Shown here: in pieces, positions 1 to 58,460 of the stretch
Position numbering within the stretch: the first letter of the stretch is position 1
How the letters are laid out: each line of letters opens with the position of its first letter
From: a virus
Strand: one strand, 5' to 3'
IMG/VR virus record: IMGVR_UViG_3300017917_001430
Span: 1-58,460 of that record
DNA length: 58,460 nucleotides
Program-made: the position numbers and the translations under genes
The notes under the pieces: generated by a model
Told to the model about the DNA's origin: nothing
Seen by the model: the letters and a program-made list of their open reading frames with translations, nothing else
Databases searched by the model: none

Positions 1-1
1 A

Positions 2-166
2 TTCCCACAGAACCGTGTATGGGGCTTCCAGAGAGACATCACTGTAAACCGTGAGTACAAGCCAAAGAAGGATACAATTGAGTACACAGTATTTGTACGC
101 TTTGGTATTCAATGGGAAGAACTAGATGCCGTCGCATATGTTGACGCAGATAGCGCAGATTCCTAA
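2..166 (+). CDS. Major capsid protein, C-terminal fragment
   Basis: Open frame entering from the left edge and ending at TAA 164-166 (54 visible residues). The segment contains an aromatic/charged stretch ending in GIQWEELDAVAYVD, typical of the end of HK97-fold capsid proteins of actinophages. It is followed at once by a strong terminator and then by head-tail connector genes, the usual position of the capsid gene. Codon choice is richer in C and G than in the next genes, as seen also in the major tail gene, which fits high expression. The assignment is inference from tail-end sequence and position; only the 3' end is present. Confidence 0.6.
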   Translation, partial: FPQNRVWGFQRDITVNREYKPKKDTIEYTVFVRFGIQWEELDAVAYVDADSADS

Positions 167-185
167 AAATAATCAATAAACATTA

Positions 186-217
186 GGGGGACGGCATAAA
201 AAACCGTCCCTCTTTTT
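186..217 (+). terminator. Intrinsic terminator after capsid gene
   Basis: GGGACGG (188-194) pairs with CCGTCCC (204-210) around a 9-base loop and is followed by a T-rich run (211-217). It lies 20 bases after the capsid stop codon and would separate capsid mRNA from the connector operon. Confidence 0.9.
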
Positions 218-224
218 GTTATTC

Positions 225-233
225 TGGTATAAT
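225..233 (+). promoter_or_regulatory. Extended -10 promoter
   Basis: TGGTATAAT: a perfect -10 hexamer at 228-233 with the TGN extension, no clear -35. It lies just after the capsid terminator and 22 bases before the start of the connector gene, so it probably drives the head-tail connector operon. Confidence 0.75.
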
Positions 234-255
234 TACAAAAGGGTAGAGGAGAATT

Positions 256-612
256 ATGAATACTACAATGGAAGAATTATCAACAAAAAGTGTTTTAGCA
301 TTAAAAGCATATGCAAAGAAAAACAATATAGAGTTATTTGAAGCAAATACAAAACTTGAAATATTGGAAATTTTATCTAGCTGGTTTCCACCAGAACATA
401 AAGAAGAGCGTGTAGAAGAAGTAAATAAGGCTGAAAATCTTACAAATAAAGTAGCACTATATTCACAAAGAAACATATATATGGATAATCTTGGTTCTCT
501 AAAAGTGGGGTATAACATAGTTTCAAAGGAGGCATCGGAAAAGTGGCTTACTCATAGGATGGTTCGTATAGCACCACCTGAAGAGGTAGCAACTTATTAC
601 GGTAAAGCATAA
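256..612 (+). CDS. Head-tail region protein with SAP/Rho-N-like motif
   Basis: 118 residues, start chosen by AGGAG at the right distance. Residues about 8-40 form a two-helix pattern (LKAYAKKNNIELFEANTKLEIL) resembling the SAP/Rho N-terminal helical motif often found in small proteins beside phage capsid genes. The rest has no recognised fold. The stop overlaps the next start (TAATG), so it is translated with the connector genes. Its role is probably head decoration or head-tail joining, but this is inferred from position. Confidence 0.6.
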   Translation: MNTTMEELSTKSVLALKAYAKKNNIELFEANTKLEILEILSSWFPPEHKEERVEEVNKAENLTNKVALYSQRNIYMDNLGSLKVGYNIVSKEASEKWLTHRMVRIAPPEEVATYYGKA

Positions 613-1613
613 TGTCAGCAGTTCTTCGTTTACCCCCATACCCACTTTCTATTACATATACAGTTCCAGATGAAACTGCAGAGTATATACTTGTAATTGA
701 AGATGTCGCAGAACAGTCAGAAATTGAAGAGTTTATTAGTGGAGAATCTGGTGGAGATTCATCAGCCACAGGTAAAATAACGTATGAGCTATCTGGAGAT
801 TTTATTAAATATGATAAATCATATGCGGTAACAGTTTATGAAGATATTGATGGAGAACGTGGAGATATAGTTCTTGAGGATAACTTACAAATTGAAAGAC
901 CATATATTGATCCAACCGCATTAGCACTCTCATTTAATGAAACATCTGCAACAGAAATTGCTAAATACAAGGAATACGAATCTCTTGCAAGAGCTATTAT
1001 TGATACAGTAGTTGATGGATTTTATTACAGACGTAAATATATTGAAGTAGTTGGTCAAGAAACTGATTACATGCCGCTTTGGGACAGAACACATAAGATT
1101 TTAAAGGTTTATGAAAATGCAGAGCTTGTTTATGATATAGATGATCCAGATGGTCCAGCTTTAGGTGCAAATACATTTATTATTACAAAAGATAAAACTG
1201 CTATTACAAAAGATCCAGTAGCAGCAGTAGATTCTATTAATAGAGCAGAGAGACGACCAGCTAGATTACCTATTGCTTCTTCAGATTCATTTGCAATATT
1301 TGATACAGAAGATAGTGGAAATGTTCAAACAATTACTCCTGGAGTTGGCTTTCCAGAAGGAGTAGACTATATATTCTTAGTAGAAACTGGATATAAAGTA
1401 GTTCCAATTGATATACAAGATGCGACTAAACTTCTTATTGAAGATATTAAATGTGGCAAGCTTGATTATTACAAGAGATATGTAAAAAATTATAGTACTG
1501 ATCAATTTAAAATTGAATATGATAAAAGAATGATTGATGGTACTGGTAATATTATTGTAGATAAGATATTAGCAAAATACGTTGATAACATTGTTCGCCC
1601 TGGAGTTTTATAA
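612..1613 (+). CDS. Head-tail adaptor (connector) protein
   Basis: 333 residues. The part from about residue 110 on is helical and resembles HK97 gp6/SPP1 gp15-type adaptors, which form a ring beneath the portal. The N-terminal 100 residues look like an added beta domain. Start codon overlaps the upstream stop and its own stop overlaps the next start, so it is translationally coupled in the order adaptor, stopper, neck protein, tail terminator. The family call rests mainly on this fixed gene order and on size. Confidence 0.6.
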   Translation: MSAVLRLPPYPLSITYTVPDETAEYILVIEDVAEQSEIEEFISGESGGDSSATGKITYELSGDFIKYDKSYAVTVYEDIDGERGDIVLEDNLQIERPYIDPTALALSFNETSATEIAKYKEYESLARAIIDTVVDGFYYRRKYIEVVGQETDYMPLWDRTHKILKVYENAELVYDIDDPDGPALGANTFIITKDKTAITKDPVAAVDSINRAERRPARLPIASSDSFAIFDTEDSGNVQTITPGVGFPEGVDYIFLVETGYKVVPIDIQDATKLLIEDIKCGKLDYYKRYVKNYSTDQFKIEYDKRMIDGTGNIIVDKILAKYVDNIVRPGVL

Positions 1614-2062
1614 TGAACAGTTGCGAAGCAACGGATTTTATGTATCCAATGAAAGCAGATATTTATTTTCCAATTCTTACTCAAGGTGATTATGGACAAC
1701 CCAAAAAAGATTGGGTATACGATAGAACAATAGTTTGTAATGCAACTCCAGTTGGAGGAGCTGGTACTGAAGACATTAAGCCAGAAGCATTTTTACAATA
1801 TGAAAATAGACTTATTGCAAGAACAAAAAATGATCCAAGAGTATCTTCACAAAGCTCAACTAATGCAGTAACTAACATATTAATAACAAATATTAGACAA
1901 GAAAATGATCAAGTAATCTATAAAGAAACTGCTGGTGCTAGAGCTGGACGTGGAACTATCTATGAAGTTGCTACAGTAGAACCATTTGTTGGTCCTTTTG
2001 GATCTGTTGAATATTATAAGATGCTTTGGCGAAGAACTGAAAACCAAACAGTTGGTGACTAA
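1613..2062 (+). CDS. Head completion / stopper protein
   Basis: 149 residues. The pattern of a small beta-barrel with an N-terminal strand (ILTQGDYGQPKKDW) and a late strand pair (YEVATVEPFVGPFGSVEYY) resembles SPP1 gp16-like stoppers that close the connector channel. It sits between adaptor and neck protein, as expected, with TAATG overlaps at both ends. Residues 63-64 onward carry a polar loop that could plug the channel. Function is from family likeness plus synteny. Confidence 0.6.
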   Translation: MNSCEATDFMYPMKADIYFPILTQGDYGQPKKDWVYDRTIVCNATPVGGAGTEDIKPEAFLQYENRLIARTKNDPRVSSQSSTNAVTNILITNIRQENDQVIYKETAGARAGRGTIYEVATVEPFVGPFGSVEYYKMLWRRTENQTVGD

Positions 2063-2739
2063 TGATAGTAAATGCTAATACAGTGTCTTTTACAAAACAA
2101 ATGAATAATATAATTAACTATTCTTTTGGTTTTTTAGAAGGCGTTAATCGTGGCAAAAAAATATTTTTAGATAATCTTGGAAAAGGATTAATTGCATCAC
2201 TTTCACAATATATTGATGTACAAGCTAGAGCAAATCCACAAGCACTTCATCATGTATATGAATGGAATCAAACTGGAAGTCCAAGTGCTAGATTGTTTGA
2301 TTTAAGATATACAGTTAGTAAGTTAGGACTTTCGGTTGGATCTACATTTAGGCAGTCACGTAGCGTAAGTCAAGATATGACAACTCCATTTTATGATAAA
2401 GCAAGAATTATGGAAAATGGAATTCCAGTTACTATTCGTCCAACAAAATCACAAGTTTTAAAGTTTAATGGACCAAATGGTGAAGTTTTTACTAGGAGAC
2501 CAGTAAAAATTGAAAACCCTGGTGGCGATGAAGTATATAAAGGATTTGAATCTGTTTTTGATGAATTTATGATTAGATATTTTAAGCAGTCATTTTTAAA
2601 AGCATCTGGTTTATATAACTATATACAAAAGCCAACTTTATATAAGAAAAATCTTAAAGCTGGATCAAAAATGGGAAGAAGCAAAGGTATTGATACGGGA
2701 TATAAATGGATTACTAATGCAACAATTGGGGTAGAATAG
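2062..2739 (+). CDS. HK97 gp10-like neck / tail completion protein
   Basis: 225 residues. The segment YIDVQARANPQALHHVYEWN and the following SARLFDL pattern match the actinophage version of the HK97-gp10-like family, which joins tail to connector. Basic C-terminus (KKNLKAGSKMGRSKG). Starts one base before the upstream stop ends. Next gene follows after 4 bases. Confidence 0.7.
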   Translation: MIVNANTVSFTKQMNNIINYSFGFLEGVNRGKKIFLDNLGKGLIASLSQYIDVQARANPQALHHVYEWNQTGSPSARLFDLRYTVSKLGLSVGSTFRQSRSVSQDMTTPFYDKARIMENGIPVTIRPTKSQVLKFNGPNGEVFTRRPVKIENPGGDEVYKGFESVFDEFMIRYFKQSFLKASGLYNYIQKPTLYKKNLKAGSKMGRSKGIDTGYKWITNATIGVE

Positions 2740-2743
2740 TACT

Positions 2744-3313
2744 ATGCCGATATTAACAGATACAGGTTTTCCACCAACATTTATTAATGGATATATTCTG
2801 GGTGAGCTTGCATACTACGGCTTAATGGCGGAAAATGATTTAGTTAACCCAAGTCCAATGGTTCCAGCACAATTTCCAACCAATATTGAGGATTTATACA
2901 ACGATAGTATTCAAATAAGACAAACAGAAAGCCCTATATTAATAGTATACGACAGACTTATGAGATTTAGACCAACCCCATTTTATCCACATAAGCGAGA
3001 ACAATTAATATATTTTATTTATTCTACAGATGTAGGCAAGCTTATAGACACGGTTCGTGTTATATCTAATGCACTTGATCGTGAAGATTCGTCTGCCCAA
3101 GATGTTAACTCATGGGCAATAGCTAATCCTGTACTTAATTCTCAGGGAAATGCTATCCCATATAATATTTATTTTCATAATACTAGGGTCTATCAAGCTG
3201 ATGAAAGTAGAGACGTAGCAGAGCTAGCCTCTGCAAGAACACTTTTTGTAAATAAACTAATTGTTGAATATGACTATCATATTAAAACTGAGGCAGATTC
3301 CAGATATACATAA
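2744..3313 (+). CDS. Tail terminator protein
   Basis: 189 residues. An alternating helix/strand pattern and position directly upstream of the major tail gene fit the tail terminator, which caps the tail tube and fixes its length. It includes the segment FYPHKREQLIYFIYS, similar to terminators of other actinophages. No catalytic motif. It ends the connector operon; a promoter-like TATAAT follows at 3321. Confidence 0.6.
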   Translation: MPILTDTGFPPTFINGYILGELAYYGLMAENDLVNPSPMVPAQFPTNIEDLYNDSIQIRQTESPILIVYDRLMRFRPTPFYPHKREQLIYFIYSTDVGKLIDTVRVISNALDREDSSAQDVNSWAIANPVLNSQGNAIPYNIYFHNTRVYQADESRDVAELASARTLFVNKLIVEYDYHIKTEADSRYT

Positions 3314-3320
3314 ATGGCAG

Positions 3321-3326
3321 TATAAT
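3321..3326 (+). promoter_or_regulatory. Promoter -10 box before major tail gene
   Basis: TATAAT in the 69-base gap before the major tail gene. TTCCAG lies 17 bases upstream as a weak -35. The transcript would have a leader of about 50 bases containing AGAGGTG before the start codon at 3383. Confidence 0.5.
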
Positions 3327-3382
3327 TATGTTTGAGGAAACACGCCAAAACTTAATATATACATGAAAGAGGTGAATATAAT

Positions 3383-4015
3383 ATGCCATATAGCCGTGGT
3401 ACGTCTAATAACATTATCGTCGGTGCAGCAGCGCTTTTCGTAGCAGATACAACTCTGACTCCAGGAACGCTTGAGGCCTTTGATGCAAGTGAATCTTTCA
3501 AAGATACACTTACAGCAGATGCAGCTTATACCAACGTAGGTTACACCATGAACGGTCTAGAATTGCAGTTCCAACCAGATTTCGGTGAAGTCCAGGTAGA
3601 TCAGATTCTTGACGTTGCAAAACTATATAAGCAAGGTATGCAAGTAAATCTTGCTACCGCTTTTGCTGAAGCAACCCTAGAAAACTTGCTTTTGGCATTA
3701 GCATATTCTGATGCACAACTTACAGGAAACAAAGCAGCATCTACAGGTCAAACACTTAATTTGTCTGCAGGTGAGCTTGGAGAATGTCCAGTAGAACGAG
3801 GAATCGTTGCTGTTGGACCTGGAACTGGTGACTGTGATGCCTCTGATTCCGTTGAGCGTGTTTACACCGCATATCGTGCTCTATCAATTGAGAACGTAAC
3901 TGTGTCCGCAAAGCGTGATGAAGCGTCAATGTTTGAAGTTTCTTTCCGTCTTCTTCCAGAAGATGCGTCAGGTTCCTATGGTAAGATCGTAGATCGTACT
4001 TGGGGACAGTCATAA
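3383..4015 (+). CDS. Major tail tube protein
   Basis: 210 residues. Sequence pattern, with repeated beta strands, a TSNNIIVGAAALFV N-terminus and SAKRDEASMFEVSFRLLP near the end, together with its place between tail terminator and chaperone genes, identifies the tail tube subunit, present in hundreds of copies. It has its own promoter, a strong ribosome site (AGAGGTG) and its own terminator. Codons are enriched in C- and G-ending forms compared with neighbours, consistent with very high expression. Confidence 0.85.
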   Translation: MPYSRGTSNNIIVGAAALFVADTTLTPGTLEAFDASESFKDTLTADAAYTNVGYTMNGLELQFQPDFGEVQVDQILDVAKLYKQGMQVNLATAFAEATLENLLLALAYSDAQLTGNKAASTGQTLNLSAGELGECPVERGIVAVGPGTGDCDASDSVERVYTAYRALSIENVTVSAKRDEASMFEVSFRLLPEDASGSYGKIVDRTWGQS

Positions 4016-4038
4016 TCTAGTTTTAGATTAAACAAAAG

Positions 4039-4065
4039 CCCACTTCTAATGAGGTGGGTTTTTTG
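4039..4065 (+). terminator. Intrinsic terminator after major tail gene
   Basis: Eight paired bases, CCCACTTC (4039-4046) with GAGGTGGG (4051-4058), loop TAAT, then a T run. It isolates the highly expressed tail tube transcript. Confidence 0.9.
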
Positions 4066-4074
4066 TTTTGTCTA

Positions 4075-4083
4075 TGATAGAAT
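4075..4083 (+). promoter_or_regulatory. Extended -10 promoter, near-leaderless
   Basis: TGATAGAAT, with hexamer TAGAAT at 4078-4083. The next ATG (4093) lies 9 bases later and has no ribosome site, so the mRNA would start only 2-3 bases upstream of the start codon. Confidence 0.5.
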
Positions 4084-4092
4084 AGATAAGTT

Positions 4093-4788
4093 ATGGCTAC
4101 AGCAGTCTATCAAAATAAAATAATTAATCTTATTGATGGTACAGAATTAGAAATTATGCCATTAAAAATAAAATATTTGCGTCAATTTATGGATGCATTT
4201 GAAAATGTAAAAAAATCTAAAAATGATGACGAAGCCATAGAAAATATTGTTGAGTGTGTAAGAATAGCAATGAAACAATATTATCCAGAAGTATCTGTAC
4301 AAAAAAATGATATAGAAGATAGTTTTGATATGCCAACTATTTATAAGATTTTAGATGTGGCTGCAGGTATTAAAATAAATGATGCATCAGAAGAAGATGT
4401 ATCTAGTCAAGCTAAAGATAGTGGGTCTACATGGTCAGAGCTTGATTTAGCAAAAATAGAAGCAGAGGTTTTTTTGCTTGGTATATGGAAAGACTATCAA
4501 GAACTAGAAGAGTCTTTGTCTATGCCAGAACTAATAACAACATTATCAAGCCGTAGAGAATTAGAATATGAAGAAAAAAAGTTTCTTGCTGCTATTCAGG
4601 GGGTAGATCTAGATAAGCAGTCCAATAGTAATCGTGGTCAAAAAGAATGGGAAGATTTAAAAGCAAGGGTATTTAGTAAAGGTGCTACAAATGATAGTAA
4701 AGATATTTTAGCACTACAGGGACAAAATGCAAAAAAGGCTGGATTTGGTATTGGCTTAGGCTTAGATTACGAAGATTTACGAAAATAA
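4093..4788 (+). CDS. Tail assembly chaperone, long form (G-T-like, in frame)
   Basis: 231 residues. Residues 1-95 match the short chaperone encoded next (shared order: INLIDGTELEIMPLKI, LRQFM, ECVRIAMKQYYPE, MPTIYKI, AAGIK). The rest resembles the T domain of siphophage chaperones (SMPELITTL, KKFLAAIQGVDLD). In most siphophages the T part is made by programmed frameshift from G; here both parts lie in one frame. It should bind the tape measure during tail assembly. It lacks a ribosome site and may be leaderless. Confidence 0.8.
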   Translation: MATAVYQNKIINLIDGTELEIMPLKIKYLRQFMDAFENVKKSKNDDEAIENIVECVRIAMKQYYPEVSVQKNDIEDSFDMPTIYKILDVAAGIKINDASEEDVSSQAKDSGSTWSELDLAKIEAEVFLLGIWKDYQELEESLSMPELITTLSSRRELEYEEKKFLAAIQGVDLDKQSNSNRGQKEWEDLKARVFSKGATNDSKDILALQGQNAKKAGFGIGLGLDYEDLRK

Positions 4789-4811
4789 ACAGTAAAAAAA
4801 TAGCGCTATCG

Positions 4812-4820
4812 TGCTATAAT
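4812..4820 (+). promoter_or_regulatory. Extended -10 promoter
   Basis: TGCTATAAT in the 58-base gap between the chaperone genes, followed by a perfect AGGAGG ribosome site. The short chaperone therefore has its own strong transcription and translation signals, unlike the long form. Confidence 0.75.
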
Positions 4821-4846
4821 TAACATAACCTATAGGAGGAAAATCA

Positions 4847-5176
4847 ATGGCAACAACTACGCATGAAGAGACAACTCTCACGCTAATTGATGGCACAAAG
4901 GTTACAGTACGTCCTCTAAAAATCTCTCTACTTCGTCAATTTATGAAGAAGTTTGAGGGAGTGGGAGCAGTGGCGGATAATAACGAAAAGTCTATGGACA
5001 TTCTAATGGAATGTGTGCAGATTGCAATGAAACAGTATAAGCCAGAACTCTCTGAAGACGTAAAAAAACTGGAGGAGATTGTAGATCTTCCAACAGTTTA
5101 CAAGATCGTAGAAGCAGCATCAGGCATTAAGCTTGCAGAAGTTTCAGACGTTCTTGGTGTAGCAGTGGCTGAGTAA
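4847..5176 (+). CDS. Tail assembly chaperone, short form (G-like)
   Basis: 109 residues, paralogous to the first 95 or so residues of the preceding gene but lacking the T domain. It has its own promoter and an optimal AGGAGG site, and C/G-ending codons suggesting much higher output than the long form. The excess of G over G-T seen in lambda-like phages would here come from gene duplication and promoter strength. An A-run at 5062-5068 is not a productive frameshift site: the -1 frame closes after about 20 codons. Confidence 0.8.
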   Translation: MATTTHEETTLTLIDGTKVTVRPLKISLLRQFMKKFEGVGAVADNNEKSMDILMECVQIAMKQYKPELSEDVKKLEEIVDLPTVYKIVEAASGIKLAEVSDVLGVAVAE

Positions 5177-5197
5177 TTTAAAGAGGTGTGAAACTAA

Positions 5198-8100
5198 ATG
5201 GCTGATGTTAATGCTAATATTGACATTAATATTGATTCGTCTAATGCATTAGCACAGCTAAAATCGCTGCAGCGTCAGATATCTCAGTTTCACACCTCTA
5301 TTGCAAAGTCAAGCGAAGCAGCAGCGCTTGCACAACGTGGACTACAGAAAAACCTTTTAAATAGTATAAATGCTATTGGCGCATTTACTGCAGAAATGCG
5401 TACAGTACGAACATCTGCTGAATCTTTTACTGACTCTTTAGAAAAAAATAAGTTTTCAATGCGGGAATACTTCCGCTATGCTGGTGCATCTACAAAAACA
5501 TTTGGCAGATTATTTAAATCAGAATTTGACACAATTGGCAAGGTAGCCGAAGAACGTGTAAAGCGTTTACAAACTCAGTATATAAAGATGGGCCGTGATA
5601 CTAACGGTGCTATGAGGGCAATTGCAGTAATGCCAACTGAGTTGAACATGAAGGACTATACAACTCAAGTCCAGATGGCAGCTCAAAAACAAGCTTTATT
5701 TAATCAACTAATGAGGCAGGGATCAACAAATCTCCTAAACTTTGGTAAGAATACACAGTGGGCTGGTCGTCAGCTTATGGTTGGTTTTACCTTGCCACTT
5801 ATGGCTGTTGGAAGTGCTGCTACACGAACATTTATGGAAATGGAAGCACAAGCTTTAAGATTTAGAAAAGTATATGGAGATTTATTTACACCAAGAGAAG
5901 AAACACAGCAAGCTCTAGCAAATATTACAGAACTTGGAAGACAGTTTACAAGATATGGAGTTGCTGTATCAACTACTGTTGGTTTGGCAGCAGATGCTGC
6001 AGCAGCAGGCTTCCAAGGCTTAGATTTACAACGTCAAACAACTGAAGCAACACGTCTTTCTATTCTTGGTCAGGTAGATAGCCAAAAGGCACTAGAAACT
6101 ACAATTTCATTACAAAATGCATTTAAGATGTCTTCACAAGATCTTGCTGGAGCAATTGACTTCTTAAACGCAGTTGAAAACCAAACTGTTGTTTCTCTTG
6201 ATGATATTACTACTGCAATTCCAAAAGTTGCTCCTGTTATTCAACAACTTGGTGGAAACGTAAAAGATTTAGCATTCTTCCTTGGAGCTCTTAAAGAAGG
6301 TGGCGTAAATGCTTCTGAAGGTGCAAACGCACTTAAGTCAGGTTTAGGTGCATTAATTAACCCTACAGAAAAAGCAGCAGGAATGCTTGCTGATATGGGA
6401 ATTAATATTAATCAAATTGTTGAAAGAAACCAAGGTAATCTTAGAGCAACAGTAATTGAATTTGCAAGAGCTTTAGATACACTTGATCCATTAAATCGTG
6501 CTCGTGCTATTGAGCAACTATTTGGTAAGTTCCAGTTTGCACGTTTGTCAACACTATTTGATAACGTTACAAATCAAGCTGGACAAGCTGGACGTATTCT
6601 TGAATTAGCTGGAACATCAATTGAAGACTTGGCAGCATTATCACAGCAAGAATTAGGAATGACTGCAGATTCTGCAATGAATAAATTCCGTAAGTCTGTT
6701 GAAGATCTTAAAATTTCATTAGTTCCAGTAGGAGAAACATTCTTAAAAGCAGTAACACCAATTATTGATTTTGTTGGAAATATTCTTGATAGATTTAATA
6801 ATTTATCTGATGGAACAAAACGAGTTATTACATTATTAACTGTTGGCCTTGGTGCTGTTGGTCCAGTACTTCTTATGACATTTGGTTTGATTGCAAACGG
6901 TGTTGCTAATTTAATTAAACTATTCCTAACTTTACGTTCAGGATATCAAAGATTAACTGGTCAGTCTCAAGTACTAGGAGAACAAACACAGTATTTAACA
7001 AGTGAACAAATAGATGCTGCAGCAGCAGCACATTCACTTGATCAAACACATGCAAAGTTAACACAAACATTTACTGCTGAAGCATCAGCTATTAATAAAT
7101 TAATTCAAGCATACAATTCAGCAGCAGGAGCAGCAAGAAACTTTGCTATGAATAATCCTGCAATGATGATGCCACCAAAAGGTCGTAAGAAGTTTGCAAG
7201 TGGCATTGTTTCAGTTCCTGGTCCAAAAGGTGCTGGAGATGTTATACCAGCAATGTTGTCTCCAGGAGAAGCAGTTGTTCCTGCAGACATGGCAGAAAAA
7301 TATGCACCATTAATTAATGGAATGATTGCAGACAATATTCCTGGATTTAAACGAGGAGTAAGAGCTGGTAAATTTACTGCAGTAGATGTTCCTGGTGGCT
7401 ATGATGTTGCACACTTTGGAATGAAGAGCTCAATGACTGGACAGCAACTAGTTGATATGGTTGCGGGATTAGATACGGCAGCAGCAAAATATATAAGAAA
7501 TATGGTTGCTTCAATTGAAAATGGTTTACAGCAATCATTTACTACATTTGATAATAGTGTAATTGCACAATTTACAAATTTAAATAGAGAGTTAGATAAA
7601 GCTGGCAAAGCTAGTACACAAGCAGTAAGAGAAAATCTTGTAGGTGCAGGATTTGCAGAAGTTAGAGATGTTGAATTACAAAGACAACTAACTGGTGCTG
7701 GAATGTCAATAGATGAATTTAGACAGGTTAATCAAAAAATAACTGATCAAATTGTACAAGGTTTTGATGCTTTAGGTGACCAAACAACTATTACATCTGA
7801 GCAATTAGATAAACTTATAAGAAAAGCATATGAAGAAGTTGCAAAAACAGATGCTCGTATTGAGCAGGCATATAAAAATATGCAAAAAGTTACAACTGTA
7901 ACAGACCCAAGAACATCTTCAAGAGTACCACTTACAGAACAATCTTATACTATAAGTAGAAAGCGTGGAAGATTTGCTAGTGGTATGGAAAGTATGGCAG
8001 GTGCTGATCGTGGTCCATATACACCAGTATCAAGGTTTGGTATTACTGGAGCAATGGCTGGTCAGATTGGACTTGCCCATGCAGATGCTGCAAAAGTTTA

Positions 8101-11100
8101 TAAACAATTTTCTGATGAAGTTAAAGTTAAACTAGCTTCTTTAAGAGGAGACATTGTTGGATTTGCAAAACAGTTTGAAATAGAAGCTGAAAAAGCTGGA
8201 CTAAAAACTGGTAATGCATATAAAATTGGCGTAGATAAAAGCAATGCTCAAGATATTTATGTTGAAACAAGAGATAGACAAAGCCCTCATAGGCTAGCAG
8301 ATAATGATGGAAGAGATGATGCTAAAGCATACTCAGATGCTAGAGATAAAGAATTAAATCGTAGAACCAGAACTCGTAGAGTAGCAACAGCACCACAAGG
8401 AGCACCACCTCCAATAGTTCCAGGTGGAATTCCAATGTCAGTTTTACAGGCAGCATATACTGAAAATGCCTTGAGAGATAAAATGCGGGCACAACAAGAA
8501 GCAACAGCAAAAATGACTCAAAGAATGAATACCCTTAATAAGGCATTTATGGGTGGAACATTTGCAGTATCTGCATTATCTGGTGTTGCTTCAATGGCTG
8601 GCGGTAATCTAGGAAAGTTTTCAGAGATATTATTCCAAATCAGTGGACCATTATTTGCTCTATCTTCAGTTATACAGTTGCTTACTGGAGAAAAAATAGT
8701 TGGTCTATTTAAAAAACTTGGATCTTTAAAGATTGGACTTCTTGCAATAGGAATAACAGCATTGGTTACTGTAGTAAAACTAGTATCTGCTGCTAAAGAA
8801 AAAGAAAGAATTGCAACAGAAGGTTTAGCAAATGTTATTAATACAACTAAAGATAAACTAGAAGTTCTTGGCAATTTCTTTAATACTATTCCAACTGGTA
8901 GAGCTGGTAAAAACTTTGTTGTTAGTAGTGCTCCTATTAGAGCTGGATCTAGAGAACAAGCACAGCAGTTAAAAGCAAATAAAGATTTTGTTAAACAATA
9001 CGAAAAAGATATTAAAGGTTTAACTCAAGAAACTGAAGCTCGTGCTTTATTATCACTACAGACTCTAGCATTAGATTTGGCTGGTCAGGGTTTTGGCAAA
9101 GATGCAATAACTACTATTATTACTGCTATTACAGAAGAAGCTGGTAGATCTGAGTTAATGCTTAAGTTTAAACAAATTGATGTTTCTACTGAAGAGGGTA
9201 AAAAAGCTGCAATTGAAACTGCAAGAGCAATTACGGAAAATTTTGATAAAGAATTTAAAAAAGGTGTAAAGAAATCAAGACAGGTTATTTACGGTGGACG
9301 TGGTGGTGCTATTGTTGGTCCAGAAGTTATTACTTTAACTAAAGAACAACAAAAAGAACTTAAACTTGGAAGCCAAGAATTAGGAAATACTCTTGCTGGT
9401 GTTACTGGTCAGTTTAGAGCTGGAGCACTTACTGGAGATCAATATAGTAGAGCAATTACAGAAATATTAGGATCTACATATGGCGTGGCTAATGCATCAA
9501 TGCTTTTGACAAAAACATTAGCAAATATTAGTCCAGAAACAGATAAACAAACAGAAGCAATTACAGACTATCAGGCTCAATTATGGTTAGTAAGAGCAGC
9601 ACTTCTAGAAGTTGCTGTTTCAGAAACGTTACTTGCTCGTCTACGAAGTGCTAATATGCTTGAAAGAAAAGTGGCAATAGAAGAACTTAAAAAATTAATT
9701 GCTGCAGAAAATAAATTAAAAGAGGAAGAAGCAAAAGGAACAAACACTGCAACACAAAAGGGCGAGGCTAACGCATTAGAAAAAAGAATTGAACAAATTC
9801 GTAATCAAACTAAAGCATTTATTACTCTTCGTAATGCAAAAATTGATGAGGCTACAGCAACAGAATTATCCAACGATGCAGAAATAGCATCTTTAGTTGT
9901 TAAAAATGCAAAAGGTAAGTCATTAAAACAAATTATTAAATTAGTTAATGACTATAAAAAAGCACTTAAGGATCAGACTAAAGCTGAGTTCCAGTATATG
10001 TCAGGACCTAATTTGTTTAAAGCGCAACTAGAAAGATTCAAAGCGCAGGCAGATCTTCGTGAAAAACTAATTGATATTCAGTTTGCGCCTCAACTAAAAG
10101 CAGAAAATGATCAGTTAGAAAGACAACAATCTCTTTTACAAAAAGTTAATGATGAAATTGAAAATGTAAATAGGAAACAAATTGAGCCACTACAGGCTAG
10201 AATTGAAACAAATAATTTTGCTCTTGACAAGATATCCCTTCAAGAAGATGTCATTAATGAAAAATACAATAAGCAAGTTGAAGCATTGGATAAAATTGCA
10301 ACTCTTAATCAAGATATTGCCAATATTCAGCGACAAAGAATGTCTATTGCTGATGCCTTAACTCGTGGTGATATTTCAGCTGCTGCAGAACTTATGCAAG
10401 ATGCAAGAGCAGAGCAAGCACAGTCTTCAATTGCAAGACAGAAAGAAGGACTTACTGCCACTCGTGATGCTGCTATTGCTGCATTAGGTAGAAATAGAAT
10501 TGAAAAAGAAAATAAAACTTTACAGCTGCAAATTACAGAAATTGAAAAGGGACAACTTGCAACACTTGAATCTCAAAAGAGAACAATAGAAGATTCTATT
10601 GAAGCAACTAATAGAAATATAGAAGCATTAAATAGACAAGTAGAAACATTAAAAGATTCTGCTCTTTATGGTGGAAAAACAAAAGAAGAAATTGGACAGC
10701 TTGAAGGATTAATTGCAGCAGCGGAAGCAGCTGGAATAAAGTTTGATGCTGTTCTTTTGAGTCAGGCAGGAAATGCCCAAAAATTAGCAGCAGCACTAGC
10801 AGCAGCTTTATCAGCACAAAAAGCTTTGGGTTCTGGTGCAACCACTATGGCAGAAATAAAAGCTGGTTATGATGCTGGAACAATTACAGCTCAAACAATT
10901 ACTCCTCAACAAAAAGCAACAGTATTGCAAAGCATTAGAGACTTAAATGCAAAAATTCAAGGAACAATAACAAAACTAAGGTCAACTATAGGTAAAAACT
11001 ATGGTGGCATAGTTCCTAAATATATGGCAAATGGCGGAAGAGCAATGGGATCTGATACTGTTCCAGCAATGCTTACTCCTGGAGAGTTTATAGTAAATAG

Positions 11101-11362
11101 AGCAGCAGCTTCTGCATACCGTCCTTTGCTTGAAACAATTAACGAATCAAAATATCCAGGAATGCTTGGGTTGGGTGGTACACTGCAGGTACCAGTAAAC
11201 AACGTAATGACCTCTATGAATGATAACTCAACGGCAGTGTATAATTATAATCTAGGCTTCAGCATTAATGGTTCTAACGGAAACCCTAACGATATTGCAA
11301 GGGCAGTTATGAGAGAAATTAAAAATGTTGATGCACAAAGAATTAGGGGACAACGAGTATAA
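5198..11362 (+). CDS. Tail tape measure protein
   Basis: 2054 residues, by far the longest gene, directly after the chaperones. Residues about 185-420 match the TP901-type tape measure core; hydrophobic stretches lie near 540-575 and 1165-1200, and a long coiled-coil runs about 1590-1830. Two copies of a PAMLxPGExxV motif (about residues 680-695 and 1950-1965) and two FASG-type Gly-rich segments mark internal repeats. By the usual rule of about 0.15 nm per residue the tail would be near 300 nm. No peptidoglycan hydrolase domain is visible. Stop overlaps the next start. Confidence 0.95.
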   Translation: MADVNANIDINIDSSNALAQLKSLQRQISQFHTSIAKSSEAAALAQRGLQKNLLNSINAIGAFTAEMRTVRTSAESFTDSLEKNKFSMREYFRYAGASTKTFGRLFKSEFDTIGKVAEERVKRLQTQYIKMGRDTNGAMRAIAVMPTELNMKDYTTQVQMAAQKQALFNQLMRQGSTNLLNFGKNTQWAGRQLMVGFTLPLMAVGSAATRTFMEMEAQALRFRKVYGDLFTPREETQQALANITELGRQFTRYGVAVSTTVGLAADAAAAGFQGLDLQRQTTEATRLSILGQVDSQKALETTISLQNAFKMSSQDLAGAIDFLNAVENQTVVSLDDITTAIPKVAPVIQQLGGNVKDLAFFLGALKEGGVNASEGANALKSGLGALINPTEKAAGMLADMGININQIVERNQGNLRATVIEFARALDTLDPLNRARAIEQLFGKFQFARLSTLFDNVTNQAGQAGRILELAGTSIEDLAALSQQELGMTADSAMNKFRKSVEDLKISLVPVGETFLKAVTPIIDFVGNILDRFNNLSDGTKRVITLLTVGLGAVGPVLLMTFGLIANGVANLIKLFLTLRSGYQRLTGQSQVLGEQTQYLTSEQIDAAAAAHSLDQTHAKLTQTFTAEASAINKLIQAYNSAAGAARNFAMNNPAMMMPPKGRKKFASGIVSVPGPKGAGDVIPAMLSPGEAVVPADMAEKYAPLINGMIADNIPGFKRGVRAGKFTAVDVPGGYDVAHFGMKSSMTGQQLVDMVAGLDTAAAKYIRNMVASIENGLQQSFTTFDNSVIAQFTNLNRELDKAGKASTQAVRENLVGAGFAEVRDVELQRQLTGAGMSIDEFRQVNQKITDQIVQGFDALGDQTTITSEQLDKLIRKAYEEVAKTDARIEQAYKNMQKVTTVTDPRTSSRVPLTEQSYTISRKRGRFASGMESMAGADRGPYTPVSRFGITGAMAGQIGLAHADAAKVYKQFSDEVKVKLASLRGDIVGFAKQFEIEAEKAGLKTGNAYKIGVDKSNAQDIYVETRDRQSPHRLADNDGRDDAKAYSDARDKELNRRTRTRRVATAPQGAPPPIVPGGIPMSVLQAAYTENALRDKMRAQQEATAKMTQRMNTLNKAFMGGTFAVSALSGVASMAGGNLGKFSEILFQISGPLFALSSVIQLLTGEKIVGLFKKLGSLKIGLLAIGITALVTVVKLVSAAKEKERIATEGLANVINTTKDKLEVLGNFFNTIPTGRAGKNFVVSSAPIRAGSREQAQQLKANKDFVKQYEKDIKGLTQETEARALLSLQTLALDLAGQGFGKDAITTIITAITEEAGRSELMLKFKQIDVSTEEGKKAAIETARAITENFDKEFKKGVKKSRQVIYGGRGGAIVGPEVITLTKEQQKELKLGSQELGNTLAGVTGQFRAGALTGDQYSRAITEILGSTYGVANASMLLTKTLANISPETDKQTEAITDYQAQLWLVRAALLEVAVSETLLARLRSANMLERKVAIEELKKLIAAENKLKEEEAKGTNTATQKGEANALEKRIEQIRNQTKAFITLRNAKIDEATATELSNDAEIASLVVKNAKGKSLKQIIKLVNDYKKALKDQTKAEFQYMSGPNLFKAQLERFKAQADLREKLIDIQFAPQLKAENDQLERQQSLLQKVNDEIENVNRKQIEPLQARIETNNFALDKISLQEDVINEKYNKQVEALDKIATLNQDIANIQRQRMSIADALTRGDISAAAELMQDARAEQAQSSIARQKEGLTATRDAAIAALGRNRIEKENKTLQLQITEIEKGQLATLESQKRTIEDSIEATNRNIEALNRQVETLKDSALYGGKTKEEIGQLEGLIAAAEAAGIKFDAVLLSQAGNAQKLAAALAAALSAQKALGSGATTMAEIKAGYDAGTITAQTITPQQKATVLQSIRDLNAKIQGTITKLRSTIGKNYGGIVPKYMANGGRAMGSDTVPAMLTPGEFIVNRAAASAYRPLLETINESKYPGMLGLGGTLQVPVNNVMTSMNDNSTAVYNYNLGFSINGSNGNPNDIARAVMREIKNVDAQRIRGQRV

Positions 11363-11997
11363 TGGCTACCAGCGCATATTTAACGGGTAGAAAAAGATAT
11401 ACAAGACCACAGGGTATATTATGGTCTAATAATGCTGGAACGCTTTCTAATGGCTTTTATGTTCCTAATGGAATAGAGATTGGGGCAGATACAGCAGAAA
11501 CGGATCCAGACTTACTTGATCAGTTTATTATTTTGTCTGACCATAATAGAAGCGATATGCAGTTTAATACTCAAAGAATAGAGCAAAGACAAAGAACTAT
11601 TAATGGAAGAATGAGATCTTATCATATTGCAGATAAGTTAACAATGTCTGTTTCTTGGAACATGTTGCCATCTAGAGGATATTCTGGTTTAGCAAACTTT
11701 AATGAATCAACTGGTATATCACCAGATAAAGGCACTACAGACGAATACACAGCCGATGGCGGTGCTGGTGGGGTAGAACTACTAGATTGGTATGAAACGC
11801 ATCAAGGACCGTTTTGGATGTATCTAGCCTATGATAAGTATAGCAATCTAGAAGGACAGACTTATCAATATAATGCTTTAAACAGATATAATCAAATTAT
11901 TCAAGTTTATTTTTCTGATTTTAATTACTCCATCGTAAAGCGTGGAGCTACAAATCATGATCTTTGGAATATATCGGTAACACTGGAAGAAGTATAA
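11362..11997 (+). CDS. Distal tail / minor tail protein
   Basis: 211 residues, first gene after the tape measure, the usual site of the distal tail protein that forms the hub between tube and tip. Beta-rich with no enzyme motif; sequence resembles minor tail proteins of actinophages (FWMYLAYDKYSN, QIIQVYFSDFNYSIVKRG). Start shares its A with the tape-measure stop, and its own stop shares a base with the next start. Confidence 0.65.
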   Translation: MATSAYLTGRKRYTRPQGILWSNNAGTLSNGFYVPNGIEIGADTAETDPDLLDQFIILSDHNRSDMQFNTQRIEQRQRTINGRMRSYHIADKLTMSVSWNMLPSRGYSGLANFNESTGISPDKGTTDEYTADGGAGGVELLDWYETHQGPFWMYLAYDKYSNLEGQTYQYNALNRYNQIIQVYFSDFNYSIVKRGATNHDLWNISVTLEEV

Positions 11998-14900
11998 TGT
12001 TTCAAAGTACAGAATTAAAAAATCATTTTGAAACTTCTGCAACAATTCAAACAGAGTCTTTAGTTCTGGCTGAATGGAATATGAATATGCCAGACAATAT
12101 TTATACACTTGGAAACTATAGATATAGACCACAAGAACAAAATTCTTTATTTTTAACACTGTTAAACACTTTTGATCCAAACGATACTGGGAATTATTAT
12201 ACAAATGCAACAGATGCCGATGTTGTTATTAATGGTGGTTTAGATAATGATGGTGATCCACAAATTTTTACATCTACAAAAGAAAAAATAAAACTTTTAT
12301 ATTCTTTAGAAGATTGTATTAAACCTTTTAGACCAAGATCTGGAATAAATAAAGCAACATTTTTTAATAATAAATACCTATCAAATTCTGGGGTTGATTT
12401 AGCAAGACGACCAAGATATTATATGCCATCAAGATATGATCAATTTAAATACTGGACTTCTTTTAGAACAGAAAGCGGTATTGAAAGAGGAATAGCAAAA
12501 ACCATCATTAATGGAAATTACTATATAGACGATGCTGCTCCATTTGTTGTTTATAAAAATAATGTACCAGCAAATAGAATTATTGTTAAGATGCAAACAA
12601 ATGTTGGTGATATAGACTTAGGAGACTTTACAAATATATCAACAACTTTTGCTGATCCATTTTTTGGTAATATAAATAAAACAACTCCAACAAGATGGAG
12701 AATTCAGTATCTAGATGGAAATAACTGGACTGATGCTTATGTATTTAATGAAAACAGTATTCGTGAAGATGGATCTCCAATCATTAGTCATAATGGTTAT
12801 GTTGAGTTGCAGTATGCCATAACAAATATTCCAGATAAGTTTAAAGAAAATTTTATTATTGCAGAAACCTTTTCCTCAAACACGCTTTTACCAACAAGCT
12901 CAGTAAATGGATATGCTTATCTTGTTATTGAAAATAATAATGAAGTTGGAACATTTTATGTTTGGAATAGTGTAACCGAAGAATATGAAAGTTTTATACC
13001 ATCTTATGGATGGGTTTTAGGAAATGAAGAAATTACAAATCGTACTACTTTTGTAACAGACTTAACCTCACCATTGTCATTTTTTGAATCAACCAATGGA
13101 AAAATACTATATAGAGAATTTCAAGAAATAAGAGGAATTAGGGTTGTAGTAGAAAGAATGAATAAGTTTGATTCAACTTTTGATCTTATTGAGATGTCAC
13201 CAAGATTAGTGGTTGATATATCAAATAAAACAATTGAATATAATGTAAAAAAAATTCTTTCTGATTTAGGAAATTCAGCGTTGCCAGTAGGACAGCTTTT
13301 GGCGTCAACTGGATCACTAACAATCTTTGATGATGATCAGGCATTTAATGATAATAATACTTCTAGCATTGTAAAAGATTATGTTCGCAAAAATATTAAA
13401 TTTAATTTTTATGAAAAAATTTTAAATGTTGAAGGATTTGATTATTGGGTTCCAATTAAAACATTATATTCTGATGGATTTCCACAAGCAACAATAACTG
13501 CTGGAACCCTAGATTTATCATTAAGAGATTTTTATTTTTATTTAGAATCTATGCCAGCACCTAAAATGCTTGTTACAGAGGTTTCCCTAAGTTATGCTAT
13601 TAGTCTTATTCTTGATTATATTGGTTTTAGCAACTATGCATTTTATAGAACAGCCGATGAGCCAGATCCTATTATTCCATATTTTTTTGTTGCTCCAGAT
13701 CAAACTGTTGCTGAAGTTTTAAATCAATTAGCAGTATCAACTCAATCTGCAATGTTTTTTGATGAATATAATAATTTTATTGTAATGAGCAAAAACTATA
13801 TGCTTCCATCCTCTAATGATAGAAACACAGATATTATTTTGTCTGGCTCTAATAATCAATCTGCTAGCGGAATTATTGAAAATCAAACATCTGGAACACT
13901 TCCTAATATTTTGTCAATTGCTTCTGAAGATAAAAAAGTATATAACAATGGAAAAATTAACTATACATCTAGATATATTCAAAGATCATATGGATCTGTT
14001 CGTCAGGCAAATATGATAGATCAAGAAAAAACTTGGATATATAAGCCAGCATTACTTTGGGAAGCTTCTGGAACTGATACAACAAAAACAATTAACGAAG
14101 TAGCAAGCAAACAATCAAAATATGTATTGGGTGCAATGCCACTTAACTCTGATTTATCTTCTGTACCACCACAAGTTATTAATCATACAGTTCAAAATAA
14201 TATTTTTGATTTAGGAGAAAACGTATACTGGCTAACAAGATTTCAAGGGTATTTTTATTCTAGTGGAGAAATTATAAAATATGATGCAGTTGAATTTAAT
14301 GTTACTGGAACTGGAAATGTTTGGATTAGTAATAATCAAGAATACCAGAGATATTTTGCATCCCTACCTTTTAATGGAAAAATTTATCCAACAGGTTTAG
14401 TTAGAATATACTCTGTGCCATTTTCTGAAACGGTAGATGGCATTACACGTTTACAAGAAGGTGCTGTATATGAGCATGGAAGAGGTCAATTTGGTACACC
14501 AATCACTAATCATTATGCTGGTATAAATTCATACTGGTCTAACAATGACTATGTTAAGGGATGCGATATGAAATCTGAATATTTATTTACAACATCCTTA
14601 CTTGAAGATATATCTTTACCATCAACAACTACTGGTGCAGCAGGAATTAACAATACAAAAGCTAGACAAACATCAAGAAATGGAATTATTAAAAACTTTA
14701 TGTCGTCTAGTTATTTAACTGAAACAGAAGTTAACAATACATTTTCTACTCAGTCTGGAACAATTCAATCTTCTGCTTTAGTTATGAATGGACCATCATT
14801 TACAACTACTGAAACACCTATTAATTTAGTTTCATATGTTTATAAAAATCTTGACAACGCATACAAACACTTTGGTACAAGAATGAGGATTGTTGGTAAA

Positions 14901-16316
14901 ATTGAAAACAATGAAAATCGTACTCAAACACCAATTGGAAGCACTACATATTATCAGGTTACTGGATCTCAACCAGATCAAAATGTTAGCATTGGTGGTG
15001 GTTCTGGAGGAATAGCAGTTCTTCTTAATCCTGAAACAAATAATGGATATTATTTTGAGATAGTTGCTTTAACAGAAAAAAATATAGAATCATATTTAAG
15101 ACTTGATAATGCTGGACAGTCTGATATATCAATCAACAATGTTGTGTTTTATAAAATTAAAAAAAGCTCCTCTAATAATGATGCTATTCCAGTAAAACTT
15201 TGGGGAGGTCTAACTAATATTATTGTTGATGATGGTCGTTTTACTGGTCAGTATAGGATGGCGGGAGAAGAGAATCCAACAGTTTATGACTTGGCAGTAG
15301 AATATCAAGATCTTGGCAAAATAAGAAGATTTTATTTATATATTAATAATAAATTAATTAAAGTTGTTGATGATTCAGATCCGCTGCCAATTTATAATAA
15401 TATGGCACCATTTGTACGTGGATCATCCAGAATAATGTTTGAAAATTTATATGCTTTGTCAGAAAATTATTCTCAAAATAGTGTTTTTACAGTTGGAGAA
15501 ACTCTGTCTTCTGCTTTTGGAAATAAAGAAATTAATGCAAATGAATCTTTTAGAAAATATGCAATGAGTGGAATTTTACAGTCAACATATTTATCTGGCA
15601 TTAGTGCACAAGAACCACCAAAATATAATATGTATTTTGAAGAGTTTGGATCAATAATGAGAGAATGTGCATATTTTAATATTAAATATGATCGTGCATA
15701 TCCAGCACTTTATGCACAATTATCTCCCACATTTAATAAAATTAAAGGCTATACGGTTTCTGGGTTTTATGCAGATTCTTATGGAGCAGAGTTTTTAATT
15801 TTTAATTCTACAGATTCAGCTTTAAATCTTGATGAAACAAGTGGAAACTACCTTAGAATTCAAGGAATTACATTTACACAGGACACAACTCATGAATTAA
15901 CAGTTGATGAATATTTTCAAAAACGAAGTAATTTTTCTAATCCACAACTAACAACATCTTCACAAATTGTATCTACTTTAGCTGAAAAATCTAAATTTGA
16001 TAAAATTAAACTTAGTAGAATGATTTATGGAAATAACGAGTTTACTCTAGATACGCCATATATACAAACTCAAGATGATGCAGAAAATTTAATTGGCTGG
16101 ATTATAAATAAACTCATGGAACCTAAAAAAGCAATTGGTATAGAAATGTTTGCTATGCCAACAGTTCAGCTTGGAGATATAGTTCAAATTAATTATAAAA
16201 ACTCTGATAATTTAGATTTAGTTACATCGGATGGATCAAGATTTATAGTATATAATATTGATTATTCAAGAAAAATAAATGGTCCGTATATGACTATTTA
16301 TTTGGCGGAGGTCTAA
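11997..16316 (+). CDS. Large minor tail protein (tail-tip hub / adhesin)
   Basis: 1439 residues from the ATG that overlaps the upstream stop (TAATG); an earlier in-frame ATG at 11964 lies inside the preceding gene and is less likely. The order distal tail protein then very large beta-rich protein fits the Tal/central tip protein. The C-terminal end (about residues 1375-1439; MPTVQLGDIVQINYK) resembles actinophage tip proteins. The middle (about 950-1200) looks like a lectin-type beta sandwich. Probably contacts the host envelope; receptor unknown. Confidence 0.7.
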   Translation: MFQSTELKNHFETSATIQTESLVLAEWNMNMPDNIYTLGNYRYRPQEQNSLFLTLLNTFDPNDTGNYYTNATDADVVINGGLDNDGDPQIFTSTKEKIKLLYSLEDCIKPFRPRSGINKATFFNNKYLSNSGVDLARRPRYYMPSRYDQFKYWTSFRTESGIERGIAKTIINGNYYIDDAAPFVVYKNNVPANRIIVKMQTNVGDIDLGDFTNISTTFADPFFGNINKTTPTRWRIQYLDGNNWTDAYVFNENSIREDGSPIISHNGYVELQYAITNIPDKFKENFIIAETFSSNTLLPTSSVNGYAYLVIENNNEVGTFYVWNSVTEEYESFIPSYGWVLGNEEITNRTTFVTDLTSPLSFFESTNGKILYREFQEIRGIRVVVERMNKFDSTFDLIEMSPRLVVDISNKTIEYNVKKILSDLGNSALPVGQLLASTGSLTIFDDDQAFNDNNTSSIVKDYVRKNIKFNFYEKILNVEGFDYWVPIKTLYSDGFPQATITAGTLDLSLRDFYFYLESMPAPKMLVTEVSLSYAISLILDYIGFSNYAFYRTADEPDPIIPYFFVAPDQTVAEVLNQLAVSTQSAMFFDEYNNFIVMSKNYMLPSSNDRNTDIILSGSNNQSASGIIENQTSGTLPNILSIASEDKKVYNNGKINYTSRYIQRSYGSVRQANMIDQEKTWIYKPALLWEASGTDTTKTINEVASKQSKYVLGAMPLNSDLSSVPPQVINHTVQNNIFDLGENVYWLTRFQGYFYSSGEIIKYDAVEFNVTGTGNVWISNNQEYQRYFASLPFNGKIYPTGLVRIYSVPFSETVDGITRLQEGAVYEHGRGQFGTPITNHYAGINSYWSNNDYVKGCDMKSEYLFTTSLLEDISLPSTTTGAAGINNTKARQTSRNGIIKNFMSSSYLTETEVNNTFSTQSGTIQSSALVMNGPSFTTTETPINLVSYVYKNLDNAYKHFGTRMRIVGKIENNENRTQTPIGSTTYYQVTGSQPDQNVSIGGGSGGIAVLLNPETNNGYYFEIVALTEKNIESYLRLDNAGQSDISINNVVFYKIKKSSSNNDAIPVKLWGGLTNIIVDDGRFTGQYRMAGEENPTVYDLAVEYQDLGKIRRFYLYINNKLIKVVDDSDPLPIYNNMAPFVRGSSRIMFENLYALSENYSQNSVFTVGETLSSAFGNKEINANESFRKYAMSGILQSTYLSGISAQEPPKYNMYFEEFGSIMRECAYFNIKYDRAYPALYAQLSPTFNKIKGYTVSGFYADSYGAEFLIFNSTDSALNLDETSGNYLRIQGITFTQDTTHELTVDEYFQKRSNFSNPQLTTSSQIVSTLAEKSKFDKIKLSRMIYGNNEFTLDTPYIQTQDDAENLIGWIINKLMEPKKAIGIEMFAMPTVQLGDIVQINYKNSDNLDLVTSDGSRFIVYNIDYSRKINGPYMTIYLAEV

Positions 16317-16317
16317 T

Positions 16318-17205
16318 ATGTCACTAGACAGAATGAATGATTCAAAATCTTCTTCAAAAGTAACTTTATCAGAAGCTAAATCTCTTGGCTTTGACAGTAC
16401 TGCTGGCATTAGTAAAGTTGGTGGTATGTATGTATTTGATACATCACTTGCCCCAGAACGTGGTGGTTTTCAATCTGTTGGAGTAGCAAAGCCTGGTCAA
16501 GTTCAAATGACCCCATATTATGGAGATGTAACTGGTGCGTATAGATTAACACAAGAACAATTTGCATCTGTTTATGACCCTAATAATTTAAGTGCAACTA
16601 GTGCTGGAATTCTCAGAATTATGAGAGAAAATGAAATAAAAGCTGGCGAGTATAAAATTATTGAGCCTAAAGAATCAATAGTTGAAACACCATCAGGTGC
16701 AAGTTTAATGGCAACACCTCCAGCACCAGAACCAGTAACTTTTGCCTTAGCATCATTTGCACCAGCTCCAGTAAAGACAGCAACACCAGATATTATTTTA
16801 TTTGATGATGAAATAATTCCAGTAGATACAATGGCAGATTTAATATTTGAAAATATTGGTGGACAAGAGTTAATTAGTATATCTAGATCAGATATTATTA
16901 ATGGACAAAAAATATCATATCAGCCAATTAAAAATCTATCATCAGTTCAGCAAAGATACAACCCAAATAATATTTTAAGTTTACAGCAAACATCAGATAA
17001 ATATTTTGCTGGATTTTCAATTAAACTAGAAGATAAGATACCAAACGAAGGAAATGGCATAAATGGAGAAAATATTTATATAGAGCAAGAAACAGGGGAC
17101 TTAGTTATAGAATTTGTAAATCTCAATAGTGATGAGCAAATTGAGACTCAGATTACTCTAGGTGGTACAATATATGAGGCGATACTTGGAGACTACATTT
17201 CATGA
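16318..17205 (+). CDS. Minor tail protein, hypothetical
   Basis: 295 residues, one base after the previous stop. A Pro/Ala-rich linker (about residues 130-155) joins an N-terminal part to a C-terminal beta domain. No recognised family. Position within the tip operon and overlap with the next gene (GATAAC junction) indicate a baseplate or fibre-associated role. Confidence 0.5.
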   Translation: MSLDRMNDSKSSSKVTLSEAKSLGFDSTAGISKVGGMYVFDTSLAPERGGFQSVGVAKPGQVQMTPYYGDVTGAYRLTQEQFASVYDPNNLSATSAGILRIMRENEIKAGEYKIIEPKESIVETPSGASLMATPPAPEPVTFALASFAPAPVKTATPDIILFDDEIIPVDTMADLIFENIGGQELISISRSDIINGQKISYQPIKNLSSVQQRYNPNNILSLQQTSDKYFAGFSIKLEDKIPNEGNGINGENIYIEQETGDLVIEFVNLNSDEQIETQITLGGTIYEAILGDYIS

Positions 17206-18362
17206 TAACTAATACTGGCAAATCTATTATTGCAAAATATCTTCTGGGGCAGGCACCAGCATACGCTTCATATATTGCTATTGGATGTGGTGCCACACCA
17301 CTAACAACTGGTGACCCAATTGGAGACTATTCTACAAAAACAAACTTAGATTTTGAAATGTTCAGGATTCCAATATCTTCAAGAGGCTTTATTAATGAAA
17401 ATGGATTAGATAAAATAGTACTAACTGCAGAATTGCCAACAGAAGAAAGGTACGAAATTTCTGAAGTTGGTATTTATTCTGCTGGATCAAATCCATCTGC
17501 TGGAGCTTATGATAGCAAAACAGTTTTTGCTTTTACACAAAATGAAAATTGGCAATATCAGTCTGGAGGGTCTGCTATAGCAATTGATACATTTTCTGCT
17601 GCATTAGACGAGCCACTATATGACAATGTTATTGCAGTTGCAGATACAGTCTTTCAAACTAGTTCTGATAATCCAATATTTTTTAAAACTCCAAGAGTTG
17701 AAAGATATGAAAGACCAAGATTTTTAAATAACGTTATTATGATTCAGGGAGATGAATCAGATATAACAATTAGTGATGAAAGCGGCGCATCATTTGATCA
17801 CTTTGAAATAGGTGCTGGATCTAATTTTATAAAACTATCTGGAGCAAATGTTGATTTTACAAAAAATTCTCCTATAGATGAACTAAGATTGGCTTTTTCT
17901 TTAATTAATAAAGATGGAACAACTGGATCTGGTATACAGCCAGAAACTGTAAGAGTGTTAGTTTCTTTTGAAAATACTGACGGATCTCAATTTGCAAGAT
18001 TAGAAGCTGAAGTAGCAGATGATAGTAGCGGTGGATTGTATGATTTTTCAACAGAAAGATATTTTATTGTAAAAAAACAATTACAACAATTATATAGAAC
18101 TTCTGGATTTGACTGGAACGGTGTTACTGTTATAAAAATATATGCTTGTGTAATTGATGGAGGAATTATATCTAGCAATTATTATGTTGGATTAGATGCA
18201 CTTAGATTAGAAAATATTGCTACAGTAAATCCCCTTTATGGATTAACTGGTTATTCTGTTATTCAAAATGTAGATGCTTCAACAATTGTTAAAGATCCAA
18301 ATACTAATAATTATATTGAGTTTAGATTTTCTGTAGATGTTTCTGGTGGTGTAATATCCTAA
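17202..18362 (+). CDS. Minor tail protein (fibre-like N-terminus)
   Basis: 386 residues. The first 100 residues (MITNTGKSIIAKYLLG, IAIGCGATPL, ISEVGIY) resemble the N-terminal attachment domain of phage tail fibre proteins. The remainder is a beta sandwich of carbohydrate-binding appearance (about 160-340). ATGA overlap with the preceding gene. Likely a tail-tip attached receptor-binding component. Confidence 0.6.
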   Translation: MITNTGKSIIAKYLLGQAPAYASYIAIGCGATPLTTGDPIGDYSTKTNLDFEMFRIPISSRGFINENGLDKIVLTAELPTEERYEISEVGIYSAGSNPSAGAYDSKTVFAFTQNENWQYQSGGSAIAIDTFSAALDEPLYDNVIAVADTVFQTSSDNPIFFKTPRVERYERPRFLNNVIMIQGDESDITISDESGASFDHFEIGAGSNFIKLSGANVDFTKNSPIDELRLAFSLINKDGTTGSGIQPETVRVLVSFENTDGSQFARLEAEVADDSSGGLYDFSTERYFIVKKQLQQLYRTSGFDWNGVTVIKIYACVIDGGIISSNYYVGLDALRLENIATVNPLYGLTGYSVIQNVDASTIVKDPNTNNYIEFRFSVDVSGGVIS

Positions 18363-18862
18363 TGGTTGATCAAGGAATAAAAAAAATTAGAATTAAACAA
18401 TCAGACTTACCAACAATAAATGTAAATGAAGAAGGCTATGTTTTAAAATATAGAATTGTTTCTGATGATAAAAATAGAACTTCTCAGTGGTCTCCAATAA
18501 ATATTATTCAGCCAAATTATACTTATGTTTCTGGATCAATAGCTTTTAATAAAGCTGGAGATGTAGCATCTCTTGCCTGGGATTCAGTATCAATACAGAT
18601 AGACGGTAATGAAATAAGAAAAGCACATGAGTTTGACATATGGCTTAAATGGCATAGAAGTGATAATGGAGACTGGATATATAAGCAAAGAATTGATGGT
18701 GGAAATATTTCTTTTCCAATACCAAGTACTTATACAATAGATGGAATTGTTCAGGGGTCACCACCAAATAGGCTCAATGTAGAAATATATTTAAAAGGGA
18801 CACCAATTAGTAGAAATTCAAATTTTTTATTAGTTTATGAAGATGGACCACATACTGTTTAA
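18362..18862 (+). CDS. Fibronectin-III-like tail protein
   Basis: 166 residues. The pattern of YVLKYRIVSDDKNRTSQWSPI resembles a fibronectin type III sandwich, a common accessory module of tail tips. Starts at the base shared with the previous stop. No signal peptide. Function is inferred from fold likeness and position. Confidence 0.5.
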   Translation: MVDQGIKKIRIKQSDLPTINVNEEGYVLKYRIVSDDKNRTSQWSPINIIQPNYTYVSGSIAFNKAGDVASLAWDSVSIQIDGNEIRKAHEFDIWLKWHRSDNGDWIYKQRIDGGNISFPIPSTYTIDGIVQGSPPNRLNVEIYLKGTPISRNSNFLLVYEDGPHTV

Positions 18863-18871
18863 TGATATACT
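18863..18871 (+). promoter_or_regulatory. Extended -10 promoter
   Basis: TGATATACT overlapping the upstream stop region, followed by AGGAG and the start at 18885. It could boost expression of the last fibre gene. Confidence 0.5.
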
Positions 18872-18884
18872 TTAATAGGAGAAC

Positions 18885-19328
18885 ATGATGGCAAAAGTAC
18901 CGCTACCAGAACGAGGGCAACCTCTTGATGTTACATATTTATATAGCCTAGTAGAGGCAGTTAATGATCTTTCTACTCAAGTAGCATCCACAACAACAAA
19001 CAAGACAGTTATAGACACTGTTAGTTCTGGAAAACAAGAAATAAAAACAGCTAATGCAAGAGTTATAGGTGGATATGTTGAAGTTGCAAATAACTCTACT
19101 GTTTCAGCTGGTAATGAAAAAACATTTACTTATGATTTTACAGATTTTAAATATCCACCAATTGTATCTGCAACACCAGTAAATATTGGTCAAACACCTG
19201 CAGGACAAAATGTTAATGTAATATTAAAAACTGTTACTGAGACTAGGGTTGAGGGCATTGTAAGATTTGGTGCATCTGGAGATCTATCATTGGCTGTTCA
19301 CTTAATTCTTATTGGCATTCCAAATTAA
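18885..19328 (+). CDS. Minor tail / fibre tip protein
   Basis: 147 residues. N-terminal helix (YLYSLVEAVNDLSTQV) of coiled-coil type, then a beta domain of the kind seen at the end of trimeric fibres (H-type lectin or gp53-like fold; FTYDFTDFKYPPIVSATPVN). Two adjacent ATGs follow AGGAG; the second at 18888 is equally possible. It closes the structural operon. Receptor binding is plausible but not shown. Confidence 0.5.
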   Translation: MMAKVPLPERGQPLDVTYLYSLVEAVNDLSTQVASTTTNKTVIDTVSSGKQEIKTANARVIGGYVEVANNSTVSAGNEKTFTYDFTDFKYPPIVSATPVNIGQTPAGQNVNVILKTVTETRVEGIVRFGASGDLSLAVHLILIGIPN

Positions 19329-19337
19329 TAGGATATA

Positions 19338-19529
19338 ATGATTTTTTGTAAAAGATGCAGGGGAAGAGTTTTTGTTGACAGGCAATATAGTAATGTTCAA
19401 CATATAGAGACTTACTGTGTTATTTGTGGACTAAGAACCTTTTTTCATCCTCCTGCAGAAAGCAAAGAAGGAAAATGGTTACTGGAAAAAGAATTATACA
19501 GAGCGAAATATACAATAACGAGTCTGTAA
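19338..19529 (+). CDS. Small zinc-ribbon protein
   Basis: 63 residues with CKRC (4-7) and CVIC (27-30), a two-knuckle zinc ribbon. Marks the switch from tail genes to the regulatory/replication block. It overlaps the next gene by 55 bases in another frame. Likely nucleic-acid or protein binding; target unknown. Confidence 0.55.
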   Translation: MIFCKRCRGRVFVDRQYSNVQHIETYCVICGLRTFFHPPAESKEGKWLLEKELYRAKYTITSL

Positions 19530-20017
19530 TAAAAGCAAATAAAAAAATATGGTTTTTGAATGGTGATTTAGTTAGACTTCATCATAGTTCAAGATCTACT
19601 GGTTTAGTCTCTGTTTATAATATTACTAAAGATAGAATTGAAACATGTTTACGTTCTGATTTTAGAAAAAAAAGAGAAAGAGCTTATACTGTTGCTGAGA
19701 CTGCTAAATTAATTAATCGTCATAGAAAATATATGCCTAAGTTAATTAAAAATGGAATTATTCCTCCTCCAGTTGGTGCTAAAATAAATGGAGAGCGTGG
19801 GTTTAGAATTAGATCTTACTATTCAGAAAGCATGGTTAGGGACATTCGTGCTATACTGGCTAGCATACATATAGGACAACCAAGAAAAGATGGGCTTATA
19901 ACAAATAATATGACACCTACAAGCCAAGAGTTGACAAGGCGAATGGGAGACGGTATACTAACATATACCAAAACAGAAGATGGTAGATTTATTCCTGTGT
20001 GGGCAGAGAATATTTAA
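19475..20017 (+). CDS. Helix-turn-helix DNA-binding protein
   Basis: 180 residues from ATG 19475, which is preceded by GAAGGAAA; an upstream ATG at 19424 is further inside the zinc-ribbon gene and lacks a site. Residues about 68-95 (YTVAETAKLINRHRKYMPKLIKNGII) look like a MerR/excisionase-type winged helix that pairs a recognition helix with a Pro turn. Likely a transcription regulator of the early region. No lysogeny genes accompany it, so an excisionase role is unlikely. Confidence 0.55.
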   Translation: MVTGKRIIQSEIYNNESVIKANKKIWFLNGDLVRLHHSSRSTGLVSVYNITKDRIETCLRSDFRKKRERAYTVAETAKLINRHRKYMPKLIKNGIIPPPVGAKINGERGFRIRSYYSESMVRDIRAILASIHIGQPRKDGLITNNMTPTSQELTRRMGDGILTYTKTEDGRFIPVWAENI

Positions 20018-20035
20018 TAAATAGGAGCGGTGGGA

Positions 20036-20248
20036 ATGGAAGAACAAAATACTACTAAAGTATCAGCAACGCTAGGATATACACTTAATTTGGGTAACTT
20101 TCAGTCTTTAAGAGTTGATCTTGGGGTTGTTGATTATGTTCGTGATGGTGAAACAACAAATGATGCTATGAATCGTGTTTATACATTTGTTGAAAATCAA
20201 GTTATTGAAAAAGTTAAAGATGCCAAAGAGTCTTTGGTAGAAGAGTAA
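20036..20248 (+). CDS. Conserved phage protein, hypothetical
   Basis: 70 residues from ATG 20036, 8 bases after AGGAG; a GTG at 20030 is too close to that site. Pattern of paired beta strands (SATLGYTLNLGNFQSLRVDLGVVDYVR) then a helix with acidic tail. Similar small proteins occur beside replication genes of actinophages, but the function is unknown. Confidence 0.5.
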   Translation: MEEQNTTKVSATLGYTLNLGNFQSLRVDLGVVDYVRDGETTNDAMNRVYTFVENQVIEKVKDAKESLVEE

Positions 20249-20249
20249 T

Positions 20250-20558
20250 ATGGCAGACCGCAAAGATCGTATGGCTTTGCTCAGTCGCTATAACAAGCTT
20301 TATTTACAAAAATATGAGAAAAAGTCTTTACTTAACCTAAATGTTGAGCAATGGGCTGCAGATGGAGTTATTGAGTCTTACGGAATAGGAACCTGTTATG
20401 ATTTATTGGAGTATTACTTTAATGTTGCTGTTGCTCCTTCTTGGAGTTACTTTGCGTACAACGCAGAAAAAATATTGGAAGCAAAGATAGCAGTAGAGCA
20501 AGATTTAAAAGAAAGAAAAGAACGAAGGTCAAAAGCTAAGGAGTGGTTAAATGATTAA
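20250..20558 (+). CDS. Small helical protein upstream of helicase
   Basis: 102 residues, mostly helical with a charged C-terminal coiled segment (LKERKERRSKAKEWL). It overlaps the helicase start by 8 bases, so the two are coupled. Helicase loaders often occupy this place, yet no AAA+ motif is present; loader function is only a guess. Confidence 0.45.
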   Translation: MADRKDRMALLSRYNKLYLQKYEKKSLLNLNVEQWAADGVIESYGIGTCYDLLEYYFNVAVAPSWSYFAYNAEKILEAKIAVEQDLKERKERRSKAKEWLND

Positions 20559-21774
20559 TACCGAATCTAAACTAATCTCCGCAGTTCTCAAAGATAAACA
20601 ATTGCACGTATTGCTACAGGCTAATGTAGAAAATATAATGCGTACACATAATGATGTATGGCAATTTATTCGTAGGTATGCAGAAATCAATGGATCAGTT
20701 CCACCAGATTCTTTAATAGTTGAAAAGTTTAGAGACTTTATTCCAGAGCAAGATGTTGGCTCTACAAAACACCATTTAGAAGAATTGCAAGTTGAGTATT
20801 TGAATGAAAGCGTCAAAGATATTCTTAGGTCTGCAGCATCTGAGGTTCAAGCTGGCAACGGAACTGCTGCGCTTAATGATTTAATAACAAAAACTTCAGA
20901 ATTAAAAAAGAACACATCAGTTATTCGTGATATTGATGCAACAGATATTAATTCTGCTATTGCATATTTTGAAAATGTTCGTAAAGAACAAGAATTAGGA
21001 AAGATTGGAATTAAAACTGGATTACCAGGATTTGATAATTATCTTCCTTCAGGAATTATGCCAGGACAACTTGGCGTATTTTTAGCATATCCAGGTATTG
21101 GTAAATCTTGGCTTGCTCTTTATTTTGCAGTGCAGGCATGGAAGCAAGGAAAAACTCCATTAATCATAAGCCTTGAAATGTCAGAAGTAGAAGTTCGTAA
21201 TCGTGTATATGCCATTATGGGAGAAGGTTTATGGTCACATCGTAAACTTAGTAATGGACAAGTAGAAACAGACATGCTTAAAAAATGGCATGAAGATAGA
21301 ATTAAAGGCAAGCCACCTTTTCATATCATCTCTAATGATAACGGTGGGGAAATAACTCCTTCTGTAATTCGTGGAAAAATAGATCAGTATAAACCAGACT
21401 TTGTTATTGTTGATTATTTACAACTTATGAGTCCAAACCAAAAATCTGATAATGAGACGGTACGAATGAAGAACCTATCTCGTGAGCTTAAGCTAATGTC
21501 TATTAGTGAAGAAGTTCCTATTATTGCTATATCTTCTGCTACACCTGATGATGTAACTAATCTAAATACTGTGCCAACTTTAGGTCAAACAGCATGGTCA
21601 CGACAAATCGCATATGATGCAGACTGGGTTTTAGCACTTGGTCGTGCAGCAAATAGTGATATTATTGAATGTGCTTTTAGAAAAAATCGTAATGGTTTTA
21701 TGGGTGATTTTTTAATTCAGGTAGACTTTGATAAAGGTTATTATAGATATAAAGATTTTGAGGAAAATAAATGA
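20551..21774 (+). CDS. DnaB-family replicative helicase
   Basis: 407 residues. RecA-type ATPase: Walker A GIGKS at 182-186, Walker B FVIVDYLQLM at 284-293 with Asp288, and a late arginine-bearing motif (about 340-375). An N-terminal helical part (1-120) replaces the DnaB N-domain. Unwinds DNA at the fork and would work with the primase encoded two genes on. Family assignment is secure; shorter than bacterial DnaB. Confidence 0.9.
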   Translation: MINTESKLISAVLKDKQLHVLLQANVENIMRTHNDVWQFIRRYAEINGSVPPDSLIVEKFRDFIPEQDVGSTKHHLEELQVEYLNESVKDILRSAASEVQAGNGTAALNDLITKTSELKKNTSVIRDIDATDINSAIAYFENVRKEQELGKIGIKTGLPGFDNYLPSGIMPGQLGVFLAYPGIGKSWLALYFAVQAWKQGKTPLIISLEMSEVEVRNRVYAIMGEGLWSHRKLSNGQVETDMLKKWHEDRIKGKPPFHIISNDNGGEITPSVIRGKIDQYKPDFVIVDYLQLMSPNQKSDNETVRMKNLSRELKLMSISEEVPIIAISSATPDDVTNLNTVPTLGQTAWSRQIAYDADWVLALGRAANSDIIECAFRKNRNGFMGDFLIQVDFDKGYYRYKDFEENK

Positions 21775-22493
21775 GTATTAAAAAAATAATTTTTCAACAA
21801 GCAACAAATTATGTTGAAGGTTTATTAAAAATGCCTAATCCATCAATATCAAAAGTACCCGATTGGTATAAAGAACAAAAAATGTTTTCTAATGGAGAGG
21901 CTACTCTTTTAAAAGCAATGAAAGGAAACTGGAAAGGAACATATAAAGGATGCACTCCATTTACAGATGCAATAACTTCTGGATATATTATTGAATTACC
22001 AGCTGATGTAATTGTTACAAATAAAGGAGATAGCAGCAGATATAAACCTTTTATTGAGTGGGGCGTACAATTTGATGTTTTAGATTTTCAAGGTCCAGAA
22101 ACATTAGGTAATTTTCCAGTACCAGTTGGCTACAGTAATGAAATGTTTAGATGGAAAGTTAATTGGCAAATTAAAACACCGCCTGGATATAGTTCATGGA
22201 TTTGTCATCCAACAAATAGATATGACCTACCATTTATAACTTTAACTGGATTTGTTGACACAGATAAACATCCAGCCCCACTTGTATTGCCATTTTTTAT
22301 TCAAAATGGATTTGAAGGAATTATTAAAGAAGGAACCCCAATCGCTCAGATATTACCTATGAAAAGAGATTCATGGGAATCGTATGAAGAAAAATACTCA
22401 GAACAATCTGCTATTAACTTTATAAATAGTGTAAAATTAAATTACATAAGAACTTATAAAAATAAATACTGGACAAAGAAAAAATATGGATAA
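21771..22493 (+). CDS. Divergent member of the paralogous family at 40458 and 41981
   Basis: 240 residues, ATGA overlap with the helicase. From about residue 130 it aligns by eye with the proteins at 40458 and 41981: KTPPG, a Pro-Asn turn, LTGFV, a hydrophobic strand set, then GTP and a Pro-x-x-Arg tail (compare KGYPMMGILPIPRY). The N-terminus (PDWYKEQKMF) is of a type seen in T4-like cyanophage proteins of unknown role. No catalytic motif. Insertion between helicase and primase suggests a replication-time function, unproven. Confidence 0.5.
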   Translation: MSIKKIIFQQATNYVEGLLKMPNPSISKVPDWYKEQKMFSNGEATLLKAMKGNWKGTYKGCTPFTDAITSGYIIELPADVIVTNKGDSSRYKPFIEWGVQFDVLDFQGPETLGNFPVPVGYSNEMFRWKVNWQIKTPPGYSSWICHPTNRYDLPFITLTGFVDTDKHPAPLVLPFFIQNGFEGIIKEGTPIAQILPMKRDSWESYEEKYSEQSAINFINSVKLNYIRTYKNKYWTKKKYG

Positions 22494-23406
22494 TTTATAT
22501 ACATTAGAACAAGTTGAAAGAGTTTTACAAGGAATTGGAATAGATGTTGCTTCACAAACTGAAAGTAACTTTATGATATTTTGTCCATTCCATAATAATT
22601 CTCGTACTCCAGCAGGAACAGTTTCTAAAGAAAAGGGATTATTTTTTTGTTTTGGCTGTCAAACAAGTAAAAATCTTGTAGAGTTTGTTATGGCTGTATC
22701 AAACAGATCATACTTTGAATCTATTAGATACATTAAACAAAAAAATACTGAAACAGATATTACTCAGTTAGTCAATAAAAAATTATATGTTGCTCCAGAA
22801 TTCACGCAATTTGATGAAGTATTAATTAAAAGATTAAATAATCAAGCAGTAGAGTCTCCACGAGCAATAAATTATTTTTATAGTCGTAGAATTACACAAG
22901 AATCTATTAATAAATTTTCATTAGGTTATTCAGATAAACAAGATTATGTAACAATTCCAATACAGTCACCAGAAGGAATGACAATTGGTTTTGTTGCTAG
23001 ATCTATTGAAGGAAAAGATTTTAAAAATACTCCAGGACTACCGAAGTCTAAAGTTTTATTTAATCTTCACAGGGTAAGATCATCTAAGTTTGTCTATGTT
23101 GTTGAATCATCTTTTGATGCAATTAGACTAGACCAAGTAGGATTCCCAGCAGTTGCTACGTTGGGTGCAAATGTTTCATCAGTGCAGATGAAACTATTAG
23201 AAAAGTATTTCAGTGATGTTATACTAGTAGCAGACAATGATGAAGCTGGTTCTGTAATGATAGAACGTATTTTAGGAAAAATAGGTTCAAAAGTATCAGT
23301 TATTAACATTGATAAAAAATATAAAGATATAGGCGAAATGAGCGATGAGGAAATCAAAAAACTAGAATATAAGTTTGACAACTCAATAGTCGCTATGCTA
23401 CAATAG
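22486..23406 (+). CDS. DNA primase (DnaG type)
   Basis: 306 residues. CHC2-like zinc ribbon with C33-x2-H36 and C55-x2-C58; Toprim fold with Glu207 (VVESSFDAI) and the Asp250/Asp252 pair (ADNDEAG). It is about half the length of bacterial DnaG: zinc and Toprim regions are kept, the C-terminal helicase-interaction domain is missing. Makes RNA primers for the polymerase encoded downstream. Overlaps the upstream gene by 8 bases. Confidence 0.9.
   Translation: MDNLYTLEQVERVLQGIGIDVASQTESNFMIFCPFHNNSRTPAGTVSKEKGLFFCFGCQTSKNLVEFVMAVSNRSYFESIRYIKQKNTETDITQLVNKKLYVAPEFTQFDEVLIKRLNNQAVESPRAINYFYSRRITQESINKFSLGYSDKQDYVTIPIQSPEGMTIGFVARSIEGKDFKNTPGLPKSKVLFNLHRVRSSKFVYVVESSFDAIRLDQVGFPAVATLGANVSSVQMKLLEKYFSDVILVADNDEAGSVMIERILGKIGSKVSVINIDKKYKDIGEMSDEEIKKLEYKFDNSIVAMLQ
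23375..23404 (+). promoter_or_regulatory. Promoter for ssDNA-binding protein
   Basis: TTGACA (23375-23380), 18-base spacer, TACAAT (23399-23404) with TGC extension. It lies inside the primase 3' end and would give the SSB gene an independent, stronger transcript. Confidence 0.75.
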
Positions 23407-23423
23407 AAAAAATAGGAGAAACA

Positions 23424-24077
23424 ATGACAATAGTAAAAGGGTTAAAAAATATCAATGCATTAGTTGATAAGCCAAAATATGAAGGTACAGGAAGTAAGGT
23501 TCGTTGGCTAAAGTTAGCTGATGGACAATCAGTAAAGATTCGTTTTATTGAAGAACTTGACGAAGACTCATCAAACTATAATGACAAACGTGGTCTTGCT
23601 CTTGTAGTAAAAGAACACACAAATCCAAAAGATTATAAGCGTCGTGCTCTTGACACAATGGAATCAGAAGGTCGTGACTGGGCTGAAGAAATGCATCGCA
23701 AAGATCCAAAAGCTGGATGGCGAGCACGTCTTCGCTTCTACTGCAATGTTTTAGTAGAAGATGGCATTGAAGAGCCATATGTTGCTGTTTGGGCAATGGG
23801 CGTAAGTAAACAATCTGCATTTAATACAATTCGTGAGTATGCTTTAGAAACAGGAAGCATCTCAAATTTAACTTGGAAGTTAAAGCGTAATGGTCAGGGA
23901 ACTGAAACTAGTTACACTCTTATTCCAGGTGCTCCAGACAAGGAACCATTTGACTGGTCTAAGGTTGAACCAATTCCACTAGAAAAAGCTTTAAATAAGG
24001 TTGCTTATGCAGAACAAGAAGCTTTTTATCTTGGATTTGATACGCCATCTACTGGTTCATCAAATATTGACTGGTAG
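23424..24077 (+). CDS. Single-stranded DNA-binding protein (gp32/gp2.5-like)
   Basis: 217 residues. An OB-fold-like core begins with SKVRWLKLADGQSVKIRFIEEL; the aromatic and basic residues at about 85-150 and the short C-terminus ending in aspartate-tryptophan resemble phage SSBs of gp32 type. Own promoter and AGGAG site indicate the high copy number such a protein needs. Codons are C/G-enriched relative to its neighbours. Placed between primase and polymerase. Confidence 0.75.
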   Translation: MTIVKGLKNINALVDKPKYEGTGSKVRWLKLADGQSVKIRFIEELDEDSSNYNDKRGLALVVKEHTNPKDYKRRALDTMESEGRDWAEEMHRKDPKAGWRARLRFYCNVLVEDGIEEPYVAVWAMGVSKQSAFNTIREYALETGSISNLTWKLKRNGQGTETSYTLIPGAPDKEPFDWSKVEPIPLEKALNKVAYAEQEAFYLGFDTPSTGSSNIDW

Positions 24078-24083
24078 TAATTA

Positions 24084-27000
24084 GTGTCATACGTTGGGCT
24101 TCATGTCCACACACATTACTCTCTAATGGATGGTGTGGCAACTCCACAGGAATATGTAAGTCGTGCCGTTGAATTAGGCATGCCTGCTATTGCGATTACA
24201 GATCACGGTACTCTTTCAGGGCATCGTGAAATGTATCGTACCTGCAAAGAAGCTGGTATTAAACCAATTCTTGGCGTAGAAGGATATATTGCATATGATA
24301 GATTTGATAAGCGTGATAAAAAAGAAAGAACTGGTCCGCTTGACCTTAACTATTTTCATATTGTCCTTCTAGCCAAGAACCAACAAGGATTAGAAAATTT
24401 AAATAAACTAAACGAAATTGGCTGGACAGAAGGTTTTTATAAAAAACCAAGAATTGATTTTGAGGTTTTACAAAAATATAAAGAAGGTATTATTGTTTTG
24501 TCTGCCTGTATGAGTGGACTAATAGCAAAGGCAATTGAAGTAGGAGAATATGCTGAAGCTAAAAAGCATATTGAGTGGTTTAAAGAAAACTTTGATGATG
24601 ACTTTTATATTGAGATTATGCCACACAATAAACAGGAAATCAATAAATCACTTATTGAGTTAGCAAAAGCGTATTCTGTAAAGATTGTTGTAACACCAGA
24701 CTGCCATCACTCTACTGTTGATCAAAAGATTATTCAAGAAATGATGCTACTTCTTAACACTCACGCAAAATTACAAAAAGATGTTACATATGAAAAATCT
24801 AAAAAACATAAAGAGATGATGGATCGTCTTGATTATTTGTATGGTTCAGATAGACAAATGTCATTCCGATCATTTGATATTCATTTATTATCTCGTGATG
24901 AAATGGCTGAAGCCATGGCAAACCACGGTATAAAAGATGAGGAAATGTTTAATTCAACACTAGAGATAGCAAATAAAGTAGAGGAATATGATATTAGATC
25001 TGGCTTAAATCTATTGCCAGTACAGTATAAAAAACCATTAGAAGAGTTAAGATCTCTTGCTATGGATGGCCTAAAGAACCTTGGTTTGGTAGAAAAGCAA
25101 GAGTATGTAGACAGACTTGAAGAAGAATTAGCGGTCATTGGAGAAAAGAATTTTGCCCCATATTTCTTAGTTGTATATAATATGTTAAGTTGGGCAAAGA
25201 AACAAGAGATCATGGTTGGTCCAGGTCGTGGATCTTCTGCTGGCTCACTTCTTTGTTATGCTATTGGTATTACAGATATTGATCCAATAAAGCATGGTTT
25301 ATTATTCTTCCGTTTTATTAATCCAGAGCGTAATGACTTTCCAGATATTGATTCAGATATTCAAGATTCTCGTCGTGATGAGGTTAAAGATTACTTAGTA
25401 AAGCAGTATCGTCACGTTGCATCTATTGCAACATTTTTACAGTTTAAAGATAAGGGTGTTGTAAGAGATGTTGCTCGTTCACTAAATATACCTTTGCCAG
25501 ATGTAAATAAAGTTTTAAAAACAGTTGATACATGGGATGATTTTTGTACATCTAAAAATGCAGAATGGTTTCGTGAAAAATATCCAGAAGTAGTTATTTA
25601 TGGCGAACAACTTCGTGGTCGTATTCGTGGAACTGGTATTCATGCTGCAGGTGTTGTAACTAGTAAAGAACCAATATTTAGACATGCTCCTATGGAAACT
25701 CGTTCTTCTCCAGGATCTGATGAACGTATTCCAGTTGTTGGTGTTGATATGGAAGAAGCTGAAAAAATTGGTTTAATTAAGATTGATGCTTTAGGTTTAA
25801 AAACTCTTAGCGTTATAAAAGATTGTATTGACATTATTAAAGAAAGAGAAGGTACAAAAATTGATCTTCTTAAAATTGATATGTCAGATCAAAATGTTTA
25901 TGAAATGTTATCTGATGGATATACTAAGGGTGTATTTCAGTGTGAAGCAACCCCATATACTAATCTTTTGGTTAAGATGCGTGTAAAAAATCTATCAGAG
26001 CTTGCTGCATCAAACGCTCTTGTTCGTCCAGGTGCTATGAATACAATTGGTAAAGACTATATTGCTCGTAAGCATGGTCGTCAAAACATTGATTATTTAC
26101 ATCAAATTCTAAAACCTTTTACAGAAGAAACATATGGGTGTATTCTATATCAGGAACAGGTTATGCAGGCTTGCGTTGAACTTGGAAATATGACAATGGC
26201 AGAGGCAGACAAGGTTCGTAAGATTATTGGCAAGAAAAAAGATGCGAGGGAATTTGATGCGTTCAAAGATAAATTTATTAAAGGCGCTTCTGCTTATATT
26301 GCTCCTAATGCCGCTTTGGATCTTTGGCATGATTTTGAAGCTCATGCGGGTTATTCCTTCAACAAATCACATGCCGTTGCTTACAGTACTGTCTCGTATT
26401 GGACGGCGTGGCTCAAATACCACTATCCACTAGAGTTTATGTTTGCACTTCTCAAAAATGAGAAAGATAAGGATGCAAGAACTGAATATCTAATTGAGGC
26501 AAAACGTATGGGTATTCCAATTAGATTGCCACATATTAATGAGTCTGATATTGATTTTAAGATTGAAGGTAAAGGAATTAGGTTTGGACTATCTGCAATT
26601 AAATGGATTTCTAATACAATTGCAGAAAGATATATTGCTGCAAGACCTTTTAAGTCTTATAAGGAAGTAGAAGAGTTCACATTTACAAAAGGTAATGGTG
26701 TAAATAGTCGTGCACTTCAATCAATGAATTGTATAGGTGCATTGACCTTTACTGATAATCCTGCAGATCAAGAAAAAGTAAGAGAAAATCTTTATGAATA
26801 TTTAAATCTTCCAGAGTTTAATATGCAGATACCTAATCATTATTATGCATATATAAATGATATTGAAGAGTATGAAGAAAAAGGCGCATTTATTTTGATG
26901 GGTATGGTAAAATCAATTAAGAGAAGTAAAGGGTGGTCAAGGGTAGAGTTGTTAGATAAGACTGGAAGCGTAGGAATATTTGATGAAGAGAATACAAATA

Positions 27001-27362
27001 TTGAGGCTGGTCGCACTTATATTATTCTTGCAAATGATAATCGCATTGTTTCTGCCGTTCCTGCTGATGAAATAAAAGAGTCAAAAGATGCATTAGTTAA
27101 GTTTTTAAACTATAAAATGTTGCCTTATAAAGAAGGTGAACATTATGTAGTTTCTTTTAAACCTAGAGTTACTAAGACTGGTAAAAAAATGGCTTCATTA
27201 ACAGTAGCAGATGCTGGAAGAGAATTGCATGCTATAACAGTATTCCCAACTTCTTTTGCAAAAGCATATATGCATGTTCAACCAGGAAATGTTTATAAGT
27301 TTGAATTAGGAAAAACAAAAGACGGTACAGTAATAATGGAGGATGTAGTAAATGTTGGATGA
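24084..27362 (+). CDS. DNA polymerase III alpha subunit (DnaE type)
   Basis: 1092 residues from GTG, the first possible start after an in-frame TAA; no ribosome site is visible, so it may rely on coupling to the SSB gene 6 bases upstream. PHP domain 1-210 holds H7, H9, D16, H41, E66, H92, C142, D206 and H208, the full nine-ligand set of proofreading PHP domains. Polymerase aspartates D423 and D425 (PDIDSDI) and D568 (KIDALGL) are present, and an OB fold lies near 940-1000. No separate epsilon exonuclease or clamp gene is seen in the window. Confidence 0.95.
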   Translation: MSYVGLHVHTHYSLMDGVATPQEYVSRAVELGMPAIAITDHGTLSGHREMYRTCKEAGIKPILGVEGYIAYDRFDKRDKKERTGPLDLNYFHIVLLAKNQQGLENLNKLNEIGWTEGFYKKPRIDFEVLQKYKEGIIVLSACMSGLIAKAIEVGEYAEAKKHIEWFKENFDDDFYIEIMPHNKQEINKSLIELAKAYSVKIVVTPDCHHSTVDQKIIQEMMLLLNTHAKLQKDVTYEKSKKHKEMMDRLDYLYGSDRQMSFRSFDIHLLSRDEMAEAMANHGIKDEEMFNSTLEIANKVEEYDIRSGLNLLPVQYKKPLEELRSLAMDGLKNLGLVEKQEYVDRLEEELAVIGEKNFAPYFLVVYNMLSWAKKQEIMVGPGRGSSAGSLLCYAIGITDIDPIKHGLLFFRFINPERNDFPDIDSDIQDSRRDEVKDYLVKQYRHVASIATFLQFKDKGVVRDVARSLNIPLPDVNKVLKTVDTWDDFCTSKNAEWFREKYPEVVIYGEQLRGRIRGTGIHAAGVVTSKEPIFRHAPMETRSSPGSDERIPVVGVDMEEAEKIGLIKIDALGLKTLSVIKDCIDIIKEREGTKIDLLKIDMSDQNVYEMLSDGYTKGVFQCEATPYTNLLVKMRVKNLSELAASNALVRPGAMNTIGKDYIARKHGRQNIDYLHQILKPFTEETYGCILYQEQVMQACVELGNMTMAEADKVRKIIGKKKDAREFDAFKDKFIKGASAYIAPNAALDLWHDFEAHAGYSFNKSHAVAYSTVSYWTAWLKYHYPLEFMFALLKNEKDKDARTEYLIEAKRMGIPIRLPHINESDIDFKIEGKGIRFGLSAIKWISNTIAERYIAARPFKSYKEVEEFTFTKGNGVNSRALQSMNCIGALTFTDNPADQEKVRENLYEYLNLPEFNMQIPNHYYAYINDIEEYEEKGAFILMGMVKSIKRSKGWSRVELLDKTGSVGIFDEENTNIEAGRTYIILANDNRIVSAVPADEIKESKDALVKFLNYKMLPYKEGEHYVVSFKPRVTKTGKKMASLTVADAGRELHAITVFPTSFAKAYMHVQPGNVYKFELGKTKDGTVIMEDVVNVG

Positions 27363-27669
27363 TTTAGCTATGGAATTACACAGTGTTGCAAAAGAAAAAG
27401 GATTTTGGCCTGAAGAAGTAGATGATATTTTTATTGCCAAGCAATGTATGATGATTGTTTCTGAAGTAACAGAATTAATGGAAGCAATTCGTAAAGATAA
27501 AGGTGAAAAAGAAATTGCTTTTGAGACTGCAGATATTATTATTAGAACTCTAGATCTTTATGATGGACTGGTAATGAGCGGATATACGACAGTATCTTTA
27601 GATCATGCACTACAAGAAAAAATGGGATACAACAAAACTAGACCAGAAAAACACGGGGTAAGATTCTAA
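27352..27669 (+). CDS. MazG-like nucleotide pyrophosphohydrolase
   Basis: 105 residues. Four-helix pattern with the MazG metal-binding series: EVTELMEA (helix 2) and ETADIIIRTLDL (helix 3). Members hydrolyse dNTPs or alarmones to monophosphates plus pyrophosphate. Start lies 11 bases inside the polymerase gene and the stop shares a base with RecA, so it is translated with them. Role may be nucleotide-pool control or removal of (p)ppGpp-like signals. Confidence 0.8.
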   Translation: MLDDLAMELHSVAKEKGFWPEEVDDIFIAKQCMMIVSEVTELMEAIRKDKGEKEIAFETADIIIRTLDLYDGLVMSGYTTVSLDHALQEKMGYNKTRPEKHGVRF

Positions 27670-28685
27670 TGACAGTAACAATAGAAGAAGTATTGGCACA
27701 GCTAAATCCAAAATTACGTAAAAGTGTTTTAGTAGGAGACTCAGTACCTAAAACAGAATATGCTGCTACACCAAGTTTTGGTTTAAATCGTGCATTAAAT
27801 GGTGGTTTGCCATATGGTAGACAAGTACTTGTTTGGGGTAGTAAATCAAGTGCTAAATCATCACTATGTTTACAAATGATAAGTATTGCTCAAAAAGAAG
27901 GAAAGGTATGTGCATGGATTGATGCAGAAATGTCATACGATAAAGACTGGGCAGAAAAACTAGGTGTTGACACATCTAAACTAATTGTTTCTCAAGCACG
28001 AACAATTAATGAAATGGTTGACATAGGAATTAATCTTATGGAGGCTGGAGTAGATTTAATTGTTGTTGATAGCATTACCTCTCTTCTTCCTGCAATTTAT
28101 TTTGAAAAAGATTCAGATGAATTAAAGCAGTTAGAAAATACTAAACAAATTGGTGCAGAATCTCGTGACTTTAGCAATGCCTGGAAAATGATTAATTATG
28201 CTAATAATAAAGCAAAGCCAACATTATTTGTTTTGATTAGTCAATCAAGAAATAATATTAATGCTATGTACACAAGCCAACAACCAACTGGTGGTCAGGC
28301 AACAAAATTTTATTCATCTACAGTAATTAAACTATTTTCATCAGAATCAGATAATCAAGCTATTAAGGGGAAAATTCATGTTGGCGATAAAATCATTGAA
28401 GAAAAAATTGGTAGAAAAGTTAGATGGGAACTTCAATTTTCTAAAACGTCTCCTGCTTTTCAGAGTGGTGAATATGATTTTTATTTTAGAGGCAATAACT
28501 TGGGCATTGATTCTATTGGTGATCTTGTTGATACAGCAGAATTAATAGGGGCTGTTGAGCGTACTGGAGCTTGGTATATTTTGCCAGATGGAACAAAGGT
28601 GCAAGGCAGAGAAGGTTTTATTAATAGAGTAAGAGAAGACTTAGATTTACAGGAAACAATTAAGGCAAAAGTTCTTAATGTCTGA
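27669..28685 (+). CDS. RecA/UvsX-like recombinase
   Basis: 338 residues. Walker A reads GSKSSAKSS (57-65): the second glycine of the usual GxxxxGKS is alanine, closer to T4 UvsX than to bacterial RecA. IDAEMSYDKDW carries the catalytic glutamate, and Walker B is DLIVVDSITSL with Asp134. Forms filaments on ssDNA for strand exchange and would act with the nearby nucleases and SSB. Start overlaps the MazG stop. Confidence 0.9.
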   Translation: MTVTIEEVLAQLNPKLRKSVLVGDSVPKTEYAATPSFGLNRALNGGLPYGRQVLVWGSKSSAKSSLCLQMISIAQKEGKVCAWIDAEMSYDKDWAEKLGVDTSKLIVSQARTINEMVDIGINLMEAGVDLIVVDSITSLLPAIYFEKDSDELKQLENTKQIGAESRDFSNAWKMINYANNKAKPTLFVLISQSRNNINAMYTSQQPTGGQATKFYSSTVIKLFSSESDNQAIKGKIHVGDKIIEEKIGRKVRWELQFSKTSPAFQSGEYDFYFRGNNLGIDSIGDLVDTAELIGAVERTGAWYILPDGTKVQGREGFINRVREDLDLQETIKAKVLNV

Positions 28686-28875
28686 TAAAAGTTTTTCTGT
28701 ATATCCTGGCAAGTTTCCTTGCAAAACATGTAAAGAAGAGGTAAAAAATATTAGATTTTATGCAGACACAGGTAGGGCATCTTGGATGTGTTCTCAAAAA
28801 CATTTATCTGAAATTCAATTATGTAAAGTTGGATATAAAAAGAAGAAAGATTATGAGCGAAAAGAACGAGAGTAA
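28678..28875 (+). CDS. Small zinc-finger protein
   Basis: 65 residues with CKTC (15-18) and a second pair formed by Cys38 and His41, then a strongly basic tail (KKKKDYERKERE). Overlaps RecA by 8 bases. Probably binds nucleic acid; partner unknown. Confidence 0.5.
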   Translation: MSDKSFSVYPGKFPCKTCKEEVKNIRFYADTGRASWMCSQKHLSEIQLCKVGYKKKKDYERKERE

Positions 28876-29164
28876 AAGAATAGGAGCTAAACAACACAAA
28901 AACTCTGGTCGTAATACAAAAAAAGGAGATGCGACCTGGAGAAATTTTATTGTTGATTTTAAAGAGGCTTCTAAATCATTTACCATTAATCAAGATGTAT
29001 GGGCAAAAGCTGTAACAGATTCAATAAAAGCTGGAACTGATAAGTCACCAGCAATAGTTGTTATTATTGGAGAAGGCAATAAGAAAACACGTCTTGCTAT
29101 TATAGAATTTGATTTATTAGATCAGTTAACTTGGGAGGCACAAAATGGATCAGTCACAAAATAA
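28853..29164 (+). CDS. Candidate PD-(D/E)XK nuclease / resolvase-like protein
   Basis: 103 residues from ATG 28853 (MSEKN...), which overlaps the upstream stop. N-terminal QHKNSGR and KGD are followed after 9 residues by VDFKE, giving a D...(D)xK arrangement, then KSFTINQ and two hydrophobic strands (AIVVIIGEG, RLAIIEF). This layout resembles Holliday-junction-resolvase-like PD-(D/E)XK folds in actinophages. Evidence is pattern-level only. Sits among recombination genes. Confidence 0.45.
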   Translation: MSEKNESKRIGAKQHKNSGRNTKKGDATWRNFIVDFKEASKSFTINQDVWAKAVTDSIKAGTDKSPAIVVIIGEGNKKTRLAIIEFDLLDQLTWEAQNGSVTK

Positions 29165-29456
29165 AACAACAATTGATATGGTAAATGGTTTATCAGAAAT
29201 AGCTGATTTTATGGATGACCAAGAACTAACTACTGCTCTTACGACTATAGCAAAACTTATACTAAAACCAGACATACCGCTTAATGTTGCCACGGTAGAA
29301 ATTGTAAAACTTCAGGCTATTGCTGCAAAAATGTCATTTAAGGCAACTTGGATGGCTAATGTTGATAAGTCTGACAGGGCAAAGAAAAATATTTACTTTA
29401 CAGCAGCAGAGTCAATCAATAACCTAGTATCCGCATTGAAGTATATAATTCGGTAA
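29145..29456 (+). CDS. Helical hypothetical protein
   Basis: 103 residues, predominantly amphipathic helices, no cysteines or catalytic motif. Overlaps the preceding gene by 20 bases. Helical repeats of this type occur in phage early regions as unknown proteins. Nothing supports a specific function. Confidence 0.45.
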   Translation: MDQSQNKTTIDMVNGLSEIADFMDDQELTTALTTIAKLILKPDIPLNVATVEIVKLQAIAAKMSFKATWMANVDKSDRAKKNIYFTAAESINNLVSALKYIIR

Positions 29457-29457
29457 A

Positions 29458-29466
29458 TGGTATAAT
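29458..29466 (+). promoter_or_regulatory. Extended -10 promoter
   Basis: TGGTATAAT overlapping the end region of the preceding gene, followed by GAGGA and the start at 29483. A possible -35, TTGAAG, lies 19 bases upstream. It would drive the nuclease-terminase run. Confidence 0.7.
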
Positions 29467-29482
29467 AAAATAGAGGATAACA

Positions 29483-30337
29483 ATGGCTAAAAACTTATTA
29501 AAAGAAGTAATGATTAAAGATAGTAAAAAAAAGAAAAACAAAGAAGATGAAAGCTTTGTTGATGGTTTGGTAGATGCCATTAATTCTGGATATTTAACTA
29601 AAACAAAACCTAAGTTTACTAAGAAAAATAATTTTTCTGCTTCTAACTTAACATATGGAGCAGGAGAGTGTCCAAGATATTGGTATCTTGCTTTTGATGG
29701 ACAAGTATTTTATGATAACGCAGATGCATTTGGTGTAGCAAATAGAACACAGGGAAGCCTTGGTCATGGAAGAATACAAGAAGCAATAGAAGCTTCTGGA
29801 TTACTTGATGAGGAAATGGAGTTTGATCCACTTCCAAGAAAATACAATAAGCAAACTCATCCAGCAATGGAATTTAGAGTTAAGGTAGACGATCCTCCGT
29901 TTGATGGATACGGCGATGTAATGCTTAAATATAATGGTGAAAGACTTGTTGGAGAAATAAAAACTATATCTAATGAGGCTTTTGAATATAAAAAAGCAAG
30001 TAAAAAATCAAAAATGGCACATCTTATGCAGTTACTTATGTATATGAAGGTTTGGGGAATAGGCAAAGGGGTAATGATTTATGAAAATAAAAACAATCAT
30101 GAACTTTTAACCTTGCCAGTAACTGTTAATGATCATTATCGCAATTGGGTAAATAAAACATTTGATTGGATGAGAGTTGTTTATAAGTCTTGGCAAGATA
30201 AAGAGTTGCCACAAAAACCATATAGGTCTAATTCAAAAATTTGTAAAGTTTGTCCTATTCAAAAAGCTTGTGCTGAAGCAGAGGTTGGAACTGTAAAAAT
30301 TAAACCGTTAGAGCTTTTGAAAGACGAAGAGGACTAA
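29483..30337 (+). CDS. Cas4/RecB-like exonuclease with Fe-S cluster
   Basis: 284 residues. PD-(D/E)XK core: Asp135 (DGYGD), Glu148-x-Lys150 (GEIKT) and Gln173 (QLLMYM). Cys63 (GECPRYWY) together with C254, C257 and C263 gives the four-cysteine Fe-S signature of Cas4/AddB-type nucleases. Likely resects DNA ends for the RecA-like protein. A lysine-rich N-terminus precedes the domain. No CRISPR genes are near, so this is a recombination enzyme rather than an adaptation protein. Confidence 0.85.
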   Translation: MAKNLLKEVMIKDSKKKKNKEDESFVDGLVDAINSGYLTKTKPKFTKKNNFSASNLTYGAGECPRYWYLAFDGQVFYDNADAFGVANRTQGSLGHGRIQEAIEASGLLDEEMEFDPLPRKYNKQTHPAMEFRVKVDDPPFDGYGDVMLKYNGERLVGEIKTISNEAFEYKKASKKSKMAHLMQLLMYMKVWGIGKGVMIYENKNNHELLTLPVTVNDHYRNWVNKTFDWMRVVYKSWQDKELPQKPYRSNSKICKVCPIQKACAEAEVGTVKIKPLELLKDEED

Positions 30338-30342
30338 CTAAT

Positions 30343-30636
30343 GTGAAGAGGTGTGAGCGTTGTGATAAAGAGTTTAAGCCAAAAGTAAGCTATCAAATTT
30401 ACTGCAGCGAATCATGCCGAGATGAAGCAACAAAAATAAAAATTGCTGAAAGATATCAAGTCACAAGAAGACAAAGAAGAAAAGGTAAAAAAAGAGTTTG
30501 CTTAGGTGGTTGTGGACAACAATTATCTATATATAATGATTCTGGCTTCTGCTCTAATTGTAATGTAAGTAAAAAATCAGTGGATAAAATGTTAAAACAA
30601 ATAAAAGGATTTTTTGATTATGAACAAGATAACTAA
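30343..30636 (+). CDS. Zinc-ribbon protein
   Basis: 97 residues from GTG. CERC (4-7) with C21/C25 forms one ribbon; a second set (CLGGCGQQ and CSNC) lies at about 48-75, separated by an Arg/Lys-rich stretch (RRQRRKGKKR). Two-finger basic layout suggests DNA or RNA binding. Its end overlaps the RuvC-like gene by 17 bases. Confidence 0.55.
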   Translation: MKRCERCDKEFKPKVSYQIYCSESCRDEATKIKIAERYQVTRRQRRKGKKRVCLGGCGQQLSIYNDSGFCSNCNVSKKSVDKMLKQIKGFFDYEQDN

Positions 30637-31186
30637 GCCATCTAGATTTATTGCAATTGATGCAAGCACTAATAGTCTTGCTTTTGCTTTTTTTGATTTT
30701 GGAAAACTAGATATGTTTGGAAAAATTTTATTTGAAGGAAAAGATATTTATCAAAAATGTATAGATGCTTCAAAAAAAGTAAAAGGTCTACTAAGTCTTG
30801 ATCATTTTGTCAACTCTTCATTAGTTATTGAGCATACAGTATTTATGAATAGTCCTAAAACAGCTGCTGATTTAGCTCTTGTTCAAGGAGCAATTATAGG
30901 TGCAGCAGGTACAGTAGGAATTACAGAAATTGGAAAAGTATCACCAATAACATGGCAAAGTTATTTAGGAAACAAAAAGCTAACCAAAGAAGAACAATTG
31001 CAGATCAGATCGCTTAATCCAGGAAAATCTGTATCTTGGTATAAAACATATGAAAGAGATTTTAGAAAACGTAGAACTGTTAAACTTTTAGAAATTATAT
31101 ACGATAAGGAAATAAAAGATTATGATGTTGCAGATGCTGCTGGAATAGGACATTGGGCTTTTAATAATTGGGAAAAGGCTATATAG
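30620..31186 (+). CDS. RuvC-like Holliday junction resolvase
   Basis: 188 residues from ATG 30620. RNase H-like fold with Asp14 (FIAIDAST), a Glu in LVIEHTVF (about 71) and a late Asp pair in YDVADAAGIG (about 171-174), the RuvC acidic set. An internal basic region could hold the branched DNA. Resolves recombination or replication junctions before packaging by the terminase encoded downstream. Confidence 0.75.
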   Translation: MNKITKPSRFIAIDASTNSLAFAFFDFGKLDMFGKILFEGKDIYQKCIDASKKVKGLLSLDHFVNSSLVIEHTVFMNSPKTAADLALVQGAIIGAAGTVGITEIGKVSPITWQSYLGNKKLTKEEQLQIRSLNPGKSVSWYKTYERDFRKRRTVKLLEIIYDKEIKDYDVADAAGIGHWAFNNWEKAI

Positions 31187-31187
31187 C

Positions 31188-31835
31188 ATGCCAGAATTAA
31201 ATGCAAATATTCCTCCAATTGAATGTTATGTACGAGGAAATTTTTTAAGAAATCAAAAAGATAGTCATGATGTATATTTACCTTGTGTAATTTTTGGAGT
31301 TGCAAGCGTACAAAATCGTAGTCCATTATTTCATTTTATGATGGAAGATGGTGGTATTTGGTGGCGTATGCCAATCAATGCTTTCTGTGTAGAACCAAAT
31401 GTACCAGAAATTGATATACATAATTTAGTTTTATGGAACTCTTTTAGTCCATATATTACTGTAACTAAATTTGCTAATCTTGCTAATATAAAAATGACAT
31501 ATATTGATAGAACAAAAACAAAAATAAATGGTAAATATTTATTTACGTTAGATTGGCATAATCCAGATACAAATAGAATTGATGATGGCTATTCAGAAAA
31601 TCCAGGTCAACATAAATGTGGCCATGTAATTCAACGAGATGATGGAAACTTTGCAATACAACCTAATAACCGTGTTTTTGCACTGGAGCCTTCTTTTACT
31701 ACAAAGCCAGGGAAGCCAGTAATAAATCGTTTAATTAATACATATAAATGGGATGTAGAAGATGCATCTAAATGGATAACAGAAGATTCTGATGCTTATT
31801 ATTATGATATTCTTAATAGGGAAGAAAATGCGTAA
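31188..31835 (+). CDS. Conserved phage protein of unknown function
   Basis: 215 residues. No recognised motif. The start (VRGNFLRNQKDSHDVYLPCVIFGVASV) and Trp-rich segment (GGIWWRMPINAFC) look like a conserved beta-barrel protein seen in T4-like cyanophages, from memory. Immediately follows the resolvase and overlaps the next small gene by 8 bases. Confidence 0.5.
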   Translation: MPELNANIPPIECYVRGNFLRNQKDSHDVYLPCVIFGVASVQNRSPLFHFMMEDGGIWWRMPINAFCVEPNVPEIDIHNLVLWNSFSPYITVTKFANLANIKMTYIDRTKTKINGKYLFTLDWHNPDTNRIDDGYSENPGQHKCGHVIQRDDGNFAIQPNNRVFALEPSFTTKPGKPVINRLINTYKWDVEDASKWITEDSDAYYYDILNREENA

Positions 31836-32007
31836 ATCTTTTGAATTTTTTGAAAATGATCAAAATGTTATTTTAACAGTAAAAACTCTTTGTCCAGAAA
31901 AATGGTTATTGATTGACAGAGAAACTGGACAGATATATCAGGGTAATGTTGGTGGATATTGGGATAGATTGGATCCAGTTATTAAACTTGACAGGGATAT
32001 ACTATGA
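31828..32007 (+). CDS. Small hypothetical protein
   Basis: 59 residues from ATG 31828, the start nearest the upstream stop; longer versions begin inside the previous gene. Beta-strand-rich (WLLIDRETGQIYQG). ATGA junction with the HTH gene. Unknown function. Confidence 0.45.
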   Translation: MRKSFEFFENDQNVILTVKTLCPEKWLLIDRETGQIYQGNVGGYWDRLDPVIKLDRDIL

Positions 32008-32159
32008 GTGCTAAACTATATGCAAGCGAGGCTTGGCTCCGTAAAAGATTTGTTATGGATAAGAAGTCTCCACAGGATATTGCCAAGGAGTGCGGAACTA
32101 GTGTTGAAACTATATATGTATACCTTGCTAAATTCGGACTAAGGAAATCAAAACGATGA
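32004..32159 (+). CDS. Small helix-turn-helix protein
   Basis: 51 residues, start ATGAG at 32004 overlapping the previous stop. SPQDIAKECGTSVETIYVYL is a clear helix-turn-helix of the resolvase/Hin type, followed by a basic end (GLRKSKR). Could be an early regulator or a terminase-recognition accessory. ATGA overlap with the next gene. Confidence 0.6.
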   Translation: MSAKLYASEAWLRKRFVMDKKSPQDIAKECGTSVETIYVYLAKFGLRKSKR

Positions 32160-32491
32160 GTTTAAAACCAGTTTTTCCAGACATAAAAGATTTTAGATGT
32201 GAAGATTTATATTTACTTACAGTAGGAACGTCTGCTGGTAATGAAATATGGACTGCGTGTCATGAAATTGCACATATGCTTATTGAAAAAAATATTGCCT
32301 ATGGTAACTCAGCTTTAGATCCTGTTCGTATATTTTCAAAGGCGGGACCAAGAGAGCAGCTCCATGTCCGTATTGATGATAAATTAAATAGACTAATGAA
32401 GGGTACAGAGTATCCAGGTGATAATGACATTGACGATTTAATTGGATATTTAGTATTGTTAAAAATAGCAAAGGCAAAAAATGGCAACTGA
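32156..32491 (+). CDS. Nucleotide-modification-associated domain protein
   Basis: 111 residues. The segment YGNSALDPVRIFSKAGP followed by RIDDKLNRL and DDLIGYLVLLK matches the DUF1599/Nmad1-type family found beside hypermodified-base genes in phages. The helical acidic-basic arrangement resembles MazG-like folds. May process modified nucleotides. No base-modifying enzyme is recognised in this window. Confidence 0.65.
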   Translation: MSLKPVFPDIKDFRCEDLYLLTVGTSAGNEIWTACHEIAHMLIEKNIAYGNSALDPVRIFSKAGPREQLHVRIDDKLNRLMKGTEYPGDNDIDDLIGYLVLLKIAKAKNGN

Positions 32492-33017
32492 GGCAGAATT
32501 AATAAATCATCTTGATGAAGTAAATAAGGTTGTTTCTGAATATTTAAAAGGTCAGGATCCAACTAAAATTTCTAAAGATCTTGACATGCCAAGAACTCGT
32601 GTTGTTGCACTAATTAATGAATGGAAAGTCATGGCATCTGCTAATGATGCTATTCGTGCTCGTGCTAAAGAGGCTTTAGCTGGTGCAGACACACATTACA
32701 GTAGATTAATAACAAAAGCATACGAAGTTATTGATGAAGCCTCACTAAATAATAATCTTAGTGCAAAGACACAAGCAATTAAGTTAGTTGTTGATATTGA
32801 AAAATCTAGAATTGAAATGTTACAAAAAGCTGGATTGCTTGAAAATAAAGAGCTTGCAGAAGAAATGATTCAGATTGAAAAGAAACAAGAAGTATTAGTA
32901 GAAATATTAAGAGATATTGCATCAAGCCATCCAGAAGTTCGTGATTTAATTATGCAACGCCTTTCTCAGATATCTAAAGAGAATGAGGTGATTACAATTG
33001 TCCATGATGTTCAATGA
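32481..33017 (+). CDS. Terminase small subunit
   Basis: 178 residues. N-terminal helix-turn-helix (about 20-48; PTKISKDLDMPRTRVVALINEW) then long oligomerising helices, the build of TerS. It precedes and overlaps the large subunit. Recognises the packaging site and regulates TerL. Ends with a helical acidic tail. Confidence 0.7.
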   Translation: MATEAELINHLDEVNKVVSEYLKGQDPTKISKDLDMPRTRVVALINEWKVMASANDAIRARAKEALAGADTHYSRLITKAYEVIDEASLNNNLSAKTQAIKLVVDIEKSRIEMLQKAGLLENKELAEEMIQIEKKQEVLVEILRDIASSHPEVRDLIMQRLSQISKENEVITIVHDVQ

Positions 33018-34782
33018 GTTTCTTGAGGTATTAAAAGAAAACCATTTTGACGAAAATCCAGTAGACGCAAAAACATTCGTTGAGTCTCCTGATTATCTTG
33101 GACAGCCACCGCTATCTTCAATTCAATATGACATAGTTGAAGCAATGAGTCAGATTTATCGTAAAGAAGATTTACAAGAATTGTATGGTTCTGTAGAAGG
33201 ATTAAATTATTATGAAAAATATACTAAAAATGAAATTATTCTACAACTTGGCAAGGGATCTGGAAAAGACTTTACTTCTACCGTAGCGTGTGCATATATT
33301 GTTTATAAACTTCTTTGTTTAAAAGATCCTGCTAAATATTTTGGTAAGCCAAGCGGAGATGCTATTGACCTAATTAACGTTGCTATTAACGCACAGCAAG
33401 CTAAAAATGTTTTCTTTAAAGGTTTTAAAACAAAGATTGAAAAGTCACCATGGTTTGCTGGTAAATATAATGCAAAGGTAGACTCAATTGAGTTTGATAA
33501 ATCTATTACAGTTTATTCTGGTCACTCAGAAAGAGAGTCACATGAGGGTTTAAATATTATGCTTGCAGTGCTTGATGAAATTTCTGGTTTTGCAACTGAG
33601 GTTGGAACTGGTAATGAACAAGGTAAAACTGCAGATAATATTTATAAGGCATTTCGTGGTACAGTAGATTCTCGTTTTCCAGATTTAGGAAAAGTAGTTC
33701 TTCTCTCATTTCCCCGTTTTCAAGGAGATTTTATTTCAAAGCGGTATGAAGATGTAATTGCTGAAAAAGAAATAATAGAAAAGAAGCATACTTTTATAAT
33801 GAATGAAAATCTGCCACATGAAGATCCAAGTAATCAATTTGAAATAACATGGGAAGAAGATAATATTATTTCATATAAGGTTCCTAGAGTTCTTGCATTG
33901 AAAAGACCTACATGGGAAGTAAACCCAACTCGTAAAATAGATGACTTTAAGTTAGCATTTTATACAGATCTTGGTGATGCAATGATGAGGTTTGCATGTG
34001 TTCCAACATTTGCTTCTGATGCATTTTTTAAACAAAAAGATAAATTAGAAAAATGTATGAACTTAAGAAATCCTTTGGATTCATTTAGAAGATTCCAAGA
34101 ATCTTTTAATCCAGATCCAGAAAAAACTTATTATGTACATGCTGACCTTGCACAAAAACACGATAAATGTGCTGTTGCAATTGCACATGTTGATAAATGG
34201 GTAAATATACAGGTAATTAAAGATTACGAACAGGTTGCGCCCATCGTAATTGTTGATGCAGTTGCTTGGTGGGAACCAAAAGCAGAAGGTCCAGTTAATT
34301 TATCTGAAGTAAAACAATGGATTATTAATCTTCGCAGACAAGGTTTTAACATAGGAATGGTTTCTTTTGACCGTTGGCAGTCATTTGATATTCAAAATGA
34401 ATTACAAGCTGTTGGTATAAAAACTGAAACTGTGTCTGTTGCTAAAAAACATTATGAAGATTTAGCAATGATGATTTATGAAGAAAGAGTAGTAATGCCT
34501 ATGATTCCATTATTACTTGAAGAAATGAGTGAGCTCAAGATTATGAAAAATAATCGTGTTGATCACCCACGTAAAAAATCTAAAGACTTAGCAGATGCTG
34601 TTTGTGGGGCGGTGTTTGGAGCAATATCTCATACCCCTAAGAATACTAATCTTGAGATTGATATACACACATGGAGTTCTTCTACCAGACTTGCAGAAAA
34701 ACAAAGGTCTATGGTAGAATTAGACAACAAGGAAATACCTGACGATGTTAGAGATTTTCTTGATAAATTAAACATAATATAA
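32998..34782 (+). CDS. Terminase large subunit
   Basis: 594 residues. Walker A GKGSGKD at 85-91, Walker B VLDE at 191-194, RNase H-type nuclease Asp383 (VHADLAQKHD), Asp458 (SFDRW) and a late Asp in KDLADAV. Packages DNA through the portal and cuts it. TTG at 32998 is 7 bases from GAGGTG; ATGs at 33004/33007 are alternatives. Packaging genes here lie far from the capsid region, which starts this window. Confidence 0.95.
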   Translation: MSMMFNEFLEVLKENHFDENPVDAKTFVESPDYLGQPPLSSIQYDIVEAMSQIYRKEDLQELYGSVEGLNYYEKYTKNEIILQLGKGSGKDFTSTVACAYIVYKLLCLKDPAKYFGKPSGDAIDLINVAINAQQAKNVFFKGFKTKIEKSPWFAGKYNAKVDSIEFDKSITVYSGHSERESHEGLNIMLAVLDEISGFATEVGTGNEQGKTADNIYKAFRGTVDSRFPDLGKVVLLSFPRFQGDFISKRYEDVIAEKEIIEKKHTFIMNENLPHEDPSNQFEITWEEDNIISYKVPRVLALKRPTWEVNPTRKIDDFKLAFYTDLGDAMMRFACVPTFASDAFFKQKDKLEKCMNLRNPLDSFRRFQESFNPDPEKTYYVHADLAQKHDKCAVAIAHVDKWVNIQVIKDYEQVAPIVIVDAVAWWEPKAEGPVNLSEVKQWIINLRRQGFNIGMVSFDRWQSFDIQNELQAVGIKTETVSVAKKHYEDLAMMIYEERVVMPMIPLLLEEMSELKIMKNNRVDHPRKKSKDLADAVCGAVFGAISHTPKNTNLEIDIHTWSSSTRLAEKQRSMVELDNKEIPDDVRDFLDKLNII

Positions 34783-34797
34783 ATAACAAGGAGAAAA

Positions 34798-36414
34798 ATG
34801 AATTCATTTAAAAAGATTGCTTTGGTTATGGCTGCAGCCGTATCAAGCACATTTTTGGTTGCAATTCCTCAAGCTTCCGCAGCAGTAAGTGGTGGATATG
34901 AATTATCCGCTTCTCTTTCTGATGGTGCTCGTGGTGTAACCGTACTAACATCTGATGCTGATAAGGCAGAAGCTGGAGTTAATGCAGTTGTTGCTTTGAC
35001 TACTGCTGATACGCTTGCAGCAACAGCCAATGATTATGTATCTTTAGAAATTTCTGGTCCTGCTATTTTTGGTTCTTATACAGAAGCAGGTAGCAATGGA
35101 GCAGATCTATCTCTTACAGATCTTGGTAAAACATTTACATTTACTGCTGGTACAACTAGCAAGGTAAATCTTCCTTCACCAGTATTGGTTAACGTTACTG
35201 GAGCAGGCACAGTCACAATTACACAAAAGAAAAAGGTTGGTTCAACTATTTCTGTAATTGATATCAAAACAATTTATGCAGGTACAACTGCAAAGACAAA
35301 TGTATTTTCTGTAGCAGACTCTTTGGGTCGTGTTCAAGATACATCAACTGCAGGTACATTAACTTCGTCTGCTGATGTTGCTGGTTCAACAACAGTAGTA
35401 AATGAAGGAACTGCATATGTAAATGTTTTGGCACGAGATGGTTGGGCACAAACAATGTCTACAAGCGGAGTATTGCAAGCAACTGCAACTAATGGCGCTA
35501 TCGTAGCATTTGATGCTGCTCCATCTACAGAAGTTTCTTTTGCTGCTAAAACAGGTACTGGTGGAGTTCTTCACATTAAGCAGGGTACTGCTAATGCAAA
35601 CAAGCCAGTAACAACAACAATTACAGTTTCATTTAATGGTGTAAACTTTGTAAGCAAAACAGTTACATTTACTGGTCGTGCAGAGTCTATTGTAGTTTCT
35701 GGCGTAGATATTGCACAGTCAAATGGAGCACGTACAGGAACATATGATTTTGTAGTTAAGGATGCTGCTGGCAATCAGTTGGCTGGAGTTACTCCAACTG
35801 CTGATACCACAAAGTATACTTCTCAAGTCACTGCTGTTTCTGTAGGTGGCGCTTCATCTGCTACTGCAGTTCAGACTGGTGGATGGACATGTGCTGCAAC
35901 TTCTGGTTCAGCAACTGTTCGTATTGCACATACTCGTGCAGATGCAACAACAATCTACTCAAATGATTTTGTGGCAGCCTGTGCTGGTGGTGTAAATAAG
36001 TACACCGCAACTCTTGACAAGACAACACCTTATAAGCCAGGTGAAATTGCAACACTTACAATTACAGCAACAGATATTAATGGTGCTAAGGTTCATGGTG
36101 GAGCAACTCTTGGTGCTGGTGTAGCAATTTCTGGTGGTCAATTAACTCCAGTTGCTGCTCCAACATCTGCAGATGCATTTGATGTAGCAGGTACACGAAC
36201 AATTAAGTTCACTGTTGGAAATACAACTGGATCATTTAATATGATTGTAGATCTTCCAGCATATGTTGCTACTGATTCTGCAAAGACAGTTGCATATACA
36301 ATTGCTGATGGTGCAGTATCTAATGCTGAAGTTCTAAAAGCAATTGTTGCACTTATTGCTCAAATTAATAAGCAAATTGCAGCACTACAGAAATTGATTC
36401 TAGCAAAGAAGTAA
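34798..36414 (+). CDS. Exported beta-rich surface protein (host S-layer-like)
   Basis: 538 residues. Clear signal peptide: basic start, hydrophobic 7-22, cleavage after ASA (28). The mature part is threonine/alanine-rich with immunoglobulin-like strand repeats. The last 30 residues (EVLKAIVALIAQINKQIAALQKLI, then LAKK) form an amphipathic helix that looks like the ends of secreted proteins of freshwater actinobacteria. Strong AGGAG, own terminator, C/G-enriched codons. Would be placed on the host surface or released; surface masking or exclusion of other phages is a hypothesis. Confidence 0.6.
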   Translation: MNSFKKIALVMAAAVSSTFLVAIPQASAAVSGGYELSASLSDGARGVTVLTSDADKAEAGVNAVVALTTADTLAATANDYVSLEISGPAIFGSYTEAGSNGADLSLTDLGKTFTFTAGTTSKVNLPSPVLVNVTGAGTVTITQKKKVGSTISVIDIKTIYAGTTAKTNVFSVADSLGRVQDTSTAGTLTSSADVAGSTTVVNEGTAYVNVLARDGWAQTMSTSGVLQATATNGAIVAFDAAPSTEVSFAAKTGTGGVLHIKQGTANANKPVTTTITVSFNGVNFVSKTVTFTGRAESIVVSGVDIAQSNGARTGTYDFVVKDAAGNQLAGVTPTADTTKYTSQVTAVSVGGASSATAVQTGGWTCAATSGSATVRIAHTRADATTIYSNDFVAACAGGVNKYTATLDKTTPYKPGEIATLTITATDINGAKVHGGATLGAGVAISGGQLTPVAAPTSADAFDVAGTRTIKFTVGNTTGSFNMIVDLPAYVATDSAKTVAYTIADGAVSNAEVLKAIVALIAQINKQIAALQKLILAKK

Positions 36415-36429
36415 TTTCTTAATAAATTA

Positions 36430-36459
36430 GAGGGTAGATTAATTTCTACCCTCTTTTTT
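36430..36459 (+). terminator. Intrinsic terminator after exported protein
   Basis: GAGGGTAGA (430-438) pairs with TCTACCCTC (445-453), loop of six, then six T. Nine paired bases. Confidence 0.9.
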
Positions 36460-36491
36460 ATTTGTAATTTTAAGTCTAATAAAACAAATAA

Positions 36492-36500
36492 TGATATAAT
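36492..36500 (+). promoter_or_regulatory. Extended -10 promoter
   Basis: TGATATAAT in the 121-base gap after the terminator, with no clear -35. It begins the transcript of the second exported protein and the lysis genes. Confidence 0.7.
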
Positions 36501-36535
36501 TAGCTTACAATTACACATTAGGAGATCAAACAGAA

Positions 36536-39016
36536 TTGGGTAATCTCAAGCGCAAACTAATTATGGGGCTTGGGGTTTTAGTATCAGTAACAGTTTTTCA
36601 GATAATGGCTCCAGATTCTGCTGGTGCTACAGAAAATCAAGAACAAGTTATTGTTAGTCCTGCTCAACAAGCAGTTAATACAGCACTAGGAATAGCTACT
36701 ACAGCCGTTCAAGAGGCTATAGATGCCACTGCAAGTGCTTTAGTTGAAGTATCACAAGCACAAACCGAATTATCTCAAGCACAGTCTGCCGTATCTACTT
36801 TATCTCAATTAATATCTACAGCACAAACTGAAGTAAATAATGTTCAAACTGCAATTAATACTGTTAATAATATTAATATTGCAGTTACTCCAGTAGATCA
36901 AGGTTCTCAAGTAATTCAAGATGCTAAAGATACAGTTATTGATGCTCAGGCTGCTATAAATAATATTGATATAACTACCGTTCAAACAGAAATATCTCAA
37001 TTAGTAACTGCTAGAACTGAAGCGGTAACAGCACAGACAACAGCTCAAACAGAATTAACTCAAGCAAATATTGCTATTGATAATGCTCAAACAGCAGTAA
37101 ATAATTTACAAGCAACCATTGGAACAACTACCAATGTTTTGGCTGGTGTAGATGATGCTGGAATAAGAATGAATCTACCTTTTGCAATGCAAATGGGCGG
37201 AACCTTATATAATGATATATATGTAGGATCAAATGCAACTATCACATTTGGCGTAGATCAAGGTTGGGTATATTATCAAACTCCAGACGCTCCTTCGGTT
37301 TCTATTGCTGGATGGGACTGGACAACCTGGAGTACAGGAACTGGAATTACATATTCAACCACAGGCACAAGTTTAGATATTGCTTGGGATGTTCGCCCAT
37401 TCCCGCAACAAGATGCTTCTACTCAAATGGTTCAAATTAGATTTAATGCTGATGTAAATCCAAATGATGGTGCATGGATAGCAAATGTAACAGCAGTTGG
37501 TCCAATACCAGCACAGGCAAGATTTAATTATAGAGAAACAACTAATGGAACAATTATTCCAATTACAGATACTAACTCTGGTTCTGGATTTGCAGGACAG
37601 ATAAGTCAAGGTAATTCATTTACTCCATATGTAGATCCAAATACTTCTTCTGTTCAAGCAGCCGTAGATGCAGCAAATGCTACAATTACCCAACTTAATC
37701 AAAGTCTTTCTCCAGTTGTTGCACAAAATGCTATTAATAATTCTGCAATTTCAAGCCTTCAATCACAAATTAATACATTAAATAATACGGTTGGACAAAA
37801 AACAACATTACAAAATACTCTTAATACAAGATCTGCAACATTAACTACTGCTATTAATAATAGAATTCCTACTCCAGCACCAATACTTGCAGCACCAGTT
37901 GTTCAAGGAACGACAGTCATTATTGCTCCTGAATTACCAGCAGGGTATACAGCAAACACCTGGTTCTATCAAGTAATATCAAATGATCCAGAAGCAGCAA
38001 ACCCATACGAAGGACAAACCTTAAATACAGATGGTGCTCCAGAGTCTATTGAGTTAACTGGTTTGACAGAAGGTGCTTCATATACTATTAGAGTTGCTAA
38101 CTGGTCTGGACCTGTAAGTCAATATACTGAAACTGTTATTTCTATACCCGCACCACAAAGTTCTAATCTAACTGGAGGTGGATCAAATATTAATATTGGC
38201 GAACAAAATCCACCAATTGATCCCACTCCAGTTGAACCTGAGCCAGTAGAGCCTGTGGAACCAGAGCCAGTTGATCCTGTTGATCCAACTGACGAAACAC
38301 CTTCTGAAGGTGATGAACCTCAAGATACGGATACACCTGGATCTGATGAGCCTTCATCCAATGACGGACAAGATAATAATCCTGAAGAAAACCAGGGTAC
38401 GGATGATAACTCACAAGACAATGATACATTATCTGTAGAAGAAATACAAGAGGCTGTAGGAGAATTAATATCAGATGGTGCAATTACAGAAGCAGATGTT
38501 GAGGCAGTTGTTGAAGCCTTATCTGCAGATGGAGAAATAACAACAGCAGAAGTAGTAAATTTATCTGAAGCATTATCAGAAGATGGTGTATTAACTTTAG
38601 CAGAAAAAGATTTAGTAGCAGAGGTATTAGTTGAGTCTGCAGAAGGTGCTCCAGTTGAAGCATCTGCCATTGCAGCAGCGGGACTTGAATATAGAGACCT
38701 TCCACCACAAATACCAGTAGAGGTAAGAGAAGATGCAAATGGTAATCCTGTTGTTATTACAGCAGAGGTAGCATCAGCGTTATTAACTTTAGAAAGTCCA
38801 GCAGCATTGGCTGGAGCAATAGTTGGATGTTTTAATCCAGATGAGGCTATTGAAGGTTTAACAGAAGAACAAAAATGTGAAGTATTTAAGGCCCTTGCAA
38901 ATATAGGTGCTGACATGTCTCCACAAGAAAGACAAAAAGCCAAAGAAGTTCTTGTTGCAGCTATTTTAGTTGGACAGGTAATTCTAGGTAGTTCAATACT
39001 AAGAATAAGAGGATAA
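36536..39016 (+). CDS. Large exported protein with coiled coils and acidic repeats
   Basis: 826 residues from TTG, 11 bases after AGGAG. Signal peptide with KRK start and AGA cleavage near residue 31. In order: long coiled-coil (33-195), a beta domain (200-365; GVDQGWVYY), a second coiled-coil (365-445), a fibronectin-like part (445-545), Pro/Glu/Val repeats (560-640), then three short helix units with DGxIT-type turns (640-700) resembling calcium-binding dockerin/EF-hand spacing, and a hydrophobic C-terminal segment. Built like a cell-wall-spanning stalk. Function unknown. Confidence 0.6.
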   Translation: MGNLKRKLIMGLGVLVSVTVFQIMAPDSAGATENQEQVIVSPAQQAVNTALGIATTAVQEAIDATASALVEVSQAQTELSQAQSAVSTLSQLISTAQTEVNNVQTAINTVNNINIAVTPVDQGSQVIQDAKDTVIDAQAAINNIDITTVQTEISQLVTARTEAVTAQTTAQTELTQANIAIDNAQTAVNNLQATIGTTTNVLAGVDDAGIRMNLPFAMQMGGTLYNDIYVGSNATITFGVDQGWVYYQTPDAPSVSIAGWDWTTWSTGTGITYSTTGTSLDIAWDVRPFPQQDASTQMVQIRFNADVNPNDGAWIANVTAVGPIPAQARFNYRETTNGTIIPITDTNSGSGFAGQISQGNSFTPYVDPNTSSVQAAVDAANATITQLNQSLSPVVAQNAINNSAISSLQSQINTLNNTVGQKTTLQNTLNTRSATLTTAINNRIPTPAPILAAPVVQGTTVIIAPELPAGYTANTWFYQVISNDPEAANPYEGQTLNTDGAPESIELTGLTEGASYTIRVANWSGPVSQYTETVISIPAPQSSNLTGGGSNINIGEQNPPIDPTPVEPEPVEPVEPEPVDPVDPTDETPSEGDEPQDTDTPGSDEPSSNDGQDNNPEENQGTDDNSQDNDTLSVEEIQEAVGELISDGAITEADVEAVVEALSADGEITTAEVVNLSEALSEDGVLTLAEKDLVAEVLVESAEGAPVEASAIAAAGLEYRDLPPQIPVEVREDANGNPVVITAEVASALLTLESPAALAGAIVGCFNPDEAIEGLTEEQKCEVFKALANIGADMSPQERQKAKEVLVAAILVGQVILGSSILRIRG
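38210..38420 (+). repeat. Pro/Glu/Val low-complexity coding repeat
   Basis: Short in-frame repeats of a two-residue PV/PE/PD unit pattern, then an Asp/Glu/Asn-rich stretch, in the exported protein. Typical wall-spanning linker composition. The antisense ORF over it is a composition artefact. Confidence 0.6.
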
Positions 39017-39018
39017 AA

Positions 39019-39198
39019 ATGGAATGGTTAAAAAAGAGAATTATGGCAATTCTCAGCGAAAACTTTACATTTCTTGGCTTCTTTGTAGCATGGGTGGTTT
39101 TAGAGGGTAGCGCAAAAACAGTCGTAGGGTATGTAACTTTGGCGTCTGTGGCCATATGGTTCTTAACTATTGGCATTCGTGAAGATAACGAAGATTAA
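39019..39198 (+). CDS. Small two-helix membrane protein
   Basis: 59 residues. Hydrophobic helices at about 17-30 and 36-51, with a basic start (MEWLKKR) and acidic end (REDNED). It lies 2 bases after the exported protein and just before a lipoprotein, so it could be a holin or anchor. Function not shown by motif. Confidence 0.5.
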   Translation: MEWLKKRIMAILSENFTFLGFFVAWVVLEGSAKTVVGYVTLASVAIWFLTIGIREDNED

Positions 39199-39207
39199 TG
39201 CTATAAT
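39199..39207 (+). promoter_or_regulatory. Extended -10 promoter, leaderless
   Basis: TGCTATAAT with hexamer 39202-39207; the ATG at 39214 starts exactly 6 bases later. The expected transcript start coincides with the start codon. Confidence 0.7.
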
Positions 39208-39213
39208 AGTGTT

Positions 39214-39417
39214 ATGACAATCCGTAACATTATTGGTTCTTGCCTGTTAGCATTGACGCTAACTGGATGTGGGTATGACGGTCACTACCGTTATCCATGC
39301 CAAGACCCAGCAAATTGGGAAAATGCAGAATGTAAACCACCAATTTGTACAGCTAACGGGGCATGTCCAGAAGACTTATCCGATCATGAAAAGGTGGGGG
39401 AAACAACAAATGGCTAA
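39214..39417 (+). CDS. Small lipoprotein
   Basis: 67 residues. Lipobox LTGC at 16-19 after a short hydrophobic stretch, so Cys19 should be lipidated. The mature part has four further cysteines (CQDPANWENAECKPP, then CTANGAC pattern) probably in disulfides. Similar small lipoproteins occur in T4-like cyanophages. No ribosome site: leaderless. Position before endolysin suggests a spanin-like or exclusion role. Confidence 0.6.
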   Translation: MTIRNIIGSCLLALTLTGCGYDGHYRYPCQDPANWENAECKPPICTANGACPEDLSDHEKVGETTNG

Positions 39418-39817
39418 AGAAAGATTAACTCCTCAAGAGTTAGATGCAAGATTAAAGTTTATCTTAGGAATTACTCTAGGTTCAATTTTGTTTATAACTG
39501 CAACAGGAATTATGTACGCATTAATATTTGTAACACAACCAATTACAGGACAATCTGAAAATGATAAAATGTTCTTCAATGTTCTTGGTTCTGTTGCAAC
39601 ATTTATTACAGGAACACTTGCAGGATTATTAATTGGTCAGTCAGGTGCTAAAGATGTAATGGCTGCACAATTAGCAAACAAAGAAATGGATGCTAAAAAT
39701 ACGCAGGCAGATAAAAAATTAGAAGCAGAAATTGATGAAGCTAAAGCACGTAGATTAGCAAAACCAGATGGTGCAATGCCAGAAGAACAACCAGTTGATA
39801 CAGATTGGGATAAATAA
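39410..39817 (+). CDS. Two-helix membrane protein, holin candidate
   Basis: 135 residues from ATG 39410 (8-base overlap with the lipoprotein). Transmembrane helices at about 16-36 and 60-80, then a charged C-terminal coiled-coil and acidic end. Immediately upstream of the endolysin, the classical holin slot. Class II holin layout is plausible but family not confirmed. Confidence 0.55.
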   Translation: MAKERLTPQELDARLKFILGITLGSILFITATGIMYALIFVTQPITGQSENDKMFFNVLGSVATFITGTLAGLLIGQSGAKDVMAAQLANKEMDAKNTQADKKLEAEIDEAKARRLAKPDGAMPEEQPVDTDWDK

Positions 39818-39819
39818 TC

Positions 39820-40395
39820 ATGGCAGACCAGGGTACAGCAGAAAAATTTATTGAAATAGCATTAGCAGAAGTAGGAACTATAGAAGGTCCTAAAGACAAC
39901 GAGACAAAGTATGGAGCGTACACCAAGGCTAATTTCCAACCTTGGTGTGGAAGTTTTGTAATGTGGTGTGCAAACGAAGCAGGTGTCAAAGTTCCAAATA
40001 CAGTTTATACTCCAGGAGGTGCTGCAGCATTTAAGAAGGCTGGCAACTGGATTGATGGAGACATTGCTGATCCTGAGCCAGGAGATGTTGCTTATTTTGA
40101 TTTCCCCTCAGATGGCGTTGATCGTATTTCTCATGTCGGAATTGTTATTAAAGATAATGAAGATGGTACGGTTTGGTGCGTTGAGGGCAACACTTCTGGT
40201 GATGCAAAAGGAAGCCAAAGAAATGGTGGAGAAGTCTGCAAAAAGCTTCGTGCATATAAGAAAAATAAAAAGAATGTAATGGTTTCTATTGTTGGTTTTG
40301 GTCGTCCTAAATTTGGTGGAGCATCTGCTACGCCTGCTAAAAAATCACAAAATAAATCAAAAACTTGCCCAACTTGTGGACAATTAATAAAATAA
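39820..40395 (+). CDS. Endolysin, CHAP domain
   Basis: 191 residues. CHAP amidase/peptidase: Cys43 (PWCGSFV), His105 (ISHVGIV) and Glu122/Asn124 (VEGN). Lys/Ser linker, then a terminal CPTCGQLI zinc-ribbon-like end, possibly wall binding. No signal peptide, so it needs a holin. Cleaves peptidoglycan cross-links at lysis. Confidence 0.85.
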   Translation: MADQGTAEKFIEIALAEVGTIEGPKDNETKYGAYTKANFQPWCGSFVMWCANEAGVKVPNTVYTPGGAAAFKKAGNWIDGDIADPEPGDVAYFDFPSDGVDRISHVGIVIKDNEDGTVWCVEGNTSGDAKGSQRNGGEVCKKLRAYKKNKKNVMVSIVGFGRPKFGGASATPAKKSQNKSKTCPTCGQLIK

Positions 40396-40401
40396 ACATA
40401 G

Positions 40402-40429
40402 TTGACTAAAAAAATACATTTGGTATACT
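40402..40429 (+). promoter_or_regulatory. Near-consensus promoter
   Basis: TTGACT (40402-40407), 16-base spacer, TATACT (40424-40429) with TGG extension. Drives the cassette 40458-42763; leader of about 22 bases containing AGGGG. Confidence 0.8.
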
Positions 40430-40457
40430 TTATATAGTATAGAATCAGGGGTAAGTT

Positions 40458-41222
40458 TTGCTAACAGTTCCAGATAAAACAATTGCTTTTATTCCATTAA
40501 TTCCTAGTCAGGGCGTTGAGCCTTTTGACATGAACATATCAACATTTTTAAAACCACTAAATGAAGATCATAAAAGAGATTGGTTTACTCCAAATTTTTA
40601 TAGATGTTTGCCATTATCAATAGGAAATATGCAAGGTTTTGTTTTTAGTTCTCCATTTACTATAGAAGTTTTTTGGAATGGTGGAGATAGCGTAGAAGAT
40701 CTTTCTATATATTTTGATGATGACTCTGATCTTGAAATTAAAAATATGAATCATGTATATTTTACTTCAGAATTTGGTCATGGAATATTGACAGCACATT
40801 TTCCAGTAATGTTAAAAACTCCTCCAGGAATAAATTTAATGACAATTGCTCCACCAAATTATCCACTACCAGGCATTAGTCCAATGACTGGAGTTGTTGA
40901 ATGTGATAATTTAAGATTTACATTTACATTAAATTTTAAAATAGATTTACCAAATAGCAAAATTACAATCAAAAAGGGATATCCTATGATGGGTATTTTA
41001 CCTATACCAAGATACTTCTGTGATTCTTTTAAATTAGTAAATGCATATGATGTTTTTGATGAAAAAGATGTTGAAGAAGAAAGAAAAATTGCAAATGATC
41101 AAAATATTTTTAGAAATATACAAATTAAAAATAATTATGGATCTAAAGGAGATTATTTTAAAGGCATAGATTTTTATAAAAACAAGTTTAAAGATCATCA
41201 ACTTCCGAAGGGTAAAAAATGA
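40458..41222 (+). CDS. Conserved phage protein, DUF6065-like (copy A)
   Basis: 254 residues from TTG, 6 bases after AGGGG. Shares nearly every landmark with the protein at 41981: a PDKTIAF start, HKRDWFTPNFYRCLPLSI, NMQGFVFS, KTPPGINLMTIAPPN, PIPRYFCDS and a KFKDHQLPK tail. I recall this as a DUF6065-like family of unknown role. No nucleophile-type motif. ATGA overlap with the threonine-protease gene ties it to that enzyme. Third, distant relative lies at 21771. Confidence 0.6.
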   Translation: MLTVPDKTIAFIPLIPSQGVEPFDMNISTFLKPLNEDHKRDWFTPNFYRCLPLSIGNMQGFVFSSPFTIEVFWNGGDSVEDLSIYFDDDSDLEIKNMNHVYFTSEFGHGILTAHFPVMLKTPPGINLMTIAPPNYPLPGISPMTGVVECDNLRFTFTLNFKIDLPNSKITIKKGYPMMGILPIPRYFCDSFKLVNAYDVFDEKDVEEERKIANDQNIFRNIQIKNNYGSKGDYFKGIDFYKNKFKDHQLPKGKK

Positions 41223-41752
41223 CTTGTATAGCAGTAGTACGTGATTTACAAAATAATAAAATTTGGATGGCTGGAGATCGTGGCATATCAGATGAAAATA
41301 CTATTAACGTTGGATCAAGTCCTAAAATTTGGAAAAAAGATGGATATTTATTTGGCTATGCTGGTTCTATGGATGGAGATAGAATAAAACATTTATTTGT
41401 GCCACCAATGTATGAGGGTCGTGGAAGCGTAGATAAGTTTATGTATAGTAAATTTCTTAAAGCACTTAGAAAATTTTATGAAGAATGGTGGGTAGATACA
41501 ACAAGTTCTTCTGATTTTGGAATGATTATTTGTACTCGTGGAAAAATCTATGAGCATAGTGCAGTAGATATGTCATTAACTCAATATGAACAAGACTACT
41601 TAGTAATGGGGTCTGGTGGAGACTTGGCTATGGGCTCTTTATATTCAACACAGAAACAAAAAGATGGTCGTAAAAGGGCAGTACAGGCAGTAAGTGCAGC
41701 AATAACACATTCTCCATCTTGCAAGGGTCCGATTGACATTCTGAGTATTTAG
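41219..41752 (+). CDS. HslV/proteasome-beta-like threonine protease (Ntn hydrolase)
   Basis: 177 residues, the same size as HslV. After Met removal the first residue is Thr2 (MTCIAVVRD), the Ntn nucleophile position. Asp20 (AGDRGIS) and Lys36 (SSPKIW) keep the 16-residue spacing of HslV D17 and K33; GSGGD at about 132 matches the HslV/proteasome serine segment. No propeptide. Would self-assemble into a ring chamber. Partner unfoldase is not in the window; actinobacterial hosts usually have a 20S proteasome rather than HslUV. Proteolytic activity is inferred. Confidence 0.75.
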   Translation: MTCIAVVRDLQNNKIWMAGDRGISDENTINVGSSPKIWKKDGYLFGYAGSMDGDRIKHLFVPPMYEGRGSVDKFMYSKFLKALRKFYEEWWVDTTSSSDFGMIICTRGKIYEHSAVDMSLTQYEQDYLVMGSGGDLAMGSLYSTQKQKDGRKRAVQAVSAAITHSPSCKGPIDILSI

Positions 41753-41761
41753 GATTATACT
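41733..41761 (+). promoter_or_regulatory. Consensus promoter, leaderless
   Basis: TTGACA (41733-41738), exactly 17 bases, TATACT (41756-41761), then 6 bases and the ATG at 41768. The -35 lies in the end of the protease gene. Strongest promoter in the window by eye. Confidence 0.85.
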
Positions 41762-41767
41762 TAATAT

Positions 41768-41971
41768 ATGAATCATTTAAATGAAGAAGATTTATCATCA
41801 GATGAACAAGAATTTGGTGTTTGGTTACAAAACGGTATTGAAAGAGGTTGGGTAACTGATCCATATTGCGTAACTCATGATGGTGGTATGGAGTATATGA
41901 GTGAAGAAGAGCTAGAAGAATGGGACCAAGGTGGAGATCCATGTCAGCATGTAGTAAGAATAATGATATAA
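41768..41971 (+). CDS. Small acidic protein, leaderless
   Basis: 67 residues, acidic, two cysteines plus a CVTHDG motif. The pattern (EFGVWLQNGIERGWV) is that of a small actinophage family of unknown function, recognised from memory. No ribosome site; the promoter is 6 bases upstream of the ATG. Confidence 0.6.
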   Translation: MNHLNEEDLSSDEQEFGVWLQNGIERGWVTDPYCVTHDGGMEYMSEEELEEWDQGGDPCQHVVRIMI

Positions 41972-41980
41972 ATTAATAAT

Positions 41981-42763
41981 ATGATAATTAATCAAGACGA
42001 TGGGCTAGAGGTTCCAGAAAAAACTATTGCATTTTTTCCAGTGACTCCAAGTAACAATTTAAAACCTTTTGAGTTAAATGATATTGGATTATTTTTAAGA
42101 CCATTAAATTTAGATCATAAAAGAGAATGGTTTAAACCAAACTTTTATAAATGTTTACCTTTATCAATTGCAAATATGCAAGGATTTGTTTTTTCTTTAC
42201 CATATAAATTTAGTGTTTTATGGAACGGAGGAAGCTCTAAGGAAGATATTTATATAGAATATTATGAAGATTTTGAAAAATATAAAGGTACAAATTTTAT
42301 TACTCCAATATCTGTATTTGGTGATGGAATTTTTACTATACAATACCCACTAACCTTAAAAACTCCTCCTGGTGTTAACTTAATGACAATTGCCCCTCCA
42401 AATTTTCCTCTTGCTGGATTAAGTCCAATGTCTGGAGTTGTAGAGTCTGATAACCTTAGATTCTCTTTTTCTTTAAATATAAAAATAGATTTATCAAATG
42501 TAAAAATAATAATAGAAGAAAATACTCCGTTAATCGGAATGTTACCAATACCAAGATATTTTTGTGACTCTTTTGAATTAAAAAATGCCTATGATATTTT
42601 TGATAAAAAAATTGTAGAGGAAGAAATAAAAGTAGTAGATGAGCATTCGTCAAAAAGAGATTCTGATAATGAAAAAGGATTTAAACCAGATAAGACTTAT
42701 TTTACTGGACATGATGTTAGAGGAAATAAATTTAAAGATCATCAGCTTCCAAAGAAAAAATAA
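41981..42763 (+). CDS. Conserved phage protein, DUF6065-like (copy B)
   Basis: 260 residues, clear paralog of the 40458 protein across its full length, including the C-terminal KFKDHQLPK tail. No ribosome site; TGATATAAA lies 8 bases upstream of the ATG, so it may also be leaderless. Two copies flanking a protease gene suggest recent duplication or two subunits of one complex; the copies have already diverged. Confidence 0.6.
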   Translation: MIINQDDGLEVPEKTIAFFPVTPSNNLKPFELNDIGLFLRPLNLDHKREWFKPNFYKCLPLSIANMQGFVFSLPYKFSVLWNGGSSKEDIYIEYYEDFEKYKGTNFITPISVFGDGIFTIQYPLTLKTPPGVNLMTIAPPNFPLAGLSPMSGVVESDNLRFSFSLNIKIDLSNVKIIIEENTPLIGMLPIPRYFCDSFELKNAYDIFDKKIVEEEIKVVDEHSSKRDSDNEKGFKPDKTYFTGHDVRGNKFKDHQLPKKK

Positions 42764-42765
42764 AC

Positions 42766-42794
42766 TTGACTTTTTTTACAGCTTTCTGTATACT
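42766..42794 (+). promoter_or_regulatory. Near-consensus promoter
   Basis: TTGACT (42766-42771), 17 bases, TATACT (42789-42794). Drives the secreted protein after an AT-rich leader of about 60 bases ending in AGGAG. Confidence 0.85.
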
Positions 42795-42860
42795 TAATAC
42801 AAGAAAAAGTTATATTGATTAATTTATAACTTAAAATAATTAAAATATAAAAGGAGAAAA

Positions 42861-43532
42861 ATGAAGAAAATTTCTTTTTTAATGTCTAGCATTATTATGG
42901 CATTAAGCATTACTATCTTGTCTTTTAACACAGCAAAAGCAGAAGAGTGCAGCGTATCTAACCCATGTGATAACTGGGCATCAGTAGATGCAAACGGTGT
43001 TGTTACAAATGTTATTGTTTGTCAAATGAGCGTTTGCGGTCAAGACGGATCTTGGGGTGGAATAGATCCAAACAATGGTAATAGGTTAGTTCCTCAAACT
43101 TCTGGTAATCGTTCTACAGGAGATGTGCAGGGAACTTCTGGATATATTGGAGATCCATCAAGAGGTTCTGTTGTTATTGAAAATAATGGAGTTTTTACAA
43201 TTATTGAAGGAGAAACTAAAACTGTAGTTCAAGATGGTGTAGAATTAACAACTATAGTTCCTGAAACAAAAAGAAGTTTTACTTTTAATTCCTCAATAGG
43301 TAAATTATACAATGAAATTGAAATGCAGGCTGTTTCTCCAGAACAAAATACAACTGCAACTATCAGTGCAAAAAGACAAACATCAACTAACTTAATTTTA
43401 GAAACTAAAACATTTCTTGAAAGAAAAACTGTTGATGAGGTCATAGATGAAGTTAGTTCGGATGGATTAAGCTTAATTTTATCTAAAGTTGAAATATTTC
43501 TAAATATGCTTGGTGCTTGGGTAAAACCTTAG
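42861..43532 (+). CDS. Secreted cysteine-containing protein
   Basis: 223 residues. Signal peptide with KK start, hydrophobic 4-22 and AKA cleavage at 27. Mature part begins with a four-cysteine region (C30, C36, C54, C59) around WASVDANGVVTNVIVC, a motif common in phage and actinobacterial surface proteins, then beta strands and a C-terminal helix (VEIFLNMLGAWV). Own strong promoter. Exported to the host envelope; function unknown. Confidence 0.6.
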   Translation: MKKISFLMSSIIMALSITILSFNTAKAEECSVSNPCDNWASVDANGVVTNVIVCQMSVCGQDGSWGGIDPNNGNRLVPQTSGNRSTGDVQGTSGYIGDPSRGSVVIENNGVFTIIEGETKTVVQDGVELTTIVPETKRSFTFNSSIGKLYNEIEMQAVSPEQNTTATISAKRQTSTNLILETKTFLERKTVDEVIDEVSSDGLSLILSKVEIFLNMLGAWVKP

Positions 43533-43537
43533 AAATA

Positions 43538-43546
43538 TGCTATAAT
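43538..43546 (+). promoter_or_regulatory. Extended -10 promoter for hsp20
   Basis: TGCTATAAT, with the hexamer at 43541-43546. The expected transcript start near 43553 falls inside the inverted repeat listed separately. Confidence 0.8.
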
Positions 43547-43579
43547 TATGCTGTACCTGCCAAATGGGGGTACAGCATA
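43547..43579 (+). promoter_or_regulatory. Inverted repeat at the hsp20 start site (candidate operator)
   Basis: TATGCTGTACC (43547-43557) is a perfect inverted repeat of GGTACAGCATA (43569-43579), 11 paired bases with 11 between. It begins directly after the -10 box and covers the predicted +1. No T run follows, so it is not a terminator. Arms plus spacer recall the 9-9-9 build of CIRCE but with different sequence. A repressor site, or a 5' mRNA structure, are the options. Confidence 0.7.
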
Positions 43580-43603
43580 TGACTCGCTGAAAAGGAGAAT
43601 AAA

Positions 43604-44023
43604 ATGGTAAGTTCATTTGCACTGGATCTATTTAAAGATCCATTTTTTATTGGTTTCAACCGTGAGTTGGACCGTCTTTCAAATATACATCGTGAGGCAA
43701 TTCGTCAATCATATCCGCCATATGATTTGGTAAAGATTGATGAAGATACTTACAAACTATCTTTAGCTCTTGCTGGTTTTAGTAAGAATGAAATAGAAGT
43801 TTCTGTGGATAATGGAAGTTTAATTGTTAAGGGTGAGAAAGCCGAAGAAACTTCTAATGAAGTTTTACATAAGGGTATCGCAGCAAGAAAATTCACACGC
43901 ACCTTTGCTCTTGGAGAGTATATGGAGGTTGATCGTGCTGAAATGGCAGACGGTATTCTTGATGTCTTTGTGGAGAGAAACATTCCAGAAGAAAAGAAAC
44001 CAAAAACAATCAAAATCAAATAA
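43604..44023 (+). CDS. Small heat-shock protein (Hsp20)
   Basis: 139 residues. Alpha-crystallin domain about 30-130, with GILDV near its end (the GVL motif) and a C-terminal IKI (I-x-I) tail for oligomer contacts. IbpA-like: GIAARKFTRTFALGE. Holdase chaperone that prevents aggregation; in T4-like cyanophages Hsp20 is common. Own promoter with inverted repeat, AGGAG site. Confidence 0.9.
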   Translation: MVSSFALDLFKDPFFIGFNRELDRLSNIHREAIRQSYPPYDLVKIDEDTYKLSLALAGFSKNEIEVSVDNGSLIVKGEKAEETSNEVLHKGIAARKFTRTFALGEYMEVDRAEMADGILDVFVERNIPEEKKPKTIKIK

Positions 44024-44041
44024 TAAAGCAACCTGAGCAAG

Positions 44042-44070
44042 TTGTAAAAAGGCTCAATCTCTGATACACT
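44042..44070 (+). promoter_or_regulatory. Promoter for FmdB-like gene
   Basis: TTGTAA (44042-44047), 17 bases, TACACT (44065-44070) with TGA extension. An imperfect 5-base TGAGC/GCTCA repeat overlaps the -35, of unclear meaning. Confidence 0.65.
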
Positions 44071-44094
44071 TATACATAAGTAGTTAGGAATAAT

Positions 44095-44268
44095 GTGCCA
44101 GTTTATGATTACAAATGTTCAAAATGTTCTATAGTTATAGAATTTAGTAGAGGATTTGGAGAAGATAGAGAACCAACTTGTTGTGGACAATCAATGACAC
44201 GACAATGGAGCTCTCCTGGAGTTATTTTTAATGGTAAAGGTTTTTATTCAACAGATTACAGAAAGTAG
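44095..44268 (+). CDS. FmdB-type zinc ribbon protein
   Basis: 57 residues from GTG, 5 bases after AGGA. Matches the FmdB family outline: MPVYDYKC start, CSKC, a second cysteine pair (TCCGQ) and the diagnostic GKGFYSTDYRK end. FmdB proteins are small putative regulators. Own promoter. Recognition is by motif order. Confidence 0.8.
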   Translation: MPVYDYKCSKCSIVIEFSRGFGEDREPTCCGQSMTRQWSSPGVIFNGKGFYSTDYRK

Positions 44269-44271
44269 ATG

Positions 44272-44277
44272 TATAAT
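44272..44277 (+). promoter_or_regulatory. -10 box, leaderless start
   Basis: TATAAT followed after exactly 6 bases by ATG 44284. An in-frame ATG at 44269 overlaps the box and is less likely to be used. Confidence 0.6.
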
Positions 44278-44283
44278 AACAAT

Positions 44284-44529
44284 ATGACTAGTATTATTCA
44301 AGAACATCCAAGTGCAGTATCTAAACAATATGTATTAAATGCTAATGATCGCTGTGATCAATGTACTGCACAAGCTTTAGTAAAAGTTGTAGGGGTTGCT
44401 GGAGAACTTACATTTTGTGGACATCACTATGAAAAAATAATGAACAACCCTTTGTCTTATAAAAAAATGTTAGAGTTTGCAATACAATATATTGATGAAC
44501 GAGATAAAATAGTAGAAAGTTCTAACTAA
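44284..44529 (+). CDS. Zinc-binding protein (actinobacterial DUF7455-like)
   Basis: 81 residues from ATG 44284. CDQC and CGHH pairs around ANDRCDQCTAQALVKVV and ELTFCGHHYEKI match a small family that is widespread in actinobacteria. Start at 44269 would add 5 residues but overlaps a -10 box. Stop shares a base with the nuclease start. Function unknown. Confidence 0.6.
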   Translation: MTSIIQEHPSAVSKQYVLNANDRCDQCTAQALVKVVGVAGELTFCGHHYEKIMNNPLSYKKMLEFAIQYIDERDKIVESSN

Positions 44530-44936
44530 TGTACCAATATTATGTAAGAGAAGTAAAAGGCGTTGTTGATGGAGACACAATTGATGTTGTAATTGATCTT
44601 GGTTTCAATGTCTTATTTGAACAGCGTGTTCGTCTGGCTGGAATTGATACCCCAGAATCAAGGACATCTGATAAGTTTGAAAAAACTCTTGGTCTTGAGG
44701 CCAAGGAGTATCTTAAGAAGCAACTTAAAGATGCTAAGTCAATTGTAATCAAAACAGAAAAGATGGACTCATCTGAAAAATATGGTCGTATTTTAGGATG
44801 GCTATATGCTAATGGTGACACAGAGTCTATTAATGATAAGATGATTAATGATGGATATGCTTGGGGATACCTTGGCGAAACCAAAATTAAAGATTTTGCA
44901 GCCTTGGCAGCACAAAGAAAAAAGTCTGGTAAATGA
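44529..44936 (+). CDS. Staphylococcal-nuclease-like (TNase) endonuclease
   Basis: 135 residues. Arg35, Asp40, Thr41, Glu43 and Arg87 occupy the same numbers as in staphylococcal nuclease (RLAGIDTPES, KYGRILGW), and VDGDTIDV provides the Asp16 region. No signal peptide, so it would act in the host cytoplasm, possibly on host DNA or RNA. ATGA overlap with the thioredoxin gene. Confidence 0.85.
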   Translation: MYQYYVREVKGVVDGDTIDVVIDLGFNVLFEQRVRLAGIDTPESRTSDKFEKTLGLEAKEYLKKQLKDAKSIVIKTEKMDSSEKYGRILGWLYANGDTESINDKMINDGYAWGYLGETKIKDFAALAAQRKKSGK

Positions 44937-45211
44937 AAACAATTTATTATTTTACAGCAGACTGGTGTTCTCCATGCAAAAAAACACGGCCAATAGTTGA
45001 AGAACTTAATCGTGAACAAACTAGAGCAGGATTTCAAATTATAGATGTTGATTCTGAATTTGATCTTGCACATAAGTTTGAAATAAAATCAATTCCAACC
45101 TTTATCTTATTTGATAATGGGGTAGAAAAGAAGAGAGCAGTTGGGGCTCAAACAAGAGAACAGCTATTGGAGTTAATAAACCATGAAGAAGTTACTGAAG
45201 AGAATGTTTAA
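44933..45211 (+). CDS. Thioredoxin-like protein
   Basis: 92 residues. Active site W11-C-S-P-C15 and cis-Pro55 (SIPTF). CSPC rather than CGPC is a variant seen in phage thioredoxins. Cytoplasmic, no signal peptide. May act as a reductant for host ribonucleotide reductase or, as in T7, as a polymerase cofactor. Overlaps the next gene by 29 bases. Confidence 0.85.
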   Translation: MKTIYYFTADWCSPCKKTRPIVEELNREQTRAGFQIIDVDSEFDLAHKFEIKSIPTFILFDNGVEKKRAVGAQTREQLLELINHEEVTEENV

Positions 45212-45572
45212 TCCAGACGGAAAAGATATGAACTCAAAAGAAAATGATATGATTGAAAAATTAATTCTTGCTGGAGCCTTAGAGATTGCTGCAATAGACT
45301 CAGAAGATGGATCAATATTATATTCTTTTACTCCAAAAATTCAAGAGGTAATGCCAGATCTTTATCATGAACATATTAATAAGGTTAATGCTGAATTACT
45401 TAATTTATGGGAAAGAGGCTATGTTAATATAGATTTTTTATCTGATGACCCAAAGGTCACCCCTGCAAAAAAATCTTTTAATGATGAAGAGCTTTCTAGC
45501 CTAAATAAACAAGATCGCTGGTATCTTGAAGAATTGAAGCGTTTAGCTAGGTTTAATCCTAAACCTGAGTAG
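45183..45572 (+). CDS. Hypothetical protein
   Basis: 129 residues. Helical, with conserved-looking DRWYLEELKRLARFN near the end. A later in-frame ATG (about 45231) is a possible start. Similar short proteins occur in actinophages. No motif. Confidence 0.45.
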   Translation: MKKLLKRMFNPDGKDMNSKENDMIEKLILAGALEIAAIDSEDGSILYSFTPKIQEVMPDLYHEHINKVNAELLNLWERGYVNIDFLSDDPKVTPAKKSFNDEELSSLNKQDRWYLEELKRLARFNPKPE

Positions 45573-45581
45573 TCTAAACCC

Positions 45582-45590
45582 TGATATAAT
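45582..45590 (+). promoter_or_regulatory. Extended -10 promoter
   Basis: TGATATAAT just after the previous stop; leader carries GGAGG before the ATG at 45616. Begins the virion-protein-like block. Confidence 0.75.
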
Positions 45591-45615
45591 AGCTGTATAG
45601 TATTGGAGGTTTATC

Positions 45616-46782
45616 ATGCCAGTAGGCGGAAAAGGAAAGCCAGCGGGTGGATATCGTGCTGGTAAAAAAGGTACATACGGCTGTGATGGCTATCCAACTG
45701 TAAGTGCAGATGGAACAGTTCATGGATGTCATCCAACAAAAGCTAGAGCACAGGCACAAGCACGTGCAATTTGGGCAAGTGTTGCTCGTAAATCTTTACC
45801 ATCCGTAGAAAAAGCAATGGTTGCTGAGGGCGACTTTGTTATGTTTATTTGCGAAGAAGATGAAATTAAAGTTGGTCAAGTTGAACATGTTATGACTGAA
45901 GGAATATTTGGATTAACTGGATCAGAGTATGCAATGGAAGCAAATCCAACAGATCCAGTTTTATCTATTCGTGTATTTGAAGAAGAAGATGGTGTTTGGG
46001 AGGCAACAGAAGAGTTGCGTGGTCATAGGGCATCTGAAGCAGTAAAAATTGAATCAATTCCAGTATCAGTTGAAATGGTTATGGAAATGGGATCAAATGG
46101 ATCTGGAATACCATCAACACCACAAGAATCAGATTTAGAAGCAATGTACAATACACAAATTGGAAAATCATATCAATCAGATAATGAAGATGAAGACAAG
46201 TGGGACAATATTACTAAGGCTTGTTGGGTTGGATATGAACAACAGGGCATGAAAGAAAAAAATGGGCGAATGGTTCCAAATTGTGTTCCAGTTAAAAAAT
46301 CTGATGAAATTGATAAAGCAAAAAAACCAAACTATGATGAATTTATTAAACCACGTAGTGGTGGTAGCGAACCATCAAATGCAAAATTATATGCAAGAAT
46401 TATTCAAGAGGCAAAGGATAAATTTGATGTATATCCATCTGCTGCTGCTAATTCTTGGGTAGTTCAAGAATATAAGCGCCGTGGCGGTACATATAAATCA
46501 GAAAAACGTGAGTTTTCTGGTGCAACTCGTGAAAGAATGGCAGAATCTGGAACTGCGATGCCAGATGGATCATTTCCAATTGCAAATCGTAATGACCTAA
46601 TGAATGCAATTCGTTCTGTTGGTCGTGCAAAAAATTATGCTGCTGCAAAAGAACACATTATTCGTCGTGCTCGTGCACTTGGGGCAATGGATATGCTTCC
46701 AGAAGACTGGCGGAATAAGGCAACTAAAGGCATGGGGAATTGGTCTGGATCAATATTTGATCTAAATCCATTTACAAAATAA
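45616..46782 (+). CDS. Multi-domain virion-associated protein
   Basis: 388 residues. Contains three small modules also met in phage structural proteins: an N-terminal Gly/Lys-rich region with Cys24 and Cys39, a KNGRMVPNCVP motif (about 214-226), a LYARIIQEAKDKFDVYPSAAANSW region (about 258-285), and a REFSGATRERMAESGTAMPDGS to RARALGAM helix domain (about 297-357). Ends in WSGSIF. Possibly an internal head protein or a protease-linked fusion. No catalytic triad seen. TAATG overlap with next gene. Confidence 0.5.
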   Translation: MPVGGKGKPAGGYRAGKKGTYGCDGYPTVSADGTVHGCHPTKARAQAQARAIWASVARKSLPSVEKAMVAEGDFVMFICEEDEIKVGQVEHVMTEGIFGLTGSEYAMEANPTDPVLSIRVFEEEDGVWEATEELRGHRASEAVKIESIPVSVEMVMEMGSNGSGIPSTPQESDLEAMYNTQIGKSYQSDNEDEDKWDNITKACWVGYEQQGMKEKNGRMVPNCVPVKKSDEIDKAKKPNYDEFIKPRSGGSEPSNAKLYARIIQEAKDKFDVYPSAAANSWVVQEYKRRGGTYKSEKREFSGATRERMAESGTAMPDGSFPIANRNDLMNAIRSVGRAKNYAAAKEHIIRRARALGAMDMLPEDWRNKATKGMGNWSGSIFDLNPFTK

Positions 46783-46925
46783 TGTCATCATCTGGATCTT
46801 ATAAAAGAAGTGATAGTTTTAACCCAGTTCAAATAAAAAATGGAATGATTGTTCGTCTTCGTAAAGATGGAACAATTAAAGCAGTACTAGGAAAATACGG
46901 GGAGTATAATAAAAATGTCAAATAG
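46782..46925 (+). CDS. Very small basic protein
   Basis: 47 residues, overlapping both neighbours (11 bases shared with the next gene). Beta-hairpin appearance (GMIVRLRKDGTIKAVLGKYG). Unknown function. Confidence 0.45.
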   Translation: MSSSGSYKRSDSFNPVQIKNGMIVRLRKDGTIKAVLGKYGEYNKNVK

Positions 46926-47325
46926 AATGAAAATTGTACAGCCTTCAGATTTACATAAAGCTGAAACATATACACCAACATCTGGTATGAAAGCTGCTGC
47001 TCGTCGTGCTCTTAAATGGAAAGAAGATGGCAAGGCAAAAGGTGCTGGTACACCAGTAGGTTGGGGACGTGCAACTGATATTGTTGCTGGCAGAGGAATG
47101 TCTTTAAGTACCGTTAAAAGAATGTATTCATTTTTTTCTCGTCATGAGGTAGATAAAAAAGGTAAAGGATTTTATGATGGTCCAGAATTTCCATCAAATG
47201 GAAGAATTATGTGGGATGCATGGGGCGGAGATGCAGGATTTTCTTGGAGTCGTTCAATTGTTGAAAGAGAAAAGAAAAAAGCAGAAAAGGTTTGGCAAGG
47301 ATCTGCTTTTAATTTAAAAAAATAA
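46915..47325 (+). CDS. Virion-associated protein with shared C-terminal tag
   Basis: 136 residues. TPTSGMKAAARRALKWK and SLSTVKRMYSFFSRHEVDKKGKGF are a recurrent phage structural module; a GPEFPSNGRIMWDAWGGD segment follows. C-terminal WQGSAFNL is close to the end of the 45616 protein. Basic. The module often sits in prohead or capsid-associated proteins, so packaging or head function is likely. Confidence 0.55.
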   Translation: MSNRMKIVQPSDLHKAETYTPTSGMKAAARRALKWKEDGKAKGAGTPVGWGRATDIVAGRGMSLSTVKRMYSFFSRHEVDKKGKGFYDGPEFPSNGRIMWDAWGGDAGFSWSRSIVEREKKKAEKVWQGSAFNLKK

Positions 47326-47337
47326 TAGGGGGTAATT

Positions 47338-47496
47338 ATGGATAATTTATCAAATAATGATTTAGCTCAACTTTTAGCTTTTTATAAACAAAAGCTTTCA
47401 GATACAGAGCTAGAATTACTAAAACTTCAACTAAAAATAAACGAATTAAATTCTGTTATTTTAAGTAAAACAGAAACTTCAAAAAAATCTAAATAA
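47338..47496 (+). CDS. Small coiled-coil protein
   Basis: 52 residues, nearly all helix with heptad leucines (LAQLLAFYKQKLSDTELELL) and a Ser/Lys tail. GGGGG ribosome site. Unknown; possible oligomeric scaffold or regulator. Confidence 0.5.
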   Translation: MDNLSNNDLAQLLAFYKQKLSDTELELLKLQLKINELNSVILSKTETSKKSK

Positions 47497-47500
47497 AAAA

Positions 47501-47887
47501 ATGGAATATTTATTGATTATTGGCTTGACTTTTGTTTTGTCATGGTCTATAATTAAAATATCAAATAAAAAAAGAATTAAATTTTTAACTAAGTCTAGAT
47601 ATAGACAAAGCGATATTTATGAAATGGTTAAGGATGCAGTTCCAAAAAAAATATTTGATAAGCCAAAGATTGTAACACAATCAGAAAAACATACTCAAAA
47701 GAATATGCTGAAAGTTGTTATGAATAATGGTAAAGCATATTGGACAGTAGATAATGTGTTTTATAGTGCTAAAGCTATTAACGGAAGAATAGATGAAGAA
47801 ACTATAAAAGAATTAGACTTTGAAGATATGTCAAAAGATGAAATGATTAATATGTTATCAATACTTGATGACTTAAAAAAGGAATAA
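47501..47887 (+). CDS. Membrane-anchored hypothetical protein
   Basis: 128 residues. One N-terminal transmembrane helix (3-20) followed by a basic cytoplasmic-side stretch and a soluble beta/helix domain. No known family. Confidence 0.5.
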   Translation: MEYLLIIGLTFVLSWSIIKISNKKRIKFLTKSRYRQSDIYEMVKDAVPKKIFDKPKIVTQSEKHTQKNMLKVVMNNGKAYWTVDNVFYSAKAINGRIDEETIKELDFEDMSKDEMINMLSILDDLKKE

Positions 47888-47893
47888 ATACTA

Positions 47894-48244
47894 ATGATAG
47901 TGGCAGTGCAGGGGACAAAACAGTTCAGTGACTATAATATATTTTTACGTGCTATTAGTGTTGCTTTGTCAGCAATGGATAAAGAAGATAAAGAATTTAT
48001 AATTTATTCTGCTGGTCCAGCAAAAATAAATAGTTTTGTATCTGAGTTTTGTAATTTATCTGAAAGAGGCATGAAAGCAAGAGGTAAAAAAATTAAATTT
48101 TACAATGCTGCGCCTATTTGGATTGGAGAAAATATCAATCAGGTTAACTATTTTGTTTATTTAAGCAAGCCAAATGAAAAAAAATCAAAATTAGTTGTTG
48201 AAGCTGAACTAAACAATATTGAAGTTGGAATTTTTAAATACTGA
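47894..48244 (+). CDS. SLOG/Rossmann-like small protein
   Basis: 116 residues. MIVAVQGTKQFSDYNIFL, then a helix, IIYSAGPAKINSFVSEFC and ERGMKARGKKIKFY follow a Rossmann-like alpha/beta order, similar to YspA/SLOG nucleotide-binding proteins, which are also found in cyanophages. Nucleotide ligand and role unknown. Confidence is limited by eye-level matching. Confidence 0.45.
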   Translation: MIVAVQGTKQFSDYNIFLRAISVALSAMDKEDKEFIIYSAGPAKINSFVSEFCNLSERGMKARGKKIKFYNAAPIWIGENINQVNYFVYLSKPNEKKSKLVVEAELNNIEVGIFKY

Positions 48245-48252
48245 GGAGATAT

Positions 48253-48462
48253 ATGATAATTAAAAGTTTAAACACTATGGAAAAAATTGTTGCTAAAAAT
48301 AAAAATTTATTGTGGCGTGGCTGGGACATAATTGATCTCAAAGAGTCTGATATTGCAAAAACCTCTCCAATTGGAATTAGGGTTAATAATAAGTGGTACA
48401 TACATAAAATATATAGACCTAATCGTAATGGCTGGGATATACCGAATAAGTATAGGGAATAA
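48253..48462 (+). CDS. Hypothetical small protein
   Basis: 69 residues preceded by GAGGAG. Trp-rich (WRGWDIID, WYIHKIYRPNRNGWDI) and basic. Resembles small phage proteins of unknown role. One base separates its stop from the WhiB start. Confidence 0.45.
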   Translation: MIIKSLNTMEKIVAKNKNLLWRGWDIIDLKESDIAKTSPIGIRVNNKWYIHKIYRPNRNGWDIPNKYRE

Positions 48463-48463
48463 A

Positions 48464-48745
48464 TTGAAACAGCATCTTTGGAAAGATCAAGCCTTATGTT
48501 TAGGAACTGATACTAATATTTTTTTTGATACATATGAAGATAACGCACAAAGTAGATATTTTGTAGATTCTTTATGCCGTTCATGTCCAGTAAGAAAAAC
48601 ATGCTTTGCTAATGGTGTATCTGGTAAAGAGTGGGGTGTTTGGGGCGGGGTATACTTAGAAGGTGGAGAAATATCAAGAGAATTTAATAAACATAAAAAT
48701 AAACAAGAGTGGTCATATACTTGGCAATCCTTAACTATGGAATAA
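48464..48745 (+). CDS. WhiB-family Fe-S transcription factor
   Basis: 93 residues from TTG, 5 bases after AGGGA; longer versions would overlap the previous gene. Cluster ligands C12, C38, C41, C47 and the GVWGG turn (58-62) are the WhiB signature, with the CPVRKTC core. WhiB-like proteins are restricted to actinobacteria and their phages, the best single host clue here. Would bind host sigma factor or phage promoters. Confidence 0.9.
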   Translation: MKQHLWKDQALCLGTDTNIFFDTYEDNAQSRYFVDSLCRSCPVRKTCFANGVSGKEWGVWGGVYLEGGEISREFNKHKNKQEWSYTWQSLTME

Positions 48746-48746
48746 A

Positions 48747-48977
48747 ATGTATACAGATAATATGCGTAGAGTTGTTCATTCTATTCCTGCCCCAAAAGGA
48801 TTTGGAGTTCAGATTATTGACAACAAACACTTTCTTACTGTAAAATTAGATGAGAAAAAGTTTTTACATATGGTTCATGATGAAAAAATATTAGCCTTAC
48901 AATATGTTGTAAAACTAAAAAAAGCTTTAGAAGACTGTGGAGCAATAGTCTTGGTAACGAGAGAGGCAGTAAAATGA
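48747..48977 (+). CDS. Hypothetical protein
   Basis: 76 residues, alpha/beta, no motif. Overlaps the next gene (ATGA). Downstream of WhiB in the same run. Confidence 0.45.
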   Translation: MYTDNMRRVVHSIPAPKGFGVQIIDNKHFLTVKLDEKKFLHMVHDEKILALQYVVKLKKALEDCGAIVLVTREAVK

Positions 48978-49111
48978 TCAAACATATATTTATGACATTA
49001 GTTTGTAAATTTAAATCTCATAATTGGATAGAAGCTGGATCTTGTCCATTTACTGGTAAAAATTATAAAGTATGTTCTAAATGTGAAAAAATGGCCATCA
49101 ATGAAAAATAA
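48974..49111 (+). CDS. Small zinc-ribbon protein
   Basis: 45 residues; CKFKSHNW start with Cys11/His16 and CSKC near residue 34. Similar to short phage ribbon proteins (DUF1660-type). Ends inside the next gene. Confidence 0.5.
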   Translation: MIKHIFMTLVCKFKSHNWIEAGSCPFTGKNYKVCSKCEKMAINEK

Positions 49112-49241
49112 ATTTTTTATATTTTTATTTTTAATTTTAGGTGTTATAGGATTGACTGCATATCTAATTTCAAGTATAATGAAAACTCTAGAGATTGATT
49201 CTTTTGATATTGAAAAAGAAACTGAAGATGAGGACTTTTAG
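49101..49241 (+). CDS. Small single-helix membrane protein
   Basis: 46 residues, N-terminal transmembrane helix (4-27) and acidic tail (EKETEDEDF). Its stop shares a base with the next GTG start. Unknown function. Confidence 0.45.
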   Translation: MKNKFFIFLFLILGVIGLTAYLISSIMKTLEIDSFDIEKETEDEDF

Positions 49242-49744
49242 TGCAAACATTTCTTCCAGCATCTAATTTTACTAAATGTGCAAAACTACTTGATAGTAAA
49301 AGATTAAACAAACAGATTCTTGAAGGTTATCAAATACTTAATGTTAATTCTGGTATGTCCAAAACTGGTGGTTGGCGTAATCATCCAGCAGTCTTAATGT
49401 GGAAAAATCACGAAGGTAGTTTGTTAGAATATATTACGGAAATGATTAAAGAAGCAAAACTTCGTGGTATTAATACACAGGGCAATGAAAATAATATATT
49501 AATACTTAAAAATAAAGTTGGTAGTAGTTGGAATTATGAAGCACCAGAATGGATGTTTGATAATAATAAGTTTATGAGAGTAATTACAACACACAGAGTT
49601 AATTTATATAAAAAAGATCCTCTTTATTATGCAAGATTCCAGAATTCTCTGTGGAGCCCATGGAATACTCCGTGCTGTCCAGAACGTAAAACTCCATGCC
49701 AGTATTACTGGGTAACTCATAACTCTATGAATAAGGTACAATAG
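49241..49744 (+). CDS. Pyrimidine-dimer DNA glycosylase family protein
   Basis: 167 residues from GTG. MQTFLPASNFTKCAKLLDSKRLNKQ followed by GWRNHPAVLMW matches the Pyr_excise (T4 DenV-related) family, with an added C-terminal half. Would cut UV-damaged DNA, useful for a phage in sunlit water. The catalytic N-terminal region differs from T4 DenV, so activity is uncertain. Confidence 0.65.
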   Translation: MQTFLPASNFTKCAKLLDSKRLNKQILEGYQILNVNSGMSKTGGWRNHPAVLMWKNHEGSLLEYITEMIKEAKLRGINTQGNENNILILKNKVGSSWNYEAPEWMFDNNKFMRVITTHRVNLYKKDPLYYARFQNSLWSPWNTPCCPERKTPCQYYWVTHNSMNKVQ

Positions 49745-49749
49745 ATACT

Positions 49750-50112
49750 ATGGAGACCGTTCTTTTGATATTTTTTGCTACACTATCTCTTTCTTTTGGT
49801 ATTGCTTATCTTGCTGTTTTTGGTCAATTAAAAAAATCTAATATATTGGCTGCTGAACTTTTTATAAAAAATAAAGCATTAGAAGAAATAAATAATCAAT
49901 TACAACAACAAGATTTTTCTTCAGACGCTGAAACTCATAAAGAAAACTTTATTAAATTTCTTTCAGATTCAAGAGATTGGGCTTTTGAATATATTGAAAA
50001 ATCTCAAACAACGATAAAAGAAGTTTCTAAAGAATTAGAGAAAAATGGATTAAAATCATATTCAGATAAACTACTTACTCTTTTACCAGAAATAAACAAT
50101 GATAGACGCTAG
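49750..50112 (+). CDS. Membrane-anchored coiled-coil protein
   Basis: 120 residues: transmembrane helix 4-24, then a coiled coil. TACAAT ends 7 bases before the ATG with no ribosome site, so it may be leaderless. Unknown role, possibly lysis or superinfection related. Confidence 0.45.
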   Translation: METVLLIFFATLSLSFGIAYLAVFGQLKKSNILAAELFIKNKALEEINNQLQQQDFSSDAETHKENFIKFLSDSRDWAFEYIEKSQTTIKEVSKELEKNGLKSYSDKLLTLLPEINNDRR

Positions 50113-50287
50113 AGGAATTCCTACTTGCATCTGTCCAGAATGTGGAGGTAAACTTTTTCATGCTGTAATATCTTTTAATCCTGAAACATACATGATAGGT
50201 ATGTACCATCTTGATATTCAGTGTAACCAATGTGGAGCTTTGTGTACTGCACCAACTCCAGACGATATACCAAAGGAAAAAATATGA
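50099..50287 (+). CDS. Small zinc-ribbon protein
   Basis: 62 residues. CPEC (12-15) and CNQC (42-45) give a two-knuckle ribbon. Overlaps both neighbours. Unknown function. Confidence 0.5.
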   Translation: MIDARGIPTCICPECGGKLFHAVISFNPETYMIGMYHLDIQCNQCGALCTAPTPDDIPKEKI

Positions 50288-50442
50288 AAGAAATTTTATT
50301 ATCAACATTAACAGGTTTTGGATGCGGTGTTGTATTTGCTGCATTCAAATTGCCAGTACCAGCGCCACCAGTATTCGCAGGAGTTGCGGGTATTATGGGG
50401 CTTTGGGCTGGCTATGCTATACTAATTAAAGTTCTATCCTAG
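50284..50442 (+). CDS. XapX domain membrane protein
   Basis: 52 residues from ATG 50284. GFGCGVVFAAFKLPVPAPPVFAGVAGIMGLWAGY fits the XapX pattern of two helices joined by PAPP. A conserved membrane module of unknown role. ATGA overlap with the ribbon gene. Confidence 0.65.
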   Translation: MKEILLSTLTGFGCGVVFAAFKLPVPAPPVFAGVAGIMGLWAGYAILIKVLS

Positions 50443-50451
50443 GAGGTCAAA

Positions 50452-50709
50452 ATGACAGAGAAAGAACTAAAAGCAATGCTTGCATCTTACGGACGTTCCG
50501 TTGTTGGTGCAGTTGCAGCACTATACGCAGCAGGAGTAACAGATCCTAAAGATCTATGGGCAGCACTTTTGGGTGCTATTATTCCAGTGGCATCTCGTGC
50601 ACTAAATCCAAACGATCCAGCATTTGGTCGTTTGCCAGCAGCGAAAGCCGTAGATACAGCTCTAAAGGCTGCTAAGGCACCTGCAAAGAAGGCTGCTAAG
50701 AAGAAGTAA
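50452..50709 (+). CDS. Small membrane-type protein, holin candidate
   Basis: 85 residues, AGGAGG ribosome site, C/G-rich codons. A hydrophobic helix pair (12-47; VVGAVAALYAAGV, AALLGAIIPVA) and a Lys/Ala tail (AKKAAKKK) resemble small phage holins. It closes the accessory run and has a terminator. High apparent expression. Confidence 0.45.
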   Translation: MTEKELKAMLASYGRSVVGAVAALYAAGVTDPKDLWAALLGAIIPVASRALNPNDPAFGRLPAAKAVDTALKAAKAPAKKAAKKK

Positions 50710-50722
50710 GCAGTTTGTAAAG

Positions 50723-50757
50723 GGGGACGATTAATTTATATAGTCGTCCCCTTTTTT
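50723..50757 (+). terminator. Intrinsic terminator
   Basis: GGGGACGA (723-730) pairs with TCGTCCCC (744-751), followed by six T. It ends the + strand accessory run before the glycan island. Confidence 0.9.
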
Positions 50758-50769
50758 ACATGGTGAAAT

Positions 50770-51462
50770 ATGGATTTTGTTTATATATGTAAAGAAGGAA
50801 CAAACGAAGAGTTAAAATACTCAATAAGGTCTGTCGTACAAAGTTTTCCTAGTTCAAATATATGGGTTGTAGGTGGTAAACCAGACTGGTATATAGGAAA
50901 TTATATTGAAATTCACCAAGTTCATACTAAATACAAAAATGCCTATGAAAATCTTAAAGCTATTTGTTCATCAGAAAACATATCAGATCCATTTGTATTA
51001 ATGAATGATGACTTTTACATTATTAAAAACATAGATAATATTGAAATGTATCATGGCGGTTATCTATTAAATAAAATAAATTTATATCAAAAAATAAATG
51101 GCAACTCTAACTATACTAGAAAGCTTGCAGCCACGTATAAAAAAATCATATCTCTTGGAATTGAAAATCCACTAGACTATGAATTACATGTACCAATGGT
51201 TATGGAAAAAAATAAACTACAAGAAGTTTTAAAACATAAAGATCAGTTTTTATGGAGATCAATGTACGGTAATTTATATAATGTTGCTGGATCAGAAATG
51301 AAAGATGTAAAAGTTTATACAAAAGGACCTTTGGTTTTTAAGTCCTACAGTTTAGATATAGATCAACATAAATATTTATCAAGTGCAGATAGCTCATTTC
51401 AGATTATTTGGGATAAAATATTAAAGGCACAGTTTAAAGAAAAAACTAGATTTGAGAAATAA
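50770..51462 (+). CDS. Stealth-like glycosyl/phospho-glycosyl transferase
   Basis: 230 residues. FVYICKEGTNEELKYSIRS start and FVLMNDDFYII with the NDDF motif match Stealth-type capsular-polysaccharide phosphotransferase regions (CR1-CR2-like). Only + strand gene in the island, overlapping the minus-strand gene tail to tail by 17 bases. Modifies a surface or virion glycan; substrate unknown. Confidence 0.55.
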   Translation: MDFVYICKEGTNEELKYSIRSVVQSFPSSNIWVVGGKPDWYIGNYIEIHQVHTKYKNAYENLKAICSSENISDPFVLMNDDFYIIKNIDNIEMYHGGYLLNKINLYQKINGNSNYTRKLAATYKKIISLGIENPLDYELHVPMVMEKNKLQEVLKHKDQFLWRSMYGNLYNVAGSEMKDVKVYTKGPLVFKSYSLDIDQHKYLSSADSSFQIIWDKILKAQFKEKTRFEK

Positions 51463-52483
51463 TATCTAAGTATTTTTGTTTTAATACTTCTGGAGAAAAA
51501 TTGTTATATCCAATTTCAAAAGCTTTTTCTTTTTGTATAGTTTTATCTTTAATTGCCATATAGGTATCAACTATATCTGCTAAAACTTTTGGATGAGCTT
51601 CAAACAGATCCATTCTTACTTTAGTTCTTATTGTTCCAATAGAATCTGCCCTTGCTAGCCAATCTAAAGGAAGTATAAAATTATTTGGAGAAATATTAGG
51701 CATAAAAACAGGAAGACCACTAAGTAGTGCTTCATTCATTGGTAGGCAAAGTCCAGCATATCTTCTAGGTAAAACCATAGCATCAAAGCCATCATACATT
51801 TCTTCTCTATTTTCTGGATTGCCAATTTCTATTTTTAGTCTAGAGTCTCTTACATTTGTTTCTATTTCACTTTGACTTCTAATTACTAACTCATATTCAG
51901 CCTTAGAATAGCGCAACATATCAATTACTGTATTTGTGCCATTTCTATCTTTAGATGCTTTTTTTCCACCAATATGCAATATTCTATTATGTGATTTTGA
52001 CATATTATTTTCTTTTACATTCTTAAATAATTCTGGATCCGTTGGAGGTGGAAGATGTATTAGTTTAGTTTTATTTCCAAACATACTGTCAATCACATCA
52101 ATATTCCATTTACTTGGAGCCAAAAGCACGGTAGGTAAGGGAAGAGTAGGATTAGCTAAATGACCAAACAATTCATAGTTATACTGAAGAATTGTTTTTA
52201 CGTTATATTTATTAGCATATCTAATAAAGTTTTGATCATAAAAAGTTTCACAGCTTAAAACAATATCAACTTCTTTTAAAAACATTTTCATTTGCATAAG
52301 CGTTGGAAAACCATTTGTAGTTAAAACATCATATCCTTGATACCATTCTGGATGTTGTTTATTTTTATTAAACGGGGTAGAATCAATTAAAAGAATCTTG
52401 TTAGGATTAAGCATATTGACTAGCTCTCTAGTTTGATTACCTAGGCCAGTATTATCAGATCTAGCTATTATTCCTAGTCTCAT
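51446..52483 (-). CDS. Glycosyltransferase, GT-B (GT4-like)
   Basis: 345 residues. MRLGIIARSDNTGLGNQTREL is a GT4 N-terminal glycine loop, and the C-terminal half has a pattern with GNPENREEMYDGFDAMVLP and EALLSGLPVFMPN, the sugar-nucleotide-binding side of GT-B folds. Last gene of the minus-strand operon, ATGA overlap with the preceding one. Donor sugar cannot be told. Confidence 0.75.
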   Translation of the reverse strand: MRLGIIARSDNTGLGNQTRELVNMLNPNKILLIDSTPFNKNKQHPEWYQGYDVLTTNGFPTLMQMKMFLKEVDIVLSCETFYDQNFIRYANKYNVKTILQYNYELFGHLANPTLPLPTVLLAPSKWNIDVIDSMFGNKTKLIHLPPPTDPELFKNVKENNMSKSHNRILHIGGKKASKDRNGTNTVIDMLRYSKAEYELVIRSQSEIETNVRDSRLKIEIGNPENREEMYDGFDAMVLPRRYAGLCLPMNEALLSGLPVFMPNISPNNFILPLDWLARADSIGTIRTKVRMDLFEAHPKVLADIVDTYMAIKDKTIQKEKAFEIGYNNFSPEVLKQKYLDIISQI

Positions 52484-53241
52484 TCTTTATACCCCCATGT
52501 ATCATCATCAGTTGTAAATTTGCGTGTTCCTTGTCTGCCATCTAAATGATAAGATCTTTTAATATGTCCATCTGGATGATAAATCCATAACTTATGTTTA
52601 TCCCAACCACCCTGATCAAAAGAGTTGTTTGGTAAAACATCGTCCTGAACTTTTCCATGAAATGTATCTTCTATAAAAAATCTTTCAATACAATTTTGCA
52701 TAACTACATCTTTATAATAACTTTTTCTAGAAAGATGTGGTCTTTGACTCCACTGAGCAGTTTTCATAAAATCTCCATCCAAACCAAACATTAAGTGGTT
52801 GTGTTCTTTAGGAATTGATGCTTCAAAATGAAATCTAATTGTATTAGCTTTGTCCTGTCTAAACATTTCTAAACATTGTTCCCAGTCTATATACTCATCT
52901 GGTGTTAATGGTGCATCACCTTCAACATATAAAAGCAATGGTGTTTTGATTTCGTGCATTGTTTTATGCATCATTGTTGTTTGATGGCTATGCTCATCAA
53001 AAACTATTGGAACTATATTTTTATATTTGTGTAAACATTTCCACAGTATTCTATTTTTGTATTCATCGTAATCATCTTTACGATTTTTTTGCTCATCTCT
53101 TAGCCCATCAATTTGCATAATAATTTCATTGTTTGGTAGATGTTTTCTTAAATCTTCTATAGTTTGCTCTATCATTTCTGTGCTTGGATGAGCAGGTATA
53201 ACAGAGGTTGCTAAAATAATCGTTATGCTATCTTTATTCAT
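52480..53241 (-). CDS. Glycosyltransferase, GT-A-like
   Basis: 253 residues. N-terminal TIILATSVIPAHPS strand and LYVEGDAPL (DxD-like) suggest a GT-A fold. Late HPDGHIKRSYHLDG. Overlaps its neighbours by 4 to 8 bases. Assigned by pattern only. Confidence 0.55.
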   Translation of the reverse strand: MNKDSITIILATSVIPAHPSTEMIEQTIEDLRKHLPNNEIIMQIDGLRDEQKNRKDDYDEYKNRILWKCLHKYKNIVPIVFDEHSHQTTMMHKTMHEIKTPLLLYVEGDAPLTPDEYIDWEQCLEMFRQDKANTIRFHFEASIPKEHNHLMFGLDGDFMKTAQWSQRPHLSRKSYYKDVVMQNCIERFFIEDTFHGKVQDDVLPNNSFDQGGWDKHKLWIYHPDGHIKRSYHLDGRQGTRKFTTDDDTWGYKE

Positions 53242-54088
53242 TTACCTGCCTCATAATCTCAATACCTATATCACGTTTTGCTTTAATCCACCAAGCTACT
53301 ACTCTATGCATATTTGCTGGATAGTCTTCTAAAAGTTTTGGTACAAGATCTTTAATTTCATTCCAGTTAGTAATAAATTTTACTGGTATATCATATCCAA
53401 ACACATATTTATAAAATTCATCATGTCTGCCTTTTGAATTTATTAAATCTCCAATAGGGAGACATAACATTTCTATTGCTTCAAAAAATCTAAAGGTATC
53501 AACTGTAGCGGCTCCAGAAGGCGCAGGAGCTATCTTAGCGGTTGACATGGCAGCATAGTAGTCTTTAGGATCTCCGCCTTGTGCAAAGCCAGCTGTAGGG
53601 TTATAAAGGCTATTTGGCATATCTGGCATGACTTCTGCTAACTGTTGTCGTCTTTGATGGGTAATTTGACCACTAAAATATAAATCATATTTTTTATTTG
53701 GATATTTTGGTATCATTTTTTTTAAATGTTGAGGAACTCCAATGGGCAACTTATTGCAATGCTTATGTTGTGGATACGGATACTGAACCCATATTTCTGC
53801 ATTACTATGATTTATTTTTTTTATATTAAATTTACCTTCTTCATCACCGTTGATAAATAAAACTAACCTTGATATATTTTTTAATTCCTCATTAATTTGT
53901 TCTTCATACCCAATATTTTGTGGTCCAGGAATTACAACAAAAGCTCTTTCTGACTTTGGTAAATTAGTTGTTTTAATTTCATCAATTTTGTATTTATTAA
54001 AAATTTCTTTTAATAATCCATAATCCCATTTATCAGCAGCGCAATCTTCTTCTTTAACTGAATACAAATATGCTTTTATATTATTCAT
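53234..54088 (-). CDS. Exostosin-like glycosyltransferase
   Basis: 284 residues from the ATG at 54088, which overlaps the methyltransferase stop by 8 bases; an upstream ATG would overlap by 59. Contains YFSGQITHQRR and APAPSGAATVDTFRFFEAIEM with FEA, typical of exostosin GT47-type GT-B ends. Transfers a sugar; substrate unknown. Confidence 0.6.
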   Translation of the reverse strand: MNNIKAYLYSVKEEDCAADKWDYGLLKEIFNKYKIDEIKTTNLPKSERAFVVIPGPQNIGYEEQINEELKNISRLVLFINGDEEGKFNIKKINHSNAEIWVQYPYPQHKHCNKLPIGVPQHLKKMIPKYPNKKYDLYFSGQITHQRRQQLAEVMPDMPNSLYNPTAGFAQGGDPKDYYAAMSTAKIAPAPSGAATVDTFRFFEAIEMLCLPIGDLINSKGRHDEFYKYVFGYDIPVKFITNWNEIKDLVPKLLEDYPANMHRVVAWWIKAKRDIGIEIMRQVNE

Positions 54089-54788
54089 AATATAAATGAA
54101 CCTCATGCTGGTAGTCAAGTAAAGACTCTTTATATCCAATCTCAGTCAACCAATATCTAAGATCCCATAAATATTTATTCCAATACATAATCATAAATTC
54201 TGGATGACCAGATAGCCAAATTTTTGGTTTATACTCTTTTAATACTTTTTCGGCGCCAGTCAAAACAGCCCATTCACTTCCTTCAACATCAATAGTTATT
54301 GCTGTTGGTGGTTTTATTTTATGATCATAAACACAAGAGTCAATTGTAATTTGTCCATATTCGTCTCCTTCTGTATGTAATTCTTTAAATCCATGGGCTG
54401 CTTCTATTTGTTGATTTGCTTCTGGTGGAAATTCATTATGATAAATTCTTGTTAAGCTATTATTCTTATTTGATGCAAATCCAGGAATACATGCTAATGG
54501 CTTACTTAAATTATTGGCTTCCCAAATTAGTGGATAGTGTGACCAAACTTTTGGATTCGGTTCAAAAATGACAGTTTCTGCTTTCCATATTTGACAAAGA
54601 GCAACCATTTCACCTTCCTCTCCACCAACATAATAAATTACATCTCCATGTTTAAGATTTTTATGCATAGAATGTAATCTATTTTTTTCCCATCCTTTTT
54701 CTGAATACCATTCTGGTCTTTTTGCACGGTGTTCAGGAAGTACTATTTCAAATTCATTATTAATAATACTTTTAATCATTTGTGTCAT
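54081..54788 (-). CDS. FkbM-family methyltransferase
   Basis: 235 residues. SAM-binding DVIYYVGGEEGEM and IDVEGSEWAVLTGAEKVL with the FkbM VEG motif. Methylates a sugar hydroxyl in polysaccharide or glycolipid. Sits between SDR epimerase and exostosin-like GT in the operon. Confidence 0.8.
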   Translation of the reverse strand: MTQMIKSIINNEFEIVLPEHRAKRPEWYSEKGWEKNRLHSMHKNLKHGDVIYYVGGEEGEMVALCQIWKAETVIFEPNPKVWSHYPLIWEANNLSKPLACIPGFASNKNNSLTRIYHNEFPPEANQQIEAAHGFKELHTEGDEYGQITIDSCVYDHKIKPPTAITIDVEGSEWAVLTGAEKVLKEYKPKIWLSGHPEFMIMYWNKYLWDLRYWLTEIGYKESLLDYQHEVHLYYE

Positions 54789-55715
54789 TTATTTACCCAT
54801 ATAAAAACTAACTATTTCAGCAATACTTTCCTGCATAGTTCGTTTTGGTTTCCATCCAGTTTTTTCTTGCAATAGAGATGAGTTCATAAATTGTTTTTTA
54901 ATTTCAAATCCATCACTTTCAATAATTTCGTGGCTAACTGGATTTCCAATTGCATTTTGTACTAAATTAAATACTTCCATTGTTGAATATCTTTCTCCAG
55001 ATGAAATATTAAATGATGGAATATTATTAACAGTTTCTCCATATTGGAGTATATTTGCATAAGCAGAAACAACATCTTCAACATTTATATATTCACGAAT
55101 ATCTCTTCCGCCATTTCTAATGATAAAAACTGTTTGATCTTTATATGATTTTACAATTCCAGGAATTAATCTTTGAGTATTGTTGTCTCCAGATCCATAA
55201 ATATTACAAGCACGGGTTGTGATAATTGGCATTTTGTAAGTGTTTCTATATGAGTTACACATTATATCTGTAATAGATTTAGATGCATCATATGGATATA
55301 TACCATTTAAAACATGATCTTCAAAATATTCATCATTAGTAAGTTCGCCATATGCCTTATCGCTAGAAGCTACAATTGTTGATTTACAATTTTTATACTC
55401 TCTTAAAGATTCTAATACATTTAATGTTCCAATAGAATTTGTAAAAAAAGTATTATATGGATATTTTATTGAGTCGTATGCCTGAGTTTGTGCTGCTAAA
55501 TGAATAAAATAATCTGGTCTTGATTTTTCTATAAAAAAATCAACATCTGCTTTATTATTTATGCTTCCATAAACTTTATTAACATTTGGAGATAATTTTG
55601 TTTTGCTATGCTCATCTTTTAATAAAACAAAAACATTCCATCCCAAAGATAAATAGTAGTTTGATAAATGCGATCCAAGTAAACCAGTTGCTCCAGTTAT
55701 TGCTATATTATTCAT
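54789..55715 (-). CDS. NAD-dependent sugar epimerase/dehydratase (SDR)
   Basis: 308 residues from the ATG at 55715, overlapping the upstream stop as ATGA. Gly-rich GATGLLGSH (8-16), Ser118 and Y142-x3-K146 active site, NIYGSGDNN substrate loop. Looks like sugar-nucleotide 4,6-dehydratase/epimerase enzymes. Would make the activated sugar used by neighbouring transferases. Confidence 0.85.
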   Translation of the reverse strand: MNNIAITGATGLLGSHLSNYYLSLGWNVFVLLKDEHSKTKLSPNVNKVYGSINNKADVDFFIEKSRPDYFIHLAAQTQAYDSIKYPYNTFFTNSIGTLNVLESLREYKNCKSTIVASSDKAYGELTNDEYFEDHVLNGIYPYDASKSITDIMCNSYRNTYKMPIITTRACNIYGSGDNNTQRLIPGIVKSYKDQTVFIIRNGGRDIREYINVEDVVSAYANILQYGETVNNIPSFNISSGERYSTMEVFNLVQNAIGNPVSHEIIESDGFEIKKQFMNSSLLQEKTGWKPKRTMQESIAEIVSFYMGK

Positions 55716-56668
55716 TTTATCTCCAATTTGCTTAAAATCTCTTGCCATCTATGAATATATGTATGATTATTTTTTGTTCTTTCATGACCACGTTTTCTAA
55801 TTGCTTCTCGCTCATCTTCATGAACAAGATAATAATCTATTTTATTTTTTAAGTCATTCAAGTTACCGTGTTCATACCAAACTATTTCATCATTATTAAA
55901 ATATTGATCAAGGCCTTTTATATTTGGATATATAGTAAAACCACCACGACCAGTACTTTCAAATAATCTATCGCTAGTATAATATGGATAGTTAAAATTT
56001 AAATTTAAAGTATCACCAATTGCAATCTTGCTTTTAGCATAAATACGATTGAGAGCTTCACCTCTAATAGTTCCTGTATCGCCATCACCACCAACATGAC
56101 AAAACCTATTTTTATATGTATCTCTTAAAAAGTCTATCAACTGCGGTCTAAATTGATATTCATGATGATATCTTTTACTTCCCACGAAAATTACATCGTA
56201 GTAGTAATGTTTTTCATCATAATCTTTATGTATGTAACACTCTTTATCGTAAACTCCTGGGGGTATAAAATGACCTTTAACATTAGTATTATCGTTAAAC
56301 CAGTCAGCCATAAGCTTGTCTACTGTAAAGAAATGACCAATAGTTCTATAAAAGTTGTCTTGTTCAAGATCTTTTTGTCTTTCAAGACCAAACCATAAAT
56401 CAAGATGGTATGTAATGGTTTGAACATTGGCTTTTTTTAACTCTATTAAAACTTGATCCATTGGTACCTCGCCTGGAGTTTTCCATCCGTGAGTGTGTAC
56501 CCAAATAAATAAATCAGAAGATAATGCACGTCTTAATATCTTCTCACTTGTTGCTTTTTTTTCCTGCAATTTATCAACGGTGTGTCCAAGAGACTCTAAA
56601 GATTTAGCATGGTGATTTTCACTGCTATAAGGTACTTCAAAATTTCCTAAGAATGTTATTTTTAGCAA
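55712..56668 (-). CDS. Glycosyltransferase (CgeB-like GT-B)
   Basis: 318 residues from TTG, with GGTGGAGG 3 bases upstream. N-terminal FLGNFEVPYSSENHHAKSL and C-terminal GLDQYFNNDEIVWY then an E-rich helix are typical of CgeB/DUF3880-type glycosyltransferases. First gene of the longest operon in the island, just after an extended -10 promoter. Confidence 0.7.
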   Translation of the reverse strand: MLKITFLGNFEVPYSSENHHAKSLESLGHTVDKLQEKKATSEKILRRALSSDLFIWVHTHGWKTPGEVPMDQVLIELKKANVQTITYHLDLWFGLERQKDLEQDNFYRTIGHFFTVDKLMADWFNDNTNVKGHFIPPGVYDKECYIHKDYDEKHYYYDVIFVGSKRYHHEYQFRPQLIDFLRDTYKNRFCHVGGDGDTGTIRGEALNRIYAKSKIAIGDTLNLNFNYPYYTSDRLFESTGRGGFTIYPNIKGLDQYFNNDEIVWYEHGNLNDLKNKIDYYLVHEDEREAIRKRGHERTKNNHTYIHRWQEILSKLEIK

Positions 56669-56688
56669 TATCCTCCACCTTTTTAATC

Positions 56689-56697
56689 ATTATATCA
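56689..56697 (-). promoter_or_regulatory. Extended -10 promoter (minus strand)
   Basis: Reads TGATATAAT on the minus strand, about 20 bases before the TTG start of the CgeB-like gene. It would transcribe the operon down to 51446. Confidence 0.7.
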
Positions 56698-56709
56698 TTT
56701 AAATTATTA

Positions 56710-57387
56710 CTATATGTAAAAAATCCGTGGTTTTATATGTCCAACCCTTAAAAATGGATCAGCAAATATTTTATAACCTTCATCTGTTATTCTTTTACAA
56801 AAAAATGTATCTTCTCCAGTTATGCTATATACATTGTTATTTTCATCTGTTCCACTCGGAATGATGGTCATAAACCATGGATATCCTATTTTTTCTAAAA
56901 CTCCATAAGAACATGACATAAATCCAGTACCACAATTTAATATTTCAAAATCTTCTATATAATTATCTAATTCTTGAGGATTCATTAAAATCAATCCGTC
57001 TTGATTTTCATCAATACTTATTGATATATTTTGCAAGTTAGACTCCATATATATTCCAGTTAAAACATCCTTATCTGTTTTTATTAATTTTTCAAAATCT
57101 GAAACTGTCCAACACATATCACTATCAATAAAAATTACTTTTTTATATTTTAACTTTCCCATAAACGGAACATTTGAATTTCTTTCATTTAGATTATCGG
57201 GTGAGTTACCTACTAATAGATTTCTTACATGTGGTAACAATGGTGAATAAGAAATAGCAAACTTATATTTGTAATTATTCTCATTTAAATAGTTTATTGT
57301 ATTTGTCCAACAATATAAAAAATTTAAATTAAACTGAATACCTGGAACTAAAATAATAAAATCAACTTCTTCTGTATTATTTTTCAA
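56710..57387 (-). CDS. Glycosyltransferase, GT-A-like
   Basis: 225 residues. A GT-A-like layout: FIILVPGIQF start, VIFIDSDMCW DxD motif, GEDTFFCKRI and a final histidine (GHIKPRIF). Transfers from a nucleotide sugar with a metal. Overlaps the small gene upstream by 11 bases. Confidence 0.65.
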   Translation of the reverse strand: MKNNTEEVDFIILVPGIQFNLNFLYCWTNTINYLNENNYKYKFAISYSPLLPHVRNLLVGNSPDNLNERNSNVPFMGKLKYKKVIFIDSDMCWTVSDFEKLIKTDKDVLTGIYMESNLQNISISIDENQDGLILMNPQELDNYIEDFEILNCGTGFMSCSYGVLEKIGYPWFMTIIPSGTDENNNVYSITGEDTFFCKRITDEGYKIFADPFLRVGHIKPRIFYI

Positions 57388-57595
57388 TTTCGTTTAATCC
57401 TCTTGCAATTGCAGCAGAAACGTCAAAAGCTTTTTGAGTTCTACGAGATTTATTTAGTCCCTTTGCTTTCCAAAGTTCAGAAGTTGCTTGAATATCAACG
57501 GCAATTTGCTCTCTTATTTCTTTTACAGTAAAAACAATAAATTCCCAAACTTGTTCCTTTTGTTTATCTGTTAATTCTTTTGTCCAGTCTGACAC
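57377..57595 (-). CDS. Small helical protein
   Basis: 72 residues, starts GTG within one base of the deacetylase stop. Fully helical, charged. No motif; lies between PIG-L and glycosyltransferase. Confidence 0.45.
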   Translation of the reverse strand: MSDWTKELTDKQKEQVWEFIVFTVKEIREQIAVDIQATSELWKAKGLNKSRRTQKAFDVSAAIARGLNEIEK

Positions 57596-58218
57596 TATCC
57601 CACCATCTTTACAATATTAAATTCTTCTGCGTAACTTATACCATGCAATTTTGCAGTCCATGGCTGATTAAAAATTTTTAGTGAATCTGTAAACATATAT
57701 GGCATTTTTAATTGAGTAATATGTTTACGAACTGCATCCATTTTTATATCATACTCGTTGTCTATGTCAACTATATAATTAGACTTAAAACCATTATAGA
57801 TGCTTGGAGATCTATATTCAATTATACTAATTGGTAGTCTTCTTAAAGCAGACATGGTTATGTCATGAAGCAATCTATGCTCTTGATGTGTTTCATCTTT
57901 AGCAGAATGAATTAAAACTAAATCAATATTATTTTCTAAAACAATGTTTCTAATTTGATCTGACAATTCTTCATAATCTTCTACCAAAATTTTATTTGTA
58001 TGTCTAAATTTAAGAATACAATTTGGAATTAAAGAAAAAGAATTTATACTTTCTTGCATTCTTTCTTTATCTTGAGAACCATCTGACCTAGAATCTGGAG
58101 ATGCAATAAAAACATGAATATTGGATCCTTTTTTTTGTTGTTTTAAAAGAAAACCAAAACAAGAAAATTCAATATCGTCTGGATGTGCACCAATAGCAAG
58201 GATAGACTTAAATTGCAT
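57595..58218 (-). CDS. PIG-L/LmbE-like deacetylase
   Basis: 207 residues. AHPDD at 11-15 and the HQEH pair later are the zinc-binding motifs of this family. Removes N-acetyl groups from GlcNAc-type sugars. Fits the glycan island. Could also touch the mycothiol pathway enzymes, but the neighbourhood favours polysaccharide. Confidence 0.8.
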   Translation of the reverse strand: MQFKSILAIGAHPDDIEFSCFGFLLKQQKKGSNIHVFIASPDSRSDGSQDKERMQESINSFSLIPNCILKFRHTNKILVEDYEELSDQIRNIVLENNIDLVLIHSAKDETHQEHRLLHDITMSALRRLPISIIEYRSPSIYNGFKSNYIVDIDNEYDIKMDAVRKHITQLKMPYMFTDSLKIFNQPWTAKLHGISYAEEFNIVKMVG

Positions 58219-58238
58219 CTTTTTTATAAACCTTCCTA

Positions 58239-58340
58239 TTAATCTTCTTCATTTTCAAATTCCTTTAAAGTATTAGAGTTACTCAAACAAGTACTGCAAT
58301 CATTATTTATTAATTTATTTCCACACCCGTTACAAAACAT
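58239..58340 (-). CDS. 33-residue zinc-ribbon protein, leaderless
   Basis: MFCNGCGNK start with C3/C6 and C15/C18, then an acidic tail: the smallest supportable gene. No ribosome site; a TGGTATCAT box ends 6 bases before the ATG. Lies between tRNA-Thr and PIG-L. Confidence 0.55.
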   Translation of the reverse strand: MFCNGCGNKLINNDCSTCLSNSNTLKEFENEED

Positions 58341-58346
58341 ACTTAT

Positions 58347-58355
58347 ATGATACCA
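58347..58355 (-). promoter_or_regulatory. Extended -10 promoter (minus strand), leaderless
   Basis: Reads TGGTATCAT on the minus strand directly after the tRNA 3' end. Six bases separate it from the ATG at 58340. The -35 region would overlap the tRNA gene. Confidence 0.55.
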
Positions 58356-58362
58356 GATTCAG

Positions 58363-58434
58363 AGCCCCCCGTCAGGATTGAACTGACGACCTTCCGCTTA
58401 CAAGGCGGATGCTCTACCACTGAGCTAGGGAGGC
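58363..58434 (-). tRNA. tRNA-Thr(UGU)
   Basis: Minus-strand cloverleaf of 72 bases: acceptor GCCTCCC/GGGGGGC (one T-G pair), D-stem GCTC/GAGC, anticodon stem TCCGC/GCGGA with loop CTTGTAA (anticodon TGT), variable loop AGGTC, T-stem GTCAG/CTGAC with TTCAATC. No encoded CCA. Decodes ACA, a codon used often in this AT-rich phage. Lies at the outer edge of the glycan island. Confidence 0.95.
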
Positions 58435-58460
58435 AATTATTCATATGCCTGATTTAAAAA

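Follow-up and report, generated by a model that had tools for sequence, protein, structure and literature searches.

A proteasome-fold threonine protease and a small acidic protein are encoded as a conserved, lysis-proximal gene pair in actinophages

The 58,460-base virus record IMGVR_UViG_3300017917_001430 from IMG/VR (hereafter the window) encodes a threonine protease with the fold of HslV and the proteasome beta subunits, and its gene is followed by one for a highly acidic protein that is its neighbour in most related phages (Table 1). We propose, with somewhat less than even confidence, that the protease self-assembles into an AAA+-independent ring chamber with the acidic protein as its regulator or adaptor, which would make the two genes an actinophage unit. 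An initial annotation of this stretch had described a promoter-driven cassette with two DUF6065-like paralogs around the protease gene; all the elements that it listed were recovered where it had placed them, and the protease gene does lie in a small conserved unit, but with the acidic gene as the constant neighbour. A WhiB-like gene is regarded as an actinophage marker (PMC10202952), and because WhiB genes are present in the window and, above cut-off, in 31 of 35 records carrying the protease, we consider the carriers and the window to be actinophages.

Table 1. Positions of the features discussed in the text, in coordinates of the window.
Feature	Position	Strand	Evidence or remark
CHAP-domain endolysin	39820-40395	+	PF05257 E 3e-11; PHROG endolysin E 2e-25
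Promoter TTGACT-N16-TATACT, extended -10	40402-40429	+	10/12 matches
DUF6065 copy A, TTG start	40458-41222	+	PF19541 E 4e-36
ATGA overlap, copy A / protease	41219-41222
HslV/BPH-like proteasome-fold threonine protease	41219-41752	+	phrog_1040 E 4e-21
Embedded leaderless promoter TTGACA-N17-TATACT	41733-41761	+	11/12 matches; -35 box inside the last codons of the protease gene
Acidic 67-aa protein, uncharacterised	41768-41971	+	kept as the neighbour of the protease
DUF6065 copy B	41981-42763	+	PF19541 E 1e-31; variable slot behind the acidic gene
Third DUF6065 copy, other subfamily	21771-22493	+	PF19541 28.9 bits, above cut-off
WhiB gene	48332-48745		PF02467 E 2.5e-12

The protease (177 aa) matches phrog_1040, annotated as 'peptidase HslV family', and has no Pfam match at E 1. 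Its AlphaFold2 model, for which 20 diverse sequences served as input, reached a pLDDT of 93 and aligned with HslV, BPH and 20S beta chains at Z scores of 17-20, the best solved-fold matches being HslV (Z 20.2, 2.6 Å over 165 residues) and BPH (Z 20.0), which points to the proteasome beta/HslV fold. A BPH was also the top match in a profile search (E 9e-7), with HslV at about 1e-4. Among the 20 diverse sequences T2 and K36 are invariant, and the position of D20 is occupied by Asp or, in a minority, by Glu. Once the Met is removed, T2 would be the catalytic Thr1, and the residues fit the Thr1/Asp17/Lys33 pattern. Model, phrog_1040 match and catalytic pattern together uphold the HslV-like threonine protease of the initial annotation as a true proteasome fold. 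The score against the NCBIfam HslV model TIGR03692 is far below the cut-off (14.4 bits versus 157.75). The HslU-type domain PF07724 (AAA_2) was found in none of 14 carrier records, which may be fragments, compared to 14 of 14 control genomes, and a search of the 14 carriers for an AAA domain gave no match above cut-off and one below it. A scan for distant relatives that used the protease alignment A2 largely recovered the top loci already in hand, and no relatives were found in GTDB genome contigs by a short-pattern scan, which misses divergent forms. Relatives are also present in cultured phages, among them an Actinomycetia phage and T5-like phages; there the gene is located in early or nucleotide-metabolism regions and the acidic gene is absent. 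The protease is of a known kind; its setting appears, to our knowledge, to be new.

To describe this setting, 80 viral loci with the protease were fetched and their genes clustered (81 proteases including that of the window). The left-hand order is nearly constant, starting with a gene for a small membrane-type protein, which is followed by those for the CHAP endolysin (78 loci) and the protease. The acidic gene was found behind the protease gene in 66 loci by clustering, and of the protease records with downstream sequence 27 out of 34 contain it, always directly downstream and as a single copy. The reciprocal scan, starting from the acidic protein, found the protease gene immediately upstream in 74 of the 75 loci with enough upstream sequence, and protease identity in the acidic-protein loci reaches down to 43%. 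The protease and acidic genes are thus paired, although in one locus (L179) they lie about 0.9 kb apart. The acidic protein has a median net charge of about -14, and C34, H37 and C59 are invariant in its alignment; no family was matched in Pfam, NCBIfam or PHROG. A short-pattern scan of GTDB genome contigs, which misses divergent forms, found no relatives of this protein, and a plasmid search with its homologue from Mycobacterium phage Aminay gave no matches.

To the right of the acidic gene the contents are swapped between relatives. Genes found here encode a carbamoyltransferase or one of several proteases (subtilase-like and exported, trypsin-like, or a putative metalloprotease), and there are modules that combine DUF6065 with a 2OG-Fe oxygenase and a glycosyltransferase-like gene. 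Often the slot behind the pair holds an exported protease (L056:5762-6601, L051:1588-2676, L033:5550-7070 and related loci), either subtilase-like, trypsin-like or a putative metalloprotease, the last recognised by eye from an HE..H motif. In the window, a promoter of the form TTGACT-N17-TATACT (42766-42794) is located after copy B, ahead of a gene (42861-43532) whose 223-aa product looks secreted and is of unknown family. An Hsp20 small heat-shock gene lies 1.9 kb past the protease gene (43604-44023; phrog_432 E 2e-39), and since the Hsp20 cluster is present in 23 compared loci, this may possibly be a protein-quality-control neighbourhood. The minus strand at 51446-58218 carries a block resembling glycosyltransferase and sugar-modification genes, including a weak Exostosin-type match (53234-54139) and a PIG-L deacetylase (57595-58218).

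The promoters of the pair could be recognised from their conservation. The plus strand of the window contains 22 promoter matches of 10/12, versus 16 ± 4 in simulated sequence, and in this AT-rich window a lone match of this quality is not rare. The promoter that had been annotated ahead of copy A is supported by its relatives: a promoter of the TTGACA-N16/17-TATACT type precedes the protease gene in 47 of the 51 distinct sequences compared, whereas among the other genes of these loci 112 of 737 have one. In the relatives it is located past the endolysin stop codon, and 23-29 nt separate it from the protease ATG. Of the four exceptions, three are loci with copy A inserted, and there the promoter still follows the endolysin gene but now precedes copy A. 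The corresponding promoter in the window is probably the ancestral protease promoter, now ahead of copy A. Of note, the leader in L056 retains a stretch like the ancestral protease start, which could be a scar of the insertion.

The second promoter lies within the terminal part of the protease gene. At least 10/12 matches were found in 68 of 74 distinct relatives, compared to the control figure of 112 of 737 genes given above. Its geometry is fixed throughout the 69 cases that were scored, with a spacer of 17 and exactly 6 nt between the end of the -10 box and the acidic ATG. In the window, TATACT begins at 41756 and the acidic ATG at 41768, and a TANNNT box at about 12 nt ahead of the start codon is the published signature of leaderless genes in Actinobacteria (PMC3160421). 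Transcription from the embedded promoter would begin at the acidic ORF itself, giving a leaderless mRNA. With the box at this distance and the promoter conserved, the leaderless acidic gene of the initial annotation is supported; its single promoter-driven cassette is not, because the embedded promoter would start its own transcript, and another promoter follows copy B at 42766. Codon choice was analysed at 61 leaderless junctions of protease genes less than 92% identical. At the -35 box, Asp is encoded by GAC in 59 of 61 cases, while over the rest of these genes GAC makes up 190 of 789 Asp codons (Fisher p 1.6e-31, a value that overstates independence since the sequences share descent), and the preceding codon ends in T in 60 of 61. 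Because codon choice is constrained at the -35 box, it is most likely that selection acts on the DNA of the end of the protease gene, and a coding-embedded leaderless promoter offers a clean example of DNA-level selection at a protein-coding end. In clade 2 (L072-L083) the embedded promoter is absent and the protease and acidic genes overlap instead. In L031, L033, L035 and L047, the position of the embedded promoter precedes another gene, with a signal peptide, and not the acidic gene.

These features can be combined into a tentative mechanism. The first promoter, past the endolysin gene, would start the protease mRNA, and the leaderless promoter, with its -35 box inside the final protease codons, would produce the acidic protein independently. 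The protease would assemble into a ring chamber without a dedicated AAA+ unfoldase, and the chamber would cut unfolded or peptide substrates during infection. The acidic protein, in an independently set amount, may then act as a co-inherited regulator or substrate adaptor. Copy A would have slipped between the protease promoter and the start codon, and would now be coupled to the protease gene by the ATGA overlap, and copy B would fill the variable slot behind the unit. We infer a regulatory role of the acidic protein toward the protease; the more specific idea that it serves an AAA+-free phage proteasome-like chamber as a dedicated activator, inhibitor or substrate adaptor is, in our estimate, unlikely. 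If true, it would be the first partner of a bacterial-type proteasome homolog beyond HslVU and the 20S proteasome, and a partner whose expression is set independently by a leaderless promoter inside the protease gene. For most proteasome homologs other than these two systems no partner is known, and the conserved small neighbour turns regulation of the protease into a direct question of binding and activity.

A serious alternative, almost as probable in our view, is that the protease and acidic genes are synteny neighbours, separately transcribed and sharing no function, with the acidic protein as an independent host-takeover factor. This would agree with the acidic gene having its own promoter, and with the promoter slot serving other genes in L031 and L047. 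Moreover, seven records (G001, G006, G009, G012, G013, G014 and G018) have an intact protease gene and downstream sequence without the acidic gene, and because it is missing in several carriers, the acidic protein is not essential to the protease. In addition, a distant homologue of the acidic protein, gp2 of Mycobacterium phage Aminay (34 bits to the profile), has no protease gene beside it. However, the pair is kept down to the lowest protease identity mentioned above, and in G036 the two genes are adjacent although the endolysin gene sits 1.5 kb downstream of the pair. Clade 2 retains the pair by overlap with the promoter absent, and genes further downstream are swapped between relatives, which also argues against mere synteny. 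On balance we slightly favour a functional unit of the protease and the acidic protein.

Phages commonly employ proteases for head maturation, and the protease could in principle be a prohead protease, but we consider this improbable, since the gene comes after the endolysin gene, apart from terminase-like and tail genes, and since distant phages place it among nucleotide-metabolism or early genes.

The DUF6065 genes have a different history. Copies A and B are members of this family, as had been annotated, and score 125 and 110 bits, compared to 28.9 bits for the third copy (gathering cut-off 26.6). They are 58% identical and fall into one clade together with the copies of L058 and L060 and two more distant ones, whereas the third copy and those in the downstream module stand apart (100/100). 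The description of A and B as flanking paralogs is correct for this site, but flanking is not exclusive, as the third copy is located between DnaB-like helicase and primase genes, 19 kb from the protease gene. The position of copy A, at the promoter-protease junction, is seen in the window and in two other lineages only (L056/L059/L060 and L058), and that of copy B, behind the acidic gene, in the window only. Most simply, copies A and B are an accessory insertion and a duplication. In total, 72 DUF6065-fold genes were detected in 35 records. Within 1 kb of the protease gene they occur in 3 of 30 records, versus 2.0 expected with uniform placement. The suggested co-occurrence within 3 kb was found with a more sensitive profile (15 of 30 records versus 5.4 expected) but was chance-like with the Pfam model alone (3 of 24 versus 2.5), the less sensitive test, which we therefore discounted, and within 5 kb the count was 21 of 30 versus 8.1. 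The copies at 3-5 kb are a separate subfamily, and the excess at this distance is due to the variable downstream module of related phages. In many carriers DUF6065 is 50-64 kb off or none is shown.

The AlphaFold2 model of copy A had a pLDDT of 74.6, and in a Foldseek search its best 50 rows were dUTPases, dCTP deaminases or their complexes, with Z scores against dUTPases of up to 9.2 over 115 residues. In 24 aligned members a GVxDxD-like stretch is kept, whereas by inspection the classical dUTPase motif 2 (RSS) and motif 5 (Gly-rich C-terminus) are absent, and because of this a canonical dUTPase role appears unlikely. Halovirus relatives of the third copy (e.g. L253, HSTV-2) are located near thymidylate synthase and DNA polymerase genes, which hints at a role in nucleotide metabolism. 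Copy A had no tblastn match in INPHARED, and DUF6065 was not found by name in the literature searched; the assignment to the dUTPase superfamily by fold provides a testable lead for this unnamed family. Upstream of DUF6065 tandem pairs we observed a gene cluster, c12 (L017:5763-6425 etc.), with weak profile similarity (hhalign probability 66%); together they may be three dUTPase-fold paralogs in one array, whose products could perhaps form a heterotrimer.

That the DUF6065 paralogs and the protease are one system of chamber plus adaptor, as had been suggested, we regard as highly improbable: the ATGA overlap in the window was confirmed, the gene order is the same in L056, L059, L060 and L058, and at 3-5 kb from the protease gene DUF6065-fold genes are more frequent than expected, but there is no excess within 1 kb, contact is restricted to three lineages, nearby copies elsewhere belong to another subfamily, many carriers have DUF6065 far away or none shown, and nothing in a dUTPase fold points to an unfoldase or an adaptor.

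The proposed unit can be compared with known systems. A survey of group I proteasome homologs (BPH, AAH, PPH and CPH) found neither a telling genomic context nor an AAA+ partner, and described PPH and AAH as phage-borne, with no AAH recorded in an actinobacterial phage (PMC8665760). These homologs share with the window protease the proteasome fold and the Thr1/Asp17/Lys33 triad, some are phage-borne, and they likewise have no co-occurring AAA+ partner, but the window protease is lysis-proximal and has a conserved small neighbour in actinophages. Our comparison covered HslV, BPH, 20S beta chains and the description of PPH. PPH is about 140 aa and has no helix H2, whereas the window protease is 177 aa and its model has both first helices (52-59 and 71-89), and by the criteria of the survey its identity as PPH is ruled out. 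HslV (ClpQ) is the closest solved fold with the same catalytic pattern; the differences are the score far below the NCBIfam cut-off and the carriers without HslU-type AAA_2. The phrog_1040 proteins, including those of T5-like phages, are the same phage family by profile, but are encoded elsewhere near thymidylate synthase or early genes, and in the stretches inspected there neither the 67-aa partner nor DUF6065 was present. With the dUTPase/dCTP deaminase superfamily, DUF6065 shares the predicted fold and the GVxDxD-like stretch, but it is without the Arg-Ser-Ser and Gly-rich C-terminal motifs and has extra N- and C-terminal parts. Finally, like the leaderless genes of Actinobacteria (PMC3160421), the acidic gene has TANNNT exactly 12 nt before its start codon, but its -35 box is embedded in the upstream coding sequence and appears to be held there by codon choice.
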